Below, piece by piece: positions 1 to 34,518 of a stretch of DNA of 34,518 nucleotides. Numbering within the stretch: the first letter of the stretch is position 1; every line of letters begins with the position of its first letter. The position numbers and the translations under genes are program-made. The notes beneath the pieces are model-generated. The model worked only from the letters and a program-made list of their open reading frames with translations, had not been told where the DNA came from and searched no databases. Source of the DNA: a virus; IMG/VR virus record IMGVR_UViG_3300001686_000015, positions 1-34,518 of that record; one strand, written 5' to 3'.

Positions 1-2
1 TG

Positions 3-422
3 GCGGGGATTGTTGTATGCGCTGATAATTATAACGAAAGAATTGTTGATATCTATCTTGATGAAATAGTAATTGCTACAGCATGGTTGCATGATTGCGT
101 TGAAGATTGCGATGTTAGTATTCGGCAAATTTCTAATAAATTCGGGATTGACGTTGCTTATGGTGTTGATTGTTTATCTGACATAGAAAAAGGGAATAGA
201 AATCTGCGTAAAGAATTATCCCGTAAAAGACTTTCTAAATCAGAAAATTGGGTACAAAATATAAAAGTCGCTGATTTAATAAGCAATACTTCTTCTATCG
301 TTCAGCATGATCCTGACTTTGCTAAAGTTTATCTCGAAGAAAAGCGATTATTGCTTGATGTTTTGACTAAAGCTGATGAAAGGCTTATAAAGATCGCCAG
401 AAAACAGTGCGAGGTATTTTAA
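3..422 (+). CDS. HD-domain phosphohydrolase, ppGpp-hydrolase (SpoT/MESH1-like), 5' partial
   Basis: The reading frame is open from the first bases of the window, so the N-terminus lies outside it; the in-frame TTG at 87 is not the likely start. The frame reads AWLHDCVEDCDVS, the HD-ED signature of RelA/SpoT-type HD hydrolases, and later IKVADLISNTSSI, matching the downstream KxADxxxN motif of that family. Known members remove the 3'-pyrophosphate of (p)ppGpp or hydrolyse related nucleotides in the cytoplasm using a metal ion. No synthetase domain is visible, so a small stand-alone hydrolase is likely. Its stop codon overlaps the ATG of the next gene (TAATG), so the two are probably translationally coupled. 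Whether it belongs to the phage or to the flanking host DNA cannot be decided. Family assignment is fairly sure; the substrate is inferred. Confidence 0.75.
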   Translation, partial: AGIVVCADNYNERIVDIYLDEIVIATAWLHDCVEDCDVSIRQISNKFGIDVAYGVDCLSDIEKGNRNLRKELSRKRLSKSENWVQNIKVADLISNTSSIVQHDPDFAKVYLEEKRLLLDVLTKADERLIKIARKQCEVF

Positions 423-850
423 TGAATAGCTTGCTGTCTTCCGACGTTGTTGTTATTACGTTGCCTAACAAACCCGCTCCTACGCCAGAAGAATTTAATA
501 AATCTTGGGAGAATGATATAAGAAATGATAATAAGTCATTGATTGAAGAGATTACAAAAAAAATAGCAAAAAAAGACTTTTTAAAAAAATATTCTTATTT
601 TGCGGAAAAGAAACGACACTTAATAAGACAGCCCAAAAACCGCATTCACTTCTTTCGTCTTCGCAAAATCCGCAGGAGTGACGAAACCGAGGCAATCGTG
701 ACTTATTCCAACATCTACAGACTTAAAGCATTCATAAGCGTACTCAGAGCAAATGTACTCATTCTTTCTGACGCGCGTTGGTGCGCGGCACTCTTTTCGC
801 GATATAAATTTATTTCTCAGTATCCTTGCTGTTATTTTTGCGATATCTAA
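422..850 (+). CDS. small hypothetical protein, probably truncated at its 3' end
   Basis: The gene starts at the ATG that overlaps the stop of the preceding HD hydrolase, with a GAGG Shine-Dalgarno-like motif about 8 bases upstream. The first about 65 codons look genuine: a short hydrophobic N-terminus (SSDVVVITLPNKPAPTPEEF) followed by a charged Lys-rich segment. From about position 620 on, the frame is only the antisense of the well-supported YiiX-like gene, and the residues there (Cys/Arg/Phe-rich) do not look like a folded protein. The simplest reading is a gene whose true 3' part was lost at a recombination junction near 620 and which now reads into foreign sequence until a chance stop. 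No family is recognised. Confidence 0.35.
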   Translation: MNSLLSSDVVVITLPNKPAPTPEEFNKSWENDIRNDNKSLIEEITKKIAKKDFLKKYSYFAEKKRHLIRQPKNRIHFFRLRKIRRSDETEAIVTYSNIYRLKAFISVLRANVLILSDARWCAALFSRYKFISQYPCCYFCDI

Positions 851-1243
851 CGTCCCGTATCTGTAACCCAAAAAATCCACCGCCACTGTTGAGAAATTTT
901 TAATGTGGGACTCGTTAAGATCGGTGTGGCGTCCTATTATCATGCCACCGTTGTACCGATGATTTTTTCCGTCGTAGTTTTTGACATAAAAAGAAAGTGG
1001 CACACATCGAACACCAATAGTTTCTACGCTTTCAAAAACAAATATTCTATCAATCGCGTCAAGCCTTAAAATAAACGCTACGTGAGTCCATATAGAGCCT
1101 GTGGCGAACTTTATCAAGCGAGAGTACATGCTTTCACCCGCGCACATCAAAATGTCGCCTGAGCGAATCTGTGAGCGTGCATCAGAGTATTTTAATGTTG
1201 GTACAGAGGGGAATTTGTCAACCGATATTGGCATTTTTGTCAT
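620..1243 (-). CDS. circularly permuted NlpC/P60 (YiiX-like) papain-fold enzyme
   Basis: The protein contains GDILMCAGES followed by SIWTHVAFIL (His at about residue 54), then FVFESV, and near the C-terminus YICSEYAYE (Cys at about 165). His first and Cys late is the order of circularly permuted papain-fold proteins such as YiiX. Known relatives are peptidoglycan amidases/endopeptidases or lipid/acyl-acting hydrolases. Lying just downstream of the endolysin on the same strand, it could be a second lysis or wall-processing enzyme, but this is inferred. The frame stays open up to 1360; ATG at 1243 (or 1234) is preferred because the upstream part is Arg/Cys-rich and contains the repeats at 1279-1399. 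No good Shine-Dalgarno is seen, so the start is uncertain. No signal peptide is visible. Confidence 0.75.
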   Translation of the reverse strand: MTKMPISVDKFPSVPTLKYSDARSQIRSGDILMCAGESMYSRLIKFATGSIWTHVAFILRLDAIDRIFVFESVETIGVRCVPLSFYVKNYDGKNHRYNGGMIIGRHTDLNESHIKNFSTVAVDFLGYRYGTLDIAKITARILRNKFISRKECRAPTRVRKNEYICSEYAYECFKSVDVGISHDCLGFVTPADFAKTKEVNAVFGLSY

Positions 1244-1278
1244 TTTTATAGGATTTATTGTCAACCATTTTTTTCTCA

Positions 1279-1399
1279 AACATGTAACAAGCCTCATTTC
1301 AACATGTAACAAATCACCATGCGAAATCCTATTGTGACGACTTCTGCAGGTATATCGCAAAATTCAACATTTAACAAATCAGTTTTTAAGATGTAACAA
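1279..1399. repeat. four 12-bp repeats in two pairs upstream of the YiiX-like gene
   Basis: On the - strand the element reads TTGTTACATGTT. Copies lie at 1279-1290 and 1301-1312 (identical on both), 1366-1377 (TTGTTAAATGTT) and 1388-1399 (TTGTTACATCTT). Within each pair the copies start 22 bp apart, two helical turns, so the sites fall on the same face of DNA. The block fills the gap between the endolysin stop and the YiiX-like start. A regulator-binding array is a reasonable inference; no known operator is recognised. Confidence 0.6.
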
Positions 1400-1414
1400 A
1401 GCATATAATTTCTT

Positions 1415-1909
1415 TCATTTATAATTTCTAAAAATCCAACCCTTTAAGAAATTTATATTTTTCGGCCTTTCTTCAACACAATCAGCATAATATTTTGACC
1501 GCTCAACACGAAATCTCTCTAAAAGCCAACCCTGATGGCAATTATTCGCCTCTTTTAAGCTTAGTGAACCAATATCGCCATCCTCTGTTAATTTACCTCC
1601 ACAGTGATTTATTGCTTTCTGTAAGGATATTTCGGCATTAAACGTTCCACTATTAACACCCATATCAAATACTCTGATAGCAAGATTAGGATTCGATAAT
1701 AAGTCATATTCTCTTTTCCAGTATCCATTTTTATAAATGACTTTAGCCTGCTCTTTCGTTAAGCTTTTAATATCAAGACTTGGAAATGATTTTTTTGAAA
1801 TTCCCCACTTTGTTTCTTCACCAGAGTCATTAGAGTTATTGACATAAAACCCTTCATTTCCTATAACAAAATCAAACGCTTTGTCGAATAAGGACTTTTC
1901 TTCGACCAT
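1415..1909 (-). CDS. endolysin, glycoside hydrolase family 108 (N-acetylmuramidase)
   Basis: The N-terminal half carries the GH108 pattern: VIGNEGFY with the catalytic Glu at residue 19, then a KWGIS motif, LTKEQAKVIYKNGYW, and RVFDMGVNSG. The C-terminal half (LQKAINHCGG...DGDIGSLSLKEAN) matches the PG_binding_3 region usually fused to it. The length of 164 residues is normal for the family. It cleaves the glycan strand of peptidoglycan at the end of infection. There is no signal peptide, so release should need a holin, and the two genes immediately upstream encode membrane proteins. Its ATG overlaps the stop of the upstream gene (TAATG), indicating translational coupling in a lysis cassette. 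Confidence 0.9.
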   Translation of the reverse strand: MVEEKSLFDKAFDFVIGNEGFYVNNSNDSGEETKWGISKKSFPSLDIKSLTKEQAKVIYKNGYWKREYDLLSNPNLAIRVFDMGVNSGTFNAEISLQKAINHCGGKLTEDGDIGSLSLKEANNCHQGWLLERFRVERSKYYADCVEERPKNINFLKGWIFRNYK

Positions 1910-2157
1910 TATATACCTCTCGATAGTTCAGTTTTTATCTCTGCTATTGCAACTTTTATTTCAATGAAGTTTTCTGAAGCATAATTTTTAAAATATTCAA
2001 AATTATCTTTTATTTCTCTTATGAACTCATTTTGTGACTTATAGGATTCCATCAAAAGACTAACATTTTGAGTTATCCTGAAAGCTAATGTAATAATTCC
2101 TATGATAATTGGAGAAGTTATCAGAACTATTATTAGTTCTAAAAGTTTTATATCCAT
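1909..2157 (-). CDS. small single-span membrane protein, lysis cassette (holin or spanin candidate)
   Basis: An 82-residue protein with one hydrophobic helix at about residues 5-28 (LLELIIVLITSPIIIGIITLAF) followed by a polar, probably coiled-coil tail (residues 35-80) rich in Glu, Lys, Ile and Asn. A membrane anchor with a helical tail fits an inner-membrane spanin or a class III-type holin. No lipobox protein, the usual o-spanin partner, was found nearby. It overlaps the downstream endolysin by one base and the upstream membrane gene by ten, so the three are one translational unit. The lysis role is inferred from position and topology; no specific family is recognised. Confidence 0.65.
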   Translation of the reverse strand: MDIKLLELIIVLITSPIIIGIITLAFRITQNVSLLMESYKSQNEFIREIKDNFEYFKNYASENFIEIKVAIAEIKTELSRGI

Positions 2158-2621
2158 CTCATACCCCTACATAAAATAAAATACGCAATTGGAAATGTTG
2201 TAGAAAAACCAATCTTCATAATATTGTTAATTTTTTTTATACTCTCTTTCCCGATGTTAAAAAGCCTTATATTAATTAAGAAATTTATGAATGTATCAAT
2301 AAGAAAAAGCATTGATAGCAAATCTATTCCGACATAAAACACTTTGAGAAAATAGTAATATCCATCCTGGGTGTAATCCCTGTATGTAGAGTAAAAGAAC
2401 CAATATATTGAAAAAAATGAAACTGAAAAATCTGTGAATGAGGGAGTTTTATAATTAAACAATAAAACTCTTAAAAGCATTATAATCATAATTACATTGA
2501 TAATTTCAAACGAAACCATCATCCCTAATGACATGGTGGTATCTTGTGTTACAATATAAAGTGAACAAAAATACCATGCCAACAGAAATAAAGTGCTTCC
2601 TTTTGCTATTTTTTCAATCAT
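2148..2621 (-). CDS. multi-span membrane protein, lysis cassette
   Basis: A 157-residue protein with about four or five hydrophobic stretches (roughly residues 10-27, 34-56, 66-82, 95-113 and 137-152) separated by short polar loops, some Tyr-rich (YRDYTQDGYYYF). It sits between the tail fibre gene and the small membrane protein, overlapping the latter by ten bases. Position suggests a holin or antiholin-like part of the lysis module, but it is longer than typical holins and no family is recognised. A superinfection or envelope function is equally possible. Confidence 0.6.
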   Translation of the reverse strand: MIEKIAKGSTLFLLAWYFCSLYIVTQDTTMSLGMMVSFEIINVIMIIMLLRVLLFNYKTPSFTDFSVSFFSIYWFFYSTYRDYTQDGYYYFLKVFYVGIDLLSMLFLIDTFINFLINIRLFNIGKESIKKINNIMKIGFSTTFPIAYFILCRGMRWI

Positions 2622-2634
2622 AATTTAACGTTAA

Positions 2635-3681
2635 TCAAACAGATGTTATTGTTTGCCATGCGGCACTTATATATACACATAGCTTTCCTAGAGTTGTATC
2701 ACCAAATAATTGAAATTGAGAAGGTGATGAAATTGCATTTTTTTGTGTTGTCGTTCCCAATTGCGGAATAATTCCGTTTAAAAAGGTTTTATTGCCAGCA
2801 AACGTTTGCGTTCCTGTAGATACCCCCCCTGGATTTGTAGCATCTGCAGCTTCTAAATTAAGCTGTTGCCCTATTAATGATAACCCTGCTGGATTAGGCG
2901 TTACCCCAAAACTTAAAAGTGAAACATTCCCTGTGTTTGTGTTTGATAGATTGCTTGCAGATATTGTTCCACTAAAGGTTTTATTGCCAGCAAACGTTTG
3001 CGTTCCTGTAGATACCCCCCCTGGATTTGTAGCATCTGCAGCTTCTAAATTAAGCTGTTGCCCTATTAATGATAACCCTGCTGGATTAGGCGTTACCCCA
3101 AAACTTAAAAGTGAAACATTCCCTGTGTTTGTGTTTGATAGATTGCTTGCAGATATTGTTCCACTAAAGGTTTTATTGCCAGCAAACGTTTGCGTTCCTG
3201 TAGTAACAACGCCTGGAAACGATGCAGTCGCCGCCTCTAAGTTAAAGTTTGGGCCCGATAATGTCATTCCAGCAACATTAGGAGTCGCACCGACTGCGAG
3301 AATATTAAGCCCGATTTGTTTATTATTAAATGTTGTCCAATCTATCGATGAAAGATAACCGTTTGCTAAAGTAGTAGCGACAGGTATAGAAAGCACACCA
3401 CTATTTAAGGCTAAAGGCGCGGTAACAGTAACGACATTTTGTGAGTTATCTACTTTTTGCCACGCACTACCATTAAATACAACCCAGTCTCCGATATTCC
3501 ATGTACTAACACCGTTTAAATTTGTGCTTCCTGCCACTGAAACTATATAAAAGTCACCTTTTGTACCAACACTTGAAACAAGCGTAGGCGTATTCGTAGA
3601 CGCATTCCAAGAGCCTTTGTAATTCAAAGGAAACTGAATGCGCGGTGGAATCAAATTGATAAATGGAGTTGTAAAGCCCAT
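2635..3681 (-). CDS. tail fibre protein with internal tandem repeats
   Basis: The 348-residue protein opens with LNYKGSWNASTNTPTLVSSV and continues with GDFYIVSVAGS and WNIGDWVVFNGSAWQKVD, a module common in phage tail fibres and fibre-associated proteins. The middle is built of repeated units containing GTQTFAGNKTFSGTISASNL, and the end reads LGKLCVYISAAWQTI. Two of the repeats are identical at DNA level over 192 bp, a recent duplication that lengthens the shaft by 64 residues. Downstream of the baseplate genes, it probably forms part of the host-binding apparatus. No intramolecular chaperone/peptidase domain is seen at the C-terminus. Confidence 0.7.
   Translation of the reverse strand: MGFTTPFINLIPPRIQFPLNYKGSWNASTNTPTLVSSVGTKGDFYIVSVAGSTNLNGVSTWNIGDWVVFNGSAWQKVDNSQNVVTVTAPLALNSGVLSIPVATTLANGYLSSIDWTTFNNKQIGLNILAVGATPNVAGMTLSGPNFNLEAATASFPGVVTTGTQTFAGNKTFSGTISASNLSNTNTGNVSLLSFGVTPNPAGLSLIGQQLNLEAADATNPGGVSTGTQTFAGNKTFSGTISASNLSNTNTGNVSLLSFGVTPNPAGLSLIGQQLNLEAADATNPGGVSTGTQTFAGNKTFLNGIIPQLGTTTQKNAISSPSQFQLFGDTTLGKLCVYISAAWQTITSV
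2782..3203 (-). repeat. 192-bp perfect tandem repeat (two full copies plus 38-bp partial) inside the fibre gene
   Basis: Copies span 2782-2973 and 2974-3165 and appear identical base for base. A third copy begins at 3166, matches for about 38 bp and then diverges, although the encoded protein remains similar. The unit is an exact multiple of three (64 codons), so the frame is kept. Identity including third codon positions points to very recent unequal crossing-over or slippage. Confidence 0.95.
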
Positions 3682-3692
3682 GATTTTTTCCT

Positions 3693-4025
3693 TTAGTCGT
3701 AAAAGGCAACTGAGATTTTTACTGCATCATCAGAATTAAAATGCAAAACTTGAACGGCGGGAGAAGAACCTTCCAGCCAAACGCTAGCTAAATTTACAAT
3801 TGAGTTTGTTAGGGTGAATGTAGAGTTAGATGGCATTAAAGCGGCCGTATCTGCTGCAACGCAATAGCTACCAGTTGCAGAAATAATGCACGATCTTTTT
3901 CCTGCGGGGACGGTAACAGTTTTATCCGTTGCGCCAGGTAATATACATTCATAGATTGCTGTCGAAAAATTTGGGGCGAATGTCGATAGCCCATTTGAAT
4001 CTGTAAGTTGATTTAACGCTGACAT
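3693..4025 (-). CDS. small hypothetical virion/tail-associated protein
   Basis: A 110-residue protein, mostly beta-prone and Ala/Thr/Ser-rich, with the segments TVTVPAGKRSCIISATGSYCV and VWLEGSSPAVQVLHF. It lies between two tail fibre genes on the same strand with short gaps, so a small fibre-tip, adaptor or decoration protein is the likeliest role. No Pfam-type motif is recognised and there is no signal peptide. Assignment rests on position and on the composition typical of phage structural proteins. Confidence 0.6.
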   Translation of the reverse strand: MSALNQLTDSNGLSTFAPNFSTAIYECILPGATDKTVTVPAGKRSCIISATGSYCVAADTAALMPSNSTFTLTNSIVNLASVWLEGSSPAVQVLHFNSDDAVKISVAFYD

Positions 4026-4062
4026 ATTTTTCTCCTATTTTTTAAATATTTAAACTTTTAAT

Positions 4063-5040
4063 TTAATGACCTATCGCAAAGAAAATAACTGGGACGGTTG
4101 CGTTTGCATCAAATGGTTGTGCTGCAGTAGAACTAAAATCAACTGTAAAGTCCGTTGCGCTATAAGAATAAGTAGATATATTTATTCCTCGTGTTGCCCC
4201 TGTGCCATTTTTATTTGTTCCATGAACTTGAAAACAAGCATTAGGAAATGCAAGAGGGAATGTAGGGGTAACAGTGGATATTGTGCTTCCCAAGGTTACA
4301 GGAATTAAAACAGTAAACCATTGTAAGATCCATCCACCTGGAAATTCCTGATATCCATTTACTAAAATAGAATTTAAAAAAGAAGATGACAGAGGATATC
4401 TAGCATCTGCAAATGCCTGACTAATCTTAGTTTGTAATTTTTCTGTAATGAAAAGTGCTGAATTATATGCAGCAATATCGCCAGAATTAATTTGTGTCTG
4501 ACCATTTGCAACTGTAATAACCCATGCGCCTGTATATCCCGCATCAGGCGTAGGTGGTACTTGTGTGCCTGTTGTCGCAGGTACGCCAGCTTTGATATTA
4601 GAAACTAAATTACCGCGACGTGTCGTATCGACAACCGCTGGAGAAGCCCCAAAAAATGGCCTATTTTGAGGATTTTCATCCGCATCTTGATAAATAACCT
4701 GCAAAAGATAATCGATGCTTTGCCCTGGCGTTGCGGGAGCTGTCAGAGGAAATGTGACAGCATCCATCAAAATACCTTGTTTTACTATTTCTCTGGCATC
4801 TGCGGGAATTGATCCGTATCTCGTTCCATCAATCGCCTCTAAAGTATAAATTTCTCCAGGGTTTAAGACGACATTCAATGAAGCTGGGCCTGTCGGCACG
4901 CATGTTAAATCATTAAGTAATGGGCCTGATCCTAAGATTGCTTTTGTAAGTTTACCTAAGCCAATCATTGAAAAAAGATTTGAATTATCTACATCTATTG
5001 AATCAATGCGCTCATTGTCATAAGCAATCGCTCTATCCAT
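4063..5040 (-). CDS. tail fibre protein with gp53-like C-terminal domain
   Basis: A 325-residue protein. The N-terminal region (MDRAIAYDNERIDSIDVDNS) and the central segment on solution variables (LNPGEIYTLEAIDGTRYGSI) resemble the baseplate-proximal part of phage tail fibres. The C-terminal about 100 residues (GYQEFPGGWILQW, then FPLAFPNACFQVHGT, ending FFAIGH) follow the gp53-like C-terminal fold found at receptor-binding tips: a GGxxxQW start, FPxAF centre and a final hydrophobic strand. It follows the tail protein I-like gene, the usual position for a fibre. Role in receptor recognition is inferred. Confidence 0.75.
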   Translation of the reverse strand: MDRAIAYDNERIDSIDVDNSNLFSMIGLGKLTKAILGSGPLLNDLTCVPTGPASLNVVLNPGEIYTLEAIDGTRYGSIPADAREIVKQGILMDAVTFPLTAPATPGQSIDYLLQVIYQDADENPQNRPFFGASPAVVDTTRRGNLVSNIKAGVPATTGTQVPPTPDAGYTGAWVITVANGQTQINSGDIAAYNSALFITEKLQTKISQAFADARYPLSSSFLNSILVNGYQEFPGGWILQWFTVLIPVTLGSTISTVTPTFPLAFPNACFQVHGTNKNGTGATRGINISTYSYSATDFTVDFSSTAAQPFDANATVPVIFFAIGH

Positions 5041-5050
5041 TAGTTTTTCC

Positions 5051-5689
5051 TCAATCTAAAATTGTAGTGTGCATTAATGTGCCCGCGGCTTTAGTTATTT
5101 CAATGGTATTTAAAATATCAAAATCTGTAATACAAGAATTTTGAGCACCGCCATCACCATAATAACTTTCTGCTGTTGCATAGGCATTTTGATTTAAAAA
5201 AGCTGTATCATTGATAACATTCGGGAGCGGTCGATAGACGGTTATCCATGCTTGATATGGGCCTTCAGCACCCATAAAAGCATGATTATAAAAATCGTGA
5301 TTATAATATCCTGCATCATTAAAGCTTTCATAAACGACTGGCACTCTACCCGTTAATTCAGTAAGACGATCAATCATTGCTTGTTTTGTGCCGCGCGGGG
5401 CAAGCATCATTTTTTGAATTCTTACCAAGAAATCAGTATCACTTTGCGCTGAACATCTCAGTAAAAGATCACCAAAGAAATCTTCCGCATACAAATCAAG
5501 AAAAATATCTGTAGAGGTTTCTGGGCGAGTTTGTAGATGCGAATACATCAAGCATCCATAGATAAACGCTGAGACATTGGCAAAACCAGCCAGAAAAGCA
5601 TCTAACACAGTATTACCATTTTGGCTGTACCATGGCGCTGAATATTTAAAAAGAAATACAATCAGATTATCTTCTGATAATGCAGCCAT
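5051..5689 (-). CDS. baseplate/tail protein I-like
   Basis: A 212-residue protein immediately downstream of baseplate J, overlapping its end by one base. The central motif APRGTKQAMIDRLTELTGRVPVVYE resembles the region of P2 gpI/Mu gp48-type proteins in which a short helix-turn precedes the domain contacting the fibre. Aromatic-rich C-terminal segments (FNDAGYYNHDFYNHAF) are common in baseplate-fibre adaptors. In P2 and Mu, this protein links the wedge (gpJ) to the fibre. Both order and sequence support the call; exact family is less certain. Confidence 0.65.
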   Translation of the reverse strand: MAALSEDNLIVFLFKYSAPWYSQNGNTVLDAFLAGFANVSAFIYGCLMYSHLQTRPETSTDIFLDLYAEDFFGDLLLRCSAQSDTDFLVRIQKMMLAPRGTKQAMIDRLTELTGRVPVVYESFNDAGYYNHDFYNHAFMGAEGPYQAWITVYRPLPNVINDTAFLNQNAYATAESYYGDGGAQNSCITDFDILNTIEITKAAGTLMHTTILD

Positions 5690-6816
5690 TAGATCACCGA
5701 CACGCTAAAAGTACCTATAAATACACGCTCTTTAAATGTTGGCGTTAAATCCGAGGGACTACCATTAATCAATAATCCGCTTGCTTCTATAACTCCTGCT
5801 GATGCTTCATAAATAAGTTGGTATATTTTTGTTGCGATAAGTTTTTGACCAATTTGTAGGCTTGAAACATAATCACCCACTTTATCTTTTATTGCTTGGA
5901 CGATAGTTGGTGCATCAAATAAAGGGTTTAATTCAACTGATACCGCAAGATTCGCTGTTAAAATAACGACTGGGTAAACGCCGATTTGAATGCCAAGGGC
6001 TCTAATGATATCAATTTTAGAGTAGATGGCCTCAATCAATGAAGCAGGAGGACTGCCAGAGCCGTCATCAATGATGATGGTATTAAGCCCGTCTTGCGTT
6101 GAGCCTGAGAAACTGGTGTTTTCTTCTATTTTGTAATAAACAGATGGAGTGCCATTTCTTATGGCCGTCTTATAAGCCAATAAGTTTCCAGAAGTTAGAG
6201 AATTAATAAAGTCAGGAAATCTCTGTCTATAAGAATCATCGCTTTCGCGCGCATAGCCATTTGTAAATTGCTGGGCGTTATTGACTGAATCCACGCCTAC
6301 AATGGAGCTTGCAATCTGATTAATCGCACCAGCATGCACGTTTCCATTTAATCCTGCAACCAAAGCTACAACTGGTGCAGAGATAGAAGCTACGCTTGGG
6401 GCTAATACGTAAGCATTCAAACTAATATTAAAATTAGGATTAGATGTATCGGCATACACTTTAAATTGCACCGATGAAGCAGAAGCTTGAACCAAAGCAT
6501 CTACAGGAACTGTAGCTTGATTTGTACTTGTATTTCTTGCAAAAGTGACTTGTCCCGAGGCTGCTTGGGCAAGATTTCTATAAAATTTAAATATCAAGAA
6601 AAATGAATCAAGGTCACTTCCAGTACAAGAACCAGCGCGACAAAGTGCTAATTGTTGTAAAACTATCGCTTGCATCCATAAACCAACACCCGCATTTGCT
6701 TCAACAAGTGAGAGATTTGGTGATCCTATGGGAAATTGAAGATTAGGAAGCTTCGCCTGCATGGACGCAACCTGATCCGATACAAGCGTATTAAAATCTT
6801 TTGTAGTCAACGGCAT
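5689..6816 (-). CDS. baseplate wedge protein J (Mu gp47/P2 gpJ family)
   Basis: A 375-residue protein with features of the baseplate J family: an N-terminal helical start (LTTKDFNTLVSDQVASMQAKL), a beta region with the SAPVVALVAGLNGNVHAGAI strand, the segment SVNNAQQFTNGYARESDDSYRQRF, in which family members have a G-xE-xxExxRxR signature, and a C-terminal SVELNPLFDAP domain. It forms the wedge around the hub and triggers sheath contraction. It directly follows the gp25-like gene, the order seen in P2 and Mu. Confidence 0.88.
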   Translation of the reverse strand: MPLTTKDFNTLVSDQVASMQAKLPNLQFPIGSPNLSLVEANAGVGLWMQAIVLQQLALCRAGSCTGSDLDSFFLIFKFYRNLAQAASGQVTFARNTSTNQATVPVDALVQASASSVQFKVYADTSNPNFNISLNAYVLAPSVASISAPVVALVAGLNGNVHAGAINQIASSIVGVDSVNNAQQFTNGYARESDDSYRQRFPDFINSLTSGNLLAYKTAIRNGTPSVYYKIEENTSFSGSTQDGLNTIIIDDGSGSPPASLIEAIYSKIDIIRALGIQIGVYPVVILTANLAVSVELNPLFDAPTIVQAIKDKVGDYVSSLQIGQKLIATKIYQLIYEASAGVIEASGLLINGSPSDLTPTFKERVFIGTFSVSVI

Positions 6817-6818
6817 TT

Positions 6819-7190
6819 TTAGCTTACCTGAAATGAGATTGAGACTGGGTTTTTTGTGAGTGCGCTGTAATAAACAATGTCACATTGCAAAATATTGTTT
6901 CCAAGCGGTTTAAATGTAATTAGTGGTCGTGGAGTTTGAGCAACGGTGCTTTCAAGTAAAATTTGAGAAGTAATAATGTTTTGTATGTAATCAAAATTTC
7001 CAGTACTGAGAGATTCACCAACAAATCGGCTAATACCAGCACCATATTCGGGATGCCAAAAATAAGTCCCCGGATTGGTCAAAAGCCTTCTAATAATTGA
7101 TTCTTGGGTAAGCTCTTCACCGTCTGACATTTCAAGTACTCCCTGGCTTGTTAATGAAAGATCATTGCCAAAGAGATTTTTAATCTGCAT
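6819..7190 (-). CDS. baseplate wedge protein W / gp25-like
   Basis: A 123-residue protein with the GPW/gp25 pattern: VLEMSDGEELTQESIIRRLLTNPGTYFWHPEYGAGI, with the conserved ExI...LLT.pG...w.P.yG.gi elements. Gp25 starts sheath polymerisation at the baseplate rim. It is followed two bases later by baseplate J. Size and order match P2 gpW and T4 gp25. Quoted residues: the key part is LTNPGTYFWHPEYGAGI at about residues 37-53. Confidence 0.85.
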   Translation of the reverse strand: MQIKNLFGNDLSLTSQGVLEMSDGEELTQESIIRRLLTNPGTYFWHPEYGAGISRFVGESLSTGNFDYIQNIITSQILLESTVAQTPRPLITFKPLGNNILQCDIVYYSALTKNPVSISFQVS

Positions 7191-7193
7191 TTT

Positions 7194-7850
7194 TTATTCA
7201 GCCTTTACGATGGTTGTTAATTGTGCATTTGTCATTCGAAATGGCATATCAGGAGGAGCCCCACCGCCATGCGTATGCGCGTTATAAAGAGTTTCCAAAG
7301 CCTCTGTAACAAGCTTTAAAAGAGTGCCGCCATTTGATAAATTTATGGCTTGTGCTTCAACATTTGCATTAACAGCATTAATATTCACATCTGCTGCTGA
7401 CGTTACATCAACATTTCCGCTAATGGTATTAACCTTGAGGTCATTATTTGCAGTAATTTCTACATCGCCATTATTTTTGACTTTTATAAAAGTCCCCGAC
7501 GGATGGGTTAGCCACCACTCACCTGCTGGCACAGATGGAGGAACATCTTCATCACTATAGATTTTTCCGATGACGATACCGCTATTTAAGCTACCCTCTT
7601 GAAAAACTACGACCACTTGATCATTAATATTGGGTGCGCCTACCAATCCCATGAAACTCGTCGCAAGCGGAATCCAACCCGTTTGACTAGCCGCAGGATT
7701 TTCTTCGTCTTCTGGCTGTAAGCTTACTTTGACGGTGCAATCTGTAGGGTTATAGGATGTTATTAAGCCGAGCCTTACATCTGATGAAGCATTTTTACCA
7801 ATACCAGATTGAAACCGCATACTGTTTGAAAGCGCATGAAAATCGTGCAT
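7194..7850 (-). CDS. baseplate assembly / spike protein V (Mu gp45-like)
   Basis: A 218-residue protein with an OB-fold-like N-terminal half (LGLITSYNPTDCTVKVSLQP, then VGAPNINDQVVVVFQEGS) and a C-terminal beta-helix-like half made of short regular repeats (DVEITANNDLKVNTI, NVDVTSAADVNINAV). It ends with NAHTHGGGAPP, the HxH region often seen where spike proteins bind metal near the tip. This is the central spike that punctures the outer membrane. Its start overlaps the stop of the hub gene. Confidence 0.85.
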   Translation of the reverse strand: MHDFHALSNSMRFQSGIGKNASSDVRLGLITSYNPTDCTVKVSLQPEDEENPAASQTGWIPLATSFMGLVGAPNINDQVVVVFQEGSLNSGIVIGKIYSDEDVPPSVPAGEWWLTHPSGTFIKVKNNGDVEITANNDLKVNTISGNVDVTSAADVNINAVNANVEAQAINLSNGGTLLKLVTEALETLYNAHTHGGGAPPDMPFRMTNAQLTTIVKAE

Positions 7851-8980
7851 TAAAATACTACCTGACTATTTGGAGAATGGTTCTTTACATTTACCGTCAT
7901 ACTGTATTGTGTAGGACTTAAAACTCTATTGACATTTGATGTAAAATAAACTTGATCAAAGTCTGTGTTTGTACCCTTTAATCTCACAACACCGACTTTC
8001 TTTAAAATGTTATCTCCAGGCAAATCTGATTCTGTTTTTCTCTCATGCTGGCTTAAATTTTTTATTTGTTGTTGCGCAAATTGTAATGCTTGCTCTTTAG
8101 TAAATCCTGGCTTCATATAAGTAAAAGTCTGAGCATCGCCAATGGGTTGAGCCTTTGAAGCTAAAGCAGTTTTTTTGTTTGGAGTTGATTTAACCCTCAC
8201 ATTAAAAGGCTTTTTAGATTTACTGTTCCAGCTTCTAACAATAACAATGATATCTCTTGCTATCGTAAGACTTCTTGAAAGTTTAAGGTTTTTACCGTTG
8301 AAAGCTGTATAACCCTTTTCAGGATCGTTTTCGTTAGTTTCATACTGCAATAAATACGCAGTATCTTTCTCAGTGGGCGCTGGGTGAAAATGCAATGTTG
8401 TACCATCAACATACGCGACAAAATTTTCTTGTTGCGCAAGAAAATTGATTAAGTCCCATTCCGGCAATTCAGCGGTTAAAGCTGCCCTATCACCCGCATA
8501 ATATGTTCCCGCTGGTGTAGATGTAGGCGTAACATCCGGCGTAAGCCCTTCTTTTTCTGCAAGCATCGTGACAATTTGCGATGACGTTAAGTTTGGATAT
8601 TTGTTTGTGGTTTTATTGTCTATGAATTTTGCAGTTAAATCGCGGCCCGTTAAAGTATATTTTCTTTCGAGTAAATCAATTTCTACATCATCTACTTGAC
8701 CGGTAATCATTATATCTAATTGTTCTTTTGTATAATTAGACGGGTCAGGCGGGAAACCTATAAAAACCTCTATCATAATCGCTGATTCAGATGCGAAATA
8801 TTGCATTGAAAGTTGCGAAGGCTGACCGCTGATCGGTAATTCAAGGCTAAAAGTATCTGCCAAGAAATTCGTCGTATTGTTCACTTCAGCGCGAATAAAT
8901 GCAGCCGTTATGCCATTGACGGTGACAATTCCTCTCGGCTGTCTTGCAATAGACTGCGCCGGTATCGTGTTCTCAAACAA
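7850..8980 (-). CDS. baseplate hub protein, late control D family (Mu gp44/P2 gpD)
   Basis: A 376-residue protein showing features of the gpD/gp27 hub: an N-terminal domain defining the hub plane (VTVNGITAAFIRAEVNNTTN), the segment LTGRDLTAKFIDNKTTNKY, and a later YVDGTTLHFHP domain. It precedes the spike gene and overlaps the LysM gene by eight bases. In Mu and P2 this trimeric ring connects tube and spike. Name "late control" refers only to the family history; nothing here suggests a regulatory role. Confidence 0.8.
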   Translation of the reverse strand: MFENTIPAQSIARQPRGIVTVNGITAAFIRAEVNNTTNFLADTFSLELPISGQPSQLSMQYFASESAIMIEVFIGFPPDPSNYTKEQLDIMITGQVDDVEIDLLERKYTLTGRDLTAKFIDNKTTNKYPNLTSSQIVTMLAEKEGLTPDVTPTSTPAGTYYAGDRAALTAELPEWDLINFLAQQENFVAYVDGTTLHFHPAPTEKDTAYLLQYETNENDPEKGYTAFNGKNLKLSRSLTIARDIIVIVRSWNSKSKKPFNVRVKSTPNKKTALASKAQPIGDAQTFTYMKPGFTKEQALQFAQQQIKNLSQHERKTESDLPGDNILKKVGVVRLKGTNTDFDQVYFTSNVNRVLSPTQYSMTVNVKNHSPNSQVVF

Positions 8981-9311
8981 TTAAAATTCCGCCACTTGCT
9001 GTTGTCGGTTTTGGTGGAATTTTTAAAGTTGTGATATCACTGATGTTAGGCGTTATAAATCCATTTTCATCTTTCATGATAGAATAATTAGAATCGGCTA
9101 TTGCTGTCCATAATGTGGCATCACCATAAGCCTTTGACGCAATTTCAAAAAGATTTCCGAAAGAGACGATAGTTTGATTGCCCTGCTCACTTGCAAGCAA
9201 AGAATTCAAGTTTTGCTGCATCACTTGCAATAAATCTCTCAAGTGATAAAGATTAGCTATCTCTATTTCATTCGTCGCATCTTCTGATAAAGTGTTAGGG
9301 ATTATAGGCAT
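8973..9311 (-). CDS. LysM-like baseplate protein
   Basis: A 112-residue protein with one LysM-like segment: VSFGNLFEIASKAYGDATLWTAIADSN, followed by the proline-rich exit ITTLKIPPKP. In contractile tails and related injection systems, small LysM proteins sit at the hub next to the D protein and hold tape measure or tube. The gene overlaps the hub gene by eight bases, supporting co-translation. The N-terminal 40 residues form a helix with Leu-rich heptads (LYHLRDLLQVMQQNLNSLL). Confidence 0.7.
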   Translation of the reverse strand: MPIIPNTLSEDATNEIEIANLYHLRDLLQVMQQNLNSLLASEQGNQTIVSFGNLFEIASKAYGDATLWTAIADSNYSIMKDENGFITPNISDITTLKIPPKPTTASGGILIV

Positions 9312-9315
9312 AAAA

Positions 9316-9915
9316 TTATCCAGTGATATTGTTTATCGCACCATTAACACTATTGACAGCATTAGATATTGAGTTTGTAATTTCTGTGATTGCGCCCGTT
9401 GTTGCTGACTCTAAATCACCAGCCGCTTCTAGGGCTAACCCAACAATGCCCATCGCGCCAATAATGCCGCCATTATTAATAAACTGGGATAAATCCAAGG
9501 CTTCTGTATAGGCTGCTTGAATCGCATCAGAAAATGAAATAGGGATTGCAAAATTTATCGGTATTGTTAAATCTTGGACGACGGTTAAAACTATCTCATA
9601 ATCTATTTGATAACCCATTCGTAATGTAGATTCAAAGCTTTTTACGACTACGAGATAACTATAAGTAGAATAGGTAAAAGTAACTTGTTTGCCATTAACC
9701 GCAAGACTATCTAGATATTTAGCTCTTTCTATTGAAAGAATTCCCCTAAATAATCCCTTAAATGATATATCTTTATAACTGGGGCCTAAAGTATCTGTAA
9801 CGCGAATGCCGCCTATCAGTTCATTAACAGATTCACGCTGAGAAATTCCTCTAGGGATTGCTTCCGGTACTTCCGTTGCATTAAAAAATATCTCACCGAG
9901 ACGTACGATGATCAA
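9316..9915 (-). CDS. tail tip / baseplate protein downstream of tape measure
   Basis: A 199-residue protein whose first about 130 residues form a beta-rich domain (IFFNATEVPEAIPRGISQRE; DTLGPSYKDISFKGLF; YSTYSYLVVVKSFESTLR; YEIVLTVVQDLT), similar in style to Dit-like or XkdQ-like tail tip domains. The C-terminal 60 residues are Ala/Gly/Ile-rich and probably helical, ending in repeated SAVNSVN-type motifs. It overlaps the tape measure stop by four bases and precedes the LysM gene. It occupies the position of Mu gpN-type (DNA circularisation) baseplate proteins; function inferred from order. Confidence 0.6.
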   Translation of the reverse strand: MIIVRLGEIFFNATEVPEAIPRGISQRESVNELIGGIRVTDTLGPSYKDISFKGLFRGILSIERAKYLDSLAVNGKQVTFTYSTYSYLVVVKSFESTLRMGYQIDYEIVLTVVQDLTIPINFAIPISFSDAIQAAYTEALDLSQFINNGGIIGAMGIVGLALEAAGDLESATTGAITEITNSISNAVNSVNGAINNITG

Positions 9916-11681
9916 AGAGAACCGCCATAATTAAGCATATTTGGCTGCAAACTAATATTTGGATTAAATAAAGAACCGTGTGAAGGCTGACGATTTGCTT
10001 GTTTTGATTGGATTTTTGTTACCGTGTGCGATATTTCTTTAGAATCCATTTGATGGTGTGTATGAATTTCAAGCGTTTGCTGATGCGCTTTAGCGATTGC
10101 CGAACTCATCGCTTGATTAGATGCGTAGTTAGGATCCCATTTTGAATTGTCTGGTAATGTTGGGACTAATGAATTTCTAACGCTATGAAATGCCCCCATA
10201 AATCCAATCTTACTAAGAAATGCCTCAATTTTATTAAACCACCATTCAAAACCATCGCCTAAGGCTTGTATCAATAATTGATATCCTTTAAGTGCCGTTT
10301 TCCATTGCGTTAAAATTAATAATGTTGCGCCGAGGGGGGTACTTAAAAGAGTAAACGCAGAGGCAAGCTTCTTCACGGTTCCAACAATAGCAAGAGCAGC
10401 AGCCACTTTAAGAAATGCAATACCTAATTCTTTTACTTCTGTTTTATGCGCCCTCATCCAAGGTATAAAAATCGCAAGTTCATTATTGATATCTTTTAAA
10501 ACACGAAGTGTAAGTGGTAAAAGATTGTATCCAAGTTCTATAAATATATTTTGAAGATTTGTTAAAGAGGATTGAAATTGTTGAGAGACTGATTCTTTAA
10601 CAAATTTATCTTGAATTGCGCCCATACTTGCCAATTGCTTAAAGTCTGCATTCATAGATGCAAGTTGCGCAATAGCTGCCGGACTTGATAATAATGATGC
10701 CACTTTTCCGCCTTGAACCCCAAAAGCGTGCTGCATATCTATTGCTACTCTCTCTCTTCCATGTCGGGGATCTTTTGAGATAGCACTACTTACAAATGCT
10801 GAAAGCCCCATTATCCATTGATCGGTATCAAATTTTCCATTTACCATGAACTTTGAATGCCCATGTTTGTCAATAAAACCCATATCAGCTAATGCTTCAT
10901 GACTCTTACCTTTAAGCAATCCTGAACCAAAAATACCTGGGATAGTTCTTGTGATTGCGGCCGCTAAGTTTGTTCCTCCCCTGCTTCCTTTTAACCCAAG
11001 ACGACTAAGAAGAGCGACCATCATAAGATTGTGCGTATCATCAACGCCAAATGCAGTTTTTAGAATTGGTTGTGAGTAAGACATTGCGCTTCTTAATTCG
11101 CTAACCCCGCCAGGCATCATTAAAGATACCTTTGTTATTTCATTGAAATATGGCTCAACTTGAGCTGGAGAATATTTTTGCGCTAAGTGCATCATTTGAA
11201 TAGCATTAACAGCACTGGACATTGGGTCGGTTTTTTTAAGTAAACTTTGAACATCTACAAATTTTGCAATGGTAGGCATTAATGCAGAAAGCTGAGGCGC
11301 GCTAAAAGAATTTGATGTTGCAATTTTCTGAGCGACAGCCGACATTTGTAATGCGTTAAATTGTGTCGGCACAGATGCGTTTTCTATGGAAAGTCTAAGC
11401 TTATCCATTTGCTCGACAGTTCCATTCGTCGCAACCTGTATGCCAAGCATATTTTTTTGTAATTCTGCGGCTTTTGTTATTCCATAAACGATTGGTGCAG
11501 CGAATGCCGCAGCCGTACCGAAAAGATTAAATGAAGAACTTTTTATTGCATTCATTTTTGTTATGAAAACATCGCCTTCTTTATTAAGAATATTAAGCTG
11601 TTTTGAAATAAAAGTAAGTTGAGGGCTTATGTCGTTTATTAACGACAATTTCATCAATACTTTATAGTCTTCAGAAGACAT
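9912..11681 (-). CDS. tail tape measure protein
   Basis: A 589-residue protein with the expected TP901-like N-terminus: a helical start, a hydrophobic segment (NLFGTAAAFAAPIVYGITKA) and the segment LRLSIENASVPTQFNALQMSAVAQKIA, followed by a long Ala/Gln/Lys-rich helical region. A second hydrophobic stretch lies near residues 420-460 (FLKVAAALAIVGTVKKLASAF). Length suggests a short-to-medium tail (about 88 nm if the usual 1.5 angstroms per residue held over its whole length). It sets tail length and is probably ejected with the DNA. The gene follows the tail completion-like gene, and the two chaperone frames lie further upstream, as expected. Confidence 0.85.
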   Translation of the reverse strand: MSSEDYKVLMKLSLINDISPQLTFISKQLNILNKEGDVFITKMNAIKSSSFNLFGTAAAFAAPIVYGITKAAELQKNMLGIQVATNGTVEQMDKLRLSIENASVPTQFNALQMSAVAQKIATSNSFSAPQLSALMPTIAKFVDVQSLLKKTDPMSSAVNAIQMMHLAQKYSPAQVEPYFNEITKVSLMMPGGVSELRSAMSYSQPILKTAFGVDDTHNLMMVALLSRLGLKGSRGGTNLAAAITRTIPGIFGSGLLKGKSHEALADMGFIDKHGHSKFMVNGKFDTDQWIMGLSAFVSSAISKDPRHGRERVAIDMQHAFGVQGGKVASLLSSPAAIAQLASMNADFKQLASMGAIQDKFVKESVSQQFQSSLTNLQNIFIELGYNLLPLTLRVLKDINNELAIFIPWMRAHKTEVKELGIAFLKVAAALAIVGTVKKLASAFTLLSTPLGATLLILTQWKTALKGYQLLIQALGDGFEWWFNKIEAFLSKIGFMGAFHSVRNSLVPTLPDNSKWDPNYASNQAMSSAIAKAHQQTLEIHTHHQMDSKEISHTVTKIQSKQANRQPSHGSLFNPNISLQPNMLNYGGSL

Positions 11682-11685
11682 AATT

Positions 11686-12174
11686 TTATACCTTTTCTTT
11701 GAATGCCGCGTTTATTGTACGACCAGCACTCTTTAATCCTTCATAAGAAGCTTTTCTAATTACTTTTTTTATGAATGCAATATTTCTAAATGCCGCAGGG
11801 CCAATGAAGGGGCGCATCTCCATTTTGGATGTGCCGAATTCGTGATTTACAGATTTTGGGTCAGTACATCCAAAATAAATAGTAAGATCAACGACGTTAC
11901 TTTTTATTGAGTCTCGCATTTCACCTGTTCTTAAAAGAGGATTATCGGGCGGTGCGTATCCTAATTTTTCTTTTTCATCGACTGTACTTTGTTTTAAATC
12001 TTCCCAATCTGGAAATGGCCCAATTGCTGTTTGATAATGCGATATTTCCTTTTTTGCGGTATCAACTAATTTATCGGCAACAACTTTTAAACCTTCGTGC
12101 AAAAATATCTTATGCGTTATTTTTAATTTTAAAAGTAAATCAGCCATTTCTTCTACAGTAAAAAAACTTGTCAT
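11686..12174 (-). CDS. virion morphogenesis / tail completion protein (gpS/gpG-like)
   Basis: A 162-residue protein with the pattern of Mu gpG and P2 gpS relatives: an N-terminal helix, then PFPDWEDLKQSTVDEKEKLG, PLLRTGEMRDSIKS and ending in VNHEFGTSKMEMRPFIGPAA. The RTGxLRxSI, HexGT and RPFig elements are the usual conserved points. In Mu and P2 it joins head to tail or completes the tail. Its ATG overlaps the TGA ending the shifted chaperone frame (ATGA), so translation of it may depend partly on ribosomes that frameshift. It sits between chaperone and tape measure, which is not the usual P2 position. Confidence 0.75.
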   Translation of the reverse strand: MTSFFTVEEMADLLLKLKITHKIFLHEGLKVVADKLVDTAKKEISHYQTAIGPFPDWEDLKQSTVDEKEKLGYAPPDNPLLRTGEMRDSIKSNVVDLTIYFGCTDPKSVNHEFGTSKMEMRPFIGPAAFRNIAFIKKVIRKASYEGLKSAGRTINAAFKEKV

Positions 12175-12724
12175 TTTTTTGTCTCTCTGAATTTCATTCT
12201 TTCAAAATCGAAATGCTGCTCTTCTGGCAGCTCAAGCTCGGATAAGATAATGCAGTAGGCTTGAAGTTCTGTTAATTTTAGTTTAGATGCGATTTTGTGA
12301 GGAATCCCCTTGCTCACAACAAATAACATTGCTCTTAGAATGGGATTCTTTACGAGTTTTTTATTTCTTCTTTTTTCTCCTCAGTCTCTACCATTGGAAG
12401 AAGCCCACTAGAGCCTACGGCACGCGCAATTTGAAGCATCAATTTTAAACTTTTCACATTCTGAACAATTGCTCTAAGTTCAGATTTTGTTTGAGGTTTT
12501 TTAACAGGGATTCCATCGATTGATTTTATGCAGATCAACGAAATAGTATTTGCCATTATTTTATTGCCTTTATCTTCTGTTCCCTGCTGATCCATGCAAA
12601 TCAGAAAATCCAAAAACTCAAGGGCAGATGGCTCTTCTAATACTATAATTCTACCAAAATCATCTATGATTTCGATTTTATTATGGTTTACGAGAGTGAC
12701 TTTTGGCGGATTTGAATCTTGCAT
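12171..12724 (-). CDS. tail assembly chaperone, -1 frameshift fusion product
   Basis: Reading on after a -1 slip at 12356-12362 gives an open frame of about 61 further codons: LVKNPILRAMLFVVSKGIPH, then KIASKLKLTELQAYCIILSE, then LELPEEQHFDFERMKF, stopping at TGA 12171-12173. The extension is the only sensible content of the 175-bp gap between this gene and 11686-12174, and its stop overlaps the next ATG. Most long-tailed phages make such a pair (lambda G/GT, P2 E/E+E'), where a small proportion of ribosomes shift and the fusion binds the tape measure. Both arrangement and position just upstream of the tail completion and tape measure genes support this. Frameshifting itself is inferred. Confidence 0.8.
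12343..12382 (-). promoter_or_regulatory. programmed -1 frameshift signal (A AAA AAC, with upstream SD-like and downstream hairpin)
   Basis: On the - strand the heptamer AAAAAAC (12356-12362) is in exact X XXY YYZ phase with zero-frame codons AAA and AAC. A GAGGAG Shine-Dalgarno-like sequence lies 14 bases upstream (12377-12382), the kind of element that stimulates dnaX frameshifting. Six bases downstream, AGAAT-CCC-ATTCT (ending near 12338) can form a short 5-bp hairpin. The zero frame stops two codons after the heptamer; the -1 frame stays open for 61 codons. Confidence 0.75.
12350..12724 (-). CDS. tail assembly chaperone, unshifted product
   Basis: A 124-residue protein ending VETEEKKEEIKNS at a TAA. 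It is acidic to neutral, helical and without membrane segments, the profile of phage tail chaperones (lambda gpG, P2 gpE). It follows the tail tube gene and starts at an ATG. Near the 3' end lies a GAGGAG Shine-Dalgarno-like sequence and then the slippery A AAA AAC, so it is made both alone and as the N-terminal part of the fusion described at 12171-12724. The product covers tape measure before tube assembly. Confidence 0.8.
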   Translation of the reverse strand: MQDSNPPKVTLVNHNKIEIIDDFGRIIVLEEPSALEFLDFLICMDQQGTEDKGNKIMANTISLICIKSIDGIPVKKPQTKSELRAIVQNVKSLKLMLQIARAVGSSGLLPMVETEEKKEEIKNS

Positions 12725-12740
12725 ATATTAATCTCCTCAA

Positions 12741-13178
12741 TTAAGTAATTTTTTCAAAACGTGTTGCGAAACCAGATAACTTTTGTGAAACAAGCTCATT
12801 GCCTTTTTTCATACCAAACGTATCAACTTTTAATTGAACATTGGTATAAACATGCTGAGATACAGAGCCATCAACTTCTGTGATGGTTTCGTAAATAGTT
12901 CCGCCTGGTACATCGACGCCCGCATAAAACGCTGCTTCAGATAATGCCCAATAAGTCTCAATCTCATCATCTGTTCTTGTGATTTCCATATCAATGGCAT
13001 GCCCTTCATGGACAACATATGGCGTAATAATGCCGCTTACACCCAGGTTTTTTCCAACCTTAGCATCAGGCTTTGCTTCAAAATTTGTAATAAAATTAGA
13101 TGAGAGTATTAGCTCACCTTGTGCTGTGTTTATAACCCAGCTTACATCACGTGCAATCGTCATCCCGCCTGCGGACAT
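12741..13178 (-). CDS. tail tube protein
   Basis: A 145-residue protein, beta-rich, immediately downstream of the sheath gene and upstream of the chaperone, as in Mu and P2. It contains ELILSSNFITNFEAKPDAKV, GIITPYVVHEGHAIDMEITR and VQLKVDTFGMKKGNELVSQK, strands and loops expected of the tube fold (an N-terminal loop, a six-stranded barrel and a C-terminal hairpin). It polymerises into the inner tube. The catalytic-type motifs of other proteins are absent. Sequence is compatible with the Mu gpM type rather than P2 FII. Confidence 0.8.
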   Translation of the reverse strand: MSAGGMTIARDVSWVINTAQGELILSSNFITNFEAKPDAKVGKNLGVSGIITPYVVHEGHAIDMEITRTDDEIETYWALSEAAFYAGVDVPGGTIYETITEVDGSVSQHVYTNVQLKVDTFGMKKGNELVSQKLSGFATRFEKIT

Positions 13179-13209
13179 TTCTCTCTCCTACTCTAAATTG
13201 ATTTGATGC

Positions 13210-14775
13210 TTAATTGACTGGGACAGTTGAAACTAAAGAAGGCTGTCCATTTTGAAGGTTCACAATGAAATTTCTGATCACCGAATAATTAACAACCTGT
13301 ATATCAGCTTGCATATAGCCTTGAGATACGCGATTACTTGGGTTATTCGTCGCATCAAGTAAAATACTAAATGCTTTGGTTGCTTGATTTGGGAAATTCA
13401 CATCGCCGATCAATCCAAGGTTATAAAGATTGATGAAAAATGTTGTTAGGGTAGCTTTTGCAGATGATCTAACACTTGGATTCTGAAGAAGACCAATGTA
13501 AAGTCCGATTGCGAATGCAATACTATAAGCAATATAATTTGTCAGGGTTGTGTAGTCGTCCATCCTGATTGATTGATTACTTGAAGTATTTTGACCAGTC
13601 TGCAATGAAAAATAATTACCGCCGGATGATGGGTTATAAATAACATCAAGGCCATTATCGCAAGCAAAAATAATATCTGCGTTGGTGTACATACCACCGC
13701 TTTTTGTAGTTTGTGTGCCGACAACACCAAGTATTTGCTTGTTCAATGCAGATTCGCTGGGCAATAAATTCACGCGACGCCCGCAAGCAAAACCTTGCGG
13801 TGAAATTAAACGGGTGAGGCCGCTATAAGTATCAAAAATATAGCACCAGTCGCCGACCAAGAATTTAACATCGTAGTTATCAATACCTGCCGCATCTTTC
13901 GCTGTTTTTGCTTGTGCAAGTGTTTGACCAGCGGGCCCGACAATGTGCATAAATATGCCTTCAGAAATAGCGAAAGCAATTTGAGCGCTGTAGCTAGTTG
14001 TATCGTCCATATCATTGAGCATGGCAACGCTGCATTTTGAACCACGAAGCGCGTACATTCCTGTGCGAGGGGCTGTATCAGAACCGACCATAACTGTTGC
14101 TGTAATAGTCGTTGCGCCGTCTAAACCACCAGTCAAAGTATAAGTTGCATTTGCTGGTGCTACAGTCGATATGCCAACCGTAGCGACAATTAACTCAGAT
14201 GGCCCGCGGATACCACTTTGCCCTAAATTAATTGCATCAACCATTGCCTGCCAAAGCGCTAAACCCGTTCCTGCAATATTGTCAAAAATTTCAGGTGTGC
14301 GACCCGCGCTTAAGTTATTTGGCAGCGAAACTGAAATACGTTTAGTGTTTTGCGCAGAACCCGCACCTATGGTCACGCTGACAGAATTTCCGAGTGTGCC
14401 AGTATAAATCGCTGTAGCCGTCATGCCTGTTGCGGGCGCAGTATCAAGGATAGCTTTTGATGCGGCCGCATCTGTGCCATCAGTGACGCGCACACATCTA
14501 AAATTGTTTGCGCAATTTAAAGATGCCGCATAAATGCCAGTACCAAGATCGTATTTTCTTGCGACTGGGAGTCCGAAATTTCTCACATATTCGTTCATGT
14601 TACCGCAAATAACTGCGGTGTTTTTCTGTCCCCATGTAGCAGTACCAACTTCGCCAAGGATATTACTTGCAACGCCGTTAATCTGCGTCTGAGATGGAGG
14701 CAAAATATTGACTATTCCACCAGGCGCTAACAATGATTGCGGATTTACTGTTCCCGCTTGTACGACCTGAGTCAT
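13210..14775 (-). CDS. contractile tail sheath protein
   Basis: A 521-residue protein with sheath features: a flexible N-terminus (VVQAGTVNPQSLLAPGGIVN), the segment AVICGNMNEYVRNFGLPVARKY, GTGIYAASLNCANNFRCVRV, and a C-terminal half with IAYSIAFAIGLYIGLLQNPS and the strand YMQADIQVVNYSVIRNFIVN. The C-terminal end is where sheath subunits interlock. A subdomain containing VSVTIGAGSAQNTKRISVSL is inserted. Contractile sheath makes the phage a myovirus. Order (sheath, then tube) is standard. Confidence 0.88.
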   Translation of the reverse strand: MTQVVQAGTVNPQSLLAPGGIVNILPPSQTQINGVASNILGEVGTATWGQKNTAVICGNMNEYVRNFGLPVARKYDLGTGIYAASLNCANNFRCVRVTDGTDAAASKAILDTAPATGMTATAIYTGTLGNSVSVTIGAGSAQNTKRISVSLPNNLSAGRTPEIFDNIAGTGLALWQAMVDAINLGQSGIRGPSELIVATVGISTVAPANATYTLTGGLDGATTITATVMVGSDTAPRTGMYALRGSKCSVAMLNDMDDTTSYSAQIAFAISEGIFMHIVGPAGQTLAQAKTAKDAAGIDNYDVKFLVGDWCYIFDTYSGLTRLISPQGFACGRRVNLLPSESALNKQILGVVGTQTTKSGGMYTNADIIFACDNGLDVIYNPSSGGNYFSLQTGQNTSSNQSIRMDDYTTLTNYIAYSIAFAIGLYIGLLQNPSVRSSAKATLTTFFINLYNLGLIGDVNFPNQATKAFSILLDATNNPSNRVSQGYMQADIQVVNYSVIRNFIVNLQNGQPSLVSTVPVN

Positions 14776-14784
14776 GATTTTCTC

Positions 14785-14982
14785 CTATGCGCTTTTTGCG
14801 CTCAATTCGGGTTTAACGTAAATGACATTTACTCTATGTGCGTTTTCGTCGAGGACTTTTTCTATTTCGTCTTTTGATGTGATCGCATCGCCGCGCCTGT
14901 AATCTCCAAACGCATCGACGACAATCAAGCGCCTCTCTTCTTTCGCTTCTTTCGCTTCTTTCGTTTCTTTAATGTCTTTCAT
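14785..14982 (-). CDS. small hypothetical protein upstream of the sheath gene
   Basis: A 65-residue protein starting at the ATG at 14980-14982, which has an AGGA sequence six bases upstream. A longer open frame up to 15078 crosses the terminator hairpin at 15012-15036 and overlaps the previous gene, so the short form is preferred. The N-terminus has a simple repeat (KETKEAKEAKEERR) made of a nine-base DNA unit; the rest reads LIVVDAFGDYRRGDAITSKD and ends with EVILY-like strands (RVNVIYVKPELS). Small proteins of this type lie before sheath genes in Mu-like tails (gp38-like). Its function is unknown. Confidence 0.65.
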   Translation of the reverse strand: MKDIKETKEAKEAKEERRLIVVDAFGDYRRGDAITSKDEIEKVLDENAHRVNVIYVKPELSAKSA

Positions 14983-15011
14983 AAAAATTCCTGGGCAATT
15001 TTGATAGGCAT

Positions 15012-15036
15012 AAAAAAACCCGCGCGCGGCGGGTTT
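15012..15036 (-). terminator. intrinsic terminator between tail terminator and sheath genes
   Basis: On the - strand an 8-bp perfect stem AAACCCGC/GCGGGTTT with a 5-base loop is followed by a run of Us (seven As on the + strand, 15012-15018). The same 21-bp hairpin sequence occurs at 22531-22551. It lies inside the late block, so passage through it would need antitermination or partial readthrough. Confidence 0.85.
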
Positions 15037-15058
15037 ATTTGAAATGTAAATGAGTGTT

Positions 15059-15865
15059 TTATAATCCTGATGGGTCACTCGTTAAGCTATTAATAAAAGG
15101 ATCAGCGATTGTGTATTCTATTTCTGTCTGAGTAGTTGGATATTCAACCGAGTACAAAAGATCGCGACGATACAATTTGCTTTTTTCCATACTATCGGTA
15201 ATTCGTGTGCCGTGATATTTAAGGATTGCATAATAATCATCAGGTAAAACAAAACGTTCAGTCGCGGCAAATAAAATATCTATAGGCGCAACAATAGCCG
15301 TTCGTATGGGATCACTTGAAGCCCACACGCTTATCATGAAAACACGCTCTTGTCGCTTTAATTCTCTTATACCGATACCTGGTACGCCAATATTTGCGCT
15401 AAGGCGATAAGCGCCTGTAATTGTAACAATAGCGCCCACAGACGAAGCGCCAGGAATCAAGGCGGCAATTCCCGCTGCTATGGTTGTTAATGTATCGCCC
15501 GCAAGAATCGTATAAGCATAGCCAGTACCGTTTACAATCACCATACAGGTTTGCGGAGTTGTTATCGTTCCTGAAACTGTGACGGTTGTGGTATCTGTTA
15601 CTGTTAAAATAATAGTTTTTGGATTTATTGTTGATTGATGCCAATTAATCGGGAAACGTGTTGTCACTCTCTCAGAAGGTGTAGCATAAACACTTACATT
15701 TGCTTTTCCGACTGCTAAATCTGCATCTAAATTATCAGGGATTGGCCATCCGCCATAAATTCTAACGTCTACATTGGCTACAGATGGATTTAGCAAACCA
15801 TTTGGATATACGGCGGTTTGGCATATATCAACCAACGAATTAATTACATCAGATAAATCAGCCAT
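15059..15865 (-). CDS. tail terminator / neck protein with inserted beta domain
   Basis: The start is taken as ATG at 15863-15865 with GGTGAT about 6 bases upstream; a GTG at 15874 would add three residues. The 268-residue protein has a split fold: an N-terminal part (LSDVINSLVDICQTAVYPNG, VRIYGGWPIP) and a C-terminal part (RQERVFMISVWASSDPIRTA, FVLPDDYYAILKYHG) that together resemble tail terminator proteins. Between them (about residues 90-160) sits a small domain (VSGTITTPQTCMVIVNGTGY, TILAGDTLTTIAAGIAALIP) like the inserted modules of sheath proteins. It probably caps the tube and joins it to the neck. Unusual for its inserted module. Confidence 0.6.
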   Translation of the reverse strand: MADLSDVINSLVDICQTAVYPNGLLNPSVANVDVRIYGGWPIPDNLDADLAVGKANVSVYATPSERVTTRFPINWHQSTINPKTIILTVTDTTTVTVSGTITTPQTCMVIVNGTGYAYTILAGDTLTTIAAGIAALIPGASSVGAIVTITGAYRLSANIGVPGIGIRELKRQERVFMISVWASSDPIRTAIVAPIDILFAATERFVLPDDYYAILKYHGTRITDSMEKSKLYRRDLLYSVEYPTTQTEIEYTIADPFINSLTSDPSGL

Positions 15866-15885
15866 TAATATCACCAGCCTATATT

Positions 15886-16227
15886 TTATGTTTGTAATCT
15901 TTCACATAGCGCTTTGTAACCTAGTGAATTCCAGTAAGCCGCAGTTACTTGATAACGTACACCCAAGTCATCTGTGATAATGTCCCTGTCTCTAATTAGA
16001 GTTCGTGGTTTCCTAATAAAAATATTCCACAAAGAACCGCGTATAGTATCGCCAGGCAAATTAGCAGGAAATTGTTTAGATTCTTTTATTTGTTGTATGC
16101 TTGCTTTAAGCCCAGACGCGACTAAAGTCTCTGTGTTTGGTAATAAACCCTGATAAGGTTGTGCGCCTATACCGGTTAATGTTGGTGGCCGCGTAATAGA
16201 TACGATGCGAGGGTAACTAAAACTCAC
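15886..16227 (-). CDS. head-tail connector (head closure-like) protein
   Basis: A 113-residue protein containing LVASGLKASIQQIKESKQFP, TIRGSLWNIFIRKPRTLIRD and DIITDDLGVRYQVTAAYWNS, which fits the small beta-barrel neck proteins that close the head after packaging. The RDxDIItDdlGvRYqVtaay stretch is the most family-like part. It overlaps the upstream connector gene by four bases and precedes the tail terminator-like gene. Assigned by order and fold style; no precise family name is claimed. Confidence 0.6.
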   Translation of the reverse strand: MSFSYPRIVSITRPPTLTGIGAQPYQGLLPNTETLVASGLKASIQQIKESKQFPANLPGDTIRGSLWNIFIRKPRTLIRDRDIITDDLGVRYQVTAAYWNSLGYKALCERLQT

Positions 16228-17162
16228 ACAAATGCCCTTGTTCTGTAAGGGTCAAGCAAAGCTTTTGTCATTGGGTCAATATAATTGTTTACGCCAATAA
16301 CACCAATTGCGCCAGAAGCCCCATAACCACCATATTGTACTGCCGTATCACCTGCTCTATATGATTTAACATTTCCATAAATTGGAAAATCAAATATCGC
16401 AAGCATGATATTTGCACAGGCTTGTTTTATTTCTGCTGGTAAATTTGCATAAGTCCATCCGGCAATATACCAGAATTGTATTTGCGTAAAATAACTAAGA
16501 TATACCCCAGAAGGAGACCATACATTCGATGTTGTACGATCATATCCGGCTAATGAAGCATTAAAAATTTCCCAGATTGGAGGGCCACCGAATGATGTCA
16601 TCGCCGCCAAAAGATTATATTCGTTTGTGGCGAAATTTCCGCTGCTTCCTCGTCTGCCATACCCATAACGACCCCGACCAGAAAGCAGTCCTACAAGCGG
16701 CCATCTCGACAATGATGTAATTGGCCTTCCTGCGGGCATTTGTTTTTCTTCAAAAATCGTCATACCAAAATCGAGCGTAGCATCTACATCATGCGAAAAC
16801 TGAACACTTTGCAATGTTAATGCTTGGCCATTTACAGCTAAAACGATGCAAGTTTCAGTTATTGAGGGCGTTCCTTTATCTAATGTAATAGCTTCGCCAT
16901 TTTGAACCTGTAAAACGCCGCCCGATACATTAACAATAACATTTGTACCTGGCGAAATACTTTGCGTAGCTATTAAAGTATAATTTGGATTTTTTATCAG
17001 CATATAACAAGGATTGCCATTTGCATCTGTCGCGTATATTAATCCTTCTTCACGTTGTAAATATCCATCAATAATAATACTCGCTTGTGTAACTTCTTGA
17101 GCTGTTGCATCAGGTACACCGTAAGCGATATAGTCAGAAGGCTCTAAATAAATGCTTCGCAT
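16224..17162 (-). CDS. head-tail adaptor protein
   Basis: A 312-residue protein starting SIYLEPSDYIAYGVPDATAQ followed by EVTQASIIIDGYLQREEGLI, the helical opening typical of gp6-type adaptors, then a beta region and a Gly/Arg/Tyr-rich segment (LLSGRGRYGYGRRGSSGNF). The C-terminal part has helix ANLPAEIKQACANIMLAIFD, again typical of adaptors, ending near LLDPYRTRAF. It sits between capsid-associated genes and the neck closure gene. It probably binds beneath the portal. Much longer than HK97 gp6 because of the central insertion. Confidence 0.65.
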   Translation of the reverse strand: MRSIYLEPSDYIAYGVPDATAQEVTQASIIIDGYLQREEGLIYATDANGNPCYMLIKNPNYTLIATQSISPGTNVIVNVSGGVLQVQNGEAITLDKGTPSITETCIVLAVNGQALTLQSVQFSHDVDATLDFGMTIFEEKQMPAGRPITSLSRWPLVGLLSGRGRYGYGRRGSSGNFATNEYNLLAAMTSFGGPPIWEIFNASLAGYDRTTSNVWSPSGVYLSYFTQIQFWYIAGWTYANLPAEIKQACANIMLAIFDFPIYGNVKSYRAGDTAVQYGGYGASGAIGVIGVNNYIDPMTKALLDPYRTRAFV

Positions 17163-17166
17163 CTAA

Positions 17167-17562
17167 TTATGAACTCTGAAAAAGAAGTGCGACATTTGTT
17201 AGGTTTGCTATAGAACCGCCGCTATTTGTGATGGTAATTTTAAGAGTTTGAGAAGGCGAAGAAGAAGAATTATTGACTACAAGCGGAGTGCCGCCTACGA
17301 CACTTGCGGTAGTGGGTGAACCCTGCGATATTGTGCCCGCTGTATCAAGATATCTTTGTATGCTAACACTCCCATCTTGATCACTTGTCACAGCAAAAGA
17401 AAATATTTTATACCCATTTGTGTATATAAGATTTGAATTTATACTAGAACTTGCATCAATAGTCGTGGCGAGCGCTAATTTTGTAGTATTAAGATAAAAT
17501 TGCAGTGATGGGCCAACATCCATCGGGGTATGCGCATCTTCTTGCGTAGTCACTGTAGTCAT
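17167..17562 (-). CDS. small beta-rich virion protein, unknown
   Basis: A 131-residue Thr/Ser-rich protein with strands such as LQFYLNTTKLALATTIDASS, FSFAVTSDQDGSVSIQRYLD and SQTLKITITNSGGSIANLTN. This looks like a jelly-roll or Ig-like structural protein and its composition matches phage decoration proteins. It lies just after the capsid gene and its terminator and overlaps 17559-17792 by four bases. No family is recognised; capsid decoration or a neck role are equally possible. Confidence 0.6.
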   Translation of the reverse strand: MTTVTTQEDAHTPMDVGPSLQFYLNTTKLALATTIDASSSINSNLIYTNGYKIFSFAVTSDQDGSVSIQRYLDTAGTISQGSPTTASVVGGTPLVVNNSSSSPSQTLKITITNSGGSIANLTNVALLFQSS

Positions 17563-17792
17563 AAGGATGCACCCTCCAAATTAATTAAAAATGTTGACGC
17601 TGCTAATTTTTTATCAATCATATACTGACCCAGTCGATCATCAACCTCTGCAACACCATACTTAAAAACTATTTCAAACATCTTTGCTTTATTTTTACTA
17701 TCTAACCACACAGAGTTTTCAGGATGGTCATTGCCAGGCTGTATAAAAAGCGTATGTGTACTTTGTGATTGAGTTTGCTTGTAAACTTTCAA
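17559..17792 (-). CDS. small hypothetical protein downstream of capsid
   Basis: A 77-residue protein reading MKVYKQTQSQSTHTLFIQPG followed by NHPENSVWLDSKNKAKMFEI and VAEVDDRLGQYMIDKKLA. The second half, VFKYGVAEVDDRLGQYMIDK, resembles a short helical module seen in many phage head-completion-region genes of unknown function. It is the first gene after the terminator following the capsid gene and overlaps the next gene by four bases. No membrane segment or metal motif is visible. Confidence 0.65.
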   Translation of the reverse strand: MKVYKQTQSQSTHTLFIQPGNDHPENSVWLDSKNKAKMFEIVFKYGVAEVDDRLGQYMIDKKLAASTFLINLEGASL

Positions 17793-17802
17793 AACCTTTC
17801 CC

Positions 17803-17838
17803 CAAAAAAAACCGCACCTGCAATTAAGAAAGTGCGGT
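17803..17838 (-). terminator. intrinsic terminator after the major capsid gene
   Basis: On the - strand a 7-bp stem ACCGCAC/GTGCGGT (17832-17838 with 17811-17817) with a 14-base loop is followed by eight Us (17803-17810 as As on the + strand). It lies 70-100 bp after the capsid stop. Such placement lets capsid message exceed that of downstream tail genes. Confidence 0.8.
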
Positions 17839-17906
17839 ATTTAAAATTTACCTATTTGATCAAAATAGTGTACATATACGTACATTAAATTAATTATTTA
17901 AATAAA

Positions 17907-18899
17907 TTAAGGACGCTGTACAGCAACAACACCGTGAGCATAAGATGGGCCTTTTGCAAGGATACAGTCAAACTTAACACCAACATATTGTCCTGTTAAA
18001 TTTCCGGTTAATCCTAATTGGAAAAGTCTAGGATTTGGATCATCGCTATCACCAGAAATGTAAGGCATCTCAATATCTTTTTCAGTCAAAATAACTGCAA
18101 AATAATTGAGGTTTCCGGCAGGAGGCGCATCAAAACCATAGAGAGCACCAGCAGCAGAAGGCAAGAATGATTCACCGATTATCGGTAATTCGCCAGCTTG
18201 CGTACGCAAGGTTTCAACTTCCACACCAGCAACAACTGTGCTTTTACCGAAAGTGATTTGCGATGCTTTTGCTTCACGATCAAGATAATCACCCAGTATA
18301 GGATTAACATAAATTGCGGTAGGTTTTGCAGCATAAGTTGTATTTGCAAATATAGAAGCAACCGCGGCTTTTAGACCATCAATTATTGAAGCTCCAGGTG
18401 CAATCGTGAATTGATTGGTGATCTGGTTTAAAAGCCCCATGTACTGAATGGTTGTTGGAGTGGTCATGCTTGTATCATTACCATTCCAAATTGCGGCGGC
18501 ACGCGTAACTTGAATACCTGAAATAATATCGTCGATATCTTTTGCAACTACATAGGCAAATTGCCCTTGTTGCTGGGTCACATCTTTATCAAATAGAGAG
18601 ATGTTAGACTGTGCAACAATAGCTTTAATATATGCAGTACGTTCGACGCGGATTGGGCCTGTTGCCGAAGGTGTAATAGCGCGAGGATCAGTAAAAGAAC
18701 CAGATGAAATTGCCGTTTGTTCAAAATAACGATGCGGATGGCCGGTTGCCTTAACTTGAGGTAAACGGTTAAGTGCTACAGACGACCGACGTACGATATC
18801 GAAAATTTCTGGTTCGTACATATTAACTTCGATTGCGCCAGTGCCCAAAAAGTCAGCAGCACCTTCTAATGCACGAAAACTACTATTTATGTTAGGCAT
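17907..18899 (-). CDS. major capsid protein
   Basis: A 330-residue protein immediately downstream of the protease-scaffold gene, overlapping it by one base. Segments include EPEIFDIVRRSSVALNRLPQ, RVERTAYIKAIVAQSNISLF, GQFAYVVAKDIDDIISGIQV and TAIYVNPILGDYLDREAKAS, in the order E-loop, spine helix and P-domain strands expected of an HK97-fold capsid protein of the DUF2184-like type. It forms the icosahedral shell. Length is normal. A terminator follows. The call rests mainly on position, size and composition plus these fold-type segments. Confidence 0.8.
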   Translation of the reverse strand: MPNINSSFRALEGAADFLGTGAIEVNMYEPEIFDIVRRSSVALNRLPQVKATGHPHRYFEQTAISSGSFTDPRAITPSATGPIRVERTAYIKAIVAQSNISLFDKDVTQQQGQFAYVVAKDIDDIISGIQVTRAAAIWNGNDTSMTTPTTIQYMGLLNQITNQFTIAPGASIIDGLKAAVASIFANTTYAAKPTAIYVNPILGDYLDREAKASQITFGKSTVVAGVEVETLRTQAGELPIIGESFLPSAAGALYGFDAPPAGNLNYFAVILTEKDIEMPYISGDSDDPNPRLFQLGLTGNLTGQYVGVKFDCILAKGPSYAHGVVAVQRP

Positions 18900-20251
18900 T
18901 AATTTACTCCTTCAATTGCGTTTGACATCATCATGCTTGCTTTTAATGCGATGCGCTGAAGACGGGGAATACCAGGTGTTTTATCTAAAGCAGCATCCAA
19001 TTCATGCACTGATATTTTGTTTGTATCAGTTGGATTTAGTCCGGCTTTTGTTAAAATAGATAAAACCCCCTTAGGCAATGTTTTTCTCTCAGGAGCTGCG
19101 CCAGCATCTAGATTTGCCTTTTTTAAATCGTTGATCTGGGTTGTTAAACCTTCAATCATTGATTTAAGTTCATCATTTTTTTTGTCTCCCTCTTCTTCTT
19201 TTTTATCAGCAGCGCCGTGCATCCAATCATTAACCTGATAAACGTGCGGCAATTTTCCAAGTGCAGCCTCGGCTTCCATTGAATCAGCCATGCCATGTAA
19301 AATTGCAACGTGGCCGCCTTTAGGGTGCATACCCATACCGGCAGCACACATAGAAGCAGCAGCAGCGCGCAATCTATCTGCATGTTCTTTTACTATATGA
19401 CCAACACCAGCAGCCTTTAATTTCTTTTCTTCGTCTTCTTCCTTCCCTTTTGCAGTTAGCGCAGTAATTTGCGCTCCCATCTCTTCAATCTTTGTCATCA
19501 AAGCTTGAACGTTTTCATCACTCATAAGTTTCTCCGCTTTAGCCGATAAGGCTGTGGTTGTATAGGCAGCTTTGTCTTTTTGTAAGACAGCCGCTCCAGT
19601 AAAAACGCAGTAATCAATGACCAGGGGGTTTTCATCCAGAGACCGCAATCGCGTTTGTGCTTCAAAAGAAAAGCCCAGAGATGCTTTATCAGCTTGGATG
19701 CGTCTAACTTCGTCAGGAAAGTCCGCGCCGTAAAAAAATCCTGCAATGTGTATCGCATTGCCTTGTATTGTTGCTTCGGTTATTAATCCGATTTTGTTTT
19801 GTGAATCGTGACCGTCTAAGGAAGGTGTGAAATCTACAGCCATACCTAAAAGACTTGATAAAGCTTTCTCAGCAATTAGTTTTGGTAAAATCACGCACTT
19901 ACCCATGCTGCCGCCGAGAGGCGCATCACTAGGCTGATCAAGTCTTGTTAAAATTCCACTGAAAGGTGTTTTATTTGGATGATCTTTAACGTCTGGCATT
20001 TCAATTGCCATCGCCTCTAAGCGTAAAGCTTGGGCGTGCCATTCATCAGTATTAATTCCTAATTCATTCGCTTTACGTAAAATTTTATTACGCGCAGTTT
20101 TTCTTTCTTCGTCTGATAATCCTTGGGTGCGATCAACCATTTTCCACGCCATTTTTACGTGAGTTGCGTCATGTATCGGCAATGCACGTTTTTCAGGCAC
20201 AGCAAAGCTACTAGACGGGAGTGCATCCCGTTCTTGAGTTGTAAGAGCCAT
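18899..20251 (-). CDS. prohead protease fused to scaffold
   Basis: A 450-residue protein. Residues 10-75 form a helical domain (SFAVPEKRALPIHDATHVKM) like the DUF6582-type module found on phage proteases. Residues 90-235 are the protease: MAVDFTPSLDGHDSQNKIGL with His148 and later ADKASLGFSFE with Ser195, the His-Ser pair expected for S78-like maturation proteases. Residues 240-450 are Lys/Glu/Ala-rich and helical, including coiled-coil stretches (NVQALMTKIEEMGAQITALT; KSMIEGLTTQINDLKKANL), fitting a scaffold. It precedes and overlaps the capsid gene by one base. It assembles and then cleaves the prohead. Confidence 0.8.
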   Translation of the reverse strand: MALTTQERDALPSSSFAVPEKRALPIHDATHVKMAWKMVDRTQGLSDEERKTARNKILRKANELGINTDEWHAQALRLEAMAIEMPDVKDHPNKTPFSGILTRLDQPSDAPLGGSMGKCVILPKLIAEKALSSLLGMAVDFTPSLDGHDSQNKIGLITEATIQGNAIHIAGFFYGADFPDEVRRIQADKASLGFSFEAQTRLRSLDENPLVIDYCVFTGAAVLQKDKAAYTTTALSAKAEKLMSDENVQALMTKIEEMGAQITALTAKGKEEDEEKKLKAAGVGHIVKEHADRLRAAAASMCAAGMGMHPKGGHVAILHGMADSMEAEAALGKLPHVYQVNDWMHGAADKKEEEGDKKNDELKSMIEGLTTQINDLKKANLDAGAAPERKTLPKGVLSILTKAGLNPTDTNKISVHELDAALDKTPGIPRLQRIALKASMMMSNAIEGVN

Positions 20252-20273
20252 TATTTAAATCCGATAAATGTTT

Positions 20274-20516
20274 TTAAAATACCGACGGAGTAGCGTTGCG
20301 TGATAAATCAGATAATAAGCTTGAGCAAGTAATTTTTTGATCTAAAACAGACAAGCAAGGTTCTCTTACAAAAAGAGGGTAATTAATATATTGACCATTA
20401 TTAACCGTAATTTCTTCCACCTTTTTCTTAATAATTTCTCATTGTTCTTTGCTTGGAGTTCCGTTGATTGCGTGAGAAAAGCCATCAAACCATGCTTTAA
20501 ACTCTGAAGTAGTCAT
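20274..20516 (-). pseudogene. small phage gene interrupted by one in-frame TGA
   Basis: On the - strand an ATG at 20514-20516, two bases after the stop of 20519-21007, opens a frame MTTSEFKAWFDGFSHAINGT, PSKEQ, then TGA (20439-20441, codon 26), then EIIKKKVEEITVNNGQYINY and so on to TAA at 20274-20276. Both halves are in the same frame and read as one coherent 80-codon protein; the "FKAWFDGF...TKEQW.xIxxKI" pattern, with Trp at the interrupted point, is a type of small conserved phage protein I recognise only loosely. A single TGG to TGA change explains it. It could be a pseudogene, a sequencing error or a read-through gene. Confidence 0.7.
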
Positions 20517-20518
20517 GT

Positions 20519-21007
20519 TTAGCATTTTAAAATCTTCCCGTTTTTTAAAATAATACTAATAAAAAGTTTTGCTTCGCCGCTTAAATGCGTAAATGTATGA
20601 TTAAGATCAGATAAAATCGCACTTACCTTGTGAAGTTCTGAGGCTAGATAGTGATTTCCAACCTTAGTGGCATTATTGATATACGCTTCGATTTCGTCTA
20701 AGGCATAATCATATTCTATCTTTTTAATTTTTATCGGTTCGTTAAGTTTATCTTCATTACTTTCAATGTAAGTTATTTCATCAAAAGCAACAGATGAAGA
20801 ATCTTCATCGGTAATTTTTATTTTTATTTCGGGTTTAACGTATAATTTATTAACTTCCTGCTCGGTTTCTACTTCTAACCTATCAAGAACTTCTAATATT
20901 TCATCACCAGTCTCATTTTTAACAGACGATAAAATAACTTCTTTTTCAGTTGATTCTATTAATTCACTTGATTCACTTTTTGATTTAGCGCGATCTTTCT
21001 TTGACAT
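20519..21007 (-). CDS. acidic hypothetical protein in the head region
   Basis: A 162-residue protein with a highly charged, Ser/Glu/Lys-rich N-terminal 100 residues (KKDRAKSKSESSELIESTEK, EVLDRLEVETEQEVNKLYVK) and a C-terminal helical part (YALDEIEAYINNATKVGNHY, ASELHKVSAILSDLNHTFTH). No family is recognised. It lies between the repeat-rich protein and the broken small gene within the head module. A head-assembly or scaffold-type accessory role is possible from its acidic helical character, but this is a guess. Confidence 0.6.
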   Translation of the reverse strand: MSKKDRAKSKSESSELIESTEKEVILSSVKNETGDEILEVLDRLEVETEQEVNKLYVKPEIKIKITDEDSSSVAFDEITYIESNEDKLNEPIKIKKIEYDYALDEIEAYINNATKVGNHYLASELHKVSAILSDLNHTFTHLSGEAKLFISIILKNGKILKC

Positions 21008-21017
21008 AATCTACTCC

Positions 21018-22484
21018 TTAACTTACAACCAAAACATCAATCAATCCGGCTGCAATTGTGCCACCGCTTACTGGTGTTAAAATGACATCAAAGCCAGTCG
21101 CGGTTTTGCTAGAATCTGCAACATGCCAGAAACATTCTTGCTGTGGATTAACGAAAACAGAATAGTTATCTGATAAATCAGCGGTTGTACCAAAACTTAT
21201 CGAAGTTGTTACAGGATTATTTGTTTGGCTGCCCAATGTAATTGTTCCAGCGCCACCACCTGTGCTGCCTCCACCTGTCACTGTGATTGCAGAGCCACTA
21301 TCGTACAAAGTACCGGCCGAACTTACCGCGATTGAAGTTAATCCATAAAGCGGGGTAAGCGTTACGCCTGTCCCTGAACCCGAGGAGGTGGTTGAAATTG
21401 GGTTAGAGGCAAGAACCGTTAAATCTCCAGGAGTGGAAACAGTAAACCCTAAGAGACCATATAAAGCGGTGTTAAACGTAGCGCCTGTGCCAGAACCTGA
21501 AGTGCTAGCTTGAGTGAAAGATGATGCGTTTGTTTGATATATTCCTGGGGTTGTAATGGTGAATGTATTAACACCATAAACAATTGTATTAAATGTAGCG
21601 CCTGTACCGCTTCCCGACGTGGCAAACTGTGTGAACGTAGACGCGTTTGTTGTATAAGAACCTGCTGTCGAAACAGTCAATGTCAGTACACCGAAAAGAG
21701 CTGTATTAAAGGTCGCGCCAGTTCCTGATCCGCTCGTGGAAGCTTGCGTGAACGTCGTACTTAAAACAGTATAATCGCCAGGCGTAGATATATGGAAAGT
21801 CGCCACAGCACCAGAAGAAACTGTATCAACCGTGATAACTGCCGCTGTACCCGTTCCTCCAGCTAAAGTAATCGTATCACCAGGCGCATAACCTGAACCA
21901 CCAGCATTTTTAGCAACACTTACCAACTGCGCATGAGTTACTGTAAATATAGCTTTTGTCGCACCAGCGCCACCGGCAACGGTAATAGTATCGTTAATTG
22001 CATACCCCGAACCTGCGGTCAAAACTGCTTTACTGATGACTTTTGTGGTTGCAACAGTGAGAATTGCAGCGGCGGTGAAAACGCCTCCTGCCAATGTGAT
22101 AGTGTCAGTTGGTGCGTATAAGGTACCCGCAGCGTTTACAGCAGCGCTCACAAGTTTTGTCGTACTGATAGTTAATATTGGCTCTGTACCCGTGCCACTG
22201 CTAAAAGTTATGGTATCGCCAGGCGCGTAACCTGTGCCCACAGCGGTGATTCCGGTTGTAGATAAAGCTTTCATATGTGGGACAAGAGTAGCACCCGAAC
22301 CATGCCCCGATGTGCCGATTGTTGGCAGCGTTGCATAACTACCAGCAGCGGTCACAGCGACAGATGCTATAACACCAGGACTGCCTAAGTTTACTGCGTT
22401 CGCTTGCATACCCATTATGACGCGATCGGTGTATTTAAAATTTGATTTGTCTACTAATTCAACATCATGGACTTGCAATGGCAT
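21018..22484 (-). CDS. repeat-rich probable head fibre / decoration protein
   Basis: A 488-residue protein with only a short unique N-terminus (PLQVHDVELVDKSNFKYTDR) and a C-terminal domain (SVFVNPQQECFWHVADSSKT, GFDVILTPVSGGTIAAGLID). Between them are Gly/Thr/Ser/Ala repeats of two kinds: type A, about 36 residues with GSGYAPGDTITLAGGTGTAA, four or more copies at about residues 60-210; type B, about 39 residues with FTQASTSGSGTGATFNTALF, about four copies at 210-370. Such glycine-rich repeats with a capsid-like end domain suggest an exposed head fibre or decoration protein. It is preceded by a terminator. Its DNA repeats are diverged, so old. Confidence 0.6.
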   Translation of the reverse strand: MPLQVHDVELVDKSNFKYTDRVIMGMQANAVNLGSPGVIASVAVTAAGSYATLPTIGTSGHGSGATLVPHMKALSTTGITAVGTGYAPGDTITFSSGTGTEPILTISTTKLVSAAVNAAGTLYAPTDTITLAGGVFTAAAILTVATTKVISKAVLTAGSGYAINDTITVAGGAGATKAIFTVTHAQLVSVAKNAGGSGYAPGDTITLAGGTGTAAVITVDTVSSGAVATFHISTPGDYTVLSTTFTQASTSGSGTGATFNTALFGVLTLTVSTAGSYTTNASTFTQFATSGSGTGATFNTIVYGVNTFTITTPGIYQTNASSFTQASTSGSGTGATFNTALYGLLGFTVSTPGDLTVLASNPISTTSSGSGTGVTLTPLYGLTSIAVSSAGTLYDSGSAITVTGGGSTGGGAGTITLGSQTNNPVTTSISFGTTADLSDNYSVFVNPQQECFWHVADSSKTATGFDVILTPVSGGTIAAGLIDVLVVS

Positions 22485-22525
22485 TTTATGTCTCCAGTTA
22501 AAACATTTAGGGTAAAATTCAGGCG

Positions 22526-22551
22526 AAAAAAAACCCGCGCGCGGCGGGTTT
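22526..22551 (-). terminator. intrinsic terminator before the repeat-rich gene
   Basis: Stem AAACCCGC/GCGGGTTT (22531-22538 with 22544-22551 on the + strand), loop of five bases, with eight Us after it on the - strand transcript (22526-22533). The 21-bp hairpin is identical to the one at 15016-15036. It lies between 22658-23017 and 21018-22484. The rest of the 170-bp gap shows no further gene. Confidence 0.85.
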
Positions 22552-22657
22552 GTGTATGTGCTAAAAGCTAGGTTTTTGGAGTTTTTATGCCCAGTAAAAG
22601 ATTTATAAAGCCTTTTAAAAAAGACTCTATTGACTATCGAAAATTACAACAATGCCA

Positions 22658-23017
22658 TCAATTTGATTTTGTTATGACACAAGATTTATTTCGGTGGACG
22701 GATATGGACTCGGTGGACGGATATGGACAATGAATACTTCCACCAACTGAAGCAACGCAAACAGAGGCAATGTTCTCAGAATATATATGCACATTAACCT
22801 GAAGCGTGCTTGGTGGAGATTTTACGCCTGATCTTCCCAATGGAGGTTTTGAAGTATCCAAACGCCCTATGGGAGTATATCCACCATATTTATAATCTTT
22901 ATCCATATTTAACCTCTTTATAAATTTTTTACGGATTTTAAAAAGTTTATTTAATCTTGCTTTCTCTTTATTGCTGCCCCATTGGGCAGTGCCGATCACG
23001 TTAATATTGTTAGTCAT
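22658..23017 (-). CDS. hypothetical protein with altered C-terminus
   Basis: A 119-residue basic protein (TNNINVIGTAQWGSNKEKAR, LNKLFKIRKKFIKRLNMDKD, then KYGGYTPIGRLDTSKPPLGR). The Lys/Arg-rich centre followed by a Gly/Pro-rich linker suggests nucleic-acid or wall binding but no family is recognised. The last about 18 residues come from a 19-bp tandem duplication at 22691-22728, which shifts the frame: with one copy the protein would end CPYPSTEINLVS. Its start overlaps the stop of 23010-23282 by eight bases. Lies among the small genes between portal and head fibre. Confidence 0.6.
   Translation of the reverse strand: MTNNINVIGTAQWGSNKEKARLNKLFKIRKKFIKRLNMDKDYKYGGYTPIGRLDTSKPPLGRSGVKSPPSTLQVNVHIYSENIASVCVASVGGSIHCPYPSTESISVHRNKSCVITKSN
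22691..22728. repeat. 19-bp perfect tandem repeat in a coding region
   Basis: The 19-base unit TCGGTGGACGGATATGGAC is present twice in direct succession, 22691-22709 and 22710-22728. Because 19 is not a multiple of three, the duplication changes the reading frame of the gene it sits in (22658-23017). Perfect identity points to a recent event. Confidence 0.95.
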
Positions 23018-23282
23018 TTTTTTCTTCTTTTAAAATTTTTAATTTATCGGAATATGGATATGCGTTTATACCATTTCCAACAGAAATATTGACATTTGGC
23101 GCAATGCGAAATGCTATTATTTTCCCGTTATGATCTCTTTCAACGGTAATTTTTGCCTTACTCATAGGAATATCCGCATCACCAAAATCGTGAGTAGGAA
23201 ATAAGTCGCGAATATCACCCTCAATAGTGTCTATCTTATGATAATAATCTGGGTTATTAAAAACTTTCGATGCTTCATCCAT
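23010..23282 (-). CDS. small hypothetical protein downstream of portal
   Basis: A 90-residue protein containing FPTHDFGDADIPMSKAKITV and DHNGKIIAFRIAPNVNISVG. It overlaps the next gene by eight bases and follows the portal with a 26-base gap. The pattern of two beta strands around a "NGKI" turn is common in small phage proteins, but no family is recognised. Its position between portal and head fibre suggests a head-related role. Confidence 0.6.
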   Translation of the reverse strand: MDEASKVFNNPDYYHKIDTIEGDIRDLFPTHDFGDADIPMSKAKITVERDHNGKIIAFRIAPNVNISVGNGINAYPYSDKLKILKEEKND

Positions 23283-23308
23283 TTTTTAGCCCTCAATACG
23301 AGGCTATA

Positions 23309-24646
23309 TTATGAATCATCCGAATTTTTTTGGCTATCTGGTTGTGCTGGCTGCGTCTTATAATTATCTGGCAAGTCTTTATCATCAATGACTTTTGACC
23401 CCCGCGCAGCAGATATAGCAATCTGAACATCTGCTTCTTTAAGATTTGCCCATTGATCATCACTCGGGGGTTCGCCAAGCTTCTCTCGTATTTCGTTGGG
23501 AGTAAACACATTATTTTTGTAGTATTTATCATAAATATTTGCAGTTGCTTCTTCATCTTCGCGATCAAGTCCAACAAATTTAAAGCAAAGACTATAACAC
23601 CCCAGTCTTCGATGAATTGCTTCACGCGTAAAATATGATGCTATTGTATTTGCTTTAGGCTTAATTGCAGAGTCCCAGTCACGATCTTCTGAAACTTCCG
23701 CCGTGCTTCGATTAACGTCAGATTCAACACCTAAATTTTGCGGGCTTAAATCAAAGGCAACTGCAATTTCACGATATAAAGTTTGCTGATATTCAAGATA
23801 AAGCGCTTTATCATCGCCAGTGTGTAAATTTATTGAATCAGGCTTATCTATACCGCCGATGATGGGCATTATTCCCTGCCCTTCTATTTCATTTCTCCAA
23901 TAGTTTCTGAACGTTCTAAGGACTGCCTCATCTGCTGTGCCTGCATACAACAAAATCCTTGGCTGGGCGTTGCTTGCCACATTTCCCGCGTAATCAGCAG
24001 CACCAAGTTGACGATTAATAGTATTAAAAGCAATTTCGAGTGGCCCATAACCGTAGGGAGTCTCAGACGAAGGATTAGCTTTAATATAAATGAGTTCATC
24101 GTTTGAAAGTTCTACGCCTTGATAAACACCGATATTGTTATATCCAAGTGTCTGAATATAACGAGACTCATTTCTTCCACCGCCCCACCCTGGAAATATC
24201 TTGATGCTTTGGGCATCGACAGGCCACATCCACAATGGCCTGTCTGGATTGCCGCTGAGTTGTTGTTCGATACACCCTGCACCAAAAACAAGTAAGTCTT
24301 CAATCACAGCCTCCAAAAACGAAATAGTGTTATCGTCAGTATTTGGATGCAAGAAGCACTCGGTAATCGATGCAATTTGTTTTTCTAATGTTTTGTTAAG
24401 CTTAACACCTTTTACTGGCGCAATCTCCCATTGCAAATGCGCAATGGGATTTTTAATTGCATTAATAGCACGCCTGGCATAAGGCGTACGTGAAAAATAC
24501 CGCAGGTTGGGTGGTGTCGGCTTAAATGTCACTTTGCGGTTAAGCGTACCGCCCAATTGCATAAGACGCGGATAAATATCTGTATCGCGCTTCGGGATAT
24601 TTTTTTTGCGACCGCCTAATAATTGTAATTTATCCCAAAATCCCAT
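23309..24646 (-). CDS. portal protein (HK97-like)
   Basis: A 445-residue protein with segments of HK97-type portals: YFSRTPYARRAINAIKNPIA near residue 55, SFLEAVIEDLLVFGAGCIEQ, LSNDELIYIKANPSSETPYG and LEYQQTLYREIAVAFDLSPQ followed by NLGVESDVNRSTAEVSEDRD. The GYGPLEiAxxxIN motif and the "aFdlsPqnLG" helix-turn are family marks. The dodecameric ring is the packaging motor's docking site and DNA exit. C-terminus is Asp/Gln/Ser-rich and disordered. Gene follows the terminase large subunit by five bases, the standard order. Confidence 0.88.
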   Translation of the reverse strand: MGFWDKLQLLGGRKKNIPKRDTDIYPRLMQLGGTLNRKVTFKPTPPNLRYFSRTPYARRAINAIKNPIAHLQWEIAPVKGVKLNKTLEKQIASITECFLHPNTDDNTISFLEAVIEDLLVFGAGCIEQQLSGNPDRPLWMWPVDAQSIKIFPGWGGGRNESRYIQTLGYNNIGVYQGVELSNDELIYIKANPSSETPYGYGPLEIAFNTINRQLGAADYAGNVASNAQPRILLYAGTADEAVLRTFRNYWRNEIEGQGIMPIIGGIDKPDSINLHTGDDKALYLEYQQTLYREIAVAFDLSPQNLGVESDVNRSTAEVSEDRDWDSAIKPKANTIASYFTREAIHRRLGCYSLCFKFVGLDREDEEATANIYDKYYKNNVFTPNEIREKLGEPPSDDQWANLKEADVQIAISAARGSKVIDDKDLPDNYKTQPAQPDSQKNSDDS

Positions 24647-24651
24647 ACTTT

Positions 24652-26034
24652 CTAGATCGCCGTGAAAGAAAATTGTCGTGCTTTGTCTTTTTCATTAAGA
24701 ATAAATTGCGTCACGCTATCAACGTCATCATCGTGCGGCGCGTTAGGAAAAGACGAAAGATTATTTAAAAAATCTTGGAGCCAAGGTGCGCCCTCTAAGA
24801 GATATATTTTTCCAGCTTCAATCATTGGTGTTGCAGCATTCGCGCGCGCTACTTTATCAATATCAACTTTTATAGCTTTTATGGGCAAAGTGGTTTCACG
24901 ATCAAGCTCTTGCATTAAAGATTGACCGCTTGCCTTATCTTCTATAAGTATTTGATCGGGCGGAAATTGTCGGGCTAACATTACAACAATTCTTTTAAGT
25001 TCTGGAAATTCTACTTTTTCTTTCCACCGGTGAATAAGATAAAATCCATTTTTCGCAACACCCCAAATTGTACAAACGCTATAATCATTGAGCGCGCCTT
25101 TTTTAAAGGCGGTATCCCATGAATGTACAATCTTTTCAAAATATGGAGCAATAGAATAAAAACGCCACCAATAACGCTTAAATATTTCACCTTCAACCGC
25201 GCTTGGTCGTTGCTGATAAAGCGCAAGATAACTTTCTTTGAGTTCTTCGCGAATGTTTTGAAGCGCTTCTTCGTCGAAACGTTCGCGGCAAAGTGCTTCG
25301 CCAATTTGTCTACCTAAGACATCATTTTCTTCTGCCTCTGCCGGCAGATTAATTATATGCCATTTATGCGCCTGATCGCCGTGAATCAAACGGCCTGCAA
25401 GGTCATCTTCATGCCATCGGGTCATAATTAATATGATCCAACCGCCAGGCTCTAAACGAGTAAATAGGTCGTCTTTGTACCAATCAAAAGTTTTATTTCG
25501 ATAAGTTTCGCTATTTGCTTCTTCTCTATTCTTAACTGGATCATCTATAATTATGCCATTTGCGCCAGTTCCAGTAACCCCAGAACCCACACCAGCCGCT
25601 CGATATCCACCATCTAGATTGGTTTCCCAATCAGAGACCGCCTTTCTGTCTTTGCTTAAAACTATGCGTGTTTGAACTATTCTGCGGGTTTTACGGCTAA
25701 ACTTTTCGGCAAATGTTTTATTATATGCGCCTACAATAACTCTTTGTGTTTGATCTTTTTCTAATAACCACGCAGGCAATCTAACTGTTATTAATTCGCT
25801 TTTGCCATGACGCGGCGGCATAAATACGGCAAGCCTTTTAATGCTTCCGTCAATTATTCCATCAAGACCACTACGACGAATGTACTCAAGATGCTTCCAA
25901 GTCCAGCAAAACGTCGGCGATACAATCGGGAGCCATTCATCAAAACTCAAAAACTTCTTTTCTTGATTTTGTTGTCTTCGCCTTCTTAATTCTAATTCTG
26001 CCAATGCTTGAAGCTTTATAGATTCGAGAGACAA
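24652..26034 (-). CDS. terminase large subunit
   Basis: A 460-residue protein with N-terminal ATPase and C-terminal RNase H-like nuclease. Walker A is FMPPRHGKSE (residues 71-80); a Walker B-like acid pair lies in GANGIIIDDP. The nuclease acids are seen in VHSWDTAFKKG, ILIEDKASGQSL and DDDVDSVTQF. It powers DNA packaging and cuts the concatemer. Length is typical. It follows the small subunit by twelve bases. No inteins or breaks are visible. Confidence 0.92.
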   Translation of the reverse strand: MSLESIKLQALAELELRRRRQQNQEKKFLSFDEWLPIVSPTFCWTWKHLEYIRRSGLDGIIDGSIKRLAVFMPPRHGKSELITVRLPAWLLEKDQTQRVIVGAYNKTFAEKFSRKTRRIVQTRIVLSKDRKAVSDWETNLDGGYRAAGVGSGVTGTGANGIIIDDPVKNREEANSETYRNKTFDWYKDDLFTRLEPGGWIILIMTRWHEDDLAGRLIHGDQAHKWHIINLPAEAEENDVLGRQIGEALCRERFDEEALQNIREELKESYLALYQQRPSAVEGEIFKRYWWRFYSIAPYFEKIVHSWDTAFKKGALNDYSVCTIWGVAKNGFYLIHRWKEKVEFPELKRIVVMLARQFPPDQILIEDKASGQSLMQELDRETTLPIKAIKVDIDKVARANAATPMIEAGKIYLLEGAPWLQDFLNNLSSFPNAPHDDDVDSVTQFILNEKDKARQFSFTAI

Positions 26035-26046
26035 TGTTTTTTAAAT

Positions 26047-26589
26047 TTAATCAGTGGGTATGCGACCATTAACAATGTCTTGCAACTGCTCATCTGTCAA
26101 AGATGATACATCCTTTGTGAGCGCAAAAGTCTTTACAGGCGCATCAGCACCTAATATTTTTCGTATTTCTTCTTTTGCTTTCATTGCAGCAGATAAATAT
26201 CGCGGATCCCCTTCTTGATTTTTAGCTTCGTCTGTTCTTTCGCCAAGACTGTTATCTAATGGTTTACCTTGTGCATCAACTGTTCTTTTAAACCACGTGG
26301 ATTTTGCTGGTAATTTGCTACGTTCCCAGGCTTGCATTGCTTGATCAGAAATATATTCATGCTGTAAAATTTGCTCGGCTTTTACTTTTTTAATATCGTC
26401 CATTAATTCTGTACTGTACCGTTCACTCACTCTCTTTAGAATTTTAGCAACAGCCGGCTGACTTATTTTTAATTCTTTAGCGATTCGCTCTTGAGTCCAC
26501 ATCGATTGACGCAAAGACCAGACTTGTTTTTCTCGTTCTGTAGTGACTTCTGATGGGATTTGTTTTTTCTTTCTTTTTTTAAGAGTCAA
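26047..26589 (-). CDS. terminase small subunit
   Basis: A 180-residue protein. The N-terminus is strongly basic (TLKKRKKKQIPSEVTTEREK), followed by a helix-turn-helix (WTQERIAKELKISQPAVAKI) at about residues 31-52, then a long helical region. It starts at TTG (26587-26589), supported by the strong Shine-Dalgarno AGGAGG five bases upstream. It recognises the packaging site and hands DNA to the large subunit. It is the first gene of the late block after the promoter/terminator at 26633-26720. Confidence 0.78.
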   Translation of the reverse strand: MTLKKRKKKQIPSEVTTEREKQVWSLRQSMWTQERIAKELKISQPAVAKILKRVSERYSTELMDDIKKVKAEQILQHEYISDQAMQAWERSKLPAKSTWFKRTVDAQGKPLDNSLGERTDEAKNQEGDPRYLSAAMKAKEEIRKILGADAPVKTFALTKDVSSLTDEQLQDIVNGRIPTD

Positions 26590-26632
26590 TATAACCTCCT
26601 AAATATAACTTGCTTTTCCTAAAATTTTGGGC

Positions 26633-26665
26633 AAAAAAAATCCGCACTAGCTAGGGGCAGATTTT
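26633..26665 (-). terminator. tR'-like terminator just downstream of the late promoter
   Basis: On the - strand a 9-bp stem AAAATCTGC/GCGGATTTT (26657-26665 with 26637-26645, one G-U pair), loop of eleven bases containing CTAG, followed by a run of eight Us (26633-26640). It ends about 50 bases after the predicted start of the promoter at 26692-26720, so late transcription would stop before the terminase gene unless modified. Confidence 0.8.
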
Positions 26666-26691
26666 AAGGTCAAGAAATAAATTCTGATAAA

Positions 26692-26720
26692 AACATAGCA
26701 GTATTAAGTTACTGAGTCAA
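26692..26720 (-). promoter_or_regulatory. late promoter (pR'-like) with inverted repeat in the spacer
   Basis: On the - strand: -35 TTGACT (26715-26720), 17-bp spacer, -10 TATGTT (26692-26697), preceded by TGC, an extended -10. Nearly all of the spacer is the inverted repeat CAGTA-N6-TACTG (26699-26714), positioned where Q-binding elements lie in lambdoid late promoters. Predicted start is near 26685. Points at the terminase gene and the late block. Confidence 0.7.
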
Positions 26721-26837
26721 CATATTTTTATAAAAAAAGCAAGTATTTTTATTGTATACCTCTTTTTGTAAAATATTTTTCTGCAAGATTATATAAATAC
26801 TCCATAAAATAGAGCCTTTTTAAGGATTTACAAACCT

Positions 26838-26882
26838 GCCGAGTTTTATCGTACACAAAAACTCGGCAACCGAATTTTATCG
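26838..26882. promoter_or_regulatory. inverted-repeat plus direct-repeat element upstream of terminase genes
   Basis: GCCGAGTTTT (26838-26847) and AAAACTCGGC (26858-26867) form a perfect 10-bp stem with a 10-base loop and no U-run. A further direct copy of most of the first arm (CCGARTTTTATCG) lies at 26839-26851 and 26870-26882. It is in the otherwise gene-free 26,590-26,991 stretch between two divergent promoters. An operator, or a packaging (pac/cos) recognition site because terS is next, are both conceivable; neither is proved. Confidence 0.6.
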
Positions 26883-26901
26883 AGGCGAATAATTTATTTT
26901 T

Positions 26902-26994
26902 AAAATACTTCACTTTACACCTTGACAAACGTTATTCACCACGTTACACTGTCCCTATGATGTGAAATTAACTAGGACAGGAGATACGGAAATG
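26902..26994 (+). repeat. 93-bp duplicated promoter/leader, copy A (copy B at 31030-31122)
   Basis: Positions 26902-26994 and 31030-31122 are identical except at three sites (26908, 26966-26976 region with two changes). The repeat covers promoter, transcript leader and ribosome binding site up to and including the ATG of two unrelated genes. It is a mobile-like cassette border or a duplication; the high identity shows it is recent. Confidence 0.9.
26922..26950 (+). promoter_or_regulatory. sigma70-type promoter of the + strand moron cassette
   Basis: TTGACA (26922-26927), exactly 17 bp, then TACACT (26945-26950). The spacer contains AACGT-N8-ACGTT and a direct repeat of CGTTA, a likely operator. 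The ATG at 26992 has AGGAG eight bases upstream. An identical promoter core lies at 31050-31078. Confidence 0.85.
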
Positions 26995-27279
26995 TGCACC
27001 GAAACAAAGATTGAAATGCAAGTAAAGATTTTAAATAAAGATGGCTCAACAAAGCACGCTTCCCAATGTCAAATGTCATTCGGAAAAAAAGACCCAACAT
27101 GTCACCGCTGTGTTGAACTTTTAAACGGTTCATCTTCCCGTGGTGGCTGGCAGCGAAAATATTACTCAGATAAAAAACAACAAGAACAAATCGAAATTGA
27201 AGCAATCCATGTGCACCACAGAAGCGAGAAACATTTGTCTGGTGGTTGCGGTCCAGTTTGTACTTTTGGAGATTGGTAA
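26992..27279 (+). CDS. His/Cys-rich hypothetical protein, first gene of moron cassette
   Basis: Starts at ATG 26992-26994 with AGGAG eight bases upstream; a start at 26962 lies within the promoter leader and is rejected. The 95-residue protein has a conserved-looking arrangement of metal-binding residues: KKDPTCHRCVELLNGSSSRG (CxxC), then AIHVHHRSEKHLSGGCGPVC (HVHH...C...C). It might bind zinc. It is transcribed from the promoter at 26922. Its 3' 131 bp are duplicated at 30173-30303. No function is known. Confidence 0.7.
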   Translation: MCTETKIEMQVKILNKDGSTKHASQCQMSFGKKDPTCHRCVELLNGSSSRGGWQRKYYSDKKQQEQIEIEAIHVHHRSEKHLSGGCGPVCTFGDW

Positions 27280-27302
27280 TTTAAATTTTAAAGGAGAAAG
27301 TA

Positions 27303-27824
27303 ATGGGTCGTGAAATTAGAAGGGTTCCGCCAAATTGGCAGCATCCGAGATATACAAGAGAAAATGCGCCATTCCCAAATTGGGTTGAAAATTATCAATC
27401 GATGTTTGATGAAAATTATGAAGAAGCCGTTTTAGATTGGTTCGAGAATTTTGACAGAATTAGAAAAGGCGAAATGACAGATGATGAGAAAAAATATTAT
27501 CCGAATGGGCTTAAAGATTGGTTAATCGACTATAGTCCCCCCGATCCATTGTATTATCGGTTTTATAAAAACGAAGAAGCTACATGGTTTCAAATGTATG
27601 AAACCACATCTGAAGGTTCGCCTGTTACACCACCATTTGCCACAAAAGAAGAGATTATAGATTACTTGGTATCGAATGGCGATTTTTGGAATCAGCGTCA
27701 AGGAGAGGGAGGTTGGCCTAGAGAAAGTGCAGAAAATTTCGTCAATCAAGAATGGTCGCCCACTCTTGTTATTAAGCAATCAGAAGATGGCGTAAAAATT
27801 TTAAAGCCTAGGGATGGAATTTAA
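27303..27824 (+). CDS. conserved phage hypothetical protein (MGREIRRVPPNW type)
   Basis: A 173-residue protein opening MGREIRRVPPNWQHPRYTRE, a start shared by a widespread but uncharacterised phage family. The middle has Tyr/Trp-rich and acidic segments (DYSPPDPLYYRFYKNEEATW), then VYETTSEG-like and SPVTPPFATKEEIIDYLVSN, GGWPRESAENFVNQEWSPTL. It has a good Shine-Dalgarno (AAGGAG) and follows the previous gene by 23 bases. It is soluble and acidic. Function unknown; often found near phage DNA-modification and replication-associated genes. Confidence 0.75.
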   Translation: MGREIRRVPPNWQHPRYTRENAPFPNWVENYQSMFDENYEEAVLDWFENFDRIRKGEMTDDEKKYYPNGLKDWLIDYSPPDPLYYRFYKNEEATWFQMYETTSEGSPVTPPFATKEEIIDYLVSNGDFWNQRQGEGGWPRESAENFVNQEWSPTLVIKQSEDGVKILKPRDGI

Positions 27825-27826
27825 AA

Positions 27827-28351
27827 ATGCAATGGTTAAAGAAGTTATTTTGTCGGCATGAATATACTTATGTTAGAAAAACTTCAGGAAGAATATGTAT
27901 TCAATATAAAAAATGCGATAAGTGTGGAACTAATTCGAGAGAAGAAATTTTGCCGATTATTCATCTTGAAAAAAAATACAATTTCTCAATAGTCAAAGGT
28001 ATGGCTGAAGCTGCAAGGCTTTATAACGAGTATTATAAAATAAATATGTATAGACTAGAAAATTTTAACTATTCTTTGTCTCGGAATATGTATGAATCAG
28101 CTTATAATGAAGCCATTAAAGTTAAACCAAAACCAGACAATACAGCATCGATAGCGAAAAATATTTTTTGTGAAAAATGCGGATGGCCAATTATACACGT
28201 ATGCTGCAATGACGGAATGGACAAAGCGCCATGGGGTGGAGATTATTGGGGATATTGCTCGAATAAAAGTTGCAAAAATCATGATGGCGAAGATTGGGAT
28301 CAATGCGGATTAAGTTTTTCATTTCACGTGAACCCGAAAATCGCTATCTAA
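27827..28351 (+). CDS. double zinc-ribbon hypothetical protein
   Basis: A 174-residue protein. The N-terminus has KLFCRHEYTYV and later YKKCDKCGTNSRE, so a Cys/His pair and CxxC about 24 residues apart, typical of a phage zinc ribbon. The C-terminal half has IFCEKCGWPIIHVCCNDGMD and YCSNKSCKNHDG, a second metal site. It starts two bases after the preceding gene. Its 3' end overlaps the convergent Q gene by eight bases. Its N-terminus resembles the partial gene at the end of the window (34327-34518). Nucleic-acid or protein binding is inferred only from the zinc motif. Confidence 0.7.
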   Translation: MQWLKKLFCRHEYTYVRKTSGRICIQYKKCDKCGTNSREEILPIIHLEKKYNFSIVKGMAEAARLYNEYYKINMYRLENFNYSLSRNMYESAYNEAIKVKPKPDNTASIAKNIFCEKCGWPIIHVCCNDGMDKAPWGGDYWGYCSNKSCKNHDGEDWDQCGLSFSFHVNPKIAI

Positions 28352-28727
28352 ATCTCTCTTGCCCCTCGTAGCAACCCTCCAGCCAAGTTTTGGCAGTAGC
28401 AATTCTAAGATCGAGTGTTCTGATAGATATACCTAATTTTTTAGATAGAGTTTCTTTCATCCATCCGCTCAAATAATAAAAAATAAGCGCATCTGCTTCT
28501 ATGGGTTTGTACACTTTTAATCTTAATATCCAGGAATCCATTTTTTCAGCTATTGGATTTTCAAGCATTGGCTTTGGCCCGTAAGTTGGCTTTACCATTA
28601 TACCTAATTGCATTAATGCAAAAATATTTGATTGAGTAGGATAACTCAAATTCTCAGCGCAATTGTGTGACCACTGCGCCCACTCTTGCAGCATTATTTC
28701 AATTTCAGAGGTTTTTCGTTCTTTCAT
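28344..28727 (-). CDS. Q: antitermination protein Q (P22/phi21 type)
   Basis: A 127-residue protein with the family layout: LQEWAQWSHNCAENLSYPTQ near the N-terminus, PMLENPIAEKMDSWILRLKV in the middle and ADALIFYYLSGWMKETLSKK followed by LGISIRTLDLRIATAKTWLE with a helix-turn-helix-like end. WgxW...YPtqS, an acid-rich ID helix, a Yy..g and LGIS helix are the family marks. It loads on paused RNA polymerase at a late promoter and lets it pass terminators. Here the candidate late promoter lies 1.6 kb downstream. The ATG overlaps the stop of 28724-28819 (ATGA). Confidence 0.8.
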   Translation of the reverse strand: MKERKTSEIEIMLQEWAQWSHNCAENLSYPTQSNIFALMQLGIMVKPTYGPKPMLENPIAEKMDSWILRLKVYKPIEADALIFYYLSGWMKETLSKKLGISIRTLDLRIATAKTWLEGCYEGQERFR

Positions 28728-28819
28728 TCAAGCTCAAAATGCGCGTAATCTAAAAAACTATATTCGTTGCTGTCTTCCCAGCCCGCACCCCAGATTATTT
28801 GATGCGATGAATATATCAT
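28724..28819 (-). CDS. 31-residue coupled small ORF upstream of Q
   Basis: On the - strand ATG at 28817-28819 opens MIYSSHQIIWGAGWEDSNEY and ends with SFLDYAHFELE at TGA 28724-28726, which overlaps the ATG of the Q gene (ATGA). It is Trp/Tyr/Glu-rich and acidic and no family is recognised. The exact overlap and the fit into the gap between methyltransferase and Q speak for a real small protein or a translational-coupling leader. No Shine-Dalgarno was found, so confidence is moderate. Confidence 0.5.
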   Translation of the reverse strand: MIYSSHQIIWGAGWEDSNEYSFLDYAHFELE

Positions 28820-28845
28820 AGTTTTACGGTGATGGAATAATTTTT

Positions 28846-30078
28846 TTAAGTTATTGGCGTAATTTTATTTTTCATTTCATCAAACGATTTTTTAAATTCT
28901 TCATGAATAGCTTTTTTTCCCGAATAGTCTTGCCAGCGTTTTATAATGACATCGCAGTATTTTTCGCTTAATTCCATCATAAAGCAGTTTCGGGATGTTT
29001 TTTCACAGGCAATCAAGGTAGAACCTGACCCACCGAAAAAATCTAAAATATTTTTTGATTCTTTAAAATATTCATTAAAGCACCATTCAGAAAGTGCAAT
29101 CGGTTTTTGAGTTGGATGAACTCTTGATTCTTGTCTTTCGGAATCTTTCATTAAACCTTTCCAAAGATGGCGAAAAATCCGAACACTCTTTTTTTGAGGG
29201 TGCTTAATATAAGCCAATTCACAATCACTATTATTATCTCTTTGATTTTCTTCTACCCTTTTATCCCAAACTAGCCAACATGGGGAATCTGGCAATTTAT
29301 GACAAAAATAATTTCCACCCCAATAAATAACAATATCCGATAAAGAATCGGCAATTGAAAATACTTCAATGGCGGTTTCTATAGAATTATCACCAATAAT
29401 CGCATCAAAATCTTTGCTTTTCCCTATTCTATTTTTAACAGAGTTTTTAATGGTTCTTTCTGTTGGTTCATTTATTCCATAAGGGGGATCAGTAAAAACC
29501 ATATCGATTTTTTTATTATTTAATAATTTTTCAATGTCGGTAATTGCAAGACTATCACCGCACATCAAACGATGATTGCCCAAAATCCAAATATCACCAC
29601 GCTTTGATATCGCTTCTTCGGCAATCTCAGGTACACTATCTTCTTCCCCGCTACCAGGTGGTAATTCCTCTACAAACAGATTAGCTATTTCTTCATCATT
29701 AAACCCAGTTAACGAAAGATCAAACTCAAGCGCTTTTAAATCTTCAAACTCAAGCGTTAAAAATTCATTGTTCCACGTGGTTTCTTCAGCCACCCTATTG
29801 TCTGTAATTCTAAAAGATTTACCCTGCACCTCTGAGAGATCATCAGCTATGATGACGGGCACTTTTTCTATTTCTAATTTTTTTGCAGCGAGATATCTGG
29901 TATGCCCTGCCAATATATTTTTATCTTTATCGACAACGATAGGTTGTTTAAAGCCAAATTCTTTAATACTCATCGCTACTTTTTCTACGCCCGCGATATT
30001 ATTTCGTGGGTTTCTGTCGTATGGATTTATTTCATCAAGTGCCAGGTAAACAATTTTCAATTCAGTCATTGGGTTCAT
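28846..30078 (-). CDS. ParB/Srx-like domain fused to DNA adenine/cytosine-N4 methyltransferase
   Basis: A 410-residue protein. Residues 5-95 form a ParB/sulfiredoxin-like domain: LDEINPYDRNPRNNIAGVEK, IVVDKDKNILAGHTRYLAAK, a motif found on many phage methyltransferases. Residues 160-400 are the methyltransferase: CGDSL, FTDPPYGINE (DPPY at 197-200) and FFGGSGSTLIACE (at 347-359). DPPY before FxGxG places it in the beta class. It uses S-adenosylmethionine and probably protects phage DNA from host restriction. No restriction endonuclease gene is nearby. The start overlaps the stop of a tiny upstream ORF (ATGA). Confidence 0.88.
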   Translation of the reverse strand: MNPMTELKIVYLALDEINPYDRNPRNNIAGVEKVAMSIKEFGFKQPIVVDKDKNILAGHTRYLAAKKLEIEKVPVIIADDLSEVQGKSFRITDNRVAEETTWNNEFLTLEFEDLKALEFDLSLTGFNDEEIANLFVEELPPGSGEEDSVPEIAEEAISKRGDIWILGNHRLMCGDSLAITDIEKLLNNKKIDMVFTDPPYGINEPTERTIKNSVKNRIGKSKDFDAIIGDNSIETAIEVFSIADSLSDIVIYWGGNYFCHKLPDSPCWLVWDKRVEENQRDNNSDCELAYIKHPQKKSVRIFRHLWKGLMKDSERQESRVHPTQKPIALSEWCFNEYFKESKNILDFFGGSGSTLIACEKTSRNCFMMELSEKYCDVIIKRWQDYSGKKAIHEEFKKSFDEMKNKITPIT

Positions 30079-30158
30079 CCAAAATCATATAATGTGAGTT
30101 TAAAAATATCAAGAAATTCTATTACCATTTCTTCCCGCTCTACCCTTGTCAGACTCAT
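30075..30158 (-). CDS. 27-residue coupled small ORF upstream of the methyltransferase
   Basis: On the - strand ATG at 30156-30158 opens MSLTRVEREEMVIEFLDIFK ending LTLYDFG at TGA 30075-30077, overlapping the methyltransferase ATG (ATGA). A GGGGAG Shine-Dalgarno-like run lies eight bases upstream, and GTG nine bases earlier in the same frame is also possible. It lies precisely against the duplicated gene fragment that starts at 30173, so its promoter-proximal part may have been cut. Function unknown; perhaps just a coupling leader. Confidence 0.5.
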   Translation of the reverse strand: MSLTRVEREEMVIEFLDIFKLTLYDFG

Positions 30159-30172
30159 CGATGACACTCCCC

Positions 30173-30303
30173 GCAGCGAAAATATTACTCAGATAAAAAA
30201 CAACAAGAACAAATCGAAATTGAAGCAATCCATGTGCACCACAGAAGCGAGAAACATTTGTTTGGTGGTTGCGGTCCAGTTTGTACTTTTGGAGATTGGT
30301 AAT
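30173..30303 (+). pseudogene. truncated copy of the 3' end of 26992-27279
   Basis: 130 of 131 bases match 27150-27280; the single difference (T for C in the ...CATTTG(T/C)...-type codon) changes Ser to Phe. It encodes the last about 43 residues (QRKYYSDKKQQEQIEIEAIH...) and the stop codon, with no start and no promoter. At both edges the similarity ends abruptly. It is therefore a duplication remnant. See the finding on duplicated cassette borders. Confidence 0.9.
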
Positions 30304-30434
30304 ATTCTTCATAAGTTACTGTACCATATTTCTTAGAAATCACCTTTTCCAATTTCCAACCAATTTTTTTAAAGTTCCAGCCCATCTCCCATCCATTTCC
30401 CATGTATTTGAATTATAAAAGATTGCTTTCCCAT
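30304..30434 (-). pseudogene. remnant of a - strand gene cut by the duplicated fragment
   Basis: On the - strand ATG at 30432-30434 reads MGKQSFIIQIHGKWMGDGLEL and stops; a frame shifted within a run of seven As continues KKIGWKLEKVISKKYGTVTY EEYY until it meets the duplicated sequence at 30303. The two parts read together as a plausible protein start. An open frame listed from 30403 to 30185 is a chimera of this remnant with antisense of the duplicated fragment. No family is recognised. Low confidence; alternative is chance. Confidence 0.3.
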
Positions 30435-30494
30435 CTTAAAACCCACGCTCAAAATTTTATTAAGTATGTTTCAAGAATCCTTCCATATTTTTTA

Positions 30495-30523
30495 TTGCAA
30501 CCGTTATGAGTAACGTATATAAT
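30495..30523 (+). promoter_or_regulatory. sigma70-type promoter with CGTTA inverted repeat
   Basis: TTGCAA (30495-30500), exactly 17 bp, TATAAT (30518-30523). The spacer contains the inverted repeat CGTTA-TGAG-TAACG (30502-30515), sharing CGTTAT directly after the -35 with the promoters at 26922 and 31050. It drives 30552-31030. A shared repressor is likely. Confidence 0.75.
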
Positions 30524-30551
30524 AGATAATTAACAAATTAAGGATTTTAAG

Positions 30552-30839
30552 GTGGATAAAGTTAAAGAAATGACCGAATATCCGCAAAATGAAATGTCTA
30601 AATCAATGGGTCATTACATTGGTCAATCTTTAGACCCCGAAGGCTATATAAGAAATTCAAAATGTATTATTAAAACATTTTCAGAAGGGTTTAATTTGCC
30701 TTTAGATCATTTTCAGATTGACGACTCACCGAAATCCTATCTTGAGTACCTTAAAACAGGAAAAATAACAATATCTATGTCAGATGAAGCATATAAACGA
30801 TATATAACGCTTCACGAATCATTTGGAGTAATTCCATGA
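30552..30839 (+). CDS. hypothetical protein, + strand accessory operon
   Basis: A 95-residue protein (KEMTEYPQNEMSKSMGHYIG, then YIRNSKCIIKTFSEGFNLPL). The GTG start at 30552 has AAGGA about seven bases upstream; an internal ATG at 30570 is an alternative. The stop overlaps the ATG of the next gene (ATGA). It reads from the promoter at 30495. No family is recognised; it is soluble, with mixed alpha/beta composition and an acidic C-terminus (SMSDEAYKRYITLHESF). Confidence 0.7.
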   Translation: MDKVKEMTEYPQNEMSKSMGHYIGQSLDPEGYIRNSKCIIKTFSEGFNLPLDHFQIDDSPKSYLEYLKTGKITISMSDEAYKRYITLHESFGVIP

Positions 30840-31030
30840 ACGCATGGGACAAAACCCCTCAGGGCAAAGAAAACGCCCGCATACGCAGCAAAAACTACCG
30901 TGAGCGCATGAAAGCGAGAGGGATGATAAAAGTCTCTGAATGGCTGCATAAAGACGATGCCAAAGAGTTACAGCAGTTTATAGATCAACTAAAAAATAAC
31001 GAAAAATATCATCCTGACAAAAATATTTAA
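30836..31030 (+). CDS. small basic ribbon-helix-helix-like protein
   Basis: A 64-residue protein opening MNAWDKTPQGKENARIRSKN followed by YRERMKARGMIKVSEWLHKD and DAKELQQFIDQLKNN. A basic helical N-terminus, then a strand (MIKVSEWL) and two helices, resembles short Arc/MetJ-type DNA-binding proteins. It is coupled to the upstream gene by ATGA and ends where copy B of the duplicated promoter begins. It could regulate the CGTTA-containing promoters around it; that is inference from position alone. Confidence 0.55.
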   Translation: MNAWDKTPQGKENARIRSKNYRERMKARGMIKVSEWLHKDDAKELQQFIDQLKNNEKYHPDKNI

Positions 31031-31122
31031 AAATATTTCACTTTACACCTTGACAAACGTTATTCACCACGTTACACTGTCCCTATGATGTGAAATCAAC
31101 CAGGACAGGAGATACGGAAATG
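31030..31122 (+). repeat. 93-bp duplicated promoter/leader, copy B (copy A at 26902-26994)
   Basis: Contains the promoter TTGACA (31050-31055), 17-bp spacer, TACACT (31073-31078), the same AACGT-N8-ACGTT element and AGGAG ribosome binding site, ending with the ATG at 31120-31122. Three of 93 positions differ from copy A. The gene that follows is not related to the gene following copy A, so the promoter, not the gene, has been reused. Confidence 0.9.
31050..31078 (+). promoter_or_regulatory. sigma70-type promoter of the second accessory operon
   Basis: TTGACA (31050-31055), 17 bp, TACACT (31073-31078). Identical to the core promoter at 26922-26950, including its operator-like repeats. Drives 31120-33757, where nine further small genes follow in the same direction with small gaps or overlaps. 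Confidence 0.85.
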
Positions 31123-31368
31123 AAAAAATTATGGATAGTAAATTTAAGTGGCAGCAAAAAACTAAAAAATGGAGCATATCTTCGCACCAATCTAAATAAT
31201 AAAAAATTTTACTTTAAAGTATATTCTTTTGGCACTGGGATAGTAATTAAAAATAATATACTTTCTTCGGCGTCAAGATTTGGTAAAAATATTTTTGAAG
31301 CAGACCCATCAATTCAATGGGTGGAAAATAATGATCATGAAAAAGTACAGATCTTAAAATCGAATTAA
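31120..31368 (+). CDS. small beta-rich hypothetical protein
   Basis: Starts at ATG 31120-31122 with AGGAG eight bases upstream; the frame open from 31090 runs through the leader and is not used. The 82-residue protein (KKLWIVNLSGSKKLKNGAYL, NKKFYFKVYSFGTGIVIKNN, then FEADPSIQWVENNDHEKVQI) is basic and beta-rich, with a repeated strand-turn pattern. No family is recognised. It is the first gene after the duplicated promoter copy B and so probably strongly expressed. Confidence 0.65.
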   Translation: MKKLWIVNLSGSKKLKNGAYLRTNLNNKKFYFKVYSFGTGIVIKNNILSSASRFGKNIFEADPSIQWVENNDHEKVQILKSN

Positions 31369-31388
31369 CGCCAATAGGAGATACGAAC

Positions 31389-31640
31389 ATGGGCGTATTT
31401 TTAGAAAATGGCGAAAGTGTAGTCCTTGAAAACGGCGACACTCTTATCATAGGAAACGAAAAAGTAAGCTTTTCGTTGAAAGACGAGCAGTTTATAAGAT
31501 ATGAAAAAATCAATGATGAATGGGTTGAGCGTAAAAGGTGGAGCGCAAAAGACAACACAGCTTATAGAAGAAATTTTTTGCAGAATAAAAAGAAAGCAAT
31601 AGAAGATAAACAATCATCAGAGGAGAAAAAAAATGTTTAA
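31389..31640 (+). CDS. small hypothetical protein, accessory operon
   Basis: An 83-residue protein with two tandem near-repeats at its N-terminus (VFLENGESVVLENGDTLIIG: LENGESV, LENGDTL), then a charged helical part (YEKINDEWVERKRWSAKDNT) and a Lys/Glu-rich tail. It has a clear Shine-Dalgarno (AGGAG) in a leader similar to those at 26979 and 31107. The start of the next gene lies inside its 3' end by eight bases. Cytoplasmic; function unknown. Confidence 0.65.
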   Translation: MGVFLENGESVVLENGDTLIIGNEKVSFSLKDEQFIRYEKINDEWVERKRWSAKDNTAYRRNFLQNKKKAIEDKQSSEEKKNV

Positions 31641-32103
31641 TCGAAAATTATTTAAAACGTGTTTTCTTGCAATCGTCATATTTGTATTTAATACAAGCGC
31701 ATTAGCACAACAACATTATGACGTTAATGCGTGCGCTGCTGGAATAACTTCAATGTGTCCATTGCCTAAAAACTTTAATTGGATAATTTCTTGTTGCTCA
31801 AACTCGGATAAAGCCAGAAAGGTATTTATAAAAAATTTCCAAGGCTTTGAATCAAGCCGCCTTTCAATGCTAATAAGTGGGAAGAAAATGAGAGAAAGTC
31901 ATTTTATATCAGAAAAAACATATCAAAAGATACTTGACTATAGCACATGGAGTGAAAACTTGAACAACAAGAAAATAAAAGATTGGGACATAGAAGGATT
32001 AAGGTCGGGTGAAATGGAAGTAAATAACGCTATAGACGATGATGATAAAACATATTACCGCGATAAGTTTCTGTGCGTTGTTTCAAGTAAGTTTTGCAGA
32101 TAA
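31633..32103 (+). CDS. secreted Cys-rich hypothetical protein
   Basis: A 156-residue protein with a Sec signal peptide: KLFKTC positive start, hydrophobic FLAIVIFVFNTSA, then a likely cleavage after ALA at residues 23-25. The mature part has six cysteines (34, 42, 54, 55, 148, 155) in two clusters, so disulfide bonds in the periplasm are likely. The rest is alternating charged and hydrophobic. Phage genes for exported proteins usually serve lysogenic conversion or superinfection exclusion. No family recognised. It sits in an operon with an Imm-like inner-membrane protein. Confidence 0.7.
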   Translation: MFNRKLFKTCFLAIVIFVFNTSALAQQHYDVNACAAGITSMCPLPKNFNWIISCCSNSDKARKVFIKNFQGFESSRLSMLISGKKMRESHFISEKTYQKILDYSTWSENLNNKKIKDWDIEGLRSGEMEVNNAIDDDDKTYYRDKFLCVVSSKFCR

Positions 32104-32253
32104 GAGATACATGTTTTTAATGACGGGAATCCATCCGATAATAAATACAGGAAATGTACCAAACATAAAAGGTAGAAACAAATAGAGTTTTATAAATTTT
32201 GAAATTAACGCCGATCCAGCGTTTACCTCGGGGATAGTCTCTGTTATCCCCAC
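32083..32253 (-). CDS. possible small - strand membrane protein (low confidence)
   Basis: Between the stop of 31633-32103 and the start at 32271 the + strand holds no good gene. On the - strand, GTG at 32251-32253 opens a 56-codon frame with a convincing transmembrane segment (LYLFLPFMFGTFPVFIIGWI) and ends at TGA 32083-32085, overlapping the convergent gene by 21 bases. Its start is only 17 bases from the divergent 32271 gene and has no clear Shine-Dalgarno or promoter. The region therefore may hold a tiny membrane protein or only antisense resemblance; this covers 32,104-32,270. Confidence 0.3.
   Translation of the reverse strand: MGITETIPEVNAGSALISKFIKLYLFLPFMFGTFPVFIIGWIPVIKNMYLLSAKLT
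32230..32251 (+). promoter_or_regulatory. hairpin in the leader of 32271-32399
   Basis: GGGGATA (32230-32236) and TATCCCC (32245-32251) form a perfect 7-bp stem with an 8-base loop. There is no U-run after it, so it is not a clear terminator. It sits 20 bases upstream of the ATG at 32271, so it could affect message stability or translation. Evidence is structural only. Confidence 0.5.
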
Positions 32254-32270
32254 CTATTTAGAGATATTTT

Positions 32271-32399
32271 ATGAATTACATATTTGCAATTGGTTTTGGC
32301 GTAATTGGCGCTTTAATATTGATCGCTGCTTACATTTTGATTAAGTATATCGAGCACGATAGATTTTTAAATATAAATCCTAATAAGGAAAAAAAATGA
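32271..32399 (+). CDS. 42-residue single-span membrane protein
   Basis: Reads MNYIFAIGFGVIGALILIAA followed by YILIKYIEHDRFLNINPNKE, with one hydrophobic helix (residues 3-25) and a charged cytoplasmic or periplasmic tail. TGA at 32397-32399 overlaps the next ATG (ATGA), which supports it. No family recognised; size and shape fit a small modulator of an envelope function such as the Imm-like protein encoded two genes on. Confidence 0.6.
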   Translation: MNYIFAIGFGVIGALILIAAYILIKYIEHDRFLNINPNKEKK

Positions 32400-32632
32400 A
32401 AGATATCATTAAAACGATATTAAAAGAATGTAAAACAAATGAAGATTTTTTAAAAAAATATAATTCATATACTTCTCCATGGTTGAATTTTAATATAGGG
32501 GAATTATTTTCGAAATTTTATTTTGATACGAAAAATGTAAATATCTCAACGAAAATTTACAATAAAACAATGAGGCTGTCATACGAAAACGAATTTTTTG
32601 ACTGGATACAATCGACTTACGGAGAGAAATAA
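32396..32632 (+). CDS. small hypothetical protein coupled to the Imm-like gene
   Basis: A 78-residue protein (KDIIKTILKECKTNEDFLKK, then SPWLNFNIGELFSKFYFDTK and MRLSYENEFFDWIQSTYGEK). It is acidic at its ends and predicted to be helical, without membrane or metal motifs. The start overlaps the previous stop and its own stop overlaps the Imm-like ATG (AATAATGG: TAATG), so three genes are coupled. Function unknown. Its position suggests a partner or regulator of the Imm-like protein. Confidence 0.6.
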   Translation: MKDIIKTILKECKTNEDFLKKYNSYTSPWLNFNIGELFSKFYFDTKNVNISTKIYNKTMRLSYENEFFDWIQSTYGEK

Positions 32633-32847
32633 TGGATGCACAAATATATACAATCGCAGGACGAGCAATTTCAGGAATGATATTACTATTAGTATTTTTT
32701 GCTATTTACTTTTTACCATGGATTATAGCGAATTATAGAAAACATCCGAATAGTACACCAATACTTTTAATAAATTTATTTCTTGGGTGGAGTTTTATAG
32801 GTTGGTTTGTTGCACTTATTTGGTCAACTTTAAATATTAAAAGGTAG
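32632..32847 (+). CDS. imm: superinfection immunity protein (T4 Imm-like)
   Basis: A 71-residue inner-membrane protein with two hydrophobic helices (about residues 13-34 and 44-66) and the family motifs YFLPWIIANYRKHPNSTPI, and LLINLFLGWSFIGWFVALIW. The YFLP, RkHpn, NlflGWsfiGW and ALiW positions match the superinfection immunity family. T4 Imm blocks the DNA of a second phage from crossing the inner membrane. Here it would be expressed from a prophage promoter, protecting a lysogen. It overlaps the preceding gene by one base. Confidence 0.85.
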   Translation: MDAQIYTIAGRAISGMILLLVFFAIYFLPWIIANYRKHPNSTPILLINLFLGWSFIGWFVALIWSTLNIKR

Positions 32848-32854
32848 ATTACAT

Positions 32855-33082
32855 ATGTCTAAACATCATGATTCAGTGAAGTTTATAAAATTAGAGGATG
32901 GGAAAGTTGAAATTGTTTTTAATGATGAAAATCATAAATTAAATAAATCAGAAAACAAAATCTTTAAATGCAAAAACTGTGGGGCATTATTAGAATATAC
33001 TCTTGAAATTTCAGCAGTTGATTCTTTTTACAATATATTTGCATGCAAAATTTGTCAATGGAGGAGAGAAATAGATGATTAA
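32855..33082 (+). CDS. zinc-ribbon hypothetical protein
   Basis: A 75-residue protein with one CxxC pair in FKCKNCGALLEYTLEI (residues 39-42) and a second in FACKICQWRREI (residues 64-67), about 22 residues apart, the spacing of a zinc ribbon. The N-terminus has acidic and beta parts (VKFIKLEDGKVEIVFNDENH). It starts seven bases after the Imm-like gene and overlaps the next zinc-ribbon gene by eight bases. Nucleic-acid or protein contact via zinc is likely; no target known. Confidence 0.65.
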   Translation: MSKHHDSVKFIKLEDGKVEIVFNDENHKLNKSENKIFKCKNCGALLEYTLEISAVDSFYNIFACKICQWRREIDD

Positions 33083-33401
33083 TATTTTATGTAAAGAATG
33101 CGGTTCAGAACTGACTGCATGCAAAGAAAAAGGATTTGAAGAACTTTATGAATGTCCAGATAAAATAAACTGCGGGCTGGTTTTTAAATTAAAGTCTCAC
33201 AGCATTGTTAGAGACTACCTTAAGTATAATATAATAGCTCAATTCCCAGATCCGACAGATGATAAAAAAGATGAGGCTATAGTATGCGGATTATGCAATG
33301 AATTCATAGATTACAGGAAAGTTATATCATGCAAATCTAACGAAAACGATTTCACTATAAGAATAGTGTCGCGTCATGACTGCAAATCAAGCGGTATTTA
33401 A
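33075..33401 (+). CDS. zinc-ribbon hypothetical protein, two sites
   Basis: A 108-residue protein with CxxC at the N-terminus (ILCKECGSELTACKEKG), further Cys in ELYECPDKINCGLVF, and a third pair in AIVCGLCNEFIDYR. It overlaps the preceding zinc-ribbon gene by eight bases. The two genes look like relatives by composition, perhaps arisen by duplication. The function is unknown. Ends with TAA at 33399-33401. Confidence 0.6.
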   Translation: MINILCKECGSELTACKEKGFEELYECPDKINCGLVFKLKSHSIVRDYLKYNIIAQFPDPTDDKKDEAIVCGLCNEFIDYRKVISCKSNENDFTIRIVSRHDCKSSGI

Positions 33402-33418
33402 AAAATGAGGAAAACTTT

Positions 33419-33757
33419 ATAAAAGTAGTTGCTACCAGTAAAAATGGTGAAAAAATAGAATTGCCATTAATGGAATATGCGGTAGGCTTTCCTTGGATAA
33501 AAATATCAGAAAGACTGCCAAAAATTGACACTTTAATAGAAGTAAGGTGTATTGATTTTGACACAAAGGAAAAATTCATAACTGAACACACCACTAAAAT
33601 AGTCAAAGCTTCTCTAAGAAAGGCTACTATTGAATTTGAATCAGGTAAATCATCAGAACTTTTTGCATTTATTGAGTGCACCACAACGCAAAAAGAAATA
33701 GAACTAGGTACTCAAATAATATTGTTAGCTACAGAGTGGCGAGAATTATTAATCTAA
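33419..33757 (+). CDS. hypothetical protein with a probable ATA start
   Basis: The frame is open far upstream of the in-frame TTG at 33461. The first ATG/GTG/TTG after the previous stop in this frame is that TTG, but the sequence before it reads as protein: IKVVATSKNGEKIELPLMEY. An ATA at 33419-33421 lies seven bases after GAGGA (33407-33411), the normal place for a start codon. The protein then continues AVGFPWIKISERLPKIDTLI, resembling a DUF551-like phage protein (WIxISerLPxxxxxVlv) with a C-terminal strand. It overlaps the convergent nuclease gene by nine bases. Either ATA is the start or the ATG has been lost. Confidence 0.5.
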   Translation: MKVVATSKNGEKIELPLMEYAVGFPWIKISERLPKIDTLIEVRCIDFDTKEKFITEHTTKIVKASLRKATIEFESGKSSELFAFIECTTTQKEIELGTQIILLATEWRELLI

Positions 33758-34255
33758 AACTTGAAATGAAACCTTAAGCCTCTTATTGTAATTATCCTCA
33801 TACGCCTTTGCAACTATATCACTTTTGATAATAAGTAAATTTTCAGCATTTCTTTTCTGAGCATTCGCGCTAAAATTATAACTACCAGTGATGACTATTT
33901 TATCGTCAATTATAATGACCTTGTTGTGCGCTATCGTAACTTTTCGATCAATCCAGACCGGAATCCCTAAATCATGAAAATATAGCGCCGGAGAATATCC
34001 TTTTTTCCTGTCTTGCGTCTTATCAAGTATGATCTGAACCTTGACACCACGCCTATTAGCTCTTTCTAGTGCGATTGAAATAGGCGTTGACGTTAATTGG
34101 TATGCCTGAACTTCTATCATTCGCTGTGCGTTATCTATTGCGCCAATGATCTGCATATCGCATCGTTCGCCTGGCGTGAAGCATGGAGATACGTCGGCGG
34201 GAATTGCAAACACTGAAAACGGCAGAAGCAAAAAGAATAGTAATATATATTTCAT
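33749..34255 (-). CDS. secreted phospholipase D-family nuclease (Nuc-like)
   Basis: A 168-residue protein with signal peptide MKYILLFFLLLPFSVFA cleaved around residue 17, then a single HKD motif: AHNKVIIIDDKIVITGSYNF (His110, Lys112, Asp117). Preceding segments match the family: MIEVQAYQLTSTPISIALER, RRGVKVQIILDKTQ. One HKD per chain is normal for the Nuc type, which dimerises and cuts DNA in the periplasm. Its ORF ends nine bases inside the convergent gene 33419-33757. It could degrade incoming DNA; this is inference. No promoter was identified. Confidence 0.85.
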   Translation of the reverse strand: MKYILLFFLLLPFSVFAIPADVSPCFTPGERCDMQIIGAIDNAQRMIEVQAYQLTSTPISIALERANRRGVKVQIILDKTQDRKKGYSPALYFHDLGIPVWIDRKVTIAHNKVIIIDDKIVITGSYNFSANAQKRNAENLLIIKSDIVAKAYEDNYNKRLKVSFQVLD

Positions 34256-34326
34256 TCAAATTTCCCACTTTGGTATGTATGGAGTTGTCTTTAATATAGT
34301 ATTAAAAATAACAGTAATTTACTCAT

Positions 34327-34518
34327 TCAGTATTTTAACCCATTTTCAATGCAGTATAATTCCCAATTTATAAAAAGGTTAAGCTCTAAATAATGCCAAT
34401 TATAGTAGTATTTTTTACATATCTTGCATTTATTCGGAATTACCATCCCATCACAAAATACAACATCTCCTTTAAAATAATATTTATGTAGACAAAAAAA
34501 CTGCCTAATTTTTTTAAT
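34327..34518 (-). CDS. partial zinc-ribbon protein, 5' part outside the window
   Basis: The - strand frame is open to the end of the window and ends with TGA at 34327-34329. It reads IKKIRQFFCLHKYYFKGDVV and FCDGMVIPNKCKICKKYYYN, i.e. Cys/His followed by CxxC, then WHYLELNLFINWELYCIENG. The beginning looks like that of 27827-28351 (KKLFCRHEYTYV...KKCDKCG), so the two are probably related zinc-ribbon genes. The start codon lies beyond the window. Function unknown. Confidence 0.6.
   Translation of the reverse strand: MKKIRQFFCLHKYYFKGDVVFCDGMVIPNKCKICKKYYYNWHYLELNLFINWELYCIENGLKY

Follow-up and report, generated by a model that had tools for sequence, protein, structure and literature searches.

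Does a small gene in the tail region of IMG/VR virus record IMGVR_UViG_3300001686_000015 specify one protein or two? In the window, by which we mean the whole stretch of DNA analysed (positions 1-34,518 of that record, 34,518 nucleotides), this gene is followed by a 175-bp gap, and a preliminary description had proposed that a -1 frameshift of the G/GT, E/E+E' type fills the gap by joining two tail chaperone frames.

Gene neighborhood and proposed slip site

All features of the locus are encoded on the minus strand. A tail sheath gene typical of contractile tails (13210-14775; phrog_23, E 1e-30) is followed by the gene for a probable tail tube protein of 145 aa (12741-13178), the zero-frame gene under study (12350-12724, 124 aa, stop TAA at 12352-12350), its -1 frame extension (12171-12356), a tail completion/Neck1-like gene (11686-12174; phrog_26, E 8e-8) and the tape measure gene (9912-11681; phrog_28, E 2.7e-18). 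The tube assignment is itself probable and derives from position, as the product matches phrog_12993 of unknown function (E 9e-27) and the sheath gene precedes it. A small gene between tube and tape measure is the arrangement expected of frameshifted tail chaperones, and the zero-frame gene occupies that place. Spacing in this region varies among related loci: about 400 nt of additional DNA separates the tube and chaperone genes in L076, L080 and L082, and the sheath-tube interval of ~30 nt in the window corresponds in Komagataeibacter phage phiKX1 (L002, 4650-5232) to ~580 nt holding only one short annotated minus-strand gene.

The zero frame ends GAA ATA AAA AAC TCG TAA, which places the heptamer A_AAA_AAC (12356-12362) in phase near the 3' end of the gene. 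A slip on this heptamer would read on as CTC GTA AAG and so forth in an overlapping -1 frame that opens with CTC (first base 12356), spans 61 codons with AAA as the last, and terminates at a TGA (12173-12171). This stop shares bases with the start codon of the following gene (ATG at 12174, giving ATGA), and the frame thereby fills the gap of 12175-12349. The phase of the heptamer, the 61-codon frame and the stop overlap all agree with the preliminary description; the fusion counts 184 residues (123 + 61), one fewer than the 185 given there. Considered alone, the heptamer of the window is unconvincing: codon shuffling gave P ~0.044 for an in-phase heptamer within the last ten codons, and in this AT-rich window in-phase slippery heptamers of the tested set occur at 5 of 56 coding-strand ORF ends. 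Relatives were therefore required.

Conservation of the heptamer and the -1 frame

A close-relative search of viral contigs with the zero-frame protein returned no relative, and tblastn in phages with the zero-frame proteins of the window and of locus L026 gave no match. Used as query, the extension matched two IMG/VR contigs, at 76% and 66% identity, and also led to Komagataeibacter phages phiKX1 and phiKX2; between the nearest relatives the extension is 66-76% identical versus 35-40% for the zero-frame protein. A wider collection of viral loci was assembled with profiles of the tube and of the extension. Because circular selection was to be avoided, the main viral set of 80 loci was picked by the tube protein profile alone. 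Six of these contigs end before a readable extension; among the remaining 74, an in-phase slippery heptamer stands where the zero frame ends in every case (74/74, or 64/64 non-identical loci). The extension is a conserved protein with a K-(L/I)...(N/K)G(V/I)P core. Neither an extension lacking relatives nor an unconserved heptamer, the findings named beforehand as speaking against a frameshift, was encountered.

Together with 14 loci picked by the extension and the window itself, the 64 non-identical loci form a set of 79 viral loci, all of which carry a heptamer at the same site: GGGAAAC in 57, AAAAAAC in 15, AAAAAAA in 6 and AAAAAAT in 1. The encoded dipeptide varies (Gly-Asn, Lys-Asn, Lys-Lys) while slipperiness persists, and the zero-frame stop lies directly behind the heptamer in 72/79. 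As a control, other gene ends of the same loci carried an in-phase heptamer in 2 of 670 cases. Because many of the sequences are relatives of each other, the locus counts do not amount to independent events.

A second set comprised 72 loci that the zero-frame profile picked out of bacterial genomes belonging to the order of Komagataeibacter, among them L105, which is one and the same locus as L102, already found through the extension. The heptamer is present in 70/72, namely 69 of the tested set and one GGGAAAT. The two exceptions differ in kind. L122 (G281:C359) retains an intact -1 extension with no standard slippery heptamer found near the zero-frame stop, its slip site being lost, degenerate or unusual, and L141 (G186:C29) carries the extension in a frame other than -1 with its own ATG, possibly a natural case of a frameshifted extension turned into a gene of its own. 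The zero-frame family was found in 118 of 299 sampled genomes of this order, some with two or three copies, and its carriers are apparently a widespread, little described group of prophages or tail elements.

A covarying stem downstream of the heptamer

Downstream of the heptamer, the window can form a stem of 7 bp in which a 5' arm GAAUCCC (12342-12348), beginning 7 nt past the heptamer, pairs with a 3' arm GGGAUUC (12302-12308), so that 12348-12342 faces 12308-12302. Across the family the spacer is 6-7 nt, within the 6-9 nt expected of the 3' stem in a stimulated, dnaX-like cassette. A short hairpin six bases past the heptamer had been described previously; it exists (AGAAU-CCC-AUUCU), but the conserved element is the longer stem, which shares its 5' arm.

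The distance from heptamer to the conserved core is 48 nt in 77/79 viral loci, and this constancy made a gap-free alignment of 76 loci feasible. RNAalifold missed the long stem in the 76-row alignment, reporting 2 pairs, and explicit pair counting with controls was therefore used. Columns 14-22 and 54-62 form standard pairs in 91.3% of cases versus 37-48% for slid partners, contain 28 double-change cells versus 5.6 ± 2.0 in shuffles, and outperform every other helix when all positions are scanned. Since both arms encode conserved residues, synonymous codons were randomized within each locus, which left 6.04 ± 0.11 of 9 pairs (300 runs, maximum 6.34) compared to the 8.25 observed; for the window alone, its 7 pairs correspond to P ~0.004. 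The bacterial-genome set shows the same stem, paired in 91.8% versus 40-53% when slid. The stem is conserved, with compensatory changes, beyond what the encoded protein requires; arms in other members include GGGAUUCCG/CGGAAUCCC (L099), GGAACCCC/GGGGUUCC (L096) and GGCACCCCG/CGGGGUGCC (phiKX1).

Folding energies give a mean z of -2.66 at the site versus -0.39 for random segments, the window by itself being modest at -1.2 to -2.0. An inner helix (columns 24-28 with 48-52) is weak, a subset of loci lacks the stem of columns 14-22/54-62 (e.g. L091-L093, L150, L170, L175 and L176), and a search of Rfam produced no match. Among the new details of the locus we regard the conserved 3' stem as the most informative, and we make no claim that it is unique to this family.

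An upstream SD-like motif

A possible second stimulator is the SD-like GAGGAG at 12377-12382 (minus strand), which lies 14 nt upstream of the heptamer, just where the preliminary description had placed it; in a dnaX-like cassette such a motif is expected about 10-14 nt upstream. With an SD-like core defined as GGAG, GAGG or AGGA located 8-20 nt upstream of the heptamer, 54/79 viral loci carry one versus 118 of 1343 control segments (8.8%), its first base falling most often 13 nt upstream. The core is rarer in the group with A-rich heptamers (8/22) and in the bacterial-genome set (20/69), and a role for it is consequently less sure than for the stem.

Identity of the two protein parts

The zero-frame product is probably a tail assembly chaperone. 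Its family is PHROG 20383 (E 8e-8), annotated as "unknown function", and the PHROG for "tail assembly chaperone", phrog_508, matched only at E 0.09-0.33. Pfam scans of the zero-frame part and of the extension, a PHROG scan of the extension and profile searches of PDB sequences returned nothing useful or relevant; the extension is represented in neither Pfam nor PHROGs. AlphaFold2 models reached pLDDT 82 for the zero-frame part and 92 for the extension, and the top PDB fold match of the former was the HK97 tail assembly chaperone 2ob9, a weak match (E 0.23, TM 0.35-0.38). Given no sequence match to a named family and a weak fold match, the chaperone assignment owes most to the order of the genes and to the frameshift. 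In BFVD, the best matches were A0A6J5SEP5 (104 aa) for the zero-frame half and A0A6J5SEC2 (49 aa) for the extension half, whose close accession numbers suggest that they may be neighbors in one uncultured phage.

Evaluation of alternative explanations

The extension could instead be a separate small gene whose translation begins at its own start, such as the ATG at 12329 (52 aa), through reinitiation or coupling once ribosomes reach the chaperone stop. The window does possess this in-frame ATG, phiKX1 is annotated with two genes, and L141 exemplifies such an arrangement. However, the ATG of the window is replaced by Ile or Ala codons in the nearest relatives, and from the heptamer to the N-G-V-P core 75/79 viral loci contain no ATG in the -1 frame and 40/79 contain no ATG, GTG or TTG, such that fusion is the only evident route to this conserved protein in the latter. 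Moreover, conservation of the -1 frame sets in right at the heptamer (KL or KI, then the extension), and a separate gene would leave the in-phase heptamer unexplained. We consider independent translation highly improbable. Even less credit is due to transcriptional slippage, by which RNA polymerase would slip on the A run and give a fraction of mRNAs with a fused frame. The site is A-rich in part of the family, with a run of nine A in L097, but the run in the window is six A, and GGGAAAC, which is no homopolymer, is used by most viral loci (57/79) and by 31/72 bacterial-genome loci, so that homopolymer slippage offers no general explanation; the downstream stem and SD-like motif also better match slippage by the ribosome.

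A different possibility accepts the frameshift and assigns its main role to expression of the overlapping completion gene through coupling, rather than to the fusion protein; the preliminary description had likewise proposed that the slip controls how often the downstream gene is reached. In favor of this, the window and several relatives share the overlap between the stop of the extension and the next ATG. Against it, the overlap is not found in all relatives (where the start assignment is heuristic), and the completion gene is preceded by its own SD-like sequence (CAGAGAG in the window; several relatives have AAGGAGC). Conservation of the extension protein is also strong, exceeding that of the chaperone when near relatives are compared. 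Coupling as the main role is very unlikely, and dependence of the downstream gene on the slip is possible but unsupported. Overall, the conserved heptamer, the conserved -1 frame protein, the lack of start codons in half of the loci and the gene order support a -1 frameshift of the lambda G/GT, P2 E/E+E' type, and we infer, with a probability of roughly 0.93, that programmed -1 ribosomal frameshifting yields two tail assembly chaperones from this one gene.

Proposed mechanism and relation to known systems

According to this proposal, the majority of ribosomes would terminate just past A_AAA_AAC to release the 124-aa form, and a minority would slip back one base on the heptamer to produce the 184-aa fusion with its 61-residue C-terminal domain. 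The RNA stem downstream would probably assist the slip, as would the SD-like motif upstream in many members. By analogy to lambda gpG/gpGT, binding of the tape measure protein may fall to the short form and recruitment of tube subunits to the fusion, with the slip rate setting the ratio of short form to fusion. A point against the proposal is that, in E. coli, A_AAA_AAC and A_AAA_AAA rank among the weak slip sites (PMC5009743). The stem position fits the published range, and weak heptamers combined with a stimulator would make a coherent picture. We lean toward the view that this lineage sets its chaperone ratio by a structured cassette in which an E. coli-weak heptamer (AAC or AAA in the A site, in most members with the stop codon right behind) is joined by a covarying 3' stem and, in many cases, an SD-like motif. 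If true, RNA structure would tune the ratio of short form to fusion as a trait, unlike tail-chaperone slips described without stimulators.

This kind of chaperone frameshift is already known; the family is not annotated as such. A published review lists G_GGA_AAC and A_AAA_AAC as G-T sites in haloarchaeal viruses, so these heptamers are not new. In lambda gpG/gpGT (Levin 1993; Xu 2004, 2013, 2014, as cited in PMC5009743), a -1 slip on X_XXY_YYZ likewise appends a C-terminal extension to the product of a small gene located between tube and tape measure, the heptamer again lying close to the gene end. The lambda heptamer is G_GGA_AAG, whereas the A-site codon here is AAC, AAA or AAT, and in lambda T runs straight into the tape measure gene, whereas here a completion-like gene intervenes. 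Also unlike lambda, the locus described here has a covarying 3' stem and a stop that usually lies directly behind the heptamer. Sequence similarity to gpG/gpGT was not found, the weak fold match being to the HK97 chaperone only. Phage P2 is alike in placing a -1 frameshifted chaperone, gpE/gpE+E', between tube and tape measure in a contractile-tailed phage; its slip site is T_TTT_TTG. The dnaX gene of E. coli (PMC5009743, PMC7618472) resembles the cassette in its way of working only, with an upstream SD-like motif, an A-rich heptamer and a downstream stem-loop. The dnaX slip uses A_AAA_AAG and ends one codon later, whereas a long extension follows here, and the SD-like motif, a feature of dnaX, is found in part of this family only; the cassette of the window is not a member of dnaX.

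The closest described phages, phiKX1 and phiKX2 of Komagataeibacter (LC644975, LC644976), belong to the same family: the relatives of both protein parts occupy the same place in an identical gene order, with A_AAA_AAC, a direct stop and all 9 stem pairs, and their extension shares 28% identity with that of the window over its whole length. In both, the annotation records no frameshift and lists the two parts as distinct hypothetical proteins. The analysis provides a probable function for PHROG 20383 and for an extension that neither database covers, and illustrates how gene annotation splits such a fusion in two, as in phiKX1. The conserved stem further offers a directly testable case of RNA structure as the setter of a chaperone ratio in a tailed phage.

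Other features of the window

In-phase A-rich heptamers (AAAAAAT, AAAAAAC) also end the minus-strand frames 23010-23282 and 20519-21007, probably by chance in AT-rich DNA. Elsewhere on the minus strand, the product of 28846-30078 has a ParB N-terminal domain fused to an N6/N4 DNA methylase, and the products of 2635-3681 and 21018-22484 contain long internal repeats (NLEAADATNPGGVSTGTQTFAGNKTFSG; SGSGTGATFNT) and are probably fibre or head decoration proteins. Finally, the protein encoded at 33749-34255 (minus strand) combines a PLD-like domain (PLDc_2, E 4.5e-25) with an N-terminus that resembles a signal sequence, and is possibly a secreted nuclease or phospholipase D-like protein.
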